A stretch of DNA of 64,000 nt from Bacteroidota bacterium (GTDB taxonomy: Bacteria; Bacteroidota; Bacteroidia; Bacteroidales; UBA12481), in the NCBI GenBank assembly GCA_018669475.1, contig JABHCC010000038.1, forward strand, positions 1 to 64,000, in the 5' to 3' direction. Below, piece by piece: positions 1 through 64,000 of the stretch; the first letter of the stretch is position 1; the number at the start of each line of letters is the position of its first letter. Position numbers and translations under genes: made by a program. The notes under the pieces were generated by a model. It was given only the letters and a program-made list of their open reading frames with translations, ran no database searches and was not told the origin of the DNA.

Positions 1-95
1 AATTTCTTGAGGTGTTATCCTACGACTGAGCATTTTTTGAAAAACCGGGTTTCTGTGTTGATGAAGTATCATAATATATCTTTCCTGGAAAAGTA

Positions 96-674
96 ATGCT
101 TCATCCTAGACCTGACAATATGCACCAGACCGTTTGCTTACTGCGCATGCTCAACACTATCAATGATCTGGTGGAGTTTTCTAAACTGGAAGCTCAACAG
201 GTGAAAGTTTCCCTGTCGGATGTGAATTTACAGTATCATTTCAAGGATATTTGCAGTTTTTTCAGTGCGGAAATTGAGAAAAAAGGTTTAGAAATTAGTT
301 GTCCTGAACATATTTCAAAAAAAGATTGGACAATTGTTACTGACGAGGCGAAATTGAATGGCATTCTTACTAACCTGATTAAAAATGCAATTAAATACAC
401 AAACACAGGATCTATTGAAGTTGGATGCAGGAAGAGAGACATTTTTATTGAATTCTCAGTAAAAGATACAGGTATAGGTATTCCCAAAGACCGGCAACAG
501 TCAATCTTTGATCGCTTTGTTCAGGCCGACCAGGCCCAGACCAGGCTTTATGAAGGCTCAGGTCTGGGCTTATCCATTTCAAAAGCGTATGTTGAATTGC
601 TTGGAGGAGAAATTTGGGTGGAATCAGAAGAAGGGAAAGGCTCGGTGTTTTATTTCACTATTATTCCAAAGTAA
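96..674 (+). CDS. Truncated sensor histidine kinase, C-terminal HATPase part
   Basis: This is the ATP-binding half of a sensor histidine kinase. Residues about 18-38 (NTINDLVEFSKLEA) match the second helix of a HisKA dimerisation domain. The N box (NLIKNAIKY, about 93-101), G1 box (DTGIGIP) and G2 box (GSGLGLSISKAY) follow in the normal order. The first HisKA helix with the phosphorylated His is absent. An in-frame TAA at 72-74 closes the frame upstream, and the other two frames in bases 1-95 show no H-box. The piece therefore looks like a decayed or frameshifted kinase remnant that cannot autophosphorylate alone. It converges with the next gene, with 25 bp between their stops. The domain identity is secure; whether the gene is dead depends on sequence left of the window. 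Confidence 0.75.
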   Translation: MLHPRPDNMHQTVCLLRMLNTINDLVEFSKLEAQQVKVSLSDVNLQYHFKDICSFFSAEIEKKGLEISCPEHISKKDWTIVTDEAKLNGILTNLIKNAIKYTNTGSIEVGCRKRDIFIEFSVKDTGIGIPKDRQQSIFDRFVQADQAQTRLYEGSGLGLSISKAYVELLGGEIWVESEEGKGSVFYFTIIPK

Positions 675-699
675 CAAGCTGTCATAAAACTTCTGATAG

Positions 700-1845
700 C
701 TAATAACTATCCAAAACCTCCCACCAAGCCATAATATTCTCAGGAGGTACACCATCTTGAATAACATGTATAGGTGCAAAGATGAATCCACCACCAGGAG
801 CAAGATCGTCAATTCTTCTTTTTGTTTCGTCTTTTACTTCCTGCACTGTCCCATAAGGCAGTACCTTCTGGGAATCACAGCTACCTCCCCAAATAGTGAG
901 GTCTTTGCCCCATAGTCTTTTGAATTCTTTGGTATCCATGCCTGTGCAATTCACTTGAAAAGGATTAAGAATATCTACACCTGCTTCGATAAGTAAAGGT
1001 ATAGTTTCCATTATTGCTCCATCATTGTGAAAGAATATCTTTATATCAGACTGCGCTTTTTTCTTGATGAATTCAAAAAGGCGCTTATGATAGGGCCATA
1101 TTTGTTCTTTGTACATGTCAAGACTGATAAGCAAACCAGTTTGTGTGCCCAGGTCATCAGCGCAGGATGCCACCATGACATTTTCTCCAACAGCTTCCAA
1201 TGCTCGTTCCCAATACTGCATTTTTACTTCAAGAATCTTCTCCATGATTGCCTTTATCACGCCTGGATTCATGTACATATCCATCATAAACTTCTCGTAT
1301 CCCGTCATCCACATTGCATGTTCCCACATACCTGAACTCATTCGGCCAAGTACATATGCTTTTTGTTCTCCAATAACAATCTCATCTGCTTCCTTTTTCA
1401 AATTCGCATAACGAAATGGATGCAAAGCATCGGGCCAGGGAAACTTTTCCACATCTGCAATGGATTCCACATGGGCCAATGGACTTCTATGAAGATCATA
1501 ATACATCCCTCCGGATAAAGGCATCCTCCATTGCATGCTCCACTCATCTTCGAGATAATGGTAACCGTCTTTTCTGCCTAAGTCTTTTAAACGATTGGCT
1601 GGCGGAATCTTAGGGCCAACGTTTTTAACATCCACTCTGAGTAAATCAATCACATCCTGCCCGGTATGGGCCATCTGGGTGATCACATCCTTAATTTCAG
1701 GCTCACCCTGAAGCTGCAGGAAATTCCTTAACTTACGAAGAGCATTGATATTAATTCCTGAAACCATTGTCCCTCCCAAATCAAAGGGGATACGATCAGG
1801 CTCGTTATGCGACAAAGCAGTTATTACTCTTTCATGGCTGGTCAT
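700..1845 (-). CDS. Uroporphyrinogen decarboxylase (URO-D) family protein, methyltransferase-like
   Basis: A 381-residue soluble protein without signal peptide, so cytoplasmic. The N-terminus (MTSHERVITALSHNEPDRIP) is the classic opening of the URO-D/MtaA superfamily, and the length fits that TIM-barrel fold. Near residue 275 it carries FFHNDGA, where corrinoid methyltransferases of the family usually have an H-x-C-G zinc motif. A Cys lies further on in GGSCDSQ, so metal binding, if any, is arranged differently. Members of this branch often sit beside glycan-degradation genes, but I know of no established function there. True heme-pathway HemE is unlikely given the motif differences and the context. 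It is transcribed divergently from the LamG/domain-B gene, sharing a ~230-bp intergenic region. Confidence 0.75.
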   Translation of the reverse strand: MTSHERVITALSHNEPDRIPFDLGGTMVSGININALRKLRNFLQLQGEPEIKDVITQMAHTGQDVIDLLRVDVKNVGPKIPPANRLKDLGRKDGYHYLEDEWSMQWRMPLSGGMYYDLHRSPLAHVESIADVEKFPWPDALHPFRYANLKKEADEIVIGEQKAYVLGRMSSGMWEHAMWMTGYEKFMMDMYMNPGVIKAIMEKILEVKMQYWERALEAVGENVMVASCADDLGTQTGLLISLDMYKEQIWPYHKRLFEFIKKKAQSDIKIFFHNDGAIMETIPLLIEAGVDILNPFQVNCTGMDTKEFKRLWGKDLTIWGGSCDSQKVLPYGTVQEVKDETKRRIDDLAPGGGFIFAPIHVIQDGVPPENIMAWWEVLDSY

Positions 1846-1974
1846 TGTCGGTGATTTTTATTTCCTGTAAAATAGTAATTCTAATTGTGAGAATCAGGAT
1901 GAAGTGCATATGATGAGCTTATATGCTAACAAAAAGGATTTTTTTAAAGAATCAAAAACCGTAATTTTATCTTT

Positions 1975-2077
1975 ATGAACCGAGCATGACAAAAGGAAAA
2001 TTTTTTGACACACACGCGGATGATTGTTTTTGTTATGCGAGCTCCATCCGACAATTAAAATTAGATATAAAAGGATG
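1975..2077 (+). promoter_or_regulatory. 104-bp leader element, copy 1
   Basis: First of three near-identical elements; the others are at 24092-24195 and 51767-51870. The element begins ATGAACCGAGCATGACAAAA and ends at the start codon of the next gene. It holds a 6-bp inverted repeat CGGATG (2017-2022) / CATCCG (2045-2050) with a 22-nt loop, and exactly 24 nt separate the right arm from the ATG. The position suggests a 5'-UTR control element or a shared promoter cassette. Function is inferred only from conservation and placement. Confidence 0.7.
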
Positions 2078-4132
2078 AAAAAATTAATTGTACTTCTCTG
2101 TTTTGGAATGGTATTCCATGTTATTCATGCCCAGGAATTGATTGCCACTTGGTCTTTTAATCAGATTGTTGATGGCAGTGTTGTTGAAGATGTCTCGAAA
2201 AAATCAGACAAGATTGTTGGTTTTTTTGATCCGGCTGAGGGAATCCGGGAGGGAGCTATTCTCTTTGATGGTTTTACGAGTTTCTTGGAGAGGAAACAAT
2301 TTGGAGAGAATTTACCTGAGCAGTTTACAATTAATGCATGGGTGGCTCTTGAAGCTTACCCCTGGTTTCGCTGTCCGGTTTTTGACCTCCGGGTAGATGA
2401 AAAAGAAGGTCTGTTGCTGGCAATAAACCGTAATGGGGAGTTAACAGCGGGTTTGGGCCAGCCAATCAATTGGGAAGAGATGAGCGGGCCACAATTGCAA
2501 TTGAAAAAGTGGAATATGCTCAGCCTGGTTGTAAATCAGAAAGCTTCAGCTAGTTTGTACCTCAATGGGAAATTGGTTCAGGAGATTAAGGATAGTCCGA
2601 AGTTAAGAACTACCAATCGATACCATCTGACAGTTGGACGGAACTCAATTCTGGAAGAATGGTGGGATTTCCAATATACCGTAACTGATAGTTATTCATA
2701 TCTGGATGGAAGAGTAGATGAGCTGGCTGTTTATGCAGCTGCTCTGAATGCTGATCAAATAGGAGAGTTATTCTCTGATTATCAGCCTCTGCCTGAAATT
2801 ATGACTGAAGCACGTGTTCTTCCAGGGGGACCAGAAGGCCCGGCCGAATTTGGCGCATCTTATACCCGGCTTGATTATACCAAACAATGGGACAGGCTAT
2901 GGAGAGTTGGCGATTACCCTGATGTATTAGTTCGGTTTGCTGATAATAACTGTCGATTAGTTTTCTGGCGGGGGACCAGTTTTGTGCCTTGCTGGCTTAC
3001 AGAGAATGGTATTTGGTATACTAACGAATGGGCTGAAACCTGGGGTAGCGATGTCACCAGTTGTGCCGAGCCTCTGATGGATCGGGATTGCCGCTTCAGT
3101 CATGTGAGAATTATTGAAAACACAGCCGCCAGAACAATAGTGCACTGGCGTTATGGTTTGGTTGATACAGAGTATACATTTGTGGCCAAGGATGTAGATG
3201 GGCGAGGTGAGTGGGCTGATGAATATTATTTTATCTATCCTGATGGAATAGGAATAAGGCGTATTGATTTACACTATTCCAAACCTCTTAGAAAGCATGA
3301 TTGGGAAGAATCTATTGTATTGTTATCTCCCGGTCAGCATCCTGATGATGTAATGGATGATCCTGAAATTACTCTCGTGAATATGGCAGGCGAGAGCCAT
3401 GATTACTCATGGAGAAACGAGCTACCCATAGAAATGGAGAAACCTGATAAGGCCAATATTCATGTTGTAAACTTTAAAAGCGAGTACAAACCCTTCTATA
3501 TCATTCCTCCCGATCCTTTTGAATCGGCTGAAGGAAAATATGAATCCCCTTTCTTCAGATCATATTCTGCTTCACTTGCAGGTAATTGGAGCCCTGAATC
3601 AGTGCCAAGTATTTATGGTTGGTGGAATCACTGGCCTGTGACACCAGTGTCAGGTGATGGCAGATGGGTGCTTAACAATGATCGGGCCTCTCACTTTAAT
3701 CTCACCACTTTTACTCAATGGAAAGATTACTACATGGATGAAAGTGTGAAAACCCGTATCATGCTCCACGGAATGACAAATGAAAAGGCAGTAGATTTAG
3801 TGCCGCTTGCAGAGAGTTGGCTAAGCCCACCGTTTCTCAGAACAAGTGACGGTGAAGTGAAATATGAGCCGGCAGAACGTGCATACATTGTTGAGAATAT
3901 GTCTGGAGAGAAGTTTGAAGGAAAATTGTTGGCTTCGATTACAAATCCTGCCATCAAACCTGCAATCATACTGAAAGGGGTGAAATTAGATAATCCTGTG
4001 ATTGAGATTAATGGGAAAGCGATCACAGAAGGAGATTTTCAGTATGGTGTTGTAAAAGAGTTAAGCTTCTGGAAAACAATTATCTGGATAAATGATGATT
4101 TTAGTGACGGTACGACAATACTGATTCACTAA
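2075..4132 (+). CDS. Exported LamG domain plus unrecognised 'domain B' protein
   Basis: A 685-residue secreted protein. ATG 2075 is chosen because it starts a clean signal peptide (MKKLIVLLCFGMVFHVIHAQ) and directly follows the leader element; the upstream in-frame TTG would put the leader into the protein. Residues about 20-240 form a LamG/concanavalin-like jellyroll (FTINAWVALEAYPWF), probably glycan-binding. The remaining ~440 residues are an unrecognised domain, 'B', with conserved blocks VFWRGTSFVPCW, RFSHVRIIENTAAR and WWNHWP. The same LamG-B order forms the last two thirds of the protein at 59963-63646, and a B start is present at 63671. Aromatic- and Arg/His-rich conserved motifs suggest a carbohydrate-active domain, but no catalytic residues can be assigned. 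Confidence 0.8.
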   Translation: MKKLIVLLCFGMVFHVIHAQELIATWSFNQIVDGSVVEDVSKKSDKIVGFFDPAEGIREGAILFDGFTSFLERKQFGENLPEQFTINAWVALEAYPWFRCPVFDLRVDEKEGLLLAINRNGELTAGLGQPINWEEMSGPQLQLKKWNMLSLVVNQKASASLYLNGKLVQEIKDSPKLRTTNRYHLTVGRNSILEEWWDFQYTVTDSYSYLDGRVDELAVYAAALNADQIGELFSDYQPLPEIMTEARVLPGGPEGPAEFGASYTRLDYTKQWDRLWRVGDYPDVLVRFADNNCRLVFWRGTSFVPCWLTENGIWYTNEWAETWGSDVTSCAEPLMDRDCRFSHVRIIENTAARTIVHWRYGLVDTEYTFVAKDVDGRGEWADEYYFIYPDGIGIRRIDLHYSKPLRKHDWEESIVLLSPGQHPDDVMDDPEITLVNMAGESHDYSWRNELPIEMEKPDKANIHVVNFKSEYKPFYIIPPDPFESAEGKYESPFFRSYSASLAGNWSPESVPSIYGWWNHWPVTPVSGDGRWVLNNDRASHFNLTTFTQWKDYYMDESVKTRIMLHGMTNEKAVDLVPLAESWLSPPFLRTSDGEVKYEPAERAYIVENMSGEKFEGKLLASITNPAIKPAIILKGVKLDNPVIEINGKAITEGDFQYGVVKELSFWKTIIWINDDFSDGTTILIH

Positions 4133-4233
4133 TCCCTTTTCAATGTTTCAGATCCCATAATTGGTTTATCCTGTTATCCGGCAGGTGCAGAAATGAATTT
4201 GGTATTTTATACGTATCATTGATTTTAAAATAC

Positions 4234-5523
4234 ATGTTTATGCCCTTTTCTGCATTTTGTAATAAAGTGCTTACTGTCAAAAGCTGCATAAAGCTATTAG
4301 TGATTTCACTTCTTTTATTGGGCTTTCAAACTGCAAAATCAGAAAGGAATGCTTTTGAATTGGATCTGTTTGATTCGCATATTTTAAGCCAAAAAGATTC
4401 ACAAGCCTATTACATTTTTGAAAGGGCCAGGGTATTATTGGACATAGATTCGCTCGATGATTCACGAGATTTATTTTTGAAAACTATTAATCTGGCCTGG
4501 GAAATCCCTGATTCAGGATTGATTGGCAGTTGCAATATATATCTGGGAATCCTCAATAATGAACTTCTCGAATTTAACAGTTCATTAGAGTCCTACAAAT
4601 ATGCTCTGATCTTATCAAAGCAATTATCTGATACCACAATGATGCTCAATGCTATGCATGGTATTGAGAACTATTATTATCAAATTGAACTACTTGATTC
4701 AGTAGTGGTGTATTGTGCAAAGGCCATTGAAATAAATCAGTTACGTGAGGATTATGCTGCTTTAAGTGATAATTACAGAGCTTTATGTACTTATGTAGCA
4801 CCTTCAAATTCAGATGCCTTTAGCAATTCTTTTCTAATCGACGGCTTAATGGATTCCTGTCTTATTGCAGCCAGAAAGGCAAAAGATCCGGAGATTCTGG
4901 TGTACGCTCTAACAAATTATGGTCTTGATTATTATGATCGATCGCCTGAAACAGGTATTGATTATTTAGATGCTGCGCTAGATTCGGCAAGAAATTTAGG
5001 AACTTCGTCAGATGCCCTGGTTTATGCTTTAACAAAATCAAGTGAAGCATATTTCAGAAGCGGACAAACTGATCATGCTATAGGACTATCTCTTAATGCC
5101 CTTGAATTGACCAGGAAGAGGAAAACAATTACCGAGCTTAGAAGGAAACGAGATCAGAAGTTGGAGTTTGTACATGATGACTTGAGAGACAGGCTGATAG
5201 ATTTGATTGAGAAAGATGAAGCATTTCTGAGACAAGATTTAACACTGACAAAAGTTGCCCAATTGCTGGATACCAATACAAGCTATTTATCTGCTTTGAT
5301 CAATAATGATTTTAAATGTAAATTCAATCATTTTCTCAATAGGTATCGCATCGAAAGAGCCTGTGAGCTTCTGAGTAACAGGGAGATGGATGTGTATTCA
5401 ATAGAGGGGATTGCCAATATGTCAGGATTCAGATCCAAATCAGTGTTTAACCCTGTATTCAAAGAAGCGACTGGCGTTCATCCATCAGTTTTCAGAATCT
5501 CAATTAGTAAGATTAAGCTTTAG
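4234..5523 (+). CDS. TPR-containing AraC-family regulator lacking the usual membrane helix
   Basis: A 429-residue protein. ATG 4234 is preferred over the TTG at 4219. A hydrophobic segment near the N-terminus (IKLLVISLLLLGF) looks like a signal peptide or anchor. Residues about 35-300 are helical repeats of TPR type. The C-terminal ~100 residues are an AraC-type DNA-binding domain with two HTH motifs (LTLTKVAQLLDTN and YSIEGIANMSGFRSKSVFN). Bacteroidota TPR-AraC regulators usually have a transmembrane helix and a coiled coil between sensor and HTH. Here the TPR region passes straight into a charged linker (ELTRKRKTITELRRKRDQK) with no hydrophobic stretch. It may be an internally deleted regulator or may work in the cytoplasm. 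It lies between two hydrolase-type genes and could be a local regulator. Confidence 0.8.
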   Translation: MFMPFSAFCNKVLTVKSCIKLLVISLLLLGFQTAKSERNAFELDLFDSHILSQKDSQAYYIFERARVLLDIDSLDDSRDLFLKTINLAWEIPDSGLIGSCNIYLGILNNELLEFNSSLESYKYALILSKQLSDTTMMLNAMHGIENYYYQIELLDSVVVYCAKAIEINQLREDYAALSDNYRALCTYVAPSNSDAFSNSFLIDGLMDSCLIAARKAKDPEILVYALTNYGLDYYDRSPETGIDYLDAALDSARNLGTSSDALVYALTKSSEAYFRSGQTDHAIGLSLNALELTRKRKTITELRRKRDQKLEFVHDDLRDRLIDLIEKDEAFLRQDLTLTKVAQLLDTNTSYLSALINNDFKCKFNHFLNRYRIERACELLSNREMDVYSIEGIANMSGFRSKSVFNPVFKEATGVHPSVFRISISKIKL

Positions 5524-5690
5524 CGGGATATACTAAGTTTCTCATTTGATCACTTACTCTTTTCTCAACAAACTTCATTGTGGACCGTGATCTGATATCC
5601 GATAAAATCAGGGAATAATATGGGATAATAGAATAGGATTATCTTTATTCATTAAATTACATTGCTAAGTCGTAACCATATCATTGTCTT

Positions 5691-8600
5691 ATGTCTAAAT
5701 ACATATTTATTGTTATCAGCTGTTTGTCTCTCGCAGGCCTTATATCCTGCGGATTGACTGAGGATCTTAAAATTAGTGAACAAGATGAGACTGTTATTTT
5801 GGAGAATAAGTGGCTTAAGTTTGAATTTGATCTGAAACAGGGCCTATATAATATTTCAAATAGCGAAAAGTCTGATATTGTTATTAGCCAGGCTAATCTG
5901 AGAATTAATAACTGGAGCTCTGATTTGGAGAGCCAAATCAGAACATGGGAAAAAAGATTGATCGAAAATGAATTCGGAGAAGGCCTTGCACTTGATCTTA
6001 AAATTACCGCACAAAATCAACCCGACCTGCTTTTTACAGTAATTATGTATGCGAGTCAGTCTTTTATTGATATAAGCGCCGGCGTACACAACTCCCTGGA
6101 TTCCCCAATCCAAATTAAGGACATTTATGTGCTTGAAAACGGTGAGCTGTATAATGAAAAGGATAAAAGCCAGGATTTTGCAATGATAGATGGCTTTAGT
6201 GGAGGTGAACCTCTTGAATACGGTCAACGAATGTATTCCCCGCTTTCAAGACGGAATGCTTTGAAATCAAGAAATAATATTCTTCTCACGTTCATAGAAG
6301 AAGAGGAAAGGAACACCCTAATAATGGGAGGACTGACATATAAAGACTTTGAAAAGTTTGCCACAATTGAACAAGCCAGAGAAGTGGAACTTGAAAAAGG
6401 GAAAGATGATCAAAAAAGCTTATTAACGTATCTGAACCTTCCTGTAGATACACTAGATAGTTCAGATAACAATGAAGTTATGACTCTCCTTCAGGGGGAA
6501 AAGATGCGAAAATGGCAATACCATGAATTTTATTGCTCTGAAGCGGCCACTACTGCAGTAGATGAGAATGAGATTGTTGTTGAGCTGAAGAATCTGAGTC
6601 CAAATAAAAAGTATACTCTGGGATTCTCATGGTGGAGGAGTTTGTGGCATGGAAACCGAAAAGACCATTTTCAATCGGTATTCGTGGAATATGAAAAGGA
6701 TAAGCAAAGAGAACGAGTGCCTCTGTTTGAAAATCAGATACTTCCACTATTTGATGGTGTAAAAAAAGATGGTATTCAGCAGGTCGAGATCAATTTGCCC
6801 GAAGAGGCAGTAATGGCAGGTAAAGCTAATATTGTTGTTAGGCATGCTGATTGGACAAAACTTAAGAAACATCAGATGTCTGAAGGACAAACAGGTCGTG
6901 TTGATCAAAATGTTTACCTAAGTGAGATATGGCTGAGAGACGGGGCCTACCAGTCTTTACTCCCTGAAAAACTGTTGGAGATTGACAATTGTCCAAGACC
7001 AAGACGAGAGTTTAAAGCAAAGCTATATGCTAATGATCCGGTTGGTAAACTGCTTGATCCAGGCCAGACATATTTATCATTGGATCGCTTTTATATCAAT
7101 ACTACAACATCAGATCCATTCAAAGGTTTGGAAGATTACGGAATTTCTGTACGGGAGGCACAGGCAATTGAATTAAGCATGTATGATTTCCCAACGGTTT
7201 GCCTCTGGTATGCTGAGCAAGGAGGTTATGGAGGAGGCAGTGCAGAAAATACCACCTTAGGTGCTGTCAATGAGATGAAAATTATCAAGAACATGGGTTT
7301 CCTGAATTATAGTAGAGCCGCAGTTCGATTAGTGCCTGATTCTTATTTGCCAGTTAATCAGCAGGGATGGTGGAACGATGAGCATTGGCAAATGGAGGAT
7401 ACAGACAGAGATGGCAGTCAAAACGGACGTTACATTAAGCCGTATGAAACATCTGAGAAATGGGGGAAGGCTATAACTGATCTCGGAGGAGTTCCTTTGA
7501 CTTACTTTCAAGCCGGATTTAGATCGGAAGATTATGCCAAAGCTTTGCCGCAGCATATGTTATTCAACAAAAGTTATGCCTGGAGAGGGGCACAACAGGA
7601 TACATTGAGCGATTTGTTTACTACATGGAATAAAACCTGGTCGAGAAATAGAATTGTATGGGGTTATGACTATACAGATCCTGATTTTCTGACTCATTTG
7701 GAGGAGGTTTATGAAAATCTTGCATCTGGCGGAATTAAGGGCCTTATGTTTGATTATCCTGGCTATGCCTGGGCTCACGGTGGTGGAATGGAGGATAAGT
7801 ATTCGACTACTGCTGCTGCATACAGAAATATTTTCAGAATGCCATTCGAAGGATTTGGTCCGGAACCATATGTACATGAAAGGAATATGGAGAGGGGAAC
7901 TGATGTTTCGATTGGATACGTTGCATCTATGAGAACGGAGAATGATACTGATCGGATGGATGCTACAACAGTTACCAGATGTGGATTGCGTTGGTATAAG
8001 AACCGGGTTCTTTATAATCAGGATACAGACTCTAAAAATATTGCCAGACTTCAGGATAACAGGGATTTTGTAAGAGCTGTGTTAACTATGTCTTATGTAA
8101 CAACAGGTAGATTACTTCTTGCAAATAGCTTTGCTCAATTTACTGCTGAAACTTTCTGGGATATTACACGAACATTCCCATACCACACTGAGAACCAATC
8201 GGCCAGGCCTGTAGATGCTTTCGTTTCAGATATTCCACGTGTTTACGATTATAAGGTAAACGAAAAATGGCATCAGGTAACATTCTATAATTCAGATTTT
8301 GAAGAAGAAAAAGAAATCGGAATTACTATCGCAGGAGATCCGGTTGACGGAGCATTAAATCTAAAAGCAGATAAGAATTATTTAGTTTATGATTTCTGGA
8401 ATGAAATCTTCTGCGGAGTTATGAATGGAAACTCAAGAATTGAACAAGTTCTTCGTCCGGGAGAAGCCCGAATGTTATCAGTAAGAGAACAACTTGATCG
8501 CCCTCAGGTAATCTCAACAAACAGACATATAATGCAAGGATACCTGGATATGGAAAATGTAAAATGGGATCCAAAAAAGAGAGAGCTATCAGGAACCAGC

Positions 8601-8756
8601 CAGGTAATAGGCAATGATCCATATATAATAGTAGTTGCCAATAACGGCCACAAGCCAACATCAGAAAAAATAGAAAATGAAAATGATGAAATAAGCAAGC
8701 TAGTTTTAAAACGATCAAAAAATGAAAAAGTAAATTGGAGCGTCAGCTATAATTAA
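5691..8756 (+). CDS. Large lipoprotein, putative GH36-like (clan GH-D) glycoside hydrolase
   Basis: A 1021-residue lipoprotein; the signal ends in a lipobox (LAGLISCG), so it is membrane-anchored. The N-terminal ~280 residues are beta-rich (KWLKFEFDLKQGLYNIS...), like the supersandwich domain of GH36-type enzymes. A second beta-rich module spans about 280-450. Residues about 490-800 look like a TIM barrel with strand-end motifs VCLWYAEQGGYGGGSAE, GVPLTYFQAGF, IVWGYDYTDPDF and GIKGLMFDYPGYAW. The Asp in MFDYPG is a candidate nucleophile. I cannot place it in a named family with certainty; alpha-galactosidase-like activity is an inference that also fits the GH27 enzyme encoded 36 bp downstream. 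The spacing suggests co-transcription of the two. Confidence 0.6.
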   Translation: MSKYIFIVISCLSLAGLISCGLTEDLKISEQDETVILENKWLKFEFDLKQGLYNISNSEKSDIVISQANLRINNWSSDLESQIRTWEKRLIENEFGEGLALDLKITAQNQPDLLFTVIMYASQSFIDISAGVHNSLDSPIQIKDIYVLENGELYNEKDKSQDFAMIDGFSGGEPLEYGQRMYSPLSRRNALKSRNNILLTFIEEEERNTLIMGGLTYKDFEKFATIEQAREVELEKGKDDQKSLLTYLNLPVDTLDSSDNNEVMTLLQGEKMRKWQYHEFYCSEAATTAVDENEIVVELKNLSPNKKYTLGFSWWRSLWHGNRKDHFQSVFVEYEKDKQRERVPLFENQILPLFDGVKKDGIQQVEINLPEEAVMAGKANIVVRHADWTKLKKHQMSEGQTGRVDQNVYLSEIWLRDGAYQSLLPEKLLEIDNCPRPRREFKAKLYANDPVGKLLDPGQTYLSLDRFYINTTTSDPFKGLEDYGISVREAQAIELSMYDFPTVCLWYAEQGGYGGGSAENTTLGAVNEMKIIKNMGFLNYSRAAVRLVPDSYLPVNQQGWWNDEHWQMEDTDRDGSQNGRYIKPYETSEKWGKAITDLGGVPLTYFQAGFRSEDYAKALPQHMLFNKSYAWRGAQQDTLSDLFTTWNKTWSRNRIVWGYDYTDPDFLTHLEEVYENLASGGIKGLMFDYPGYAWAHGGGMEDKYSTTAAAYRNIFRMPFEGFGPEPYVHERNMERGTDVSIGYVASMRTENDTDRMDATTVTRCGLRWYKNRVLYNQDTDSKNIARLQDNRDFVRAVLTMSYVTTGRLLLANSFAQFTAETFWDITRTFPYHTENQSARPVDAFVSDIPRVYDYKVNEKWHQVTFYNSDFEEEKEIGITIAGDPVDGALNLKADKNYLVYDFWNEIFCGVMNGNSRIEQVLRPGEARMLSVREQLDRPQVISTNRHIMQGYLDMENVKWDPKKRELSGTSQVIGNDPYIIVVANNGHKPTSEKIENENDEISKLVLKRSKNEKVNWSVSYN

Positions 8757-8791
8757 CACATTCCCACATTCTCATAATTAATTGAAAGCCC

Positions 8792-11700
8792 ATGTCAACC
8801 AGAATCAAAATACTACTAATATTATTTTCAATCACCCTTTCTTCTCATTCTCAAATTCTCGCACCAACACCGCCAATGGGTTGGAATAGCTGGAATTGTT
8901 TTCACGAGAAAATCAATGAGCAACAAATCAGAGATATCGCCGATGCAATGGTTTCATCTGGCATGCGGGATGCCGGATATGAATATCTGGTATTGGACGA
9001 TGGCTGGATGGCCAAAGAGAGAGATGAAAATGGCGATCTTCAGGCCGATCCTGATAAGTTCCCCAGTGGAATGAAAGCAATCGGTGATTACATTCACAGC
9101 AAAGGACTGAAATATGGAATATATGAATGTCGTGGATATCTTACCTGTCAGCGATTACCTGGGAGTTTTGAACATGAGGAGGCTGATATGGCCAAATTTG
9201 CTGAATGGGGAGTGGACTATATAAAGCTGGATGCTTGCTATGCCGAAAAGAATGGTCGTTTAACTACTGAAGATCTTCAAATTTATAAGGACGCTATTGC
9301 TAAAACCGGTCGAGCTATGATTCTGAGTATTTCAGATTTTGGCAATGGAGCCTGGGTATGGGGTGGAAAGAATTACGGCCAATTGTGGCGCTCTGGTTAT
9401 GATATCTATCCCTGGATTGAAAATGTGTATCACCATGCAGAATCATCAGGAGGCGACCTGAGAATTCATCCGGCCTTCAATGGTTTGTGGCAATTTGCTG
9501 GTCCTGGATACTGGAATGATCCTGATATGCTGCAGATAGGTAATCTGAAATCGGAGATGGAAGATAAAATCCATATGAGTTTGTGGTGCATGCTGGCTTC
9601 TCCCTTGATGGCCGGTAATGATCTTCGCCAAATGTCAGATACTGTTAATCAGATTCTTATTGCTCCGGAGGTAATAGCTGTTAATCAGGATTCCAGAGGA
9701 CATCAGGGCTACAAGGTTTTTGATAATGGGAAACAGCAGGTTTACAATAAGCCATTAGGAGATGGAACTACAGCAATATTGTTGTTTAATACAGATACAG
9801 CTCCCGCAAATGTTAGTGTATCATGGGAACAAGTTGGTCTGTCTGGAAAACAAAAAGTGCGAGATTTATGGGCACAAGAAAATCTGGGAACCTACAAAGA
9901 TGGCTTTACCGCCTGGCAACTTCCAAAACACGGACAGTATTTATTGAAGGTTGGGAAATCGGGATCTGATTTGATTCCTGGCCCTAATCCTGTCCCTGAA
10001 GAAAAGTACACGGCTACAAGTAATGGATTTAGCTATCTGAGTGATCTCTATTACATGATGAAATATGGACCAGCCCCTGAATATGATCACACTGAGGCTG
10101 GGCAGACTATTACTCTGGATGGAGTGACTTATGATAAGGGCTTATCATGCAAAAACGGAAGTATATTAATCTATAAGCTTGCAGGCAATTCGAATCGTTT
10201 CAGAGCCATGGTGGGATTAGATGATGCTTATGATGGTGAAGGTACAGGACGTTTCAGAGTGCTTAATGAAGATGCTTTTGGTGGACGGGTATTGTTCGAT
10301 AGTAGGTTGATGACTAAAGATTCAGCAGCAATACAAATTGATATCGACGTAAAAGGATTGGATTGTCTGTTCATAAAATTCGATGGAAAAGAAGAGGCAA
10401 TAGGAGATTGGGGGCATGCCCGACTAGTTGGTAGCTGGGATGCTCACAAAGTCAATTACGAATCTTCATACATTGACAGCATTATTAAGCAAACCGAATT
10501 GATCCCGATACGGGTCAATGGGGCAAAGGACAACAGAATCAATATTGTTATCATTAATCGTTGGGAAAAAAGGGACGAAAGACCTTATAATAATCAGGAT
10601 ATGCGTGCTGAATTCCTGGATGATGTGAACAAATCCATACTGGCAGCCCTAACACCAGGAAATCCTGTAGCACAAACTGCATATGCTAACTATCAGCAAT
10701 TCTTCAACCTTTATGCCTTATGGTGGCCTGAAACTCCTGAGTGGAAAAACGGAGTTGATTCTGAATTAATTAATGCCATACGCGACAGGATGTTTTTGCC
10801 ATGGGCAGATGAGCATACAGGCTGGGTAACTTTTTTGCTCATGCCTAATCGTGATGGTGGAGGCGGAGGAGCTGCACGAAATCTGGAGGATAGGGTAGGA
10901 AGTGCGGTAATTGTAGGCAATGCCATTGGTAAGATGTTACATGAAATATCGCATACCTGTACCTCAATAGGGGATGAATATACAGCAGGAGGAATCGGGA
11001 CAAAGGCTATACCAACATACACTGCTTCACTCGAATACGAGAGAGACGCAATCAAATGGAAGGCTTGGATTGATCCTGAAACTCCAATGCCAACACCATA
11101 TACCAGTGAATACATCGATAAGATTGGAGCTTTTGAAGGTGCACAGTATCATTTGACCAACTATTTCCGTCCGAGTGCCCAGGGCTGCATCATGGGAGCT
11201 GGCGTTTTCGACAATACAGAAGAAATGTGTGCCATTTGTGAACAGCGCCTTTCTATGAGGATGTACACACTGGTTTATCCAATTGAGGATACTTATCCGG
11301 CAGGAAAAGAACTGTTTCTTTCAGGAGCAATAACACAGCAATTCTCTGTAACAAGAGTGCATCCTGAACCCGACACACAAGAAACATTTTGGATACTCAA
11401 TGGTGAAGTAATTGCATCAGGTGTGGACGATGTGGTTATTGATTTAGAAGCAGAGCGGGAATATGAATTAGTCTTTACATTACGCGATACAACCTCTTTT
11501 ATCCGGGAGGATCCTCCCTTTGGCGAATTCCCCTATCGTGAAAGAAGGTGGCTTATCAATACCGGGGCTGATGAAGAGAGACATGAATCAAAATATACTT
11601 TTACCTGGACTGATACCCATCCGAAGCATGAGACAGGCTTACGGTACGAGGCTGAGGCAGCAGGTAATAATATGGGACAGGCAGATGTGAAACAATATTT

Positions 11701-12952
11701 TGGGGCCAGTGAGCAGGCCTTTGTGAAGCTTGGGGAGAAATCTCATAGAATCGACTGGGATATTACCGTGTTAAACAAGGATAGTTATTCTTTGGGTATT
11801 GTTTTCGCCAGTGCTCAAAAAGGCCCTACTAATCTTGAGCTATGGGTGAATGATGAGCTCCTGATTGATAATCTTGTTTTTCCTGCAACTCGTCCCATGT
11901 ATACTGGTTGGGATATGGTGAAATTTAAAGCACTACTCCATCCGGGAGGAAATAAAATAAGCCTTAAAACAAAGAATTCAAACTTGCTGAATGTAGATTA
12001 TTTATGGGTGCCTGAGCAGCCGCTTGAAGAAATTAGGCAAGTGGTTGAAGTGAAGACATTTATTATGGCCGATATTCATATGAAGAGACTTAAAACCGGA
12101 GGGGTAGAGCTTATTAAGCCAAATCCTGATCTGGAATATGTGTGGTATGCTGATAACCCGGTTTTTAGAGAAGAAAAACCTTCACAAGCCTTAGGCCGGG
12201 GGATAATTTTTCATCCTGAAAAGAGAGGAAATTACTTTTTGGCGGGCGTAAATAAATCAACGGGTGCAGTGAGTAGTAATCGGATGGGATTTTACTATAG
12301 TGAGGGGCCCGAAATTAAATCAAAATCAATTTTACCTCCGGATAAAACCAAAACTGCGAATTTGCTTCTGTGGTTGGATGCGAGTGATATAGATGGAGAT
12401 GGGGAAGTTGATAATCCGGCCCCATCGCGGGATCCTAATAAAAACTGGAAAGATAAAGCCCTGGGGATTAAGGGGCCTTTTATTAAATACAAACCTAATC
12501 AGCTCAATGGAATGGGTGTTGCGGGATTTGAGATGGTATGGTTGACGAATATTGAAAAGCCGGTGACGAATTTCCAGACAGTCATTATGGTTTACAAAGA
12601 GAGCAGTATGTCATTTGCAGGATCGAGCCCTTTTACTGGTTTGAGTAAACTAATCGGAAGGGCTGAGAAGCCTGAGGAACAGCTGTTTGACCAAGGTGTT
12701 TCAGATTTAACCAAAAAAGGTACGACTTATTTAAATGGGCAGGAAGTCAATCCTTTTCGTACTCCTAACCCTATGGACTATTGCATATTAACAGTTGAGT
12801 TTGCATCGAAAGTTCAGGAGCCAGTTAGAAATACTCATGGATATTGGGAAGGATCATTGGCGGAGATGCTTGTTTTTGATGGTATCCTGTCAGAAAAAGA
12901 AAGAATCGCTGTTGAGGCGGGCTTGCAGAAGAAATGGTTTTCGCTTAAGTAG
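8792..12952 (+). CDS. GH27 alpha-galactosidase fused to M64-type metallopeptidase, CBM and LamG domains
   Basis: A 1386-residue secreted protein (signal about 1-21). Residues about 22-395 are a GH27 alpha-galactosidase: PPMGWNSWNCF, LDDGWM, YIKLDAC with expected nucleophile D147, and WNDPDMLQIGN with D243 as expected acid/base. An NPCBM-type domain follows (about 405-555). Residues about 580-835 resemble peptidase family M64 (IgA-peptidase-like): NRINIVIINRW, FFNLYALWW, then HEISHTCTSIGDEY with H717, E718 and H721 as the HExxH site and D728 a possible third zinc ligand. Next come a CBM6/35-like jellyroll (about 949-1075, RYEAEAAGNN) and a C-terminal LamG-like domain (about 1187-1386). The reading frame is open throughout, so the fusion is genuine in this sequence. 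The likely role is removing alpha-galactose and cleaving protein on a glycoprotein or proteoglycan. Confidence 0.85.
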   Translation: MSTRIKILLILFSITLSSHSQILAPTPPMGWNSWNCFHEKINEQQIRDIADAMVSSGMRDAGYEYLVLDDGWMAKERDENGDLQADPDKFPSGMKAIGDYIHSKGLKYGIYECRGYLTCQRLPGSFEHEEADMAKFAEWGVDYIKLDACYAEKNGRLTTEDLQIYKDAIAKTGRAMILSISDFGNGAWVWGGKNYGQLWRSGYDIYPWIENVYHHAESSGGDLRIHPAFNGLWQFAGPGYWNDPDMLQIGNLKSEMEDKIHMSLWCMLASPLMAGNDLRQMSDTVNQILIAPEVIAVNQDSRGHQGYKVFDNGKQQVYNKPLGDGTTAILLFNTDTAPANVSVSWEQVGLSGKQKVRDLWAQENLGTYKDGFTAWQLPKHGQYLLKVGKSGSDLIPGPNPVPEEKYTATSNGFSYLSDLYYMMKYGPAPEYDHTEAGQTITLDGVTYDKGLSCKNGSILIYKLAGNSNRFRAMVGLDDAYDGEGTGRFRVLNEDAFGGRVLFDSRLMTKDSAAIQIDIDVKGLDCLFIKFDGKEEAIGDWGHARLVGSWDAHKVNYESSYIDSIIKQTELIPIRVNGAKDNRINIVIINRWEKRDERPYNNQDMRAEFLDDVNKSILAALTPGNPVAQTAYANYQQFFNLYALWWPETPEWKNGVDSELINAIRDRMFLPWADEHTGWVTFLLMPNRDGGGGGAARNLEDRVGSAVIVGNAIGKMLHEISHTCTSIGDEYTAGGIGTKAIPTYTASLEYERDAIKWKAWIDPETPMPTPYTSEYIDKIGAFEGAQYHLTNYFRPSAQGCIMGAGVFDNTEEMCAICEQRLSMRMYTLVYPIEDTYPAGKELFLSGAITQQFSVTRVHPEPDTQETFWILNGEVIASGVDDVVIDLEAEREYELVFTLRDTTSFIREDPPFGEFPYRERRWLINTGADEERHESKYTFTWTDTHPKHETGLRYEAEAAGNNMGQADVKQYFGASEQAFVKLGEKSHRIDWDITVLNKDSYSLGIVFASAQKGPTNLELWVNDELLIDNLVFPATRPMYTGWDMVKFKALLHPGGNKISLKTKNSNLLNVDYLWVPEQPLEEIRQVVEVKTFIMADIHMKRLKTGGVELIKPNPDLEYVWYADNPVFREEKPSQALGRGIIFHPEKRGNYFLAGVNKSTGAVSSNRMGFYYSEGPEIKSKSILPPDKTKTANLLLWLDASDIDGDGEVDNPAPSRDPNKNWKDKALGIKGPFIKYKPNQLNGMGVAGFEMVWLTNIEKPVTNFQTVIMVYKESSMSFAGSSPFTGLSKLIGRAEKPEEQLFDQGVSDLTKKGTTYLNGQEVNPFRTPNPMDYCILTVEFASKVQEPVRNTHGYWEGSLAEMLVFDGILSEKERIAVEAGLQKKWFSLK

Positions 12953-12994
12953 AAAGGTGGGGGGGGTGGTGCCTTTGAGTTGTGCGGAGATCGT

Positions 12995-13093
12995 CCTCGG
13001 GCTTCACCCGAGGTAAAGGAGATTCTGCCCCTCTGGGGCAGGCCCTCAGCTCCGAAGGAGTTGAATCTCAGATTCCCTGGGTGAAGCCCAGGG
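12995..13093. repeat. Cluster of four REP-like hairpins beside the RAYT gene
   Basis: Four short GC-rich palindromes lie in 99 bp, in strong contrast to the AT-rich surroundings. They are CCTCGGG/CCCGAGG (12995-13013, 5-nt loop), CTGCCCC/GGGGCAG (13025-13041, 3-nt loop), TCAGCTCC/GGAGTTGA (13046-13064, GAA loop, one G-T pair) and CCCTGGG/CCCAGGG (13075-13093, 5-nt loop). The loops CTTCA of hairpin 1 and TGAAG of hairpin 4 are reverse complements. Such palindromes next to a RAYT are its expected substrates. Confidence 0.75.
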
Positions 13094-13151
13094 TTGTTGG
13101 CAGTGCAGACTGGGCTACGTCAGGACCACGCTTTCGCACTGGCCTCTCACC

Positions 13152-13601
13152 CTACGGGAAGTACCTCTCGTCTACTTTGATCCCTTGACTTTTGAGTATA
13201 CTTCTTAGCTCGGCTTTATGAGATCTCTTTTTGTGATGTTCTCTTTGGTTCTTTATGTAGTTGGCAATCACGTTCTTATCTCTCCATGCGTAGGTGAATG
13301 CTGCATAACCTACTGACCAGCCATGGAATTTTGGGAATTTATCTGACTTTTTTAACCAGATCGAGGAGGCAGTCTTGATGTCGCGGATAAAATCAGCAAG
13401 GGCTATCGATGGGTGTAAATCACAAAGAATGTGCACATGATCTTCCATTCCATTGATGCGATAGAGGATACATCTTTTGTTTTTTATTGCCCCCATTAAG
13501 TAAGCATAGAGCTCATTGGAGTCTTCCAGTGTAAGAGATTTTCGATTAGACTTTGTGCGCAGTACGATGTGATAAAGGAGTTGACGGTAACTTGGCATCA
13601 T
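13152..13601 (-). CDS. REP-associated tyrosine transposase (IS200-like, Y1 HUH family)
   Basis: A 149-residue protein of the Y1 transposase/RAYT family, which nick and join single-stranded DNA at palindromic REP sequences. The HUH motif is HVH (H55, H57, in MEDHVHILC) and the candidate nucleophile is Y115 in NYIKNQREHH. The N-terminus (SYRQLLYHIVLRTK) is the typical opening. The gene appears full length and is flanked on its 3' side by a cluster of REP-like hairpins. It sits between two PUL hydrolase genes, so the insertion or domestication happened inside the locus. Whether it is active or a resident RAYT is not visible here. Confidence 0.88.
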   Translation of the reverse strand: MMPSYRQLLYHIVLRTKSNRKSLTLEDSNELYAYLMGAIKNKRCILYRINGMEDHVHILCDLHPSIALADFIRDIKTASSIWLKKSDKFPKFHGWSVGYAAFTYAWRDKNVIANYIKNQREHHKKRSHKAELRSILKSQGIKVDERYFP

Positions 13602-13711
13602 ACCTTTTACGGAGCATTTTCACCTTGGTTACATTCGCAAGGCAATATTTTGGATCTATTGGCATAAAAAGTGGATTGCTTCTTTATCTTATTAAGCTAA
13701 CTTTATTGTCT

Positions 13712-16525
13712 ATGAAAGACTTACGCGCTATTTTTTGTGGGGCTATAATAATGGCTTTTTCATGCTTTTTGCCTGGCACTAGCGAGGCTCAAACATTATC
13801 CTCTGATCCACTTTTTGAATTATTCAAGAATCCACCAGCTGAAGCTAAACCGTTTGTAAGATGGTGGTGGAATGGTAATCGGGTTAATGAAAAGGAAGTT
13901 CTTAGAGAGCTTGATCTGCTCAAACAAGCTGGCTTTGGCGGGGTAGAGATTAATCCAATCGCTATGCCTCCCCACTCGAAGGAGCCAATGCAAGAGCCCC
14001 TTGAATGGCTTAGTCCTGAATGGAATAAGGTGCTTAAAGCTGCATGTGTTGGAGCCAAAGAGAGAGGCATGATTGCAGATTTGCTGGTTGGATCTGGTTG
14101 GCCATTCGGCGGTAAATTTCTCAGGCCTGATCAAACAATTGAAAGAATGGCTGTTAATTATAAGGATATTAAGGGCTCTAAAAAGATCTCATTAAATGTT
14201 TCTGATCTGGAGGATGACTTACCCAAAGAGTATTTGGGTGGACAACTGGAGAAAGAGTCAGAAAGGATTCTGACTTTTGTAAGACTATTTCCTCAGAACC
14301 TAAATAGTACACATCAAATTATAGATTTGATGCCATTCGTGAAAGATAATTCAATTGTTTACCAGATACCTGAAGGAGAGTATAGATTGGCCTGGGGTGT
14401 GCTACAGAAGGGATATCGGGAAGTTGTTCATGGAACACTGGGTGCCGATGGTCCAACCATGAATCATCTTGATGAGGAAGTAACTCTGGCCTTTTTAAAT
14501 CGACTAAAAGAGATAGAAAGAGATCTTGGAATTCCTTTGGCTGAATTAGTCAGGGCCTTATTTTGTGATAGCATGGAACTGGCCGGATCAAACTGGTGCA
14601 ACGATTTTGCAAGTGAATTCATGAAACGGATGGGGTATTCTCTTGATCCTTTTTATCCATTTATCTTTCATTATTTCAGTGAGCCTTACCCATATGAGAT
14701 TAATAGCGCCGCTTTTGCTGATACTCTGCTGCGAGTAAGGTATGATTATAACCGTGTTTTAGTGGACCTTTTCCAGGAAAGGTTTACGAGTGTATTTAAA
14801 CAGTTTTGCATGGAGAATGACTTATTGTGTCGTTTTCAGGCTTATGGAAGCCCTTGGCTGATAGGTATTCTTGACGGTTATCTACAAGCTGATATCCCTG
14901 AAAGTAATAATTGGTTTTATGTGCAAAATTCCAAACCAGAGGCTGAAGATTATTTTACCTGGGTTAAACAACATGGATCGATGATCTGGAATAAATATGC
15001 TTCAACTGCAGCCCATCTTACTAATCGCGATATCGTCAGTTGTGAGGCAATGACAAATCTGGGTGGGGTTTTTAAGGCCTCATTATCAACCATAAAGCAA
15101 GCGGATGATATGAATTTTATTAGCGGGATTACCCACTCAGTTTTGCATGGTTATAATTATTCTCCACCCGAGGCTGGATTTCCAGGATGGATCAGATATG
15201 GTACATTCTTTAGCGAGCACAATACTCTTTGGCCACATTTTTCAAAGTGGCTCCGGTATACTTCAAGGATATCTGCCGTTTTGCAAAACTCAGATCCTGA
15301 TATTGACATTGCTATCCTGGGGCCGGAGGCTGATACCTGGAGCAAGGATGGATTACGGAGAGTGCCCTTTCATATGGAACCCTCGTATGTATATGATTTG
15401 TGGCAAGCTATTAGCCAGAATGGTAGTTCATGCGATTACATTAATGAGAGAGTTATACAGGATGCCAATATGAAGAAAGGACTGATTAAATACGGACCTA
15501 TGGCCTATAAGACACTCATCCTTGCTGATACGAAAAGTATGAGTACTAAAACGCTCAGGGCTATTGAACAGTTTGTTAAGAAGGGAGGGAAAGTTATTTT
15601 CATTGGTCAGGAACCAGTGCGATCGAGCTCTTTGTCAAAACCAGATCAGGATGAAGTAATCCTGTCCTTCATGCAGAAAATAAAGAAGTATGATAATCAG
15701 CTTGTTTTTATTGATGCCCCATTGTCAGGAATCAATATAACTGAATGGGTGGGATCTTTGTTCAATAAGGCTAAAATTCGTCCTGATTTAAATATTGGGA
15801 GTCCTGACCAATCCTTATATCAGATCCATCACAAATATGGAGATTCAGATATATTTTTCATTACCAATACAAACCGCAAACGAAAAATCATTAACCAGGC
15901 CGACTTTGAATTGGAGGGAAAGAGTGTGTGGAAATGGAATCCTGAGAAAGGAACAAGAGAGCTATTGAGCTACGAAAATAATACCATTTATTTTTCCCTG
16001 AATCCTTTAGAAAGCATGCTTCTGTTTATTGAGCCAGGACAAGGAAATACTAATGCGAAAAGATACGCTCATATTCCCAAGGAGCTTGAAGAAATGAAGA
16101 TTCAGGCGGGCTGGATAGCTAAGTTTGTGCCGATTGAAGGAGAACCATTTAGCAGAACATTCACAGAATTGATTGATTTTAAAGAGTCAAGTGACACACT
16201 TTTGCAGAATTTTGCCGGAAGAGTTGTCTATTCAACGAGCTTTGATGCAAGCGAATCGAATTTTGCTTCATTAAATCTTGGCATCGTGAATGATGGAGTA
16301 ACAAAAGTTGTACTCAATGGAATGTCTCTGGGCCAACGATGGTATGGAAAACACATATATGAGCTGGATAGTCAGATGAGACTTGGTCCTAATACACTGG
16401 AAATTGAGTATACCAGTCTCCTATGGAACTATTGCAGAAGTTTGGATATGCCAGAGACTAATAGATGGATTCGGAACCGGGACCTTATTTCAAATGGTTT
16501 GTTAGGACCCGTGGTTTTTGACTAA
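13712..16525 (+). CDS. GH106-family alpha-L-rhamnosidase-like protein
   Basis: A 937-residue exported protein. ATG 13712 begins a signal peptide (MKDLRAIFCGAIIMAFSCF... ending in SEAQ); the longer open frame would overlap the transposase and is rejected. The N-terminal GH106 signature is clear: FVRWWWNGNRVNEKEVLREL then QAGFGGVEINPIA. The barrel continues through SCEAMTNLGG, where E445 is a candidate catalytic acid, and HGYNYSPPEAGFPGW. A C-terminal beta-sandwich ends with NTLEIEYTSLLWN. Characterised GH106 enzymes release alpha-L-rhamnose from complex glycans; exact specificity cannot be read from sequence. A second GH106 is encoded at 39552. It is convergent with the oxidoreductase gene. 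Confidence 0.85.
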   Translation: MKDLRAIFCGAIIMAFSCFLPGTSEAQTLSSDPLFELFKNPPAEAKPFVRWWWNGNRVNEKEVLRELDLLKQAGFGGVEINPIAMPPHSKEPMQEPLEWLSPEWNKVLKAACVGAKERGMIADLLVGSGWPFGGKFLRPDQTIERMAVNYKDIKGSKKISLNVSDLEDDLPKEYLGGQLEKESERILTFVRLFPQNLNSTHQIIDLMPFVKDNSIVYQIPEGEYRLAWGVLQKGYREVVHGTLGADGPTMNHLDEEVTLAFLNRLKEIERDLGIPLAELVRALFCDSMELAGSNWCNDFASEFMKRMGYSLDPFYPFIFHYFSEPYPYEINSAAFADTLLRVRYDYNRVLVDLFQERFTSVFKQFCMENDLLCRFQAYGSPWLIGILDGYLQADIPESNNWFYVQNSKPEAEDYFTWVKQHGSMIWNKYASTAAHLTNRDIVSCEAMTNLGGVFKASLSTIKQADDMNFISGITHSVLHGYNYSPPEAGFPGWIRYGTFFSEHNTLWPHFSKWLRYTSRISAVLQNSDPDIDIAILGPEADTWSKDGLRRVPFHMEPSYVYDLWQAISQNGSSCDYINERVIQDANMKKGLIKYGPMAYKTLILADTKSMSTKTLRAIEQFVKKGGKVIFIGQEPVRSSSLSKPDQDEVILSFMQKIKKYDNQLVFIDAPLSGINITEWVGSLFNKAKIRPDLNIGSPDQSLYQIHHKYGDSDIFFITNTNRKRKIINQADFELEGKSVWKWNPEKGTRELLSYENNTIYFSLNPLESMLLFIEPGQGNTNAKRYAHIPKELEEMKIQAGWIAKFVPIEGEPFSRTFTELIDFKESSDTLLQNFAGRVVYSTSFDASESNFASLNLGIVNDGVTKVVLNGMSLGQRWYGKHIYELDSQMRLGPNTLEIEYTSLLWNYCRSLDMPETNRWIRNRDLISNGLLGPVVFD

Positions 16526-16595
16526 AATAGTTAATCTAAAACAACAGGCAATCATAAGAGCAAAACCAATTCTTAGAGTCTTAAGTCTTATTTTA

Positions 16596-17933
16596 TTACC
16601 ATCCGGCTCTTGTTGGTTCTTTAATAAACCGATCAAATTCAGGATGGTTCGAAACCTTCATGTTCTTCGCATCATATTCGATACGACTATTGGTCTTCTG
16701 TGCCAAAGCACCAAGCAATACCATTTCGGTCAAATCAGAAGCATAATCAAAGTTTGATCCTGGTGCGGGGCCATCTCCTTTGATAGCATTTATCCATTCT
16801 AGTTGTGGCCCGCTACCTATTCTTGAAATAGTTGGCGTGGGCTGGTTCTCCTGAAAATGCAACCATTCTTCTTCTGGCAACAACAGCCTCTCATATTCTG
16901 GTCTGGCACCAGTTTTTAAAGAAACTTTATCACCTACCATTATCATCCCTGAATCCGGCAGGCTTTCTATTCCCCACTCAGGATTAGGCTCAGGTTTGTG
17001 TCCGCCCTGATACCATTTAAGTGTAACTGGTGGCTTATTCCCTCTGGCCGGAAATTCATAACGAACAATGGAGGCATCCTCTAGAAAGCCATCAGGAGTT
17101 TCACTCTTATATTCTGAAACGATCAAATTCGGGGCTCCTAAATCGAGAGACCAGAAAGGAGCATCCAGAGTATGGCACCCCCAATCACCTAACATACCAC
17201 TACTGAAATCATACCATCCTCTCCAAACACGGGGCAGGTAGAAGTTTGTATACTGACGCATCTTAGCAGGCCCTAACCAAAGATCCCAATCTAATTCAGA
17301 GGGAATAGCAATCTCAGGTGGTGGAAAATTGGCAGGTTTCCTAAACCAATTTCCTCCCCATGAAGGTCCGTTAAACCATGCATGAACTTCTCTTACCTCG
17401 CCTAAAACTCCAGCCTCATACCACTCTTTAACCCTTCTTATTCCGTCAGTGGCATGTCCCTGATTACCCATCTGTGAAATAATTTTCTTTTTGGCTGCTC
17501 GTTCTTTTAGTTCTCTTACCTGCCACACATTATGGGCAAGAGGTTTCTCAACATAAACATGCATACCCAAATCAATAGCTGCAATGGTTGCCGCAAAGTG
17601 TGTGTGATCTGGTGTTGAAACAATAACCGCATCAATTTGCCTTTGCATTTTGTCGAACATCACTCTGTAATCTTTAAATCTGCGGGCTTCTGGAAAAGCT
17701 TCAACTGCAGGACCAATCATTCGGTCATCGACATCACATATGGCAACAATATTTTCTTCTACGAATGGCTTCCAATTCTGAATCCCTCGACCTCCTGCAC
17801 CAATAATGGCGATATTAAGTCTGTTGTTGGCAGAACAGCTTAATAGATGTGGAGCGATAAGAATTCCTGATCCCAAAGCCCCGGCAGTTTTTACAAAGTT
17901 TCTTCGGCTGATATTTAAAGGTTTGTTTGGCAT
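16596..17933 (-). CDS. Tat-exported Gfo/Idh/MocA family oxidoreductase
   Basis: A 445-residue NAD(P)-dependent oxidoreductase-like protein. The N-terminus has a twin-arginine signal (SRRNFVKTAGALGSG) followed by a Cys after the hydrophobic stretch (HLLSCSANN), so it is probably exported folded with its cofactor bound. The Rossmann motif is IAIIGAGGRGIQN, and the family signature EKPLAHN lies around residue 134. Tat-exported members include glycosidases that use an NAD-dependent redox mechanism, as in GH109, so it may act on a sugar or glycoside in the periplasm. It lies downstream of the sulfatase on the same strand with a 202-bp gap. Confidence 0.85.
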   Translation of the reverse strand: MPNKPLNISRRNFVKTAGALGSGILIAPHLLSCSANNRLNIAIIGAGGRGIQNWKPFVEENIVAICDVDDRMIGPAVEAFPEARRFKDYRVMFDKMQRQIDAVIVSTPDHTHFAATIAAIDLGMHVYVEKPLAHNVWQVRELKERAAKKKIISQMGNQGHATDGIRRVKEWYEAGVLGEVREVHAWFNGPSWGGNWFRKPANFPPPEIAIPSELDWDLWLGPAKMRQYTNFYLPRVWRGWYDFSSGMLGDWGCHTLDAPFWSLDLGAPNLIVSEYKSETPDGFLEDASIVRYEFPARGNKPPVTLKWYQGGHKPEPNPEWGIESLPDSGMIMVGDKVSLKTGARPEYERLLLPEEEWLHFQENQPTPTISRIGSGPQLEWINAIKGDGPAPGSNFDYASDLTEMVLLGALAQKTNSRIEYDAKNMKVSNHPEFDRFIKEPTRAGW

Positions 17934-18135
17934 AGTTATTTAGCTTATGAGACTGTTTAATTCACAAATTTAATAAACGCACGACCAATTAAGCCCGAAT
18001 CAAGCAATTTACCTTGTTTGAATTTGGTTTAAATAATGATGTTGGTGAATTGATTATTTTCACCATCCTGCAACTTATCGGTGATTTCAATTAATTGTGA
18101 CACTGGCTATTTCCTGAATATTTGGTCTTCAACTA

Positions 18136-19677
18136 CTATTCCTGGATAATCGGTTTGCGATAATCTGATGCTATCAGTAGATTCTGTAGCTCGGTTTTCA
18201 TCATGTTCAGGATATTCTGATACTTCGGATCCAGGATTAGGTTGCACATTTCTCCCGGATCATTTTCCAGATCATATAGTTCGTCAATGTCATTATGTAT
18301 ATCTGGGAAATGAATGTACTTAAACCTTTTATTTCGTACTCCAAGCATGGTGACAAAACCCGGAGCATATGATTCCTGAAAATACTCATACAGGAATGAT
18401 TCTTGCCAGTTTATTGTATCCTTATCTGAGATTAACTGCAATAAGGAGCTACCTTGCATTTCTGACGGCACATTTAATCCGGCCAAATCAATAAGGGTAG
18501 GGGCAATATCAATATTCAGAGCAAATCCCTCCAGTGAACTTCCCGGAGAAAATATTTTCGGATATCTTATTATCAGAGGAATCCGGATAGATTCTTCATA
18601 CATCAATCTTTTATCTCCTCTCTGATGGGAGCCCAGAAAAAAACCATTGTCAGAGCTGTAAACTATCACAGTCTCGTCTAATAAACCCAAATTTTCAAGT
18701 TCAGTATTTATAAGACCATAGCTTCTATCTATAGCAAGCATTGTTCGCAAATAATTCATCCACCTGGGATTTTGGGGATCCCATGGTCTGGGATTCACCT
18801 TATCAGGAACGGGTTTTCCTTCACTCTCTTTCCATACTTGATTATGTACTCCATAATACCAGCCTCTTCTCAACCATTCGGGCTTGCCTTCCATGGTGTC
18901 ATACCAATTCTCATATTCCTGAATATTGGCATCAGGGAAAGCTCCTGAATCCCTTGGTGCCGGAGTGAACGGGCCATGAATTGCTTTATGCCATAGAAAG
19001 AGGCAAAAAGGTTTCTCTCGTTCCTGCCGGATCCATTTGATAGCATAATCAGTGAGGATATCAGTTATATACCCTTCAGCTTTAAATTCTTTTCCATTTT
19101 CATTTAGCTCAGGATCAATGTATTCACCCTGTCCAACGAAACTCAACCAATAATTAAAACCAGACCTGGGATTTGCATGTTTCTCCATATGCCATTTTCC
19201 AATGAAGGCTGTTTCATAACCCGATTGTTGCAGAATATCCGCCACCATGGGAGATTCTTTTAAGGGATCACTCAATCCGTTTATGTAGACACCATGCCGG
19301 TGTGCATAACAACCCGACAGGAAACTAGCCCGACTGGGAGAACACAGAGATGTGGTAACAAAACTATTCTCGAAAACTACACCCTCTTCAGCCAGTTTGT
19401 CTAAATTTGGAGTTTCTAAGAAAGGATATCTACCATCATGGCCTAACAAATTCCACGCCTGGTCATCTGTGAGAACAAACAGAATATTAGGACGCTGATT
19501 GCCAGGATTTGATGCATTTGGATTTTGGCAGCCCCACAAAAGAAGGAACAGGATTGAAACTAATACGGTTCTTTTGGTAATAAGTAAGAAAGGAGACGTG
19601 TGGTGCCTCCTTCCTAATAAACCTAAATTGCTAGTTTCTATGAAAAAAAAGCTCGATTTAATTGTGTCTGAATACAT
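18136..19677 (-). CDS. Sulfatase (S1 family), lipoprotein
   Basis: A 513-residue formylglycine-dependent sulfatase. The active-site motif CSPSR starts at C112, the Cys expected to be converted to formylglycine. RPNILFVLTDDQAW provides the usual N-terminal metal-binding Asp pair, and WHKAIHGPF and SSDNGFFLG are other core blocks. A hydrophobic segment with a Cys (ILFLLLWGC, C50) looks like a lipobox but is preceded by an unusually long N-terminal region. No alternative ATG exists, so the true start is uncertain. A non-ATG start near residue 33 is possible. The gene follows the HTCS by 91 bp on the same strand. Substrate unknown; sulfated sugar inferred from context. Confidence 0.88.
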   Translation of the reverse strand: MYSDTIKSSFFFIETSNLGLLGRRHHTSPFLLITKRTVLVSILFLLLWGCQNPNASNPGNQRPNILFVLTDDQAWNLLGHDGRYPFLETPNLDKLAEEGVVFENSFVTTSLCSPSRASFLSGCYAHRHGVYINGLSDPLKESPMVADILQQSGYETAFIGKWHMEKHANPRSGFNYWLSFVGQGEYIDPELNENGKEFKAEGYITDILTDYAIKWIRQEREKPFCLFLWHKAIHGPFTPAPRDSGAFPDANIQEYENWYDTMEGKPEWLRRGWYYGVHNQVWKESEGKPVPDKVNPRPWDPQNPRWMNYLRTMLAIDRSYGLINTELENLGLLDETVIVYSSDNGFFLGSHQRGDKRLMYEESIRIPLIIRYPKIFSPGSSLEGFALNIDIAPTLIDLAGLNVPSEMQGSSLLQLISDKDTINWQESFLYEYFQESYAPGFVTMLGVRNKRFKYIHFPDIHNDIDELYDLENDPGEMCNLILDPKYQNILNMMKTELQNLLIASDYRKPIIQE

Positions 19678-19768
19678 TATACTTCTTGATACAAATATAA
19701 ACTGACATGTCTAAGAAGGCTTTCATAATTAAGCCAAAACCTGTAATTAATGAGCCATCATTGTTATT

Positions 19769-22700
19769 TTATTTCACAAAAAAAGACGGTGGATGTCCGT
19801 ATAGTTTTTTAAAAGATTGGGCGAAATATGAAGGATTGCTGAATCCTACCATATATCCAATTTCAGAAATTGAGAGCTTATTTTGCTTAAGCAGTTCCAT
19901 TGATTTGCGCAGGCGTAAGACATTTATGAATTCAACAGGTGATGAGCCGGTTAAAACTTTGATTTTTCGATGCAGATGACGTCGGCTTACACAAAGATGA
20001 CTGCTAAGTAAGTCAATTCCCAGATTATCTTCAGCCACATTATTTTGTATAAACGAGATTGCCTTATTCAAGAATTCCTGGTCAATCTTACTGGTATGTA
20101 CTTCCTCCGGAGAATATGGTTCCGGGCTACTAAACTTACTGGCTAATAATAATCTATTTTTTATTAAATTATGGATTTGAATCTCCAGATGTTTGTTAAC
20201 GAATGGTTTTGTTAAATAGGCATCAGCTCCTATTCCAAGTCCCTGGATCCGATGCTCAATTTCAGCTTTTGAGGTCAAAAGAATCACTGGAATATGACTG
20301 GTTCTAATATCTTCTTTTATCTTTTTGCAAAGTTCCAGACCATCCATAACAGGCATCATGATATCACTAATAATAAGGTCGGGCATATTCTTAATGGCCT
20401 TCACAAAACCCTGAGATCCGTCTGAAGCACTGATAATCCTGAAGTTTTGATTTAGGTTTGATCCCAGGTATTCACGAAACTCATCATCATCTTCTACCAA
20501 AAGTAATAAAGGTAACACTCGATCTCCATTATTATTGTTACTATTATTACTATTATTCTGGTCATGGTTTTCCAAAAGAACTTCAGATTTTATATTGTGT
20601 TCCAATGGTCCAATTTCTTTAGCAGCTACAGTTTCCGTTTGGTGAGTACTCATAAATTCCCATTCGGCAGTTGACATCGGAAGTCTAATAACAAACTCTT
20701 TTCCTTCATCTGTAATATTTCTCACTTCAATACTTCCCTGGTGTAATTCAACCAAACCCTTAACAAGAGGCAATCCAATACCATGGCCAAATCCGGGTTT
20801 CCTCAGTTTCCCTCCCTGATAAAAACGATCAAATATCCTTTCCAAATCCTCATTGGAAAAGGGATGACCAGAATTAAACACCCTGATTATCAGATCCCTC
20901 ACACTACTGCTTGACGTTTTTGCTTCATCAACTTCTGGTTTTGATTCAATATCAATTCTTATAGTTCCTTCTACTGCAGTGTATTTTATTGCATTATCCA
21001 GAAGGTTACAGATAACCCTTTCCATTCTCTCTTCGTCAAAGGATAAATTCACAGGTGAATTATCATAATTGAAATTAAAATGAATCTTCTTTCGATTAAT
21101 CAGGGGTATGAATTCATATATGATTTGCTGTATAAAGCTGACAAAATCCCGGTCGTGTTTTTCAAGGTTAATTTGACCCATCTCCAACTTCCTGAAGGTC
21201 ATTAATTCACCACTTAGATAATTAAGTCTTTTAGCATTTCGGGATATCAAGCCAAGAAGTCTTTCAAAGTTCTTATCGTTGGAGTGATATCTGTTTAATT
21301 GCTCAATCGGGCTGATAATAAGGCTTAAAGGTGTTTTAAAGTCATGTGCGATTTCAGTAAAAAACTGGAGTCTTGCTTTATTCAATTCCCGGATTTTCTC
21401 CTTTTCTTTCCGTTCTCCCTGGGCAATTTGCTTCTCAATTTCACGATTCTTAACCAGTCGTGCATAAAATAGCAATAGTCCAATGAAAATCAATGTATAG
21501 ATTCCCCAGGCCCAAATTGAAAACCACCATGGAGGAAGGATTCTTATTTGCAAAGAGATTCCTTCTTCATTCCAAATTCCATCATTGTTTGATGCTTTAA
21601 CATGAAATGTATATTTCCCAGGCTTTAGATTGTCAAAATGAACAATCCCCTTTGTAACAGGGGAATACCAATTCTCATCATATCCCTCCAGGAGGCAGAG
21701 GTACTTGTTTTTTGGAGCGTCCATCAGGTTAAGAGCAGCAAAACTTATACTAAAAGGTTTTTGAAAATGGCTTAAAGAGAATTTTGTGGTTTGACTCAAT
21801 GACACTTTAAGAGGCGATTTTTTCTGACCGGGTTTAAGTGTTTTATTAGCAATTCTTAGTTCTTTAAATACAATATTCGGAGCATTCGGATTCTCTGAAA
21901 AATACACTGGATTAAAAACCGTAAAACCATAAATGCCTCCAAAAAGAATTTTTTGGTTTGTAGTTTTAAGTTGGCAGTTTTCCTTAAACTCAACACTAAT
22001 TAAACCGTCATTTGTGTCATAATTATGCAGCACAGTTTTTTGAAGAGAACTAAACTTAACAATACCCTTATAACTACTAATCCATAAGTTACCAGCATCA
22101 TCTTCCACAATGCTTGTTATAACATTGCTTTGCAATCCATCTTTAGTTGTGAACCTTTCCCAATCATCAGTTTCTCTATCATACAAAACCAATCCATATC
22201 CTGCTGTTCCCACCCAAAATTGGCCCAGTTTATCCTCAAAAATCGAGAAAATCCATTGTGGGGAATCAGAAAAATCTAGTATAAATGATGATTTATGTAT
22301 GAAATCATCATTTATACTATCGTACATAAATAAACCGGCCGATGTTCCAAACCAAATCACACCCTTACTGTCAATATAACTGCTCCTTATCAAATTGGAT
22401 CTCAATCCGCTATTCGCAGTATTATAAGAGCGAATGGTTTGATTAGGATAATCGATTCGGTATATACCACTCGTTGTTCCTATCCATATAAATCCGTTCA
22501 GATCCTTATCCAAAGTATAAATCCGTTCCTCTTTCAAAATGTCATCAGTATCCCAGAATAAGTCAACTGGCTCAACAACAAGACCATCGAGGCTTATTTC
22601 AAATATCCCACCAGGATTGGAAGTTCCGGCCCATATTCTCTTTGGACTAAATTCCAGAAAACTATTGACAGAGCACTCAGTTGTAAATTCAGGAAGACAG

Positions 22701-23944
22701 CCTTTTTTAGCAAAATGCATAAATGTATCCTCCCGGATGTTCCACAATGAAATACCTTTACTGGTTCCAATCCATATATTATTGTCCAAATCCTCGAAAA
22801 GAGTTGTTACATTATTATTAATCAGGCTGTTTGAATTATTTCTCTTTTTCGAAACCCATTTAAAGTTCTTGCTGGATTCATTCGTATAGTTAATACCACC
22901 ATTCCAGGTTCCAACCCAAATGACATCATTTCTGTCTTTAAATATGGATTGAATATGGTTATTTGACAAGCTTTGAGAGTTATTCTCGTTATGCGTATAG
23001 TGGCTTACTAATCCTCTGGTTTCGTCATAAATAAGCAGACCATTCGAATTTGTCCCCAGGAGTAAATTACCTTTACTATCTTCATCGATACATGTAAAGC
23101 CATACTCCGGAATAATACCCTCTAATTCCCTAATTATTTTGTCATCCTTTTCTCTATAAGAAAACACTTTCCCGGTTGTGCCAGCTGCCCACACCTTGCC
23201 CTTCGAACTGGTAAATAATTCGATCTCTGGAAATATTGTGGGCGAATCATTATCTCCTACGGGAAGTTGATACGAGCGTATCAATTTTTTATCCCAGGAA
23301 ACTTGATGAATATGTTTGTCTGTACTCACCCAAATTCGGCCATGTTTATCTTCAGTAATTCCGAATAGCGTTGTGATATCTACTGGCCATTGAGTATTAA
23401 GTTCTTCAAACACATGAAAGAAACTCTTTCTATCTACATCTAACATGTCGAGTCCCTGACTATGACAAATCCACAAGCGGTTCGATTTATCAACTGCCAG
23501 TTTTATTATATCATTCGATCCAATGCTTGTCTTATTGCCATGAATGTACTGGAATCGTGAAAACTTTTCCACTGAACGGTCATAATGATACAAGCCACCT
23601 TTTGATCCTATCCACAAATCACCACCTTGATCCTCAACAATAGAGGCAATAAAGCCAAAATTTATTGACAAAGAATCTTCGGGATCCTGAAGGAATTTCT
23701 CCACGCTTATCCCATCATAGCGATCAAGACCTGTTCTTGTTCCAAACCAAACAAAACCTATATGATCCATGAACACCTCAAGAACAGTGCTCTGCGACAA
23801 TCCATCGTCAATGCCAATATGACTAAAGTGAAGATCATCCTGGGCCTCAGTTGAAGAAATGCCAATGAGAATACATATGAAAACATGCAGAACTTTCTTT
23901 TGTTCCCATAATGCTTGTGAAATAACACTTAAAATAGATTTCAT
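19769..23944 (-). CDS. Hybrid two-component system sensor/regulator (HTCS)
   Basis: A 1391-residue single-protein sensor and transcription factor, the standard PUL regulator in Bacteroidota. ATG 23944 is preferred over the TTG four codons upstream. After a signal peptide come about fourteen two-component propeller repeats (motifs such as VWFGTRTGLDRYDG, LWIGSKGGLYHYD), a Y_Y_Y domain and a transmembrane helix (WWFSIWAWGIYTLIFIGLLL). Then follow HisKA (FFTEIAHDFKTPLS, phospho-acceptor His), HATPase (NLLDNAIKY, GHGIGLPLV), a receiver domain (DLIISDIMMPVMDG) and an AraC-type HTH at the C-terminus. A short Asn-rich linker (NNSNNSNNNNG) separates HATPase and receiver. It is divergent from susC, and its likely target is the direct repeat at 24262-24294. 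Confidence 0.95.
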   Translation of the reverse strand: MKSILSVISQALWEQKKVLHVFICILIGISSTEAQDDLHFSHIGIDDGLSQSTVLEVFMDHIGFVWFGTRTGLDRYDGISVEKFLQDPEDSLSINFGFIASIVEDQGGDLWIGSKGGLYHYDRSVEKFSRFQYIHGNKTSIGSNDIIKLAVDKSNRLWICHSQGLDMLDVDRKSFFHVFEELNTQWPVDITTLFGITEDKHGRIWVSTDKHIHQVSWDKKLIRSYQLPVGDNDSPTIFPEIELFTSSKGKVWAAGTTGKVFSYREKDDKIIRELEGIIPEYGFTCIDEDSKGNLLLGTNSNGLLIYDETRGLVSHYTHNENNSQSLSNNHIQSIFKDRNDVIWVGTWNGGINYTNESSKNFKWVSKKRNNSNSLINNNVTTLFEDLDNNIWIGTSKGISLWNIREDTFMHFAKKGCLPEFTTECSVNSFLEFSPKRIWAGTSNPGGIFEISLDGLVVEPVDLFWDTDDILKEERIYTLDKDLNGFIWIGTTSGIYRIDYPNQTIRSYNTANSGLRSNLIRSSYIDSKGVIWFGTSAGLFMYDSINDDFIHKSSFILDFSDSPQWIFSIFEDKLGQFWVGTAGYGLVLYDRETDDWERFTTKDGLQSNVITSIVEDDAGNLWISSYKGIVKFSSLQKTVLHNYDTNDGLISVEFKENCQLKTTNQKILFGGIYGFTVFNPVYFSENPNAPNIVFKELRIANKTLKPGQKKSPLKVSLSQTTKFSLSHFQKPFSISFAALNLMDAPKNKYLCLLEGYDENWYSPVTKGIVHFDNLKPGKYTFHVKASNNDGIWNEEGISLQIRILPPWWFSIWAWGIYTLIFIGLLLFYARLVKNREIEKQIAQGERKEKEKIRELNKARLQFFTEIAHDFKTPLSLIISPIEQLNRYHSNDKNFERLLGLISRNAKRLNYLSGELMTFRKLEMGQINLEKHDRDFVSFIQQIIYEFIPLINRKKIHFNFNYDNSPVNLSFDEERMERVICNLLDNAIKYTAVEGTIRIDIESKPEVDEAKTSSSSVRDLIIRVFNSGHPFSNEDLERIFDRFYQGGKLRKPGFGHGIGLPLVKGLVELHQGSIEVRNITDEGKEFVIRLPMSTAEWEFMSTHQTETVAAKEIGPLEHNIKSEVLLENHDQNNSNNSNNNNGDRVLPLLLLVEDDDEFREYLGSNLNQNFRIISASDGSQGFVKAIKNMPDLIISDIMMPVMDGLELCKKIKEDIRTSHIPVILLTSKAEIEHRIQGLGIGADAYLTKPFVNKHLEIQIHNLIKNRLLLASKFSSPEPYSPEEVHTSKIDQEFLNKAISFIQNNVAEDNLGIDLLSSHLCVSRRHLHRKIKVLTGSSPVEFINVLRLRKSMELLKQNKLSISEIGYMVGFSNPSYFAQSFKKLYGHPPSFFVK

Positions 23945-24039
23945 CGCAAAACCCAAATTTATTCCCCTAATATAACCATAGATAACTGATTTACTGATTG
24001 TGAAGTGCTAAGTATACATTCCTGTTTTTCATTAAGGAT

Positions 24040-24065
24040 TGGTTCTCCCGGAGCCACTTTTTTTT
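24040..24065 (+). terminator. Possible intrinsic terminator-like hairpin upstream of leader copy 2
   Basis: GGTTCT (24041-24046) pairs with GGAGCC (24050-24055) around a CCC loop, extended by T24040-A24056, and is followed by a run of eight T (24058-24065). Two of the pairs are G-T wobbles, so the stem is weak. No plus-strand gene lies upstream, so it may end antisense transcription or be a leftover of a lost gene. Confidence 0.3.
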
Positions 24066-24091
24066 CAAAAAAGATTAAACTTTTATTACTG

Positions 24092-24195
24092 ATGAACCGA
24101 GCATGACAAAAGGAAAGATATTTTAACACACCCGCGGATGATTGTTATTGTTGTGCGAGCTCCATTCGGCAAGTAAAATTAAATATATACTGATG
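24092..24195 (+). promoter_or_regulatory. 104-bp leader element, copy 2 (orphan)
   Basis: It matches copies 1 and 3 over its whole length, including the inverted repeat CGGATG (24135-24140) / CATTCG (24163-24168). The single C-to-T change in the right arm keeps pairing as G-U. The loop is 22 nt and the spacing to the following ATG is 24 nt, as in the other copies. Unlike them it leads into only 14 codons before a stop. Confidence 0.65.
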
Positions 24196-24237
24196 AAATT
24201 AGCAAAATTATATTTGGTAATTAGGTGTATATATTGA
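24193..24237 (+). pseudogene. Abortive 14-codon reading frame after leader copy 2
   Basis: The frame starts at the ATG where the other two leader copies have a gene start and reads MKLAKLYLVIRCIY then TGA. The Lys-then-hydrophobic start resembles the beginning of a signal peptide. It is most simply the remnant of a lost exported gene. A functional leader peptide is an alternative. Too short for any family assignment. Confidence 0.35.
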
Positions 24238-24261
24238 CCATATAATAGTCTGAAATTGGCG

Positions 24262-24294
24262 TGGCTCAATATTTACATTGATTGGCTCAATATT
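24262..24294. promoter_or_regulatory. Perfect 12-bp direct repeat, candidate HTCS binding site
   Basis: TGGCTCAATATT occurs at 24262-24273 and again at 24283-24294. The 21-bp start-to-start distance is two DNA helical turns, which places both copies on the same face, as expected for AraC-type regulators binding direct repeats. The repeat lies 122 bp upstream of the susC start and in the intergenic region shared with the HTCS gene. Binding is inferred, not shown. Confidence 0.55.
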
Positions 24295-24416
24295 GTTAGT
24301 TCAAAAATTGTGGTCAGCCTACCTTAGCATGTTAGTGATTGTAAGACACAATTCATTTTTAGACAGTCAAACCAAAATTTGTGATAAATAATCAAAATCC
24401 TTTAAATGAAACAACT

Positions 24417-27400
24417 ATGATTAACAAAAAACAGAAAAGTTATCTTCTATCTGTATTTCTGATAATATTTCTGGCCCTTTTTTCAGTACAGGCCACATAT
24501 TCTCAGGTACGAGATATTAGTGGCACGGTTACCGAGGACGAGACGACATTATATTTACCTGGAGTTAGTGTGTCGGTCAAAGGAACCACGCTTGGCACAA
24601 TTACAGATGCTGAGGGAAAGTATACTCTGGCTGGTGTTTCTAACAATGCTATTATGGTTTTCAGATACGTTGGAATGCTATCACAGGAAATTTCCAGTGG
24701 CACTCAGACAACCATCAACGTTGTGATGGCACCCGACTTGCTGGGGCTGGAGCAAGTTGTTGTTGTTGGTTATGGTACCAAGAAAAAAGTTAACCTCACA
24801 GGATCTGTATCTGTTGCAGACAAAGAGTTAATGGAGAGTAGGCCTGTAGGAAATGTACAGCAGGCCTTGCAGGGTATTGTACCCAACCTTGTCATTTCAC
24901 CTACTGCTGCAGGTGGTGAGCCGGGAGCAGATATGGCCATGAGTATCCGTGGATTATCATCTTTTGAAGGAGGCTCATCTCCTTACGTATTGGTTGATGG
25001 AATTCCAATGTCGATAAACGATATAGATCCTGATGACATTGAGTCTATCTCAGTATTAAAAGATGCTGCATCAACTTCGATTTATGGTGCCCGTGCTGCC
25101 TATGGTGTAATACTTATTACAACGAAAAGAGGACAGAAGGGTTCAAGAATATCTTACACAATGAACACAGGATGGAGCTCCCCAACTGTATGGCCACAAA
25201 TAATTGAAGGAAATATGGATTGGGCACATGCTTTGAACGATGCCAGGATTAATGGTGGCGGTTCACCATTATATACTGATAATGCCCTGGTTCGTCTGGC
25301 TATGAATTTGGCCAATCCAGGAAGTGCAGTTCCAATGCTACCATCAGCTGACGGTTTGGGCTGGGACATATTAAACACCGGAACCAAGGCTGTTGCCAAT
25401 GATGGCCTAACAGACCTGATTGTGGATAGGTGGGCACCAAGAACAAAGCACAATATTAGTGCTTCTGGAGGAAACGATGTTGTCAATTACTACGTTTCTG
25501 CAGGTTATTATGACGAACAGGGTATGATTAAGTGGGGAGATGAGGAGTTTGACAGGTATAATCTGGACGCTAAGATCAATGCAAAAGTAACTTCATGGAT
25601 GAAATTTGATTTCCTTGCCAAATATAACCGAGGACATGAAGATTTCCCATGGAACCAGAATTATGGTCGTGCATGGACTATGAACTGGATTAGTAAGATG
25701 AAGCCGGGGATGCCTGCCAAATACCCCGGAACTGATATTTGGCTTTCGAACACCAGGGTTGAGGAATGGAAAAATGTAAGACAGAATATTGTAACTAACC
25801 AATTCGTTGCTTCGCCAAGAATTATACTGGAACCCGTAAAAGGATGGGTAACAAATATTGAACTGAATTACACTGCCGATCAACAAAATGATGTAAGAAC
25901 AGTTAAACAATATCCATGGGTTAGACCAAATGGGGATATAGCCTATAATCCTCAAAGCAGGGCGCAAACACAATACAGATCCAGCATAGGGACAAATACT
26001 TATATCTCTCCTAACATATATACAAACTACAAAAAGTCTGTCGGAGCACATAATTTTAATCTTATGGCCGGATACAGGCAGGAATTATACCAATACAGCA
26101 ATCTAAATGCTACAGCATTTTATTTGCTAAGTGATGCGATCCCATCACTCAGCACTTCTGTTGGAGAAAAAACAATTACAGATGGTATAGGACACTGGGC
26201 AACACAGAGTGTATTCTCCAGACTGGCGTATAATTATGCTGAAAAATATTTGCTTGAAATTAATGTTAGCTCAGACGGATCCTCAAGGTTTGAGGATGGT
26301 CAAAGGTGGGGCGTATTCCCATCAGTTTCTGCAGGATGGGTCATTTCACAAGAAGACTTTTTTCCATTGCAGGACCAATTTGATCTTTTAAAGCTAAGAG
26401 CTTCTTATGGTACAGTTGGAAACCAGAATGTTGCCAATTATCTTTATATTCCAACATTACCAATTAGCGAAACGGGTCAGTGGTTGTTTAATGGAGCGAG
26501 GGCCTGGACAGTTGGAACCCCGAACCTTACCAGCGTTGACCTAACCTGGGAACAAGTTTCAACAATGGATATAGGAATTGATGCTATGTTACTGGCTAAT
26601 AGACTGGGTATTTCATTTGGAGTATATGATTCACGAACTACCAACCTGGTTGGACCGGGAACTCCTCTGCCTGCAGTACTTGGAACAGATGTACCAAAAG
26701 AAAACGAAGGTGAAATCCAGACACGTGGTTGGGAATTCGAGGCTGTATGGAAGAACAGGATAAGCAGAGATTTCAGCTATGAAATAAGAGGTGTCCTTTC
26801 TGATTATAAGAGAACCGTTATATCCTATAATAATCCTACCAAGCTACTGGGTGATAATATCTGGTTTGAAAATGATGTGTATTATGAAGGACAGGTACTG
26901 GGTGAGATTTGGGGTCTTGAATTTGACGGCTATTTCGATTCACAGGAAGAAGTTGATAACCATCCAACAGACCAGAGCTATGTTTATTCAGGTAACTGGT
27001 ATGCCGGTGATTCAAAGTTTGTTGATCAGAACGATGACGGTAAAATTGATATCGGTGATAATACCTTAGACAATCATGGAGACCTTGTTGTGCTCGGAAA
27101 CACTACACCTAGGTTTATATATGGGCTGAATGGTGGACTGAGGTGGAAAGGAATTGATATTTCTGTTCTTTTTCAGGGAGTAGGGAAAAGAGATATTGAT
27201 TTAGTGCAGGGAAGAGGGCCTTTCAGAGGACCAGCCGCAGGGCCTATGCATAATAATGTACTTGAGGGGCACCTGGATTATTGGCGTGATGAAACTAGCC
27301 CATTGGGTGAAAATATGGATGATCCCTATTTCCCACGCCCTTATGCCCAGTATTTCGGGCAAAATGCTAAAAACTATACTTATTCAACCGATCATTTCCT

Positions 27401-27638
27401 CCAAAATGCAGCATATCTAAGGTTGAAGAATATACGTATCGGATATACACTGCCTTCCAGTCTTACAGAAAAGTTTTTTGTTAAAAGTGCAAGGTTTTAT
27501 GTATCAGGTGAAAACCTGCTAACATTTACTAAGATGATGTTCTATGATCCAGAAGCATTTGGAGGAAGATGGTATGGAGTTGGAGATGCTTATCCCTTAA
27601 GTAAAACACTGTCTTTAGGATTAAATATTAATTTCTAA
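24417..27638 (+). CDS. susC: SusC/RagA-family TonB-dependent outer-membrane transporter
   Basis: A 1073-residue outer-membrane importer for glycan oligomers. ATG 24417 starts a signal peptide (MINKKQKSYLLSVFLII...); a GTG 12 codons upstream is less likely. A carboxypeptidase-regulatory-like domain (about 30-115, ISGTVTEDETTLYLPGVSVS) precedes the SusC signature VVVGYGTKKKVNLTGSV. The plug domain (about 120-235) has SIRGLSSFEGGSSPYVLVDG and ends in the block SIYGARAAYGVILITTKRG. The barrel runs to the C-terminal Phe (LSLGLNINF). susD follows 11 bp downstream. Together they import oligosaccharides across the outer membrane, energised by TonB. The symbol denotes the family; the substrate differs from starch. 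Confidence 0.96.
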   Translation: MINKKQKSYLLSVFLIIFLALFSVQATYSQVRDISGTVTEDETTLYLPGVSVSVKGTTLGTITDAEGKYTLAGVSNNAIMVFRYVGMLSQEISSGTQTTINVVMAPDLLGLEQVVVVGYGTKKKVNLTGSVSVADKELMESRPVGNVQQALQGIVPNLVISPTAAGGEPGADMAMSIRGLSSFEGGSSPYVLVDGIPMSINDIDPDDIESISVLKDAASTSIYGARAAYGVILITTKRGQKGSRISYTMNTGWSSPTVWPQIIEGNMDWAHALNDARINGGGSPLYTDNALVRLAMNLANPGSAVPMLPSADGLGWDILNTGTKAVANDGLTDLIVDRWAPRTKHNISASGGNDVVNYYVSAGYYDEQGMIKWGDEEFDRYNLDAKINAKVTSWMKFDFLAKYNRGHEDFPWNQNYGRAWTMNWISKMKPGMPAKYPGTDIWLSNTRVEEWKNVRQNIVTNQFVASPRIILEPVKGWVTNIELNYTADQQNDVRTVKQYPWVRPNGDIAYNPQSRAQTQYRSSIGTNTYISPNIYTNYKKSVGAHNFNLMAGYRQELYQYSNLNATAFYLLSDAIPSLSTSVGEKTITDGIGHWATQSVFSRLAYNYAEKYLLEINVSSDGSSRFEDGQRWGVFPSVSAGWVISQEDFFPLQDQFDLLKLRASYGTVGNQNVANYLYIPTLPISETGQWLFNGARAWTVGTPNLTSVDLTWEQVSTMDIGIDAMLLANRLGISFGVYDSRTTNLVGPGTPLPAVLGTDVPKENEGEIQTRGWEFEAVWKNRISRDFSYEIRGVLSDYKRTVISYNNPTKLLGDNIWFENDVYYEGQVLGEIWGLEFDGYFDSQEEVDNHPTDQSYVYSGNWYAGDSKFVDQNDDGKIDIGDNTLDNHGDLVVLGNTTPRFIYGLNGGLRWKGIDISVLFQGVGKRDIDLVQGRGPFRGPAAGPMHNNVLEGHLDYWRDETSPLGENMDDPYFPRPYAQYFGQNAKNYTYSTDHFLQNAAYLRLKNIRIGYTLPSSLTEKFFVKSARFYVSGENLLTFTKMMFYDPEAFGGRWYGVGDAYPLSKTLSLGLNINF

Positions 27639-27649
27639 AAATTACAACA

Positions 27650-29383
27650 ATGAAAAAAATATATTTTATTCTAATAATACTAATGGGAATATCAATGTAT
27701 TCCTGTGATAAGGACTTTTTAGACAGGACTCCTCTGGACCAAATATCTGATCCTGATTTCTGGACCAGTGAAACTGATCTTGAACTCTATCTTAATAATT
27801 TTTATGATTTATTTGATGGTTGGTGGGTTGCCGGAGGTGGAAAAGCCCCTACTTATGATCAGGGAACAGACCTTGCTCTGCCAACCCCCAATGCCTATGG
27901 TGGCGATTGGACTAATCGTTTAGATGGTGTAATTACAATCCCCGCCTCAGGCGGAAGTTGGAATTGGGGAAGTGTGAGACGGATCAACTATTTCCTTGAA
28001 AACGTTGACCGTGTTGAAAGCGCAAGTGATCAGGTAGACCACTATGTTGGTGAAGGCCACTTTTTCAGAGCTTGGTTCTATTTCGAGCTTTTCAGAAATT
28101 TTGGCGCACTTCCTATTATTACCAAATCATTAAACGCCGATGATGTAGACATCCTCTACGGACCCCGTAATCCAAGAACTGAAGTGGCTGATTTCATCCT
28201 GGCTGATATTGATATGGCCATCGCAAAGATGAAATATGGCTCAGAACTGGCTAACCACAAAACAAGACTCAGCAAAGATATTGCTTTAATGTTTAAGGCG
28301 CGGGTTGCTCTATACGAAGGTACTTGGGAGAAATATCATGCAGGTTCTGATTTTGGCGGAACTGGGGATCCTAATGCATACCTTGCTATGGCACGTGATG
28401 CTGCCAAGCAGATCATAGATGATGGTAACTATTCACTAGTTACAGGAGATCCAAACTCTGTTTATTTTGACTTATTTAACCAGGTTGATTATACCGCGAA
28501 TCAAGAAGTTCTATTCTTTAAGCACTTTGATGGGCCAACTTACGGCTCTAACTTTAGTAACCAGTTGTGGAACTGGCCGAATGGGTACGGCATTACATTG
28601 GACATGACAAGGTTCTACCTCTGTACTGATGGTTTACCTACAGCAGTGAGTCCATTGTTTGAAGGTGACGAAACTCTTGACATTCTTGAGAAAAACCGCG
28701 ACCCAAGATTGGTTCAGTCAGTTATGGTACCAGGTGATATTAGAAGAATAATGGATGGCGATACCACATATTATTTGAACCCTGATGTTTATAACAATGG
28801 AACTGGAATTGAATCACAAAAATACCGTCATATTGTTGTTGATCCTGCTGTTGGTCCAAACAATACTAATGTCGACTATATTTTCATGCGTTATGCAGAA
28901 GCACTTCTTATGTATGCCGAAGCGAAAGCTGAATTGGGTGAAATTACTCAAGGTGATATTGATATGACAATTAACCAGTTAAGGGATAGAGTTGGTATGC
29001 CTCACTTGAATATGGGCTCTATTACAACTGACCCAAACTGGCCTGATTATGGTCATTCAATTACAGATGTTCTTCAAGAAATCAGAAGGGAAAGGGTAAC
29101 TGAATTATATGGTGAAGGCTTCCGTTTTGACGACCTGATGCGCTGGAGGTCTCATCAATACTTTTATGGTAAGAGATTTATTGGAACAAAATATACAGAT
29201 GAACTGAGGGCGATCGATGATGGGATGCCAGAAAGCGATGACGGTTTCCTCGATCCAATGCGGTATATTTTAACCGGGCCAAATAGTGGGTATGGATTCA
29301 ATTCAAATAGGGATTATCTCCTGCCGATTCCATCTAATGAGTTAATATTAAATCCTGCACTTGGACAGAATCCAGGGTGGTAA
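27650..29383 (+). CDS. susD: SusD/RagB-family glycan-binding outer-membrane lipoprotein
   Basis: A 577-residue lipoprotein. The signal ends in ISMYSC, followed by DKDFLDRTPLDQISDPDFW, the typical SusD N-terminus. A RagB/SusD core with TPR-like helices follows (GEGHFFRAWFYFELFRNFG; YIFMRYAEALLMYAEAKAELG), ending with the C-terminal SusD block (ERVTELYGEGFRFDDLMRW; YLLPIPSNELILNP). It caps the SusC barrel and binds the glycan at the surface. Length is normal. The start is 11 bp after susC. Confidence 0.96.
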   Translation: MKKIYFILIILMGISMYSCDKDFLDRTPLDQISDPDFWTSETDLELYLNNFYDLFDGWWVAGGGKAPTYDQGTDLALPTPNAYGGDWTNRLDGVITIPASGGSWNWGSVRRINYFLENVDRVESASDQVDHYVGEGHFFRAWFYFELFRNFGALPIITKSLNADDVDILYGPRNPRTEVADFILADIDMAIAKMKYGSELANHKTRLSKDIALMFKARVALYEGTWEKYHAGSDFGGTGDPNAYLAMARDAAKQIIDDGNYSLVTGDPNSVYFDLFNQVDYTANQEVLFFKHFDGPTYGSNFSNQLWNWPNGYGITLDMTRFYLCTDGLPTAVSPLFEGDETLDILEKNRDPRLVQSVMVPGDIRRIMDGDTTYYLNPDVYNNGTGIESQKYRHIVVDPAVGPNNTNVDYIFMRYAEALLMYAEAKAELGEITQGDIDMTINQLRDRVGMPHLNMGSITTDPNWPDYGHSITDVLQEIRRERVTELYGEGFRFDDLMRWRSHQYFYGKRFIGTKYTDELRAIDDGMPESDDGFLDPMRYILTGPNSGYGFNSNRDYLLPIPSNELILNPALGQNPGW

Positions 29384-29406
29384 AAATTGCTAATAAAAAA
29401 CAAAGT

Positions 29407-30192
29407 ATGATGAAAAAGAATAGAAATCGTATACTGGTTACTCCATTATTACTTGTTGGAATACTCTTATTATTTACCACTGGCTGTGAAAAAGAATACT
29501 CACTGCCAACAGTAACTACAGCTGAAGTAACTAACATTGGACAGGTAGAAGCCACTGGTGGTGGTATGGTAACAGACGACGGAGGTGACGCCGTTATTGC
29601 CAGGGGAATATGCTACAGCACAAATCCCGGCCCAACCCTTAATGAGCTAGCTGAAAATACTACTTATGATGGTGAGGGAATAGGCGAATTCACAAGTGAA
29701 ATGTCAAATCTTTCATTTGGAACTAATTATTACGTACGCGCATTCGCCATAAACAAAGAAAAAGGCATTGCATATGGTAATGAGGTGACATTTAAAACCA
29801 CAAGTCCGGAAGGAGTCGATTGCCCCGCTGATCTTTGGGCAGGTGACCTGAAATGTGAGGATCTTGTATGGGAATCTTATGCTCCAACGTACTGCACCGG
29901 TGAAAAGATGGGTGACTGTAGCCTGTTGAAAATAACGTTTGATTTTTGGGGATATGGCTCATCAGCAGAGCTTGTTCTCGAGTTAAAATTAGAATCTCTT
30001 GACTTGGAAACCTACGAGGGGGAAGTAAGCTTAACGAAGGACGCAACCGTTACAGCAGAAGGTTCTGACATAACTTTCCACGCTGGAGCAGTTGGTACAT
30101 ATAGGGTATTGCAAGGAGAAATACTACTTGACATTCCATGGTCAGGTTACGATGCAACTACCTCTTATAAATTTAGAATCACAACTTTATAA
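29407..30192 (+). CDS. Surface lipoprotein in SusE/F (SGBP) position with FN3-like domain
   Basis: A 261-residue lipoprotein. ATG 29407 (or the adjacent ATG 29410) precedes a signal with lipobox LLLFTTGCEKE. Residues about 30-125 are a fibronectin III-like domain typical of Bacteroidota surface lipoproteins (ARGICYSTNPGPT; NLSFGTNYYVRAFAINKE). The C-terminal ~130 residues contain four Cys and may form a beta-sandwich; I do not recognise it. Its place directly after susCD suggests a surface glycan-binding protein, which is inference from position. The start is 23 bp past the susD stop, and a strong terminator follows. Confidence 0.75.
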   Translation: MMKKNRNRILVTPLLLVGILLLFTTGCEKEYSLPTVTTAEVTNIGQVEATGGGMVTDDGGDAVIARGICYSTNPGPTLNELAENTTYDGEGIGEFTSEMSNLSFGTNYYVRAFAINKEKGIAYGNEVTFKTTSPEGVDCPADLWAGDLKCEDLVWESYAPTYCTGEKMGDCSLLKITFDFWGYGSSAELVLELKLESLDLETYEGEVSLTKDATVTAEGSDITFHAGAVGTYRVLQGEILLDIPWSGYDATTSYKFRITTL

Positions 30193-30229
30193 TAGTGTGA
30201 GTTAAGTACGAAATTCTCTTGATTGACTT

Positions 30230-30276
30230 AGCAAAGTCAGAGTAATTATTTATACTTTGACTTTGCTTTGTTTTTA
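30230..30276 (+). terminator. Strong intrinsic terminator after the susCD operon
   Basis: Left arm AGCAAAGTCAGAGTA (30230-30244) pairs over 15 bp with TACTTTGACTTTGCT (30253-30267), with one G-T wobble and an 8-nt loop. A T-rich tract (TTTGTTTTTATT) follows. It separates the susC-susD-SGBP unit from the downstream enzyme genes. Confidence 0.85.
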
Positions 30277-30308
30277 TTATTCGTAAGATTGATGACGAGA
30301 CAACATGT

Positions 30309-32525
30309 ATGAAATTCTTTAAATATTTGTTATTCGGCTGTCTGTTTGTTTCATTTTACAATATGTCTGCGCAGACAGCAGCAAAGAAAAGTGGGACTAA
30401 ATCCTTACTTGCGGCTCCACCAATAACCATTGATTCTGTAAGCAATCCATCCCCTGGTTACATTTTCATGGCAACATGGGACCGCAATGTACCTGCTAAG
30501 TATGGCAACTATATTTTTGTGCTTGATAAAAACGGAGCTATTGTTGACTCAGTAAGGGTAGATGGGGCACCATACGATTTTCAGGTTCAGCCAAACGGAC
30601 TCCTGTCTTACGCTTTAGGTGATTTTTCATCCAATGTTCCCCTTCCGGGAGAAGATCTGCAACATGTTGTCCTCGACGAAAATCTTGTAGTAGTCGATAG
30701 TTTTAAAATGAAGAACGGATATACTACCGATTTTCATGAATTTAAGATGCTCCCCAACGGTAATGTTATGATGATGGCCTATCATACAATTCTCTACGAT
30801 ATGAGCCAAATTGTTGAAGGTGGTCAAACCGATGCTTCATTAGTTATTAATATCATTCAGGAACAAGACAGAGAGAAGAATGTGGTTTTTGAGTGGCGTA
30901 ATATCGATTATATTCCTATTACCGACAGCGATATGGATTTAACTGAAAAGCGGTTAAACTACAGTACCCTTAATGCTTTTAATATTGATGACGATGGAAA
31001 TATTCTTGCATCCTTCAGAAACCACAGCGAAATAATGAAAATTAGCCGATCAACTGGCGAAATTATTTGGAGAATGGGTGGTCCACGTGGGGAGTTTACT
31101 TTCATTGGTGAGCATGTGGAAAATGCACCTTACTACTTTGCCCGTCAACACAATATCCGTAAACGTCCCAATGGTAATATTACCTTATTTGACAATGGTC
31201 AGTATCATCAACCTCCCTATTCACGTGCAGTTGAGTATAGTTTGGATGAAGTAAATAAAGTGGCTACACTGGTTACGGAGTGGAGATACCCCAAAGGAAA
31301 TATTTTTTGTGTTACTGCCGGAAATGCTGAGCTGCTTTCCGACGGCGGATGGTTTATAGGCTATGGGGTACCAAACCAGCAATTTGTTAAACGAAATGCA
31401 GTTGAAGTTAAGCCCGATGGTTCCATCGCACTTGAATTGAACCTGCCGGATGGTGTATTGGCGTATCGTGTCACCAAATTACCATGGAGGGAAACACTTA
31501 ATAAACAAAGCTTTACTCACTATGAAGTGAGAGAGGGGAATACGTATTCTTTTAATAATGAGTCAATTACTACTGGAATTGAGATAAAATATTCTTATTT
31601 GGTTTCGCCGGATTACAACGAATCCAAAATTATACGTGTTCCATATGCACCTGTTAAGCCTGAATTCATTGAGAATATTATTACGGTCTATCCAGTGTCA
31701 GTTGTTTACGAAGTCTTTGCAGTCAGTTCTCAAACTTCTGAATTGTATATTGACCTGTCGACTTATCCTGAGATTAAAGACCCGGGAAATACCATTGTCT
31801 ACTATCGATCTTTTCCAAATCAGGGATTATTTATCCCTTTAGCCACAACTTATGATAGTATTAATAATAAGCTGATAACAACCCTTTCTGGTGTAGGTGA
31901 AATAGCTTTTGGAGTTCCCGTGGAGGATGCAGTCGTCAATATTCCAATAATGTACGAGCCATTAAATAAACAGGAATTAGTTATGGCGGATACGGTCACT
32001 CTTCGATGGACAGGAAAAGGGCAGTACAATTCATTCAATGTTCAGTTTTCTGACGATAGCACATTTACAGCAATTCTGAATGAATCAAATACAAATCTTT
32101 CTGCGTTTACTGCTGTTGATTTAGTCATGAACACAGATTATTATTGGCGGGTAAATTCTGTCCTCGGCATGCAAACCAGCCAATGGTCTGAGGTTTGGAG
32201 TTTTAAACTTAACGAAATCAATACGGCTGTTATTGAGTTTGAGGATAATGCATCACAAGAATACTGCCTTGCGCAGAATTATCCCAATCCTTTCAATATA
32301 TCAACGAAGATTTCATACTCATTAAAAACCCCCAATTACATAATTTTGAAGATATATGATCAAGTAGGTAAGGAGGTTCGGACTTTAGTAAGCAAAAATC
32401 AGAATATTGGTAAATATTCAGTAAATTTTGATGGGTATAATCTTCCACAAGGTATCTACTTTTATAGATTGCAGGCAGGAAATCAATTTGCAAAGATTAA
32501 AAAGATGCTATTGACAGGGGAATAG
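30309..32525 (+). CDS. Arylsulfotransferase-like beta-propeller protein with T9SS sorting domain
   Basis: A 738-residue secreted protein (signal about 1-21, ending in SAQ). Residues about 40-400 match the arylsulfotransferase (ASST/Arylsulfotran_2) propeller: TDFHEFKMLPNGNVMM with H143, SRSTGEIIWRMGG, and RQHNIRKRPNGNITLFDNG with H281. A region of beta-sandwich character follows. The C-terminal ~80 residues are a type A T9SS sorting domain (LAQNYPNPFN; YDQVGKEVRTLV; LPQGIYFYRLQAG). ASST enzymes move sulfate between phenolic donors and acceptors through a catalytic His. The position of that His is not certain here (CVTAGNAELLSDGGWFI lacks one), so the protein may be non-catalytic. A paralogue follows 24 bp downstream. 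Confidence 0.8.
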   Translation: MKFFKYLLFGCLFVSFYNMSAQTAAKKSGTKSLLAAPPITIDSVSNPSPGYIFMATWDRNVPAKYGNYIFVLDKNGAIVDSVRVDGAPYDFQVQPNGLLSYALGDFSSNVPLPGEDLQHVVLDENLVVVDSFKMKNGYTTDFHEFKMLPNGNVMMMAYHTILYDMSQIVEGGQTDASLVINIIQEQDREKNVVFEWRNIDYIPITDSDMDLTEKRLNYSTLNAFNIDDDGNILASFRNHSEIMKISRSTGEIIWRMGGPRGEFTFIGEHVENAPYYFARQHNIRKRPNGNITLFDNGQYHQPPYSRAVEYSLDEVNKVATLVTEWRYPKGNIFCVTAGNAELLSDGGWFIGYGVPNQQFVKRNAVEVKPDGSIALELNLPDGVLAYRVTKLPWRETLNKQSFTHYEVREGNTYSFNNESITTGIEIKYSYLVSPDYNESKIIRVPYAPVKPEFIENIITVYPVSVVYEVFAVSSQTSELYIDLSTYPEIKDPGNTIVYYRSFPNQGLFIPLATTYDSINNKLITTLSGVGEIAFGVPVEDAVVNIPIMYEPLNKQELVMADTVTLRWTGKGQYNSFNVQFSDDSTFTAILNESNTNLSAFTAVDLVMNTDYYWRVNSVLGMQTSQWSEVWSFKLNEINTAVIEFEDNASQEYCLAQNYPNPFNISTKISYSLKTPNYIILKIYDQVGKEVRTLVSKNQNIGKYSVNFDGYNLPQGIYFYRLQAGNQFAKIKKMLLTGE

Positions 32526-32549
32526 CAAACGAAATATTGGTAGAACATT

Positions 32550-35129
32550 ATGAGAATCGCAGGATTGGTAATTATGCTGGCTTGTTTGCTCTTTGCTTCG
32601 CAATCACTTGCCCAGGAAGAACTGCCTGCCGGATTTCAATATGTTTTTCCCGGTCCGGGGACAAAATATGTACACCCAAATTCTACGATTATTTTGCGAT
32701 TTAGGAATATATCCCCCAAAAATGTGACAAACCTTAGTGACTGCATAAAAGTGTCAGGAGGGAAAAGTGGTTCGCTTTCAGGTAAAACATTTATTGCTTC
32801 GGATTATCGAACTATTATTTTCACACCTGAAAAGAGCTATAAGTTAGGTGAAAAAGTTAATGTAACTATAGAAGCCCAATTGTCTGAATATAGCAATAAT
32901 GCCATTCAGCCATTAAAATATGAATTTACTGTTCTGGAAGAAGAAGTTAGTAATGGATACATTACAAGTGAAAGAAACAGTAATCTACCTACGTTGAAGA
33001 AAACAAGCATTGCAAAGCCTTGGAAAATGCCTAGTGGTGTTTCGGTTCCGGCAGATTTTCCTCAAGTGAATATTGCAATAAGCGATAATCCCTCGAGTGA
33101 CTATTTTTTTGTTAATACAATGATTGCGCCCTATTACAATATTATCTTCAATACATTAGGTGAACCAGTTTGGTACCGGAGAACCTCCAGAATTAGCGAA
33201 GATTCCAGGGTTCAGTCCAACGGTTGGATTACCATGCAGATGCGCGAAGGTACTGCCGAACCTGATTGGGGACATATTGCTTTTACTCAAAACTTCGAAT
33301 TTATTAAGTCATTTCGTGCAAAAAATGGGTACTCCTCAGATATGCATGAATTTTATATGCTTCCCGACAGTGGATATCTTCTGATAGCAAAAAGAGATAC
33401 TGAAGTCGATATGAGCCAATATGCTACATATGGCAAACCAGATGCCATTGTAACAGAGACTTGTATTCAGGAGTTCACGGCCGATGACCAGTTGATTTTT
33501 ATCTGGCGTGCCTGGGACCATTTTGATATTCGTGATTTGGAGCTTGAAGTTCTAAGCAGTTCACATATCCGTTTTCCGCATATGAATGCAATTTTTACTG
33601 ACTACGATGGGCATATCTTGCTTTCCAGCCGCCACCTTAGCGAGATCTCAAAAATACATCGTCAAACCGGCGAATTCATTTGGCGAATGAGTGGAACTCC
33701 TGATACCCCAAACAATGATTTTCAGTTTGTGGATGACCCTCTTAATGGTTTTCGAAATCAGCATGCAATTCGCTCTATTGGAAACAATCGATATACTCTT
33801 TTAGATAATGGTAATTTGCACACTCCACCTATTACGCGTGCTGTGGAATATTTTATTGATACAGTGCAAATGACAGCAACATTGGCTTGGGAATATAGAA
33901 ATGATTTGAATACCAGAATAGCCCGCTTTATGGGTAATGCTCAGCGATTACCTAATGGAAATACTAATATTAACTGGGCTGTTAGTAATAATCCTCAAAT
34001 TGCTATTGAAGTTACTCCGGAAGGTGAAAAAGTATTTGAAATGTCGTATGAAAACGGGGCTAATTGTTACCGTACATTCCGACATCCATGGGAAGGTAAA
34101 TGCCCTGCACCATACCTTATTCTGGAATCTCAAATCGATAATCTTACCTTGATTTTCAATAAATTTGGAGACAGTACTGTTGATTATTATAATATTTATG
34201 GTGGAACAGCACCCAATCCAGGCACTCTGATTGATACTTCATACAGTACCCTAAAACAACTAAACGGTTTGGTAAATGGATTGCATTATTATTTCAGGGT
34301 GACGGCTGTTGATATGAATGGACAGGAAAGTGATTTTTCAAATGAAGAGGATATATATGTAAATTTCACTCAGCCAGGAACTAACCTGATAGTAAACGGT
34401 GATTTCACAAATGCTCTTGATGGATGGGAATGGGAAGTAGATTACCTGGCTGCGGCTGAGGTGCAGGTTATTGATGGTGTGTGTAATTTTGTTATTCATA
34501 ATGCCGGAAACAAATTTCAAGACGTGCAGCTGATACAAAATAACATAGCTCTTCATATAGGACAGAATTATCTGTTTGAGTTTGATGCATGGTCTGATGC
34601 AAACCGTATCGTGGATATATTCATCGGAGCTGATCATGCACCGTTCACAGACTACGGCCGTATAAGCTTTACAGCCTTGCATTCAGAGTTGAAACACTAC
34701 ACATACTCCTTTGAGATGGTGGAACAGACAGATCTTAATACTAGTGTCATAATTAATGCAGGGAGTACCGTTGAGAATATTTACCTGGATAATATATCCC
34801 TCAAAATGGAAGTGTCCTCAGGGATAGATGATTGGTCCCAGACAGCTGGTGGATTCATGCTTTACCCGAATTACCCGAATCCATTCAGCTCAGTTACACA
34901 TATTGAATATTTTTTACCCGAGGCAAGTTTTGTTAGCTTAACTATCTTTAATGCATTTGGTCAGAAGGTGGAAGATTACATTCTTGAAGAACAAATATCC
35001 GGAAGGCATTCGAGAGAGATTCAACTCGGCAAGTATGATTCAGGGATATATGTTTGTTTGCTGAAGGCAAAAGCAGCTCATTCTGCTAAGCTTTTTCAAA
35101 AAACAAATAGATTGATTTTATTAAAATAA
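32550..35129 (+). CDS. Second arylsulfotransferase-like propeller protein with FN3, CBM-like and T9SS domains
   Basis: An 859-residue secreted paralogue of the preceding protein. After the signal (about 1-21) comes an Ig-like N-terminal domain (about 25-130). The ASST-like propeller spans about 165-525, with SSDMHEFYMLPDSG (H266), HRQTGEFIWRMSG, RNQHAIRSIGNNRYTLLDNG (H405) and MGNAQRLPNGNT. Then follow an FN3 domain (about 530-605), a carbohydrate-binding-like jellyroll (about 610-750, NLIVNGDFTNALDGWEW) and a T9SS sorting domain (LYPNYPNPFSSVTHIEYFLP; FGQKVEDYI). The CBM-like module suggests attachment to a polysaccharide. As in its neighbour, no unambiguous catalytic His equivalent is visible. 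The pair is probably co-transcribed. Confidence 0.8.
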   Translation: MRIAGLVIMLACLLFASQSLAQEELPAGFQYVFPGPGTKYVHPNSTIILRFRNISPKNVTNLSDCIKVSGGKSGSLSGKTFIASDYRTIIFTPEKSYKLGEKVNVTIEAQLSEYSNNAIQPLKYEFTVLEEEVSNGYITSERNSNLPTLKKTSIAKPWKMPSGVSVPADFPQVNIAISDNPSSDYFFVNTMIAPYYNIIFNTLGEPVWYRRTSRISEDSRVQSNGWITMQMREGTAEPDWGHIAFTQNFEFIKSFRAKNGYSSDMHEFYMLPDSGYLLIAKRDTEVDMSQYATYGKPDAIVTETCIQEFTADDQLIFIWRAWDHFDIRDLELEVLSSSHIRFPHMNAIFTDYDGHILLSSRHLSEISKIHRQTGEFIWRMSGTPDTPNNDFQFVDDPLNGFRNQHAIRSIGNNRYTLLDNGNLHTPPITRAVEYFIDTVQMTATLAWEYRNDLNTRIARFMGNAQRLPNGNTNINWAVSNNPQIAIEVTPEGEKVFEMSYENGANCYRTFRHPWEGKCPAPYLILESQIDNLTLIFNKFGDSTVDYYNIYGGTAPNPGTLIDTSYSTLKQLNGLVNGLHYYFRVTAVDMNGQESDFSNEEDIYVNFTQPGTNLIVNGDFTNALDGWEWEVDYLAAAEVQVIDGVCNFVIHNAGNKFQDVQLIQNNIALHIGQNYLFEFDAWSDANRIVDIFIGADHAPFTDYGRISFTALHSELKHYTYSFEMVEQTDLNTSVIINAGSTVENIYLDNISLKMEVSSGIDDWSQTAGGFMLYPNYPNPFSSVTHIEYFLPEASFVSLTIFNAFGQKVEDYILEEQISGRHSREIQLGKYDSGIYVCLLKAKAAHSAKLFQKTNRLILLK

Positions 35130-35171
35130 ATAGTAAACAGCCAAAGATAATATCTTAAACAGTACCAGATT

Positions 35172-36689
35172 ATGAGAAAAGAAGTGATTGTCTTGATAGC
35201 ATTATGTTCTGCTTTTGCATCCTGCACAAATCAGGATTCAGGGGCAGTACAGGACCGGGAAAAGTTGCCAAATATTCTGATTGTTTCCGCTGATGATTTG
35301 GCCTATAACTCCGTTGGTGCTTTTGGATGCAAAGTGAAAGATATAACTCCCAACATCGACAAATTTGCAACAGAAGGAATCCGGTTCACAAATGCACATG
35401 TAAATACACCAGTATGTCAGCCATGCCGACAATCCTGGCTCACCGGTCGGTTTCCGCACAGTATTGAATCTGAGGGATTTGAGCCGATCAATGTAGATGT
35501 TTCAACACTCCCTGAACAGTTGAAAAGTATAGGTTATTTAAATGGTATTTTAGGAAAAGAAATCCATCATCAGCCAAAGGATCGTTTCTTTTGGGATTTC
35601 ATTCCTTTTGTAACAGAAAAGGATTCCATATGGCGATCAGGGCATTCGCGTAACCCATCAATGTTTTATGAGTATTCTTCCATATTTTTTAAAATGGCCA
35701 AAGATCAGAATAAACCTTTTTTCCTAAGTGCCAATTCCCATGATCCACACAGACCTTTTATTGGAAGCCGTCAAGACACCCTTACCTGGGGAGATAATAT
35801 GCCGCCTGTAAGTCGACAATATTCACCTGAAGAGGTAGAAGTGATGGGATATCTCCCGGATATAAAGGATGTTCGAAAAGAAGTGGCTCAATATTATGGT
35901 AGTGTTTACCGCGGTGATCAAAGTATTGGTGGGGTTCTCGATGCTCTTGAGGAGAGCGGCCTGTCGGATAATACTGTTGTAATTTTTCTGAGCGACCATG
36001 GTGCTGCTTTTCCATTCTCAAAAGCACAATGTTATCTGAATAGTTCCAAAACTCCATTGATAATCAGATGGCCGGAAAAGATCCGCCCCGGATCAGTTGA
36101 TTCCACCCACTTTGTAACAGGCATCGATTTGATGCCGACGATTATGGAGATAGCAGGTCTTCCGCTGATACCGAAGCTTGACGGACAAAGTTTCCTTCCT
36201 CTTTTGTTCGATAAAAAGCAGAGGGACAGAGAATATGCATATTCCACTTTCTATCAGATATTTGCTAAAAAACGATTTCCGATGCGTTGCCTTCAAAATG
36301 AAGATTTTGGATACATATATAACTTCTGGTCAGACCATCAAACTGAAATCAGGGGTGATGCAACAGGTGGTTTAACATGGAGGGCAATGATTAAAGCAGC
36401 TGAAACTGATCTTGAAATTGCTAAACGGGTTGAGCTATATAAATACCGGGTTCCTGAAGAATTCTATAACTTTAAAAATGACCCGGATGGGCTTGTCAAT
36501 CTGGTTAATGATCCGGCCTATGCCAAAGAACTCATGAAATTCAGGAAGAAAATGCTGGAAATGATGAAGAAATATAATGATCCGGCATATGAAGCATTCA
36601 GGGATAGAAACGATCCCGGGGTGATTACAAATTTTATGGAAGCACAAAGAGAGAAAGCTAAAAGAACCAAGCCTGTGGAGAGATTTTAG
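35172..36689 (+). CDS. Sulfatase (S1 family) with CQPCR active-site motif, lipoprotein
   Basis: A 505-residue sulfatase lipoprotein (lipobox AFASCTN). The N-terminal metal-site block is LPNILIVSADDLAYNSVG. The formylglycine motif reads C82-Q-P-C-R86, followed by QSWLTGRFPH. This satisfies C-x-P-x-R, but the usual Ser/Ala two before Arg is a second Cys. Further core motifs are SANSHDPHRPF and FLSDHGAAFPF. Family members of this shape act on sulfated sugars; the position attacked cannot be told. The start is 42 bp after the ASST-like pair and the stop is 86 bp before the GH92 gene. Confidence 0.88.
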   Translation: MRKEVIVLIALCSAFASCTNQDSGAVQDREKLPNILIVSADDLAYNSVGAFGCKVKDITPNIDKFATEGIRFTNAHVNTPVCQPCRQSWLTGRFPHSIESEGFEPINVDVSTLPEQLKSIGYLNGILGKEIHHQPKDRFFWDFIPFVTEKDSIWRSGHSRNPSMFYEYSSIFFKMAKDQNKPFFLSANSHDPHRPFIGSRQDTLTWGDNMPPVSRQYSPEEVEVMGYLPDIKDVRKEVAQYYGSVYRGDQSIGGVLDALEESGLSDNTVVIFLSDHGAAFPFSKAQCYLNSSKTPLIIRWPEKIRPGSVDSTHFVTGIDLMPTIMEIAGLPLIPKLDGQSFLPLLFDKKQRDREYAYSTFYQIFAKKRFPMRCLQNEDFGYIYNFWSDHQTEIRGDATGGLTWRAMIKAAETDLEIAKRVELYKYRVPEEFYNFKNDPDGLVNLVNDPAYAKELMKFRKKMLEMMKKYNDPAYEAFRDRNDPGVITNFMEAQREKAKRTKPVERF

Positions 36690-36775
36690 TCAGATGAATG
36701 TAAAGACAGTATAAGAAGAAGAGAAGCATACGATACGAAATGGTTTAAGCAATAGCAAAATTTAATAATTCGATA

Positions 36776-39547
36776 ATGAAGAAAATGAGAGTTAATGGCA
36801 GATTCATATTCTCCGGTATATTAGCAACTCTTGTTATTGCATTGAGTTACAGCGCAATAGCCGGGCCTGACAATGTTGCTAAACTGGCGAAGGTAAGTGC
36901 TTCAGCAGAGTTGAATGTCAGCTATACAGCTGTTAATGTTATTGACGGCCTCATAAGAACCTATGGGATTGGTGAATGGGCATCTAACAGCAAGGAGAAT
37001 CCTTGGGGAGGGATCAATTATCCATGGATCCAATTGAATTGGGAAAAGGTGCAAGTCATTGATAAAATAATCTTTTATGACCGTGCAAGTCTCGAATCAC
37101 ATCTGGCCGGTGGTACTCTGCAGTTCAGTGATGGCTCCGAGCTCAGTGTAAATTTAATTCCTAATGATGGAAGTGCCTGTGTTGTTGAATTTCCGGCAAA
37201 GGAAGTTGAATGGTTTCGTTTTGAAGTGAGGGATGGAATAGGAGACAATATGGGACTATCAGAGATTGAGGTATTCCCATCCACTGAGGGCGAGCTTGAT
37301 CCTGTATCCATGGTTGATCCATATATTGAAACCACCCGTGGACGTTATTTCTTCTTTGTGACTGGCAGTCGTCCGTTTGGAATGATCAGTTCAGCACCAC
37401 TCACCCGAAACAAGAACCAGATGGGTGGTGGGTACAATTATAATAGCACGGAAATCCTCAGTTTCCCGCAAATACACGCATGGATGCTATCGGGTCTGGA
37501 GTTGATGCCGACCACAGGTGAGGTCGATCCATCCCGCTGGCACGATGGCTGGAAATCGGAGTTTTCTCATAAAAGTGAGATCGTACAACCGGGTTATCAC
37601 CGTGTTTTTTTGGACAAATACCATACATGGGTTGAACAAACGGCAAGCGACAGGGTCAGCTTTTATCGTTTTAGATACACAGAAGATGCAGAGGCCAATA
37701 TCCTTGTTAACCTCGGTGGATATGTATCAACAAGTACAATGACCGGGGCTCAGGTAAATAAAAAAAGTGATACCGAAATTGAGGGTTCATTCAATACAGT
37801 TGGACGAATATGGGGAGGTCCGGAGAAAATACGGATATTTTTTGCCCTGAAGTTAGAGAAGCCTATGGAACGGTTTGATAGCTGGAAAGGAGAGATTAAG
37901 AAAACAGATGTTAGCTCTCTTGAAGCTGAAGACGTAAGCTCTCCCAGAAGAGAAAAAGGCATGTCTTATCATGATGCGCCCACTGCAGGAGTTTCAGCTT
38001 ATTATCATGTTAAAAGGGGTGATGAGCTTAAGGTTAAAATTGCAATTTCATATACCAGTATTGAGAATGCCTGGGAGAATATGGAATCTGACTTCAATCA
38101 CTGGGATTTTGAAAAAATAAGAGAAGAAGCACGTGATGACTGGAATCAGTCATTGGGTAAGATAGATGTGAAAGGCGGAACCCGAGACCAGCGGGTAAAG
38201 TTTTATACGGATCTATGGCATACACTTTTGGGAAGGCATAAACTCAATGATTATAGTGGAGATTATCCTGATTACACACAAGGCGAAAAGAAGGGTGCAC
38301 ATACAGATGCAAGTCTGCAGGTAAGAAAATTACCTTCAGGTGCAGATGGAAATCCAAAATTCAATATGTATAATTCCGATGCATTCTGGTTAACCCAATG
38401 GAACTTAAATATCTTATGGGGACTGGGATGGCCTCATCTTTTGGATGATTTTTCTGCCTCTCTTGTCCAGTATGCCGATAATGGTAAACTATTGCCACGC
38501 GGACCCTGTGCAGGAGGATACTCTTACATAATGACCGGCTGTCCGGCAACCAACCTGATTGTAAGTGCTTATATGAAAGGCCTGCTGAGAAAAGTCGATG
38601 ATAAACATGCTTTTGAAATTATGAAACAAAACCATCAACCCGGAGGAATGATGGGAGGTGATGAAATTGACTTTTATGTGAAAAAGGGTTGGAGGCCTAA
38701 CAATGCCGGAATCACCTTAGAATGGGCCTTCCAGGATTGGGCATTATCACAAATGGCAATAAAAATGGGTGAGAAGAAAGATGCACAATACTACCTGAAA
38801 AGATCAAACGGCTGGAAAAACCTGTATAAGCAAGAGGAGGGTTTAATCTTTCCGAAAGATAAAAATGGAAACTGGGTGCATAATAATCCCTTAAGCGGTA
38901 GGGGATGGATTGAAGCCAATGCCTGGCAGGGAACCTGGTCTGTTTCTCATGATATTGCCGGATTAGCAGAATTGATGGGTGGGAATGAAAGGCTATGCGA
39001 TAAACTGAATTATGCATTTGAAAAGGGGGAACCCAATCATTTTGTATTTGCTTACAATGATGGCTATGTAAGTTATGCCAATCAACCCGGATGTTCAAAT
39101 GCACATGTTTTTAATTACGCGGGCAAACCATGGCTATCACAGTACTGGGTACGCAAAGTTAATGAGCAGGCCTATGGTGGAACAACGCCTGATAAAGGAT
39201 ATGGCGGGCATGATGAGGATCAGGGGCAAATGGGTGGTGTAAGTGCATTAATGTCAATGGGCTTGTTCAGCCTTAAAGGAACCACCTCGGTAGATCCTGT
39301 TTATGAGATCACCAGCCCTGTCTTTGATGAGATTATTATTAAGCTCGATCAGAAATATTATCCAGGTGAATCCTTCACCATAAAAACACATAATAACTCT
39401 GACGAAAACTGTTATATCCAGAAAGCCGAATTAAATGGAATGCAGCTGGAACAATGCTGGTTTACTCATGAAGAATTTTCAAAAGGAGGATTACTGGAAT
39501 TATGGATGGGTGATAAACCAAACAAAAACTGGGGGACAAAGAAATAG
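36776..39547 (+). CDS. GH92-family exo-alpha-mannosidase-like enzyme with F5/8 type C domain
   Basis: A 923-residue exported protein (signal about 1-29). Residues about 30-175 are a discoidin-type (F5/8 C) carbohydrate-binding domain (VIDGLIRTYGIGEWASN; FEVRDGIGDNMGLSEIEVF). The GH92 part starts at DPVSMVDPYIETTRGRYFFF and continues with MGGGYNYNSTEILSF. The C-terminal catalytic motif region is GYGGHDEDQGQMGGVSALMSMGLFSL, quoted here as GHDEDQGQMGG; the acidic residues match the GH92 D/E-D-x-G-Q pattern. GH92 enzymes are calcium-dependent exo-alpha-mannosidases, often active on N-glycan or yeast mannan linkages. Some of this sequence departs from the typical family, so activity on another sugar is possible. 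Confidence 0.82.
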   Translation: MKKMRVNGRFIFSGILATLVIALSYSAIAGPDNVAKLAKVSASAELNVSYTAVNVIDGLIRTYGIGEWASNSKENPWGGINYPWIQLNWEKVQVIDKIIFYDRASLESHLAGGTLQFSDGSELSVNLIPNDGSACVVEFPAKEVEWFRFEVRDGIGDNMGLSEIEVFPSTEGELDPVSMVDPYIETTRGRYFFFVTGSRPFGMISSAPLTRNKNQMGGGYNYNSTEILSFPQIHAWMLSGLELMPTTGEVDPSRWHDGWKSEFSHKSEIVQPGYHRVFLDKYHTWVEQTASDRVSFYRFRYTEDAEANILVNLGGYVSTSTMTGAQVNKKSDTEIEGSFNTVGRIWGGPEKIRIFFALKLEKPMERFDSWKGEIKKTDVSSLEAEDVSSPRREKGMSYHDAPTAGVSAYYHVKRGDELKVKIAISYTSIENAWENMESDFNHWDFEKIREEARDDWNQSLGKIDVKGGTRDQRVKFYTDLWHTLLGRHKLNDYSGDYPDYTQGEKKGAHTDASLQVRKLPSGADGNPKFNMYNSDAFWLTQWNLNILWGLGWPHLLDDFSASLVQYADNGKLLPRGPCAGGYSYIMTGCPATNLIVSAYMKGLLRKVDDKHAFEIMKQNHQPGGMMGGDEIDFYVKKGWRPNNAGITLEWAFQDWALSQMAIKMGEKKDAQYYLKRSNGWKNLYKQEEGLIFPKDKNGNWVHNNPLSGRGWIEANAWQGTWSVSHDIAGLAELMGGNERLCDKLNYAFEKGEPNHFVFAYNDGYVSYANQPGCSNAHVFNYAGKPWLSQYWVRKVNEQAYGGTTPDKGYGGHDEDQGQMGGVSALMSMGLFSLKGTTSVDPVYEITSPVFDEIIIKLDQKYYPGESFTIKTHNNSDENCYIQKAELNGMQLEQCWFTHEEFSKGGLLELWMGDKPNKNWGTKK

Positions 39548-39551
39548 AACT

Positions 39552-42404
39552 ATGAAACCACAATTAATTAGACTTAGTAATACAATTACTTTTCTTTTAG
39601 TAATACCTCTTATGCTGATGCAGTGTAATACTAAAACACCTTCTGATGGTAAATTGGAAAAGGGTTTCATTAATCCGTCCACCGAAAACAGGCCCCTTGC
39701 TTTATGGCCATGGCTGAATGGTTATGTTGATACAACGAAATTGGTTTATGAATTAGAACAAATGAAGGACAAAGGAATGCGTGGAGCCCTGATTTGGGAT
39801 GTCGGCGCACTTTCAGATCCTGAAAAAATGATTCCTGCCGGACCTGCTATGCTCGGTGATCAATCCTTGCAATATTTCTCTCTCGCACTAAAAACTGGCA
39901 GCATGCTTGATCTCGATATCGGTTGGTTTGCATCCAGTAGCTGGAACGCTGGTGGGCCATGGGTAGATGAGGCTAATGCAGCTATGGAATTAATAAGTTC
40001 AAGTCAGGTAGTGGAAGGGCCATCAAAACAAAAAATATCAATAGCAAAACCAAAGAGCCGCTTTGGTGAGGTCTTTCGATATTCTTTGATATCGTCCCTG
40101 GCTATTCCCTACTCAGAAGTTAGGGAAATTGACAATACTAAAGGTCAAGCAATCTTACTCGGTGATTATACTTCAGAAGACAAGTATATTGAATGGGAAG
40201 TACCCGAAGGAAAATGGGAAATCATTTCCTTTTTCATGAGTAATTCAGGGCAGGAACTGGAGTGTCCAAGTCCAAACTCTAACGGCTTAATTATAGATCA
40301 CCTTAGCCGCATAGCAACAAAGAATAATTTCGATAGTGTTTTAACCCGACTTGCTACTATAAGTACCCCTGAAAAACATTTGAAGTTCTTAATGCTCGAC
40401 AGCTATGAAGTAAGGCCAATGAAAGACTGGTCTCCACTATTTGTCCAGGAATTCTCTTCGCGCTATGGATACGACCCGATTCCATTTCTACCACTACTTC
40501 GGGGTTATAGCAGTCAAGATACGGTGATTGACGAACGCTTTCGTGGCGATTATAGTCGCTTGGTGAGTGATATGATGATTGAAAATCATTTTGCACAATC
40601 GGTGACAATTGCGGATGAAAATGGATTTGAGATGGTTACAGAGGCTGGCCACGGAGGTTATCCACGTGTTGACCCTCTTAAGGCTCTTGGGAATTCGCAC
40701 ATCCCAATGGGAGAATTCTGGAACAGGAAACGTTTTTGGGTTACCAAAGAAGCAGCAAGCGCGGCTCATATTTATGGTAAAAAGTTGGTGGCTTCTGAAT
40801 CACTTACGGGTTGGAATCACTGGCAGCATGGCCCAACAGACTTTAAACAGTTAATTGATGTAGCTTTCTGCGAAGGCCTTAATCAGGTTGTTTTTCACAC
40901 CTTTGCTCATAACCCTGAAATTGCAGGCAAGCCTGGATTTGTATATCATGCCGGCGAACACATCAATGTAAATACAACATGGTGGGAAATGGCACGGCCT
41001 TTTATGGATTATATCGGAAGATGCTCCTATATGTTGAGGCAGGGCAATTTTGTTGGCGACGCATGTATTTATTATGGCGATCAGGCGCCGAATCTGGTAC
41101 CGCCAGAACGTATCGACCCCAACATAACTCCAATATTTGATGACACCCAGTGTCTTCATTGTGGTAAACCTAAGCCGGTTAATGCAGGCAAAATGACAGG
41201 CTACGATTATGACTATATGAATGCCGATATTATTACTACAACATTAACAATAGAGAACGGAGAATTAGTATTACCATCCGGACTTTCATATAAAGTGATA
41301 TTACTTCCCGATAGGAACGATATTTCTTTTGAAGTATTTAAGAGTCTTGAAAAACTGGTTTATGATGGTGCCATAGTTATTGGCAGAAGACCTGAAAGAA
41401 CCACTTCTCTGAAGAACTACCCCGATTGCGATGAGGAGGTAAAAGCAATTGCCGATAAATTATGGGGCAAGTGTGATGGTGAAAATATTCTCTCAAATAC
41501 TTATGGAAAAGGAACTATTTTCTGGGGGAAGTCAGTAGAACAAGTACTTGAAGAGCTTAATGTTCATCCCGATTTTGAAGTACAGGGCATTGATAATTGT
41601 GACTCACACATCGATTATATTCATCGTCAGACTGAAACAGAAGATATCTATTTCGTGTCAAACAGCAGTCCGAAGAAGGAAAAAGTAACTTGTGTTTTCA
41701 GAGTTGATAAAAACAGGGTTCCTGAATTATGGGATGCTGAAACAGGATTAATACAGCGGGATGTAGAATTTTCAAAAGTAGAAAACGGAATAAGTATTGA
41801 ATTAATCATGGATCCGCTGGCATCAAGATTTGTAGTTTTCACGAGTAACTCTACAGGTGAAAACGATGCTGGATTGACCTATGATTTGCAATATGGCTTT
41901 CAGGGAGAAAGTATTAAACCGATAGATATTACTGATAATTGGGATATAAGTTTCAATACTGAGATGGGTGGACCGAAAACCTATCAGCTTGAGAAACTTA
42001 TAAGCTGGACTGATAGCGACAATCAGGGCGTCAGATATTATTCTGGTTCAGCCAAATATAGTAGAGATTTTTCTATAAGCGAGGAAACATTATCCGAAGA
42101 AACAGAAGCTTTTGTAAGGTTCGAAGATATTCAGGAAATGGCTCGTGTTTTTGTTAATGGCAATGATTGTGGTTTTGTGTGGACTCCGCCATATAAAGCA
42201 CGAATCACTCCGTATCTAAAAGTAGGGACAAATAAAATTACTGTCCATGTCATTAATACCTGGAACAATCGAATTGTTGGAGATTTAATGAATCCGAATG
42301 AAAAACCTTTTACCAACACGAATGCTAAAAACAAATTTTCTAAAAACAGCGCCTTGTTGAAATCAGGTCTTATTGGTAAGGCAGAAATATTTTTTGCGAA
42401 ATAG
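39552..42404 (+). CDS. GH106-family alpha-L-rhamnosidase-like lipoprotein
   Basis: A 950-residue lipoprotein, second GH106-type enzyme of the locus. ATG 39552 lies 4 bp after the GH92 stop and begins a lipoprotein signal ending LMLMQCNTK; the longer open frame overlapping GH92 is rejected. GH106 motifs are RPLALWPWLNGYVD, DKGMRGALIWDVG, LMLDSYEVRPMKDWSPLF and VASESLTGWNHWQHGP, where E416 is a candidate catalytic acid. Next comes CEGLNQVVFHTFAHNP. A C-terminal beta-sandwich (FVNGNDCGFVWTPPYKARI) ends the protein. It differs markedly in sequence from the 13712 enzyme, so the two may cut different linkages. Confidence 0.85.
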   Translation: MKPQLIRLSNTITFLLVIPLMLMQCNTKTPSDGKLEKGFINPSTENRPLALWPWLNGYVDTTKLVYELEQMKDKGMRGALIWDVGALSDPEKMIPAGPAMLGDQSLQYFSLALKTGSMLDLDIGWFASSSWNAGGPWVDEANAAMELISSSQVVEGPSKQKISIAKPKSRFGEVFRYSLISSLAIPYSEVREIDNTKGQAILLGDYTSEDKYIEWEVPEGKWEIISFFMSNSGQELECPSPNSNGLIIDHLSRIATKNNFDSVLTRLATISTPEKHLKFLMLDSYEVRPMKDWSPLFVQEFSSRYGYDPIPFLPLLRGYSSQDTVIDERFRGDYSRLVSDMMIENHFAQSVTIADENGFEMVTEAGHGGYPRVDPLKALGNSHIPMGEFWNRKRFWVTKEAASAAHIYGKKLVASESLTGWNHWQHGPTDFKQLIDVAFCEGLNQVVFHTFAHNPEIAGKPGFVYHAGEHINVNTTWWEMARPFMDYIGRCSYMLRQGNFVGDACIYYGDQAPNLVPPERIDPNITPIFDDTQCLHCGKPKPVNAGKMTGYDYDYMNADIITTTLTIENGELVLPSGLSYKVILLPDRNDISFEVFKSLEKLVYDGAIVIGRRPERTTSLKNYPDCDEEVKAIADKLWGKCDGENILSNTYGKGTIFWGKSVEQVLEELNVHPDFEVQGIDNCDSHIDYIHRQTETEDIYFVSNSSPKKEKVTCVFRVDKNRVPELWDAETGLIQRDVEFSKVENGISIELIMDPLASRFVVFTSNSTGENDAGLTYDLQYGFQGESIKPIDITDNWDISFNTEMGGPKTYQLEKLISWTDSDNQGVRYYSGSAKYSRDFSISEETLSEETEAFVRFEDIQEMARVFVNGNDCGFVWTPPYKARITPYLKVGTNKITVHVINTWNNRIVGDLMNPNEKPFTNTNAKNKFSKNSALLKSGLIGKAEIFFAK

Positions 42405-42452
42405 ATTATTGTTTTAGCATGGAACAGTTTGGAATGAGAAATAGTCAGGATT

Positions 42453-45086
42453 ATGATAAAGAGATTTACAATGTTTTTAGTGGTCATATACTGTATGTCA
42501 GGATATGTCCACACCACAGCGCAAGAGCAAAAGAGCAATGTTGAAGAGATAATTCTTGTTTATAAATCACACTTCGATATTGGCTATACACACCTGGCCC
42601 GCGAAACTATTCACAACTATCGCACTAGCACCATCGAAGGAGCCCTGGATGTTGTGGATAAAAACAAAAATCTGCCGCTTGAGCAACAGTTTGTTTGGAC
42701 AATTCCAGGTTGGCCGATGAAGAAAATACTGGAGGATTGGGAAGGACAAAGCCCTCAGCGCCGCCAGCGTGTAAAGGAAGCGTTCAGAGACGGACGTTTT
42801 GCAGTGCATGCTTTAGCGTTTACTATGCAGATCGGATTAATGGAGCCGGAAGGTATGGTCAGAAGTCTTGTATATACTTCTGAACTGGCACGTGAGGCCG
42901 GCAAACCTTTGCCCACCGGGGCCAAAATGACCGATGTTCCGTCATACACGAAATTTACACCAACTTTGCTTAAAAATGCCGGGATCAACTTTCTGCATTT
43001 GGGCTGTAATCCGGGAAGTACGCCTCCTGATGTACCCTTTTTATTCTTGTGGGAAGGTCCCGACGGCTCTCGTCTTTTGACTATGTACAGTGCCAGCTAT
43101 GGAAATAGCCTGTTTCCGCCGGATGACTGGAAGTACAAGACCTGGATCGCAATGATGATGAGAAGTGATAACAAACCGCCACCGAGTCCGGAAGAAGTTC
43201 GTGAACACATTAACACAATCAAAGAGAAGCTTCCAGGGGTTAAGGTTCGCATTGGTACCATCGGTGATTTTGGCGACCGCATGGCCGGGGAGGATATGAG
43301 TGACATGCCTGTGATCAGTGAGGATATGCCGGATTCATGGATTCATGGCCCGATGAGCAATCCTGATGGAATTATTCTTGCACGAAAAGCAGTACCGGAC
43401 CTTTTTGCCTCTGAGGAACTTCATACTTTACTTGGGGGCTGGGGTGTTGAAAGTGGGGATGCAGCCGGCAGTATTGCTGATGGGTATGAGAATGGCATAC
43501 TGTTTTATGAACATACGTGGGGCGGAGCACAATGGTGGGTTACCAAATTCGGTCCGGCCCGGAATAATATTGGCCAGGTTAGTAACTGGTTTTATGGCGA
43601 TAAGTGGAAGGCTGACTTAAAGACAAATAAGTATGACCGCCTACTGGATTCCTGGGAGGAACATAGCGATTACGCCCGTAATGTATCTGAAATTGCATCA
43701 ACTTCGCTGCAGGAGGGTATGGAGGCCCTTGCCATATCAGTGAATATCGAAGGTCATAGCATGGTTGCCTTCAATCCGCTGCCATGGAATCGTGACGCCA
43801 TCATTGATGGCTCCCTGGTGAAGGATATCCCGGCCGGGGGCTATAAGGCTTTTCTGCCGGAGCCTGTTTCTTCAACAGGGGCGTTAAAGACCGGGAATAC
43901 ATTCGAGAATGACCACTTCAGGATTGTTTTTGATCCCACGCAGAGTGCCATTGCATCGCTGATCGATAAGCACAGCGGCAGGGAGTTGGTTGACAGTGAA
44001 GGGAAGCATGGCTTTGGTCAGTATCTGCATGAGAAATTCAGTGCCGATGAGGTGGCCGGATATTGTGATTCCTATATACGTGGTGAGAAGAATGAAAAAG
44101 GCTGGGAGGAATTCTACTGGGCTTATGCGGTGATAGGTAAACCCAATATGCCACCGGCCTCGGAAGTGCCATACAGGGCTATGACAGCTGGCAATTCGAC
44201 GCTTAGTAAATCAAGATGTGGGAATACCACCACTTTTGTGATGAGTGCCACCCAGGGGGAGACGGGGATTGATTATCCGGTTACGACCCGTGTCTACCTG
44301 TATGATGATGCTGCTTATATTGATTTGGAACTAACGATCGATAAACCTGCTGATATCTGGCCGGAAGCGGGTTGGATATGCCTGCCTTTTAAGGTGGATG
44401 CTCCGCAGTTTCGGGTGGGCCGTCATGGTTTTATTATGGATCCGTCAAAAGATATTATTGCTGGTGCTAACCGTTATATATATGCGCTTGGAACTGGTGT
44501 GGCAATGTTTGATAAGCATGGTCGGGGAGTTGGCATATGCGCTCCTGAAACGCCCCTGCTTAGCCTGGGGGTGACGGGGATTTGGAAGTTTGACCAGACT
44601 TACGTACCTGAGAAACCGACAGCATATTTTAATTTGTTCAACAACCAATGGACAACCAATTACCGCTTTTGGAACGAAGGAAAATGGACTTACCGCTTTC
44701 GTATATGGTCGTTCGACAAGTATGATGCGGCTACTACCTTGATTACACCTTCTCTTGAAATGCGTTATCCTGTTCATACAAGCAGTGTGAATACGCCTAA
44801 GGGTAAATTGCCCGTGCAGCAGAAAGGGCTGAGTGTTTCACGATCGGGTGTACTGGTAACAGCATTTGGAGCAAACCCTGATGGAGAGGGGACACTGATT
44901 CGTGTATGGGAGCAGGCGGGAGTTTCCGGGAAGCTTACTGTTGAGTTACCCAAAGGGAGCGAAGCAAAAATGGCAACACCGGTAAACTTACGCGGTGAGA
45001 CTATTGGGAACACCATAAATATTCGGAATGATAAACTGACATTCGAGCTGGGGGCATTTGCTCCGGTGAGTTTTGTGCTGGAATAG
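42453..45086 (+). CDS. GH38-like alpha-mannosidase-type glycoside hydrolase (DUF5054-like)
   Basis: An 877-residue exported protein (signal about 1-24, ending TTAQ). The N-terminal motif VYKSHFDIGYTHLA contains an H-x-D zinc-site pattern as in GH38 (family consensus H-x-N/H-D), and VWTIPGWPMKKIL and FAVHALAFTMQIGLMEPEGM are also GH38-like. The C-terminal half is beta-rich (FRIVFDPTQSAIASLIDKHS; DYPVTTRVYLYDDAAYIDLE), the usual GH38 C-terminal sandwich. The sequence is far from classical alpha-mannosidases and the substrate is uncertain. Base composition is visibly higher in G+C than neighbouring genes. Confidence 0.75.
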   Translation: MIKRFTMFLVVIYCMSGYVHTTAQEQKSNVEEIILVYKSHFDIGYTHLARETIHNYRTSTIEGALDVVDKNKNLPLEQQFVWTIPGWPMKKILEDWEGQSPQRRQRVKEAFRDGRFAVHALAFTMQIGLMEPEGMVRSLVYTSELAREAGKPLPTGAKMTDVPSYTKFTPTLLKNAGINFLHLGCNPGSTPPDVPFLFLWEGPDGSRLLTMYSASYGNSLFPPDDWKYKTWIAMMMRSDNKPPPSPEEVREHINTIKEKLPGVKVRIGTIGDFGDRMAGEDMSDMPVISEDMPDSWIHGPMSNPDGIILARKAVPDLFASEELHTLLGGWGVESGDAAGSIADGYENGILFYEHTWGGAQWWVTKFGPARNNIGQVSNWFYGDKWKADLKTNKYDRLLDSWEEHSDYARNVSEIASTSLQEGMEALAISVNIEGHSMVAFNPLPWNRDAIIDGSLVKDIPAGGYKAFLPEPVSSTGALKTGNTFENDHFRIVFDPTQSAIASLIDKHSGRELVDSEGKHGFGQYLHEKFSADEVAGYCDSYIRGEKNEKGWEEFYWAYAVIGKPNMPPASEVPYRAMTAGNSTLSKSRCGNTTTFVMSATQGETGIDYPVTTRVYLYDDAAYIDLELTIDKPADIWPEAGWICLPFKVDAPQFRVGRHGFIMDPSKDIIAGANRYIYALGTGVAMFDKHGRGVGICAPETPLLSLGVTGIWKFDQTYVPEKPTAYFNLFNNQWTTNYRFWNEGKWTYRFRIWSFDKYDAATTLITPSLEMRYPVHTSSVNTPKGKLPVQQKGLSVSRSGVLVTAFGANPDGEGTLIRVWEQAGVSGKLTVELPKGSEAKMATPVNLRGETIGNTINIRNDKLTFELGAFAPVSFVLE

Positions 45087-45174
45087 ATAAGAATAGCTAT
45101 ATTTTAATACCTAAACAGACAAGCCCTCAGGATATATAAAGTGAAGGAAATGAGTAAATAAAGAAAATTTGACC

Positions 45175-46578
45175 ATGAGTTTATTCAAACATATTTTAAC
45201 ATACTTCTTTGTTACTATATATTTCAGTATTTCACCATTATTTGGACAAAGTGGATCTGAAAAACCAAATTTCGTACTTATCCTTGCCGATGACCTGGGT
45301 TATGCCGATCTTGGATACCAGGGAAGCAATCAAATCCCTACTCCAAACATTGATAGGTTAGCAGAATCTGGAATTGTATTTACCAGTGCCTATGTTTCCT
45401 CACCGGTTTGCAGTCCATCCCGCGCAGGTCTAATAACAGGAAAAAATCAGCTTGGTTTTGGTTTTGACAATAACCTTTTCCCTGCTCAGCCAGGCTTTGA
45501 TCCTGACTTCGTTGGACTACCGCTTACTGAAACCACCTTAGGTGATAAGTTAAAGTCACTGGGTTATACAAATGGGATTATCGGCAAATGGCACCTTGGT
45601 GAAAAGGATCATTTTTATCCTACTAAAAGGGGATTTGATGAATTCTGGGGTTTTTTGGGGGGAGGACATGATTATTTCATTGAGGATCCCAATGATAACA
45701 ATATGAAACGTCCTATGCAAAGCACCTATAAAAAACCTGAACCAATTACTTACCTCACAGATGACATAGGGGATGAATGTGTTGATTTTATTGAGCGTCA
45801 CAAAAATGAACCTTTTTTCCTTTATGCTTGCTTCAATGCCCCTCATTCTCCAATGCAGGCACCTGAGGAAGACCTGAAACTATTCAGCCATATCGAAGAT
45901 GAAATGAGGAGAATTTATTGTGCAATGGTGTACCGTCTTGACCAGAATGTTGGCAAAATACTTAAAACTATTGAAGATGAAGGCCTTGGGAACAACACAT
46001 TTGTTGTTTTTATGAGTGACAATGGAGGCCCAACATCCTTTAATGGCTCCGTAAATGCTCCCCTTAGAGGACAAAAGACCACAGTACTGGAAGGCGGAAT
46101 AAGGGTGCCTCTAATTTTTAGATGGCCCTCAACTCTAGGCAAGGGTGATACTGTAGACGATATGGTCTTATCTCTTGATATCTTTCCCACTTTTGTAAAG
46201 GCTGCGGGTGGAACGGTCTCTGAAGATTATAATCTAAGAGGAATCGACCTGATGCCATTCCTCACAGGGAAAACTGATATTATTCCCCATACCTCGATGG
46301 AATGGAAATATACAGTGAGTGCAGCAATCAGGGATGGAGATTGGAAACTTATTCGCTTACCTGACAGACTGCCAATGCTATATAATATTGAAGAGGATAT
46401 ATCAGAGTTAAACGATCTGTCGCTCCAGGAGCTCGAAAGAACTAAATCCATGCTAAAAAAACTTGGAACCTGGGACATATTTCTTCCTCACCCTGTTTTT
46501 CTTGAGCCAAATAGCTGGAGGACAAGGCAGATAAAAAATTACGATAAGAAATATCAACTAACTCAGCCAGAGTTATGA
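45175..46578 (+). CDS. Sulfatase (S1 family), secreted
   Basis: A 467-residue sulfatase. ATG 45175 is preferred to the TTG two codons upstream. After the signal (about 1-24, ending SPLFGQ), the metal-site block is KPNFVLILADDLGYADLG. The formylglycine motif C79-S-P-S-R83 is followed by AGLITG. Core motifs GIIGKWHLGE, AHSPMQ-like APHSPMQAPEE and FMSDNGGPTSFNG fit arylsulfatase-type S1 enzymes that act on algal and animal sulfated glycans. The stop codon overlaps the next start as ATGA. It is the first of four genes linked by 4-bp overlaps. Confidence 0.9.
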   Translation: MSLFKHILTYFFVTIYFSISPLFGQSGSEKPNFVLILADDLGYADLGYQGSNQIPTPNIDRLAESGIVFTSAYVSSPVCSPSRAGLITGKNQLGFGFDNNLFPAQPGFDPDFVGLPLTETTLGDKLKSLGYTNGIIGKWHLGEKDHFYPTKRGFDEFWGFLGGGHDYFIEDPNDNNMKRPMQSTYKKPEPITYLTDDIGDECVDFIERHKNEPFFLYACFNAPHSPMQAPEEDLKLFSHIEDEMRRIYCAMVYRLDQNVGKILKTIEDEGLGNNTFVVFMSDNGGPTSFNGSVNAPLRGQKTTVLEGGIRVPLIFRWPSTLGKGDTVDDMVLSLDIFPTFVKAAGGTVSEDYNLRGIDLMPFLTGKTDIIPHTSMEWKYTVSAAIRDGDWKLIRLPDRLPMLYNIEEDISELNDLSLQELERTKSMLKKLGTWDIFLPHPVFLEPNSWRTRQIKNYDKKYQLTQPEL

Positions 46579-47806
46579 AAACACATAAAGTAATATTTTC
46601 TCTAATCTTTTTGTCTTTTATTGTATACCCAACAATAGCACAAACAGTAGACCTCAGTCCTGAAATATTACAGTTTGATCCTTTTATCTGGCCAAATGAA
46701 ACCCCGGAAGATTGTCCGTTCGAACAATCAGAAGAGTTTAACGGTATTAAGTTTCTGGGTATAAAAAGCGGCTTTCATTATGGTGATACCTGGTATCCAG
46801 CCTGGGCTGAAAATGACACATTATACTCTCCCTGGACTGATGGCAGGACAAAAAGACTGGACGGATACACCGACTGGTCACAGTCATGGGTAGATCCGGT
46901 ACATATTACTACAGGACAGGGGGTTATTATTGGAGACGACCCTCTTACCCTGACAGCTTACAGTATCGGGCTTGACAAAACTTCACCCGCCTTCCCTTAT
47001 CATGGACGCTATCCATGTGGATCGTTAATTTACAATGGTGTATGGTATTATGGCACTTACTGTCTGGATCCGGCAGGATATACAAAGTATGGAAATGATA
47101 CCATTAACTGGCCATGGATGGGACCCTTTGTTGGCTTCCGGACTTCAATAAATTATGGGCATATGTGGAAAGAATGCCCACATACACCAGAAGAACCATT
47201 ATTCGGTGAAACTGGTATTAATGGTTATCCGGTAAAAATTGGCGCTCCCCACTTTGTTGATTTTGGCAAAAACATGGAGCATTCACCTGATGGAAAGGCC
47301 TACATGGTTGCTCATGGTGCCGATATTTTTGACACCAAAAGTCGGGGGATATGGAATGATAGCTGGATTACAGGAGACCAGGTTTATCTGATAAGGGTAA
47401 CTCCTTCTATTGAAAATATCAATGATGCATCAAAATATGAGTTTTATGGCGGGAAAGATGATAATGGAAAGCCAATATGGGCTGCGTTACTATCACTTAC
47501 AATGCCCAGCTTAAAAAATATATAATGTGCGTGACAGATGGCGGGAACACCTACTCAAGAATGAATACCTATTTGTTGGAATCAGATAGTATTACAGGTG
47601 AATGGAAAATGGTAAGCTATATGATGAATTTTGGTGAACAAGCATATTTTGTAAATATTCCTTCGAAATTCATAAGCAAGGATGGGAAAACAGTCTGGCT
47701 GCTTTACTCAGGAAATTATTGGGACAGCATGAATGGTGAAAGCATTGGTGTTAATCCTCCAGGCAGCCATTATGGGATGTGTTTTCAGAAAATAGAACTA
47801 TTATGA
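46575..47806 (+). pseudogene. Frameshifted beta-propeller (GH43/DUF4185-like) secreted protein
   Basis: The first frame (46575-47525) encodes a signal peptide (MKTHKVIFSLIFLSFIVYPTIAQ) and about 280 residues of propeller-like sequence (RYPCGSLIYNGVWYYGTYCL; HSPDGKAYMVAHGA; VYLIRVTPSIENI). At about 47477 the family-like sequence moves to another frame: DDNGKPIW in the first is followed by GCVTITYNAQLKKYIMCVTDG in the second (quote shortened: GCVTITYNAQLKKYIM), which runs to 47806. A linker of roughly 15-25 residues normally expected between these blocks is also missing, so a deletion plus frameshift is likelier than a single-base error. Start and stop both overlap neighbours as ATGA. Product unassigned; related proteins are exported five-bladed propellers. 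Confidence 0.7.
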
Positions 47807-48996
47807 AATCTGTAACAAAAATTTTAATAACATCGGTACTAGCGCTTGTACTGGGCAGTTCTGTGATGGCTGCTAAGAAACCATTGAAAGTCTATATTCT
47901 TGCAGGCCAGTCGAACATGCAGGGCTCGGCGCATAAAAGCACCTTTGCAGCCATGGGTGATGATCCGATGGCAGCAAAGCTTCTCAGTGAGATCCTGGAC
48001 CAGAACGGAGATCCGCTCGTCTGTGACAAGGCCTGGATAAGCTACATCACACAACGCAGCCAACGCGATACTGTAATACATGGTAAGGTAAAGGTGGGTT
48101 ATGGCTTTGACGATGAACGTATTGGTCCCGAATACGCATTCGGCCTCTACATGGATAAGGCACTCAAAGAACCTATCTTAATAATCAAGACTGCCTGGGG
48201 CGGAAAATCGCTGGCCGTGGACTTCCGTCCGCCAAGCGCCGGACCCTATGAGCCAAGCTTAACAGAGAAGGAACGAGGCAACATTCCTGAGCACGAGGAG
48301 GTTGGGCACTACTACCGCGAGATGATTCGGTTCATTCGGGCAACTCTAAAGGATACTAAGAGTATTAGGAAGATCGTTCCCAACTACAGCGCAAAGCAGG
48401 GCTATGAACTATCGGGATTCGTCTGGTTCCAGGGCTGGAATGATATGTGCAACCGACATCACATCGAACAATACACAGAGAATATGATCTATTTTATCAG
48501 TGATGTTCGAAAGGAATTTGAAATGCCTGCCCTGCCTTTCATTGTAGGTATTCTGGGAGTTTATGGAACAGATCCAGATAGTCGTAAGTTCGACAAGAGG
48601 CTACCAGTGACCGACTTCCGTAAAACCCAATTTGCGGCAGTTGAGCTCTACGATTTGAAGGTTATGCCTCCTTATCGTGGCCATGTGATAGGGGTAGACA
48701 GTGGGCCCTTTTATGAACTCGAGCTCAGTGACATTTATTGGAAACGGAGACTGAACAATGAATGGAAGCGTAAAGTTAAGCAAGGGATAATGACATCGGA
48801 GGAGGCCCGGGAGGAATGCCTACGATACGGTTTCGGTGACGGTGAACTTACCACACAGGAACAGAGCACCTGGGATCGATGCGCATCCAATGCTGAATAC
48901 CATTATCTGGGTAGTGGTAAAACTTTTATTCGTTTCGGGAAGGCCCTTGCCGAGGCGATGCTAGAGATGGAGAATATTAAAATTAACTTAAGGTGA
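47803..48996 (+). CDS. Secreted SGNH carbohydrate esterase (SASA / sialate O-acetylesterase-like)
   Basis: A 397-residue exported esterase. ATG 47803 overlaps the upstream stop (ATGA) and begins a signal peptide ending SSVMAA. The SGNH block I motif is YILAGQSNMQG with catalytic S37. Supporting blocks are IIKTAWGGKSLAVDFRPP and FVWFQGWNDMCN, the latter matching the W-Q-G-x-N/D block. Enzymes of this group remove acetyl groups from polysaccharides; the acylated sugar is unknown. The catalytic Asp/His pair is not securely placed. Its stop overlaps the GTG start of the rhamnosidase gene. Confidence 0.85.
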   Translation: MKSVTKILITSVLALVLGSSVMAAKKPLKVYILAGQSNMQGSAHKSTFAAMGDDPMAAKLLSEILDQNGDPLVCDKAWISYITQRSQRDTVIHGKVKVGYGFDDERIGPEYAFGLYMDKALKEPILIIKTAWGGKSLAVDFRPPSAGPYEPSLTEKERGNIPEHEEVGHYYREMIRFIRATLKDTKSIRKIVPNYSAKQGYELSGFVWFQGWNDMCNRHHIEQYTENMIYFISDVRKEFEMPALPFIVGILGVYGTDPDSRKFDKRLPVTDFRKTQFAAVELYDLKVMPPYRGHVIGVDSGPFYELELSDIYWKRRLNNEWKRKVKQGIMTSEEAREECLRYGFGDGELTTQEQSTWDRCASNAEYHYLGSGKTFIRFGKALAEAMLEMENIKINLR

Positions 48997-51743
48997 AAAA
49001 ATCACTCATTTCATTATTAATAGCGATTGTTGTTTTTGCCGGCTTATCAGCCCTGGTATCTTGTTCAGAAAGTGTAATTGTGAATGATCTGAAGTGCGAA
49101 TACCTAACAAATCCATTAGGTATTGATGTCATACAACCACGTATAAGTTGGAAACTCGAATCTGCTATACGTGGACAGAAGCAAACTGCTTATCACATTT
49201 TGGTTGCAAGTTCGCTCGATAAGCTCAATAAAAACATAGGTGATCTTTGGGATACCGACAAAGTGAATTCAGACGAAACTATCCATATTACTTACGATGG
49301 CAAGGAGCTTGAGTCTCGGATGCAATGTTTCTGGAAGGTTCGGGTCTGGGACAAGGATGGTCAGGAATCAGGATGGAGTAAACCAGCTAAGTGGTCAATG
49401 GGTTTACTAATGAGATTTGACTGGAAGGCTGAATGGATCGGTTATGACGCCCTCCCGGATGTGGAAGATATTGCAACAATGCCAGTTCGAAATTTCAAAC
49501 ACGACCCCAACGCTGAGCCCAGGTATAAGAAATATCTACCCAGTCCTTACCTGAGAAAAGATTTTAATATTAAGAAGAAAATATCTCGTGCCTCGCTTTA
49601 CCTTACTGCACAAGGACATGTGGAAATGCGCCTCAATGGAAATCGAGTCGGAAATGAATACTTTACCCCTGGCTGGACCAATTACAACAAACGCATCTAC
49701 TACCGCACATATGATGTAGCATCCATGTTAAATAAGGGGACCAACGCAATTGGAGCAATACTGGGTGATGGTTGGTTCAGGGGCAATATCAGCATTTTGG
49801 GACAGAACCAATATGGTGATAAATTAAGATTTTTAAGTCAGCTTCAAATCGATTATGAAGATGGAAGTTCAGAGACAATTGTTTCCGATCCTTCATGGAA
49901 AGCATCATTCGGTCCTATCATCCTGTCGGATATGTTCGAAGGCGAAACATATGATGCAAGAAAAGAAATACAGGGATGGGATACCCCTGATTTTAATGAT
50001 ACTTACTGGGCTGCTGTCGATGGAGGTAGTGACATCAATCCTCTTATCCAGGCCTATCCAGGCGTACCTGTCCGTCCAGTACAGGAATTGCCAACGGCTA
50101 AATTAAGCGAACCAGAACCCAATACATATGTCTTCGATCTGGGGCAGAATTATTCCGGCTGGGCCCGCCTGAAAGTTACAGGTAAAGAAGGCGACACGGT
50201 AAATATGCAGTTTGCCGAAATGCTAAATGCCGATGGCACTGTTTATGACGACAACCTTCGTTCAGCTCAGGCTGCCGATAACTATATCCTGAAAGGCAAT
50301 GGTGAAGAGATTTACGAACCGCATTTCACCTTTCATGGCTACCGTTACGTACAGGTGACAGGGCTGAGTCAAAAACCAAGCCCTGAAACCATTACCGGCA
50401 TAGTCATCCAATCAGATGCACCAATGACAAGCTCCTTTGAATGCTCAAACCCAATGCTCAATCAGCTGCACAGCAATGTCATCTGGGGCCAGCGATCAAA
50501 CTACCTCGAGGTTCCAACCGACTGTCCCCAGCGCGATGAGCGCCTCGGCTGGACTGGCGATACACAGGTGTTTATCCGTTCTGGGTGCTACAATCAGGAT
50601 GTATCGGCTTTCTTCACCAAATGGATCACTGACCTGATGGACACCCAAAATGATGCAGGTACCTTCGGTCAGCAGGCACCGGTATTCCACGGCCACGGAT
50701 CTCCTGCATGGGCAGATGCCGGCGTAATCTGCCCTTGGACAATCTATGAGGTATATGGTGACAAACGTATAATCGAAGACAATTATGAAGCCATGGCAAG
50801 ATTCATCGAGTCATGTCGAAAGATTGGCCATAATGGTCACGGCGGTGGTTTCGGTGACTGGCTAGCTGTCGGATCAGAGACTCCTAAAGATCTTATCTCA
50901 GCAGCTTACTTCGGGTACACCACAAGCCTCATGGCAGATATTGCAGCTGACCTTGGCAAAGAACAGGACGTCGTAAAATACAATAAACTATTTGAGGATA
51001 TTCGTAAGAATTTTCAAGATAATTTCGTAAACACGGATGGCACAATCGCTGGCAATTCACAAACCGCCTACTGCCTGGCCATACACTACAATTTATTAAC
51101 AGAAAAGCAACGTACTCAGGCAGCGGCTCATCTGGTTGAACGCATCAAGGCCAAGGATTATCATCTTTCGGTTGGTTTTGTCGGCGTTCCGATCCTCCTG
51201 CCAACCCTTACAGAAATAGGACAAAGCGATCTTGCTTACCGTCTCATTCAGAACACAAGCTATCCCTCATGGGGATACTCCATAGACCAGGGTGCAACAA
51301 CGATTTGGGAACGCTGGAACAGCTACACAAAAAAAGATGGTTTTGGCGACGTGGGTATGAACTCCTTCAATCATTATGCTTACGGTGCATGTAGTGAGTG
51401 GATGTTCAGAAGCATGCTCGGTATTGAAACGGATGGTCCCGGCTTCAAAAAGATTATAATGAAACCCCAATTTGGAGAAGGAGTTAGCTGGGCAAAAGGT
51501 CACTACGACTCGATTAGGGGTAGGATAAACAGCGATTGGAAAGTGCAGGATGGATCACTTCAATGGAATATATCAATCCCGGCGAATACAACTGCAACGA
51601 TCTATCTTCCGGGTAAAGATATTACGGAAAGCGATATGGCTGCCAATGATGTTGTGGGAGTTAGCTTCAAAGAACATAAAGATGGCTATAGTATCTTCAA
51701 GCTAGAATCGGGGGAGTATAGTTTTAATGCTAAGACAGAGTAG
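48993..51743 (+). CDS. GH78 alpha-L-rhamnosidase
   Basis: A 916-residue exported enzyme (signal with lipobox-like ALVSCSES). It starts at GTG 48993, overlapping the previous stop as GTGA, which decides the start. Domain order follows the family: an N-terminal FN3-like domain (VNDLKCEYLTNPLGIDV; RISWKLES), a Bac_rhamnosid_N domain (YLTAQGHVEMRLNGNRVG), a beta-sandwich, the (alpha/alpha)6 catalytic barrel and a C-terminal sandwich. Catalytic motifs are CPQRDERLGWTGDTQ with E516 as candidate general acid and TTIWERWNS with E773 as candidate base. It removes terminal alpha-L-rhamnose and strengthens the view that the target glycan is rhamnose-containing. Confidence 0.93.
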   Translation: MKKSLISLLIAIVVFAGLSALVSCSESVIVNDLKCEYLTNPLGIDVIQPRISWKLESAIRGQKQTAYHILVASSLDKLNKNIGDLWDTDKVNSDETIHITYDGKELESRMQCFWKVRVWDKDGQESGWSKPAKWSMGLLMRFDWKAEWIGYDALPDVEDIATMPVRNFKHDPNAEPRYKKYLPSPYLRKDFNIKKKISRASLYLTAQGHVEMRLNGNRVGNEYFTPGWTNYNKRIYYRTYDVASMLNKGTNAIGAILGDGWFRGNISILGQNQYGDKLRFLSQLQIDYEDGSSETIVSDPSWKASFGPIILSDMFEGETYDARKEIQGWDTPDFNDTYWAAVDGGSDINPLIQAYPGVPVRPVQELPTAKLSEPEPNTYVFDLGQNYSGWARLKVTGKEGDTVNMQFAEMLNADGTVYDDNLRSAQAADNYILKGNGEEIYEPHFTFHGYRYVQVTGLSQKPSPETITGIVIQSDAPMTSSFECSNPMLNQLHSNVIWGQRSNYLEVPTDCPQRDERLGWTGDTQVFIRSGCYNQDVSAFFTKWITDLMDTQNDAGTFGQQAPVFHGHGSPAWADAGVICPWTIYEVYGDKRIIEDNYEAMARFIESCRKIGHNGHGGGFGDWLAVGSETPKDLISAAYFGYTTSLMADIAADLGKEQDVVKYNKLFEDIRKNFQDNFVNTDGTIAGNSQTAYCLAIHYNLLTEKQRTQAAAHLVERIKAKDYHLSVGFVGVPILLPTLTEIGQSDLAYRLIQNTSYPSWGYSIDQGATTIWERWNSYTKKDGFGDVGMNSFNHYAYGACSEWMFRSMLGIETDGPGFKKIIMKPQFGEGVSWAKGHYDSIRGRINSDWKVQDGSLQWNISIPANTTATIYLPGKDITESDMAANDVVGVSFKEHKDGYSIFKLESGEYSFNAKTE

Positions 51744-51766
51744 TGTTAAATTGAAAATAACTGATT

Positions 51767-51870
51767 ATGAACCGGGCATGACAAAAGGAAAGATATTTTA
51801 ACACACACGCGGATGATTGTTTTTGTTGTGCGAGCTCCATCCGATAAATAGAAATAAATATAAACGGATG
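51767..51870 (+). promoter_or_regulatory. 104-bp leader element, copy 3
   Basis: The third copy, beginning ATGAACCGGGCATGACAAAA and ending at the start codon of the DUF4091 gene. The inverted repeat is CGGATG (51810-51815) / CATCCG (51838-51843), with a 22-nt loop and 24 nt to the ATG, as in the other copies. It sits in the 124-bp gap after the GH78 gene, which breaks the run of overlapping genes and probably marks a new transcription or translation unit. Confidence 0.7.
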
Positions 51871-53649
51871 AAATCTACCATTACATTATTGTTTATAGCA
51901 GTATTCTGCATGACTTGTGGCACAACAAAGATTGTTAAAACCATAGATGAACCAGCTGATCCTGATACCTATGATCTGTCGGTATGGGAAACTGTAGAAC
52001 CAGGGATTCACTCCGGTTTCGGATCAACGGATCTTGCATATTCGAAAAGTATTCCTCCGGAAGGAAATATATCTGAAGCAACTAATCTCCAGGGCTGGAA
52101 GGGCGAACGAGTCTCTTGTAAATTGCTGGTATGGTCGAATGGCACAATTGAAAACATCAGAATAAAAACAAAAAGTTTTGGTAATTCTGATTATAGCTTT
52201 GATAAAAACAGTACATCAATCTCCCTTGTAAAATATGTGCTCACCGACCAGTTTTTAAATGAGAATTCAGGAGCATGTGGGCCCAGGGATAATGATAAGG
52301 TTCCTGTTCATTTGACTCCTGATATCATAAGTAATGAAAGTAGTTTTTCTATCGACGCTAAAGGTACTCGTCCTGTTTGGATATCGGTTGACATACCAGA
52401 AAATGCACCGGCTGGTATTTATACAGGGAGCATCAGTATAAAATCAAAGTCTGGCACAAAAAAACATGACATTACACTTGAAGTACTTAATAAGAAGCTC
52501 CCTCCGCCATCGGAATGGTCTTTCCATTTAGATCTCTGGCAAAACCCATTCGCAGTTGCGCGGTTTCAAAATGTTGAATTATGGTCGATGGAACATATTG
52601 AATTGCTGAGGTCCTACCTAACAATGCTCTCTAATGCAGGGCAAAAATGTATTACGGCCACATTGATTGACAAGCCATGGGGGGATAATAAACCCTGCTA
52701 TGATGATTTTGGCTCCATGATATCCTGGACCAGGAAGAAGGATGGGAAATGGGAATATGATTATACGATCTTCGACCAATATGTAAACCTGGCAATGGAG
52801 TGTGGCATAAAAAAGCAGATTAATTGCTATTCTATGGTGCCTATCAATAATAAGTTTTCGTGGTACGATGAAGCGAGCTCAGAAACTGTTGTTCAGGAGT
52901 TATTTCCAGGGACAAAAAAATATGAAGATCTGTGGCAGGGGTTTTTGATTGACTTTAGAGTTCATTTGAAGGAAAAGGCTTGGTTAGACATTACAACAAT
53001 TGCTTTGGATGAGCGGGAAGAAGAAGAGATGACAAATATGTTCAGCTTCTTAGCGAAAACTGCCCCTGAATTTAAAATTGCGATGGCGGGATTTTATCAT
53101 GAGAGTATCAACTTATCAATTTATGATTTCAGTTCCAATTGGAGGGACTACGGAAGAATCCCTACTAAGGCTATTAAAACAAGAAAGGAAGCCGGTCTGA
53201 TAACGACTTATTATGTGGCCTGCGGTATCCCAAAACCCAATAATTTCACTTTTTCACCCCCCTCAGAATCATGTTTTGAAGGATGGATAGCCTCGGCAAT
53301 GGGATTTGATGGCTTTTTAAGATGGGCATATAACAGCTGGCCTGAAAAACCATTGATCGATTCAAGATATACCAAGTGGCCAGCAGGTGATACATATTTT
53401 ATATATCCGGGACCTCTAAGCTCAGTTCGGTTTGAGAGACTGAGAGAGGGAATCCAGGATTATGAAAAGATCAGGATAATAAGAAATGAATTGGATCAAA
53501 AGAATTCACCTGAAGCGGCAGCTGCCAGAATGAAATTGGATGAATTTCTTAGCTCAATTGACTCAAAAACTCTTGATGATAAATCAGCTGCTGAGGTAAT
53601 TAATGAAGGGAAAAGCCTGCTCAATGAAATAGTAAAATCTACTTTTTAA
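51868..53649 (+). CDS. DUF4091 / GH123-like exported glycoside hydrolase candidate
   Basis: A 593-residue lipoprotein (lipobox FCMTCGTTK). ATG 51868 is used; the in-frame TTG upstream would translate the leader element. A beta-rich N-terminal domain (about 35-210, WKGERVSCKLLVWSNG; PVWISVDIPENAPAGIYTGS) is followed by a TIM-barrel-like region (HLDLWQNPFAVARF; TTIALDEREEEEM; RKEAGLITTYYVACGIPKP). It ends in the DUF4091-type C-terminus (GFDGFLRWAYNSWP; GDTYFIYPGP; RLREGIQDYEKIRII). This architecture is shared with GH123-related proteins. The adjacent D-E in ALDERE is a candidate catalytic pair, consistent with substrate-assisted hexosaminidases, but that is inference. Confidence 0.8.
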   Translation: MKSTITLLFIAVFCMTCGTTKIVKTIDEPADPDTYDLSVWETVEPGIHSGFGSTDLAYSKSIPPEGNISEATNLQGWKGERVSCKLLVWSNGTIENIRIKTKSFGNSDYSFDKNSTSISLVKYVLTDQFLNENSGACGPRDNDKVPVHLTPDIISNESSFSIDAKGTRPVWISVDIPENAPAGIYTGSISIKSKSGTKKHDITLEVLNKKLPPPSEWSFHLDLWQNPFAVARFQNVELWSMEHIELLRSYLTMLSNAGQKCITATLIDKPWGDNKPCYDDFGSMISWTRKKDGKWEYDYTIFDQYVNLAMECGIKKQINCYSMVPINNKFSWYDEASSETVVQELFPGTKKYEDLWQGFLIDFRVHLKEKAWLDITTIALDEREEEEMTNMFSFLAKTAPEFKIAMAGFYHESINLSIYDFSSNWRDYGRIPTKAIKTRKEAGLITTYYVACGIPKPNNFTFSPPSESCFEGWIASAMGFDGFLRWAYNSWPEKPLIDSRYTKWPAGDTYFIYPGPLSSVRFERLREGIQDYEKIRIIRNELDQKNSPEAAAARMKLDEFLSSIDSKTLDDKSAAEVINEGKSLLNEIVKSTF

Positions 53650-53661
53650 AATTTTTATGTC

Positions 53662-55338
53662 ATGATAAATTACATGCAACATTACGATAACCGTCTAAAC
53701 GGTATTTTAAGAGCTACTCTTATTTTTACATCTATTTTTATTCTTAATAATACGGCTCAGTGTCAAGATGGGGCCGAAAAGGAGTACACTCTTGCTGAAA
53801 AAAACATTCAGCACGCCAAAGAAAACCTACCAAGGCAGGTATACACTGAAGACCCCGAACTAACCAGGCAAGTACATAATTTATATATCGATTGTCTCTT
53901 TGATAAGCTGTGGGAGCCGGCTCTTCCAGGCCTACCGCACAAATGGTTTTCAATTACAGGTGAAGGAGATGAGTCTTACGGCAAGTGCCAGTTGCAGTGG
54001 GATCCAATGTTCGTTCTTAATGCATGGGCTCCTCTGGATGATAACGAGGTAGCACAAGAAGTATTTAAGAATTTTTGGAATATAATTGATAATAACCCGG
54101 AAGCTCCTGAAGGATCATACAGATATGGCATGATTCCATGCACAACCACTCCGGATTTTCCACAGAATGGCTACTCGCAAATCCCGATTTTAGCCTGGGG
54201 ATGTTTGATGGTCTTTAATCAAACCAATGATTTTGAACTCTTGGAACAGAGCATACCCTATCTGGATAAATTTTTCACCTGGTATGTGAACGAAAGAGAC
54301 GTAGATAATGATGGTTTGATAGAGTATGGAGCCTATAAGAAAACTAGCATTGGAGATATAACACAGTCTGCAAGATTTGAAACATTTGATTTTCATGCGA
54401 CTCTTGATGACCTGCAATTAACTGAGCATCCTACACGCGGAACTGGTGGTGCCTGGTATGGAAATATTGAAGGTGTGGAGCAAACGAGTTTCCTGGCAAT
54501 GTCGGAGCGGGCTATGATAGAAATGTGCGAAATTACTGGCCGCGAGGAAATGAGGGATAAATATGTAAAAAGGCTCGATAAACGAACCGAGGCTATCCGT
54601 ACACAGATGTGGGACCCGGAAACGAAATTCTTTTATAGTTTAAATAGAGATACCGGTGAAAAAATCAGGATTAAAACTTTACAGGGATTTCTGACTTTAA
54701 CTGCCGGACTGGCAAGTGAGGAACAGGCAAAAGAATTGGTCAAACACTTAACTGATCCTGCTCAGTTCTGGAGTAAATATCCCGTAACGACTTCATCAAT
54801 GGAAGAGCCAACATTTAAGCCCGATGGATTTTGGCGTGGCGATATGTGGCCCCCAACCAATTATTTGCTGGCACTTGGTCTTAACCGATATGGTTATTAT
54901 GATATTGCCATTGATTTGGCGGACAAAATGCAGGAACTTTTGGAGAAATATGACGGACATGCCTATGAACGATACAACGGTGTTGATGGTATTGGTATAG
55001 GAGTAAAGGATTACTGCTGGGGGATAGCCTCATGGAGCATCGCAGTGAATACTATCTATGGTATACAGGAGGATTACCGAACAATAGTAATTCCTCCTGA
55101 TGCAAAGGGGCGTCATTTAAAAATTGGCAAGCTTGAAGTAAAATATCCTACCAACAGTTCTGTAGAATTAAAAACAGCTTTTGAACGCGAATTTAGAGTT
55201 GTTTTTCAGGGACAAACGGGACAAATAAAAGTTTGGTGCAATGGAAAAATTGTGAAAAAGAAAAATCTGAGCATTGAGGCATCTGAAGTTACATTTACTG
55301 CGATGCCAGGGAAAACCTATATTGTGTCAAAAGGATAG
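53662..55338 (+). CDS. GH63-like (MGH1-type) (alpha/alpha)6-barrel glycoside hydrolase
   Basis: A 558-residue exported protein (signal about 1-33, ending TAQCQ). Motifs typical of the GH63/GH37-like barrel are LQWDPMFVLNAWAP, DVDNDGLIEYGA, WDPETKFFYSLNRDTGE and GFWRGDMWPPTNYLLALGL. The Asp in WRGDMWP lies where GH63 has its acid (W-R-G-P/D-x-W-P). A small C-terminal beta domain (LEVKYPTNSSVELKTAF) closes the protein. Substrates of such bacterial proteins include alpha-glucosides and mannosylglycerate-type compounds; the PUL setting suggests an alpha-linked side chain. It is 12 bp after the DUF4091 gene. Confidence 0.8.
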   Translation: MINYMQHYDNRLNGILRATLIFTSIFILNNTAQCQDGAEKEYTLAEKNIQHAKENLPRQVYTEDPELTRQVHNLYIDCLFDKLWEPALPGLPHKWFSITGEGDESYGKCQLQWDPMFVLNAWAPLDDNEVAQEVFKNFWNIIDNNPEAPEGSYRYGMIPCTTTPDFPQNGYSQIPILAWGCLMVFNQTNDFELLEQSIPYLDKFFTWYVNERDVDNDGLIEYGAYKKTSIGDITQSARFETFDFHATLDDLQLTEHPTRGTGGAWYGNIEGVEQTSFLAMSERAMIEMCEITGREEMRDKYVKRLDKRTEAIRTQMWDPETKFFYSLNRDTGEKIRIKTLQGFLTLTAGLASEEQAKELVKHLTDPAQFWSKYPVTTSSMEEPTFKPDGFWRGDMWPPTNYLLALGLNRYGYYDIAIDLADKMQELLEKYDGHAYERYNGVDGIGIGVKDYCWGIASWSIAVNTIYGIQEDYRTIVIPPDAKGRHLKIGKLEVKYPTNSSVELKTAFEREFRVVFQGQTGQIKVWCNGKIVKKKNLSIEASEVTFTAMPGKTYIVSKG

Positions 55339-55371
55339 ATCGACCTGATCCAAAAATAAATAAACTTAAAA

Positions 55372-58209
55372 ATGCTTAAGCCTGAGACTCTGAATAAATT
55401 ATTTTCCTGCTTACTGATTGCTGGGATTATATTCTCTTTTACAAACTCTACTCATTCGCAGGAAACTCAAATTAGATACCTTTCAGGAACAGGAAATGAT
55501 AATACAGTTCCATGGGAGTTTTATTGCTCCGAAGGAATGAATAGTTCAGAATGGACAACAATCCAAGTTCCATCCTGCTGGGAGCTGCAAGGGTTTGGAT
55601 CCTATAATTATGGGATTGATCCATGGGAGGATAGAATGAACGAGCATGGTATGTATCGTCATGAATTTGTTATACCAAAAGAATGGAAGGATAAGAAAGT
55701 CAATATAGTGTTCGAGGGTGTAATGACGGATGCCGAGGTAAAAATCAATGGCAAAGCAGCTGGACCGAAACATCAGGGTGCATTTTATGAATTCAAGTAT
55801 GATATAAGCTCGCTTCTGAATTTTGGAAGTAAGATCAACAGGCTGGAAGTCTCTGTTCACAAGCATTCATCTGATAGCCTGGTGAATGAAGCCGAACGCT
55901 GGTGTGATTACTGGATCTTTGGTGGAATTTTCAGACCAGTGTATCTTGAAGTATTGCCTTCCAATCATATTGAAAGGATTGCAACAGATGCACAAGCAAA
56001 CGGGGATTTCAAATCTGATGTTTATTTCGAATCGCCAAAAGCGGCATATTTGGGAGTTGAGCTCCTGAATTTGAGTGGGGTGAAAATTACCGATCTCGAA
56101 GAAGAAATTCAGAATCCATCTCAAGGAAAAATCAGCCTGTCAACACATTTTGAGTATGTTAAGTCATGGAATCCTGAATTCCCAGCACTTTATGAAGTGG
56201 TCTATAAATTAATGGATAAAGATCATACCCTTTTGCATCAATCAAAAGTGAGGATAGGTTTCCGAACAGTTGAAGTAAAGGAAAAGGATGGAATTTATGT
56301 GAATGGAGCGAAAGTAAAATTCAAGGGAATCAGCCGGCACGTATTCTGGCCAACATCTGGAAGAACAACCAGTAAGAGTATTAGTATCTCCGATGTAAAT
56401 CTTATTAAGGAAATGAATATGAATGCGGTAAGGATGTCGCACTATCCTCCTGACAAACATTTCCTTGATGCTTGTGATTCCCTCGGCCTGTTCGTATTTG
56501 ATGAACTAGCAGGTTGGGGTCCACCGGCTTACGGTACTGAAACTGGCAGGAAGCTAGTAAAAGAACTTGTAATCCGTGATGAAAACCATCCATCTATCCT
56601 TTTCTGGGGTAATGGAAATGAGGGAGGCTGGAATCCTGATCTGGATGATGATTTTCAGATCTATGACATTCAACAAAGGGAGACCATACGACCACGCCAG
56701 TTATTCCGAAAAATAAATACTCTTCATTATTTCAAATATAATTACCTGGCTTATGACAGCTATATTCAGGACCGGATATTCATCACAACAGAATTTCTGC
56801 ATGGATGCTGGGATGAAGGCCATGGAGCAGCTCTTGATGATTACTGGAAACTGATGTGGGACAACCCGATCTGTGCCGGTGGTTTTCTATGGAATTTTTC
56901 TGATGAGGCTATTTTGAGAACCGATCGCAATGGAATTCTGGATGTTGATGGAAACCATGCGGCTGATGGAATAACAGGACCAGCCCGTGAAAAGGAGGGT
57001 AGCTTTTATACCGTAAAAGAGATATGGGCTCCTGTTTATTTTGAAAAGAAGTTTATCACCCCCTCATTTGATGGAAAATTTGATATAGAAAATCGTTATC
57101 ACTATACTAATCTGAACCTGTGTGAATTTGCGGCACAATGGATAAACTTCAGGGGGCCTGATGAAAGCGGAACTGACCCTTCTTCTCTTATCGAAGGTAA
57201 TATTCCTGCAATTGATCTGGAACCTGGAATAAAAGGTGTTTTGTCGGTAGATTTACCTGATAATTGGGCTTCTTTTGATGCGCTGTATATTAAAGCTACT
57301 GATCCGCATGGTAAGGAAATATTTACCTGGAGCCTTCCGCTTAAAGGTCCCGGTGAGAAGACTTATGATGAGCTGGTAAGTGCTGAAGATGAAGGAGATA
57401 TTAAAGTTGATGTTACAGGTGCTTCAGTATTGCTTAGATCAGGAGATTTATCATTTGAATTTGACAAGTGCACTGGTTCTCTAGCAAGGGCATCAAATAA
57501 TGGTAAGAAAATCAGCTTGTATAATGGGCCCAGATTTATAACTCAGCGTGAGATAGAATTAAGCGGTTTTGATCATTTTGAGGATGAAGGTGGCAATTAC
57601 GTAATTAAGTTTTCATTTCAGGGAGAGCTTACCAAGTTCAGAAATATTCAGTATGAGATCAAGTGGACTGTAAAAGCAGATGGTTTACTTGACCTGGATG
57701 TCAGCGGTCATTACATGCAGGGCATAAGTTTCGATTATCCTGAAGAAAATATCAAATCTATACGAAGGCTTGGCGACGGACCATTTAGAGTTTGGCGTAA
57801 CCGTATGAAAGGAACCACACTCGGAGTTTGGGAAGATGACTACAATAATACTATCACTGCCGATCCGGCATCCGGCTATGACTATCCGGAGTTCAAAGGT
57901 TTTTTCTCTTCACTTTATTGGGCAAAGCTGATGAACAAGGATAACAGTAGTATGACAGTATATTGCCACACACCTTATACTTTCCTTCGTGTTTTTACCC
58001 CTGAAAAGCCGTCTGAATCCAGGGAAGGCTGGGGATCTGATGCTTTAGTTTGTCCTGATGGGGATATATCATTCCTAAATGCTATACCTCCCTTGGGTAC
58101 TATGTTTAAAAGAGCTGAAGATCTCGGGCCGCAATCACAGCTTGAAACAGTTTATGGATGGGATGCGGAACCTGTGAGAATCAGTCTGACTTTTGATTTT
58201 AGAAAATAA
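55372..58209 (+). CDS. GH2-family beta-glycosidase (beta-galactosidase-like)
   Basis: A 945-residue exported enzyme (signal about 1-29). The GH2 order is present: sugar-binding jellyroll (VPSCWELQGFGSYNYG; FEGVMTDAEVKINGK), Ig-like domain, then TIM barrel (VKFKGISRHVFWPTSGR; MNMNAVRMSHYPPDKHFLDA; FVFDELAGWG). Candidate acid/base is E417 in FWGNGNEGGW and candidate nucleophile is E474 in FITTEFLHG. A long C-terminal part (about 640-945) is beta-rich, with a late domain resembling the GH2 C-terminal sandwich. GH2 covers beta-galactosidases, glucuronidases and mannosidases, and the specificity cannot be set from sequence. It follows the GH63-like gene by 33 bp. Confidence 0.88.
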   Translation: MLKPETLNKLFSCLLIAGIIFSFTNSTHSQETQIRYLSGTGNDNTVPWEFYCSEGMNSSEWTTIQVPSCWELQGFGSYNYGIDPWEDRMNEHGMYRHEFVIPKEWKDKKVNIVFEGVMTDAEVKINGKAAGPKHQGAFYEFKYDISSLLNFGSKINRLEVSVHKHSSDSLVNEAERWCDYWIFGGIFRPVYLEVLPSNHIERIATDAQANGDFKSDVYFESPKAAYLGVELLNLSGVKITDLEEEIQNPSQGKISLSTHFEYVKSWNPEFPALYEVVYKLMDKDHTLLHQSKVRIGFRTVEVKEKDGIYVNGAKVKFKGISRHVFWPTSGRTTSKSISISDVNLIKEMNMNAVRMSHYPPDKHFLDACDSLGLFVFDELAGWGPPAYGTETGRKLVKELVIRDENHPSILFWGNGNEGGWNPDLDDDFQIYDIQQRETIRPRQLFRKINTLHYFKYNYLAYDSYIQDRIFITTEFLHGCWDEGHGAALDDYWKLMWDNPICAGGFLWNFSDEAILRTDRNGILDVDGNHAADGITGPAREKEGSFYTVKEIWAPVYFEKKFITPSFDGKFDIENRYHYTNLNLCEFAAQWINFRGPDESGTDPSSLIEGNIPAIDLEPGIKGVLSVDLPDNWASFDALYIKATDPHGKEIFTWSLPLKGPGEKTYDELVSAEDEGDIKVDVTGASVLLRSGDLSFEFDKCTGSLARASNNGKKISLYNGPRFITQREIELSGFDHFEDEGGNYVIKFSFQGELTKFRNIQYEIKWTVKADGLLDLDVSGHYMQGISFDYPEENIKSIRRLGDGPFRVWRNRMKGTTLGVWEDDYNNTITADPASGYDYPEFKGFFSSLYWAKLMNKDNSSMTVYCHTPYTFLRVFTPEKPSESREGWGSDALVCPDGDISFLNAIPPLGTMFKRAEDLGPQSQLETVYGWDAEPVRISLTFDFRK

Positions 58210-58255
58210 GAAATGTAATTTTTCGAGAAAATAAACAAAACCTAAAAATATACTT

Positions 58256-59884
58256 ATGATCAAAAGATGTTTACAGCTTAGCATGATCCTATTAGCATTA
58301 TCGGGAAGTGTGGTTGATATTGCAGCACAAATAAAAGGGAATGCAGGCGGTTACCTGATTACACAGCGCGAAAAAGTTGATGAATCTTTTAACGCTGGGT
58401 ACTCTATGTATTCAGCAGCCTATCCTCTGTTAAGGGAGTATCCGGGCAGGGAATTCCAATCAGGATTATTCGGGACATGGATGCATCCTCATCATGATGG
58501 ACCACTACCAGTGGAGAAATTATATACTGATATTGAAGGTGGCCTTGGCTGGTGGCGCGATACTGAATATGCAACAGCAACCCCCAAATTTATTATGGGA
58601 GGAGTACAGCTGAACTTTGTCGGATGGGCGAACGGACCCGGTGCCGGTCAGGGAAGAGACTGGGATAATCCTAAAGGGAAGTATGGAGTAGCACAACTAA
58701 GTCCTTGGGTACTATGGCCCCCGGATGGATTGAACCTTAAGCAAGGAACATGTGGAGAATTGTTCGGAAGCGGATACTTGCCTCTTCCTCTTACAGAACC
58801 TAAGGAAACAACTGCAGGTGTAGATGTTAGCACTGGAAATCAATGCTGGACCTTGTTTATCAATGCCGGAAATTTCAAAGGCCCCATAGCTTTTTTTACA
58901 CCATATTTCTGGACAAAAGCATCCGCCGAGGATCCACGGATCGATGGTTTATTTCTGGATCAGCGACCTTCTCAGGCAAACAAACCATTCCAACAGGAAA
59001 CTCAGCATATACATTCATATGAAGCTACTGATTCTAAAGACCAAAGGTATGCCCGCATGGCACCTACACAGTATCCTGTTGGACCAGACGGTAATACTGA
59101 ATTATTGCACCGTTTGATGGTCTATAATAAAAAGGCACTCTGGGATGATGTTGAAGCATGGTTCAAAGGAGGAGATCCGGTAGGTGGTAAAATTGATGTT
59201 GAGGAGGCTGAGATGCAGAAATTTAAAAAAGGAGTGAGGTCGAACTGGAGGTTTTATGGAGAGCATATTCCCAAGGACAAGCGAGCCCTGATGAATATTA
59301 CTGATTATATGGATGCAGATGTAACAGAGCCGGCAACTTTAAAAGTTAGATGGGAAGGCGACCTAATTAAGAAACATGATACAGGAAATGGTATGGTAAT
59401 AACCTTACCGGAGTATTATAAACTGGTAAAAAAAGATGATGATGAAGTTGGGGAATGGGTCGCAATAGCACCTGAAGAGGTGCCGGAAGAAACCGGATTG
59501 CACAATGTTGATTTTAGCAATAAAGTCCCAAGAAATCCTTTAGCATATGTTACTCCTGATGAAGAAAACAGTAGCTGGAAAAGTCCGGGCCCCGTCGACG
59601 GGCCATTTAAGGTGAAAATTGGTGATGGCAGTACACTGACTTATTACTGGTACAGATTCGCCGACCAGCCAGCTTTGCTTAATGCAGACATGACAAAAGA
59701 GGAGCGTGAAGAAATGCAGAGAAGGGTAGAGTTGCTACACAAGCACTGGACCAAAGAACGTGAATATCTTCCGCCTCCAATGATTGGTGAATTGGCAGAT
59801 ATTGATCCTTCTTTGATAATGGTTCCTCCAAAGGGTTTGGAGATTGGATATGTACCGATCGTGACAAGCCAGGGAATTGAATAG
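58256..59884 (+). CDS. Exported protein consisting of unrecognised 'domain A'
   Basis: A 542-residue secreted protein (signal about 1-25, ending DIAAQ). I do not recognise the family. It is collinear with the first ~540 residues of the next protein: both have MYSAAYPL/FYSAVWPL near the start, GVAQLS/GIAQLS followed by PPD, YLPLPLTEP/YMALPFTEP and AGNFKGPIAFF/TANFKGPIAYF. Both also have TYYWYRFADQP/TYYWYRFVDQP, and both end with PPKGLEIGYVPIVT/PPKGLEYGYVPIVT. The many conserved Trp, Tyr, Asp and Glu residues suggest a carbohydrate-active or binding domain. No sorting domain is present. It starts 46 bp after the GH2 gene and is probably co-transcribed with it. Confidence 0.75.
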   Translation: MIKRCLQLSMILLALSGSVVDIAAQIKGNAGGYLITQREKVDESFNAGYSMYSAAYPLLREYPGREFQSGLFGTWMHPHHDGPLPVEKLYTDIEGGLGWWRDTEYATATPKFIMGGVQLNFVGWANGPGAGQGRDWDNPKGKYGVAQLSPWVLWPPDGLNLKQGTCGELFGSGYLPLPLTEPKETTAGVDVSTGNQCWTLFINAGNFKGPIAFFTPYFWTKASAEDPRIDGLFLDQRPSQANKPFQQETQHIHSYEATDSKDQRYARMAPTQYPVGPDGNTELLHRLMVYNKKALWDDVEAWFKGGDPVGGKIDVEEAEMQKFKKGVRSNWRFYGEHIPKDKRALMNITDYMDADVTEPATLKVRWEGDLIKKHDTGNGMVITLPEYYKLVKKDDDEVGEWVAIAPEEVPEETGLHNVDFSNKVPRNPLAYVTPDEENSSWKSPGPVDGPFKVKIGDGSTLTYYWYRFADQPALLNADMTKEEREEMQRRVELLHKHWTKEREYLPPPMIGELADIDPSLIMVPPKGLEIGYVPIVTSQGIE

Positions 59885-59940
59885 TTATGAGTTATGAGTT
59901 ATGAAATGTAATCTGTAGGGACGAGCTCTTGTGGTTGTCC
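59884..59940. repeat. GTTATGA triplet and REP-like palindrome
   Basis: Three tandem GTTATGA units (59884-59904) are followed by an imperfect palindrome GGACGA (59919-59924) / TTGTCC (59935-59940) with a 10-nt loop and one G-T pair. They fill the 78-bp gap between the two domain-A genes. The palindrome resembles dispersed REP-type intergenic repeats; that resemblance is from memory and not tested. Confidence 0.5.
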
Positions 59941-59962
59941 ATGATGAAAAAAAATTAATAAA

Positions 59963-62900
59963 ATGTATAGAATAAATTATCTGTTTTTTATCCTGATTTT
60001 TCTTCTTTCATCTGGTGTTTGCATTGCGCAAGAAGATGTGAAAAATGATGATAAAGTTGGTGTTGTAAAGCAGCACTATCGAGGCTTGCATGGCTACATT
60101 GGGTATAGTGCCGCAAGGCCTTCAGATCGAACGGATTACAGCTACGGGATGGGTTTTTATTCTGCAGTTTGGCCCTTGATTGACAAGCCGATAGAACGAT
60201 TCCAAATCGGTCTGGCTTCTGCCTGGATGACTCCAAATAATTCTGATAATAAGGATAAACCCCTGGCCCCGATTGGGACTTATGCACGGGATAATTGGCC
60301 TGAGCGAGGACCAACTTGGGGAAGTGTATTTCAAACTATTGAGGGGGGACTAGGCTACTGGGCTCGCAATCGCTTCCGTTATGGACCTCCAAAATTCAGC
60401 ATGAATTCCACTCCTCAATGTTACGATTACGAAATTGGTTCACCGGGATGGTCATTCTTTTACGACACAGAAGCTCTACCAGATGACAGACTTGGGATAG
60501 CTCAATTGAGTAATCGCCTCCTGATTCCACCGGATGCTTTGCCATTCGAGGGAAACCCAAATGGAAAGTTTCTTGGCTGTACCTATATGGCTCTACCATT
60601 TACAGAGCCAACTAACGGCGATCCACCAACAGGAGACCAGGCCTGGACTTGTTTTCTTAGTACTGCAAATTTTAAGGGTCCAATTGCTTACTTCATCCCT
60701 GAGACATGGAGTAAAACTGGTAAATTATTTGATTACGATTTTATTTACGGTCGCGGACTTGATGCCAGACCGGCAAATATGGGTGGTGGTGCAATGGAAA
60801 TCAATACAGTGCCTTGTTTTGAATCACAAGATCAGGATGGTATTACCTATTCGAAAATACCACAACTGCAATTTCCTGTTGATGATCAGGGAAATACTTT
60901 GCTGGTGCAGGATGTGACATACTACTCTAAAGAAGCACTCTATGATTCTTTTAAAGGATGGCGTGATGGAGGAGAGCTTTGCTCAGGGCAATTCAATGAA
61001 ACTGGCGCCTGGGAATCCGCTCTTACCACACGTACAACGAAATTTGACCAAGCCGGTAAAGAAATCATCGGTGTTGAGCAAGTTTTCGACACCAAGGTTC
61101 ATGATGAAAATTTATGGGGTTTGGAATGGTTTGATGGTACTCGTAATGCTTTTGGAAACTTTCCCAGGTATTTCAAACATGAAGATGATCGACTAGTTGC
61201 TGTATCTGAGTCTGAGGTTCCGGGTGAGACCAATCTGCTGACAAAAGAATTCAATTTGGCGCGGGCGGGTGAGCCTTTCACTTCACCAAGAAAAGGAGCC
61301 TGGACGGTTCCCGGACCTAAAGCAGGCCCTTTTGAAGTTAATCTTACGGATGGATCTATTGTTACCTATTACTGGTATCGTTTTGTCGACCAGCCATCTT
61401 TTCAGCAATATAGCTTTAGCGAATCCAAGAAAGAAGAATTGCAGGCTCTGGTTGAAAAGATTCATAATCAATGGCCTATTGACAGAGACTATATGGCTCC
61501 ACCTACCAAGGGTGAACTCGCCACCTTTGATCCGGCGCTCCTGGTTACTCCACCAAAGGGCTTGGAATATGGATATGTCCCAATCGTGACCAACCAGCGT
61601 AAAGAAGAACCCAAAACCAATTGGAGCTTTGACGAAAAATCGGATAGCATAAAGGGGCATTACAGGATGATGGAAGGTGTTAAAGGTCAGGCTATTGTGA
61701 TGGATGGATATACCACTCGTATTGAGAGACCGGCCAATCAGGTTCCGGAATTGGATAAGGCATTTACAATTGAAGCCTGGATAGCAGTGGGAGCTTATCC
61801 ATGGAACTGGGCACCAATTGCAGCCCAGGAGAATACTATCAGTACCAACTCAAACCTGGACGAAATTTGTTGGCCTGATGATATAACAGAAAAGTCATCA
61901 AAGGAAGGATTCTTTTTTGGTATAAGTCCACAGGGTAATTTGGGCTTACATATTGGAAATGGTAAGTGGCAAATATGCCGTTCTGAGGATAGAATACCAC
62001 TGCAGGAATGGACTCATGTTGCAGCTAGTTATGATGAAATAACCGGAGTAGTTCTTTATATAAATGGTAAAAAGGCTGCTAGTCTGGATGTTGAAGGCTT
62101 TATACAGGCCAGGTCGGAAGAGTTAAGGATAGGAATGCCTCGCCAAAAGATTGAGGCCTCTAATCCTGTTCGTGCATTTGCCACACTACCCAGTTGGTAT
62201 TCCTTTGATGGTATTCTTGATGAAATTCATTTGGTTCCAGAGTTAAAATCAGATAGGGAAATCGCCAATAGTTTTTCTTCTTTAAAGCCTGATTTTGAGC
62301 CTGATCTACCACCAAGAGTGATGCCCTCAGGACCTAAAGGCAAGGGGAAATTCGGTGCATCCTATACCCACCTAAAATACTTTCCTGAGTGGGATGCTCA
62401 ATGGCGGCTCGAATCTGATCCGGATATTGTAGTTCAATTTGATGATTCTCCCGTTCGCGTTGTGTTTTGGCGTGGAACACGTTACGGACCTGCCTGGGTG
62501 ATGGAGAATGGTATATGGATGGGCGATCAGAGTATTGAAAACTTCAATGGTGAGGATGGATGCATCGAGCATATGCTTGATCCGCGTTGCCGTTTTTCCC
62601 ATGTTAGGATTATTGAGAACACACCTGCACGGGCAGTTATCCATTGGCGTTACCTCCCAACCTCCGCTAACGGTAATCATTCCCAGGTTGATCCAATATC
62701 AGGATGGGAGGATTGGGTTGATGAGTATTATACTTTTTATCCTGATCAAGTTGGGTTCCGAAAGGTTGTTCTTCATTCTGATGGGGTATCACTATGGCCA
62801 GAAGAAGTTATCGGTCTTTGTCAGCCTGGTCAGCGACCCGAGGACATAATAGAATTAGATGCAATGACACTGTCAAACCTCAAAGGAGAGCAGCACACCT

Positions 62901-63646
62901 ATAGTTGGGCTGAGAACTCCCCTAAGTTTCGAAATAAAGGACGTTGGGAGCTTGGCGGATATATTCATTTTGGTGAGGAGCTGGGTGAAAAGCCAAATAT
63001 CATGATGGTAAATATGAAGTCTGAGTACAAGCCCTTTCAGATATTTGAATTGGAATGTAATCTGACCACCTTTGCCCATGAACACCGTAAAGAGGTCTCA
63101 CATTTTCCATGGTGGAACCATTGGCCTGCAGCCATGATTCCGTCTGATGGAAGGTACTGCCAGGCCGCTGATCGACCTTCACACTTCTCTTTAGCCTGGG
63201 CCAGTCCAAGACCGCATAAAGGAGAAAACAATACATACTGGTGGACCTGGATGTATGGCGCTACCAAAGATGAGATTGGAGAATTAACCCCCTTGGCTAA
63301 ATCATGGTCAAGGCCACCAATGCTTGTAATCAACTCAGGAGCTGCTGATAGTAAATTTGATTCTACTCAACGATGTTATGTTGTCTCAAATAATGACCAA
63401 AAGAAAATTGACAAACTTGAATTTACTATACAGGCTACTGAAGATAGTCCGGTTGTTAATCCCGCATTTGTAATTAAGAATTGGGGAGACCATCAGGTGA
63501 AACTGAGAGTAAATGGCAAAAAAATAAAACAAGGAAAGAACTTTCGAATCGGGCATGTCAGAACAATCAATCAATATGATCTGGTCATTTGGCTTGAGCT
63601 GGAATCGGATTCCAAAATGGAATTCTCTATTGAGCACAAGAAATAA
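59963..63646 (+). CDS. Three-module exported protein: domain A - LamG - domain B
   Basis: A 1227-residue secreted protein (signal about 1-22, ending GVCIAQ). Residues about 25-550 are domain A, as in the preceding protein. Residues about 560-770 are a LamG jellyroll (FTIEAWIAVGAYPWNW; LYINGKKAASLDVEG). Residues about 790-1227 are domain B, as at 2075-4132. Shared B blocks are KFGASYTHLKYFPEWD, VVFWRGTRYGPAW, RFSHVRIIENTPARAV, MKSEYKPF, WWNHWPA and LAKSWSRPPML. Joining A and B in one chain implies that they act on the same substrate. No catalytic assignment is possible by eye. The modular layout, size and export fit a polysaccharide-degrading enzyme. Confidence 0.78.
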   Translation: MYRINYLFFILIFLLSSGVCIAQEDVKNDDKVGVVKQHYRGLHGYIGYSAARPSDRTDYSYGMGFYSAVWPLIDKPIERFQIGLASAWMTPNNSDNKDKPLAPIGTYARDNWPERGPTWGSVFQTIEGGLGYWARNRFRYGPPKFSMNSTPQCYDYEIGSPGWSFFYDTEALPDDRLGIAQLSNRLLIPPDALPFEGNPNGKFLGCTYMALPFTEPTNGDPPTGDQAWTCFLSTANFKGPIAYFIPETWSKTGKLFDYDFIYGRGLDARPANMGGGAMEINTVPCFESQDQDGITYSKIPQLQFPVDDQGNTLLVQDVTYYSKEALYDSFKGWRDGGELCSGQFNETGAWESALTTRTTKFDQAGKEIIGVEQVFDTKVHDENLWGLEWFDGTRNAFGNFPRYFKHEDDRLVAVSESEVPGETNLLTKEFNLARAGEPFTSPRKGAWTVPGPKAGPFEVNLTDGSIVTYYWYRFVDQPSFQQYSFSESKKEELQALVEKIHNQWPIDRDYMAPPTKGELATFDPALLVTPPKGLEYGYVPIVTNQRKEEPKTNWSFDEKSDSIKGHYRMMEGVKGQAIVMDGYTTRIERPANQVPELDKAFTIEAWIAVGAYPWNWAPIAAQENTISTNSNLDEICWPDDITEKSSKEGFFFGISPQGNLGLHIGNGKWQICRSEDRIPLQEWTHVAASYDEITGVVLYINGKKAASLDVEGFIQARSEELRIGMPRQKIEASNPVRAFATLPSWYSFDGILDEIHLVPELKSDREIANSFSSLKPDFEPDLPPRVMPSGPKGKGKFGASYTHLKYFPEWDAQWRLESDPDIVVQFDDSPVRVVFWRGTRYGPAWVMENGIWMGDQSIENFNGEDGCIEHMLDPRCRFSHVRIIENTPARAVIHWRYLPTSANGNHSQVDPISGWEDWVDEYYTFYPDQVGFRKVVLHSDGVSLWPEEVIGLCQPGQRPEDIIELDAMTLSNLKGEQHTYSWAENSPKFRNKGRWELGGYIHFGEELGEKPNIMMVNMKSEYKPFQIFELECNLTTFAHEHRKEVSHFPWWNHWPAAMIPSDGRYCQAADRPSHFSLAWASPRPHKGENNTYWWTWMYGATKDEIGELTPLAKSWSRPPMLVINSGAADSKFDSTQRCYVVSNNDQKKIDKLEFTIQATEDSPVVNPAFVIKNWGDHQVKLRVNGKKIKQGKNFRIGHVRTINQYDLVIWLELESDSKMEFSIEHKK

Positions 63647-63670
63647 TCATTCCAATTAAATCAATAGGCT

Positions 63671-64000
63671 ATGAAACGATGGAAACTTATTTTACTGGTT
63701 TTTATAATCATACTTTCAAATGGTGAAGTATTTTCTCAATCATCAGATTTCTTTGCCTATTACACTCGACTGGATTTTGAGGATGAAAACAATACTGGAA
63801 AGTATGCAGATATTGTAATTCAGATAAACAACTCCGGTCGTGTGATTTTCAGTAGGGAGTACAGCTATCTGCCCTATTGGGAGACGAAGAGCTCGAAGCA
63901 ATTTTTCGATCGGATTATTCCTTTCAAAGGAGATGGTACAAGTGAACGCCCAGACCGAGTCAATAAGTGTTCGTATGTCAGAATTGTTGAGAATTCAGGA
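63671..64000 (+). CDS. Start of another exported domain-B protein (cut by window end)
   Basis: The frame opens at ATG 63671, 24 bp after the previous stop, and stays open to the last base (110 codons visible). A signal peptide (MKRWKLILLVFIIILSNGEV, ending VFSQ) is followed directly by domain-B-type sequence: RVIFSREYSYLPYWE aligns with VFWRGTSFVPCW, and CSYVRIVENSG aligns with FSHVRIIENTA. There is no LamG module between signal and B, so this would be a fourth arrangement of the A/LamG/B set. The remainder lies outside the window. Confidence 0.7.
   Translation, partial: MKRWKLILLVFIIILSNGEVFSQSSDFFAYYTRLDFEDENNTGKYADIVIQINNSGRVIFSREYSYLPYWETKSSKQFFDRIIPFKGDGTSERPDRVNKCSYVRIVENSG

Follow-up and report, generated by a model that had tools for sequence, protein, structure and literature searches.

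A small, probably mobile DNA element that sits at start codons and replaces them in a Bacteroidota genome

The stretch of DNA analysed here (the window: 64,000 nt, positions 1 to 64,000 of contig JABHCC010000038.1, assembly GCA_018669475.1) carries three near-identical copies of a short element, all on the + strand, at 1975-2077 (103 bp), 24092-24195 and 51767-51870. An earlier note on this DNA had reported these copies, and on re-checking the coordinates we found them to be real. Copy 1 ends at the ATG (2075-2077) of the gene for a 685-aa Laminin_G_3 protein (2075-4132, +), and copy 3 ends at the ATG (51868-51870) of a GH123 gene with a 593-aa ORF (51868-53649, +; called DUF4091 in the earlier note). 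The ATG of copy 2 opens only a 14-codon ORF, in intergenic sequence about 190 nt before the next ORF, that of a TonB-dependent receptor (24381-27638). The claim that the element always ends at a start codon is thus correct for copies 1 and 3 and incorrect for copy 2.

Copy 3 illustrates the plan of the element. Its left ATGAA (51767-51771, +) forms one side of a 5-bp direct repeat and would represent the native start-codon position; the ATG lies 23 nt past the stop of the upstream rhamnosidase gene. There follow the two arms of a hairpin, H1 (5' arm GCATGACAAAA, 51776-51786, +; 3' arm TTTTGTTGTGC, 51821-51831, +), and then CATCCG (51838-51843, +), the CAT of which has two possible partners: the left ATG (P1) or, read as CATNNN, the NNNATG of the right end (H2). 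The right end, CGGATGAA (51865-51872, +), comprises the 3' arm of H2 and the right ATGAA, and provides the present start codon of the gene. A stem proposed previously (CGGATG/CATCCG, with CATTCG in copy 2, a loop of 22 nt, and 24 nt separating its right arm from the ATG) is present in the window copies; its left arm in copy 3 is an internal CGGATG (51810-51815, +) that is not conserved outside this genome, where an internal copy of the terminal NNNATG was found in only 2 of 53 copies, so that this stem is not a feature of the family. The fixed spacing to the ATG, to which the same note drew attention, is indeed meaningful, and follows from the ATG being itself the element's right end.

Three copies proved to be a large under-count. 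Across the genome (5.56 Mb in 215 contigs), a 27-base core allowing up to 3 mismatches matched 76 times, split 36 to 40 between the strands, with 0 matches to the reversed pattern, and a left-end pattern matched 113 times against 0 for its reversed control (about 100 places among the matches listed). BLAST within the genome gave at least 42 matches, with 40 of 149 candidates scored, and a profile run over the fetched loci gave 82, comprising 80 in this genome (including one counted twice where loci overlap) and one each in two others (G002 and G059).

The clearest tandem pair consists of copies 101 bp apart with an ATG in common, from which we take the unit to be about 101 bp between two ATGAA pentamers. 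There are no terminal inverted repeats; the second ATGAA opens the element at the left, and the ends are direct repeats of this pentamer. ATGAA was found at the right end of all 65 aligned full copies (two of 67 were left out of the alignment). Of 118 raw left-end rows, 10 of which were later dropped, 95 have ATG at the left. Three copies (L160, L161 and L168) have ATGCA at the right end and ATGAA or TTGAA at the left, so that either the true duplication is 3 bp or those sites have mutated. Native GTG or TTG starts at the left end were considered and rejected, as the changes in the left codon look like ordinary mutation.

Incomplete forms also occur. The left end is missing in eight copies, which likewise end at an ORF of more than 200 codons, and both ends are missing in a ninth. 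Of fifteen copies that span only 43-47 bp, 13 terminate at the internal CGGATG, the outcome expected of a deletion between the two CGGATGA repeats; this internal CGGATG is the probable deletion point of the short forms of about 46 bp. One short-form copy (L153, near 1085 of G000:C208) is joined to an apparent coding-sequence 3' end, and the element there may sit in a gene remnant. At L148, L129, L162 and loci L301-L319 of another genome (G223), an extra small hairpin of the CCCGATNNNATCGGGA type replaces the CATNNG site or stands beside it, and may be another very small repeat lodged within the element.

The position of the copies relative to genes was tallied from 118 left-end matches in the fetched loci; 10 weak ones were dropped, leaving 108, and six that precede another copy were set aside, leaving 102. 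The right-hand ATG opens a gene in 82 of these 102, meaning that it opens an ORF or stands in frame at an ORF start (85 fell in the expected spans, and L110, L068 and L161 were removed on reading the printed contexts). The other 20 comprise 3 within a few bases of a gene start, 7 farther away and 10 without a gene start by the rule used; copy 2 of the window is among these ten, some of which have an internal deletion or a changed ATG. Across the genome, then, the placement at a start codon is exact in most copies and fails in the remainder, and random spacing from starts, which according to the earlier note would tell against its reading, was not found. At L156, L158 and L169 the genes apparently start at an inner GCATG, the leader being the first 11 bases of the element only. 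The genes that follow the copies, which that note had suggested counting, are unrelated and dispersed in the genome. From their N-termini, we take the proteins to include chorismate synthase, histidinol dehydrogenase, PheT, DapB, GldD, NeuB and a NiFe hydrogenase, and those led by short forms to include MetG, MnmA and dUTPase.

If the right-hand ATG is the present start codon, the left-hand one may be the former. With upstream frames of at least 90 codons, the upstream stop overlaps the left ATG as ATGA (exactly -4) in 5 of 81 rows, and in 18 of the 81 the left ATG lies 1-40 nt past that stop. Short upstream frames (MNRA and MTKGKIF, each then a stop) were also spotted by eye. Relatives at genus, family and order distance were examined for two of the five ATGA-overlap pairs. 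For the first, which involves a gene we presume to be DUF4340-like, the ten closest of 22 matching other genomes (one of the same genus) were printed, and in all ten the upstream stop lies at -7 to +4 nt from the start, compared with -97 here. For iorA/iorB the distance is -11 to +7 in 10 of the 14 relatives printed, again compared with -97 here, the reference point in the iorB rows being mostly 3 nt before the ATG; of the exceptions, one relative stands at -94 (L185) and three have no long upstream frame. Because the pairs abut without an insert in most of the relatives printed, we read the left ATG as the old start and the right ATG as the new one. These comparisons show, at the level of sequence, that the element lies between the native start-codon position and codon 2, with ATGAA on both sides.

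The earlier note was also right that the leader is structured, and the helices that recur are H1 and H2. In the alignment of 65 close copies, H1 is paired in 97.8% and H2 in 94.6% of cells; there are 5 double-change cells, a number reached in 1 of 500 shuffles, and the combined covariation score of H1 and H2 was reached in 0 of 500. Among 24 more diverse copies the combined score did not stand out clearly from shuffles, 72 of 500 of which reached it, and RNAalifold on the 65-copy alignment alone returned H1 only, without double changes. The CGGATG/CATCCG helix was rejected as an alternative; it is paired in 91.8% (65 close copies) and 79.2% (24 diverse copies), compared with 94.6% and 89.6% for H2.

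Between genomes the pairing in H2 is clearer, and the triplet just upstream of the new ATG covaries with the one that follows the internal CAT. For this tally 56 covariance-model copies were chosen by hand, of which 53 were used and 3 dropped, anchored on CATNNN followed by semi-conserved bases. The arms are fully complementary in 34 of 44 distinct genome-arm combinations from 35 sources, one of them a phage contig (the mean in shuffles was 12.1, and 0 of 20,000 reached 34), in the forms CTG/CAG (19), ATG/CAT (5), GTG/CAC (5), CCG/CGG (3) and ACG/CGT (2), and in 15 of 25 when the commonest form is removed. A poorer anchor, the last TCAT or CCAT, which this one replaced, had given 28 of 49 against a shuffled mean of 12.1. 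The same CAT can also close a hairpin with the left ATG, as ATGAAAC/GTTCCAT in 26 of 53 copies, with the A-C mismatch kept, and as ATGAAAT/ATTCCAT in 3 of 53. The segment from ATG to CAT folds with a median z of -2.93 relative to shuffles, and its minimum-energy fold closes ATG/CAT in 31 of 53. Within the hairpin, 21 or 22 of 53 copies (by two versions of the pattern) carry a CACA...ATGATTA motif, for which shuffled sequence gave 0.02 under the first version. G-U wobble is common on the top strand, which fits either RNA or top-strand DNA.

The element is also found in other genomes. BLAST gave matches in 2 of 59 relatives, and in a public pattern scan, which may omit the genome studied here, only the Bacteroidota MAG CSMAG_468 matched. 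A covariance-model search of Bacteroidota genomes, as the earlier note had proposed, reached farther: built from 24 copies and read at E <= 0.001, the model matched 92 of the 393 genomes searched in the order, where up to 10 candidates were scored per genome, and 13 of the 395 in the phylum, both counts including the genome itself. These copies are strongly diverged and keep the plan, namely ATGAA(A/C)C, a long hairpin, G(T/C)TCCAT-NNG, an A/T-rich stretch and NNN-ATGAA. In three sets of such matches the terminal ATG is followed by an open frame of 60 or more codons in 15 of 19, in a further 14 of 21 (one copy printed twice was counted once) and in 9 of 11. The single-contig genome G223 has three identical copies at unrelated sites, one opening a 361-codon frame that reaches the end of the locus and two opening frames of 9 and 41 codons. 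Genes that we take to be lpxB-like each carry a copy in two distant genomes, G223 (L313) and G692 (L347), which may be chance or a recurrent site.

Scans of viral contigs gave 0, 1, 0 and 0 stretches. One phage-like contig (L325; IMGVR_UViG_3300010430_006947) has at about 2971-3021 (-) a minimal form before an ORF, with the hairpin cut to four loop bases and the CAT and NNNATG kept. Three queries against phage and plasmid records gave no match. Rfam gave 0 matches in the window and, for 16 loci at E up to 5, 8 matches, none of which reached its gathering score.

No transposase gene was seen in or beside any copy (neighbouring genes were not annotated systematically), nor was an autonomous or full-length parent version. 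The only Y1 (IS200-type) transposase gene found in the search of this genome lies in the window at 13152-13601 (-), and its protein scores 69.3 bits against IS200 (cut-off 55) and 23.9 against the REP transposase, below the cut-off of 80. This gene adjoins palindromes of the GGGCTTCACCC type. We considered it as the mobiliser and rejected it, since other palindromes surround it and the element is not at its ends. Y1 genes are present in all 12 of the element-rich genomes, at 47 places; among the 30 of these loci that were examined, 2 had a match within 1.5 kb and 0 were flanked by the element. PF14239 (IscB/IsrB) matched in 0 of 13, with a control that likewise matched nowhere.

Taken together, we consider it probable that these copies represent a non-autonomous mobile DNA element of small size, about 96 bp and the 5-bp ATGAA repeat, which inserts at ATGAA and persists mainly at start codons. 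It has inserted about a hundred times in this genome, mostly exactly at start codons. On insertion at ATGAA the left ATG would be the former start and the right ATG its replacement, the coding sequence staying intact because the element ends in an A-rich region and an ATG of its own. The CAT may act as a guide that recognises ATG both at the target (the left end) and at the right end. Movement would involve the top strand as single-stranded DNA and an enzyme acting in trans, perhaps a Y1/HUH transposase by analogy with IS200/IS605. In Flavobacterium johnsoniae, adenine at four positions (-3, -6, -12 and -13) is described as promoting initiation (PMC6847099); the tail consensus of the element has A at -6 and -12, which may be why insertion into a start codon is tolerated. 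H2 would hide the new start codon, and an effect on expression is therefore possible.

The predominance of start codons among the sites calls for either retention or targeting. In a 104-kb sample with approximate gene calls, from a contig of few long genes, ATGAA (on either strand) occurred 23 times at starts, 23 times between genes and 436 times inside genes; it is equally frequent at starts and between genes, and the copies number 82 exactly at starts against 10 without a gene. This imbalance would be expected if the enzyme actively singled out working start codons, for instance by way of the DNA or mRNA of the initiation region, and not any ATGAA. The left copy scores below the right in all six tandem pairs, as if each new copy had entered at the current start, and this order, with the left copy older, could be a sign of targeting. 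Two of the three identical G223 copies open only short frames, however, as do 11 of the 28 ends in that genome that have no following copy (a few of these are tandem variants or doubtful matches), and we think targeting unlikely. The mixed placement of the identical copies, small as the numbers are, leads us to favour retention, which would account for most of the dominance of start-codon copies: copies would be harmful inside genes and would decay elsewhere, and at a start codon they would be an indispensable leader.

The earlier note had seen in the element a selected leader that ties scattered genes to a PUL. It correctly recognised a structured 5' leader that usually ends at a start codon; the link to the PUL was not borne out, since the genes led are functionally unrelated and scattered across the genome. 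In a more general form, the element could be a selected cis-regulatory 5'-UTR RNA, in which H2 hides the start and the CAT swaps between the left and right ATG, switching the translation of a regulon. That H2 covaries and takes in the start codon, that P1 and H2 have the CAT in common and that the wobble pairs lie on the mRNA-sense strand are all as such a switch would require. Yet the genes, as named from their N-termini, share no function; the two gene pairs examined lack the insert in most of the relatives printed; there are tandem copies and identical copies at unrelated places; some copies lead no gene; and there is no Rfam family. A regulatory RNA is in our view quite improbable. A retro-type (SINE-like) origin, with RNA reverse-transcribed from a 3' end primed at ATGAA, would explain an exact right end beside the eight copies lacking the left, and is very unlikely given that the left end is full in most copies, that ATGAA is repeated on both sides, and that the upstream frame enters the element in 6 of the 8 truncated copies, as decay or replacement predicts.

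As a mobile element, it resembles in outline the IS200/IS605 family (IS608 type). IS608 is described as inserting 3' to a tetranucleotide that is kept on the left, with guide bases that pair with the target and cleavage sites (PMC5934647). The element likewise retains a short fixed target on its left side and has empty sites in relatives, an imperfect hairpin near the left end, no terminal inverted repeats and bases able to pair with both end sequences, as reported for IS608 (PMC5934647), which suggests by analogy an IS200/IS605-like single-strand transposition. It differs in that the pairing CAT lies 3' of the hairpin, whereas the IS608 guide is placed 5' (PMC5934647), and in having one large hairpin and the same ATGAA on both flanks; neither a transposase nor a full-length parent was found for it, nor, among the 30 Y1 loci examined, an element that encodes a Y1 transposase and has the same ends.

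Other small repeats also share features with it. Like bacterial MITEs (e.g., BrickBuilt of Porphyromonas gingivalis), the element is short, multi-copy, non-coding and mobile, but BrickBuilt is reported to lie 49-591 nt from coding sequences and to have inverted-repeat ends (PMC4596501), whereas our element touches the coding sequence and has no such ends. As regards the target-site duplication of a classical MITE, there is ATGAA on both sides, with ATGCA at the right only in three copies. HEARO inserts at ATGA or GTGA; the element is too small for a guide RNA of roughly 300 nt or an ORF of the HEARO/IsrB-IscB kind, and has no Rfam match. For IsrB, an NTGA target-adjacent motif is reported (PMC9581776). 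With REP sequences and TnpA-REP (RAYT) it shares the nature of scattered hairpin DNA, for which a domesticated Y1 protein is a possible mover (PMC8266576), but it is about 100 bp long and bounded by ATGAA, compared with the 20-40 bp given for REP palindromes (PMC3733652). Among the titles and abstract openings returned by literature searches on start codon-related repeats and MITEs, none described such an element, and the term "start codon" is absent from the main text of a review of prokaryotic MITEs. Small mobile repeats are familiar as a type of element; within the reach of these searches, one that lives in start codons and replaces them is undescribed.

A wider proposal, which we hold tentatively and would place somewhat short of probable, is that these elements form a new, phylum-wide class of miniature transposons. 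Their own bases (the CAT and its neighbours) would read start codons by pairing, and the inserted element would re-create the start and the initiation region, and so be harmless even before essential genes; the hairpin would vary freely from genome to genome under a constant CAT/ATG pairing, and a shared enzyme would move all the variants.

Avoidance of genes is the usual way for a mobile element to survive; this one occupies the start codon itself and supplies the gene with a new one. In a single genome it has altered the leaders of roughly ninety genes, among them genes that we presume to be usually essential (pheT, metG and dapB), and it recurs in many Bacteroidota. Such an element would explain many of the odd 5' leaders in Bacteroidota genomes, bears on the choice of start codon in bacteria without Shine-Dalgarno sites, and may reveal a compact mobile element in which the choice of target is set by base pairing.
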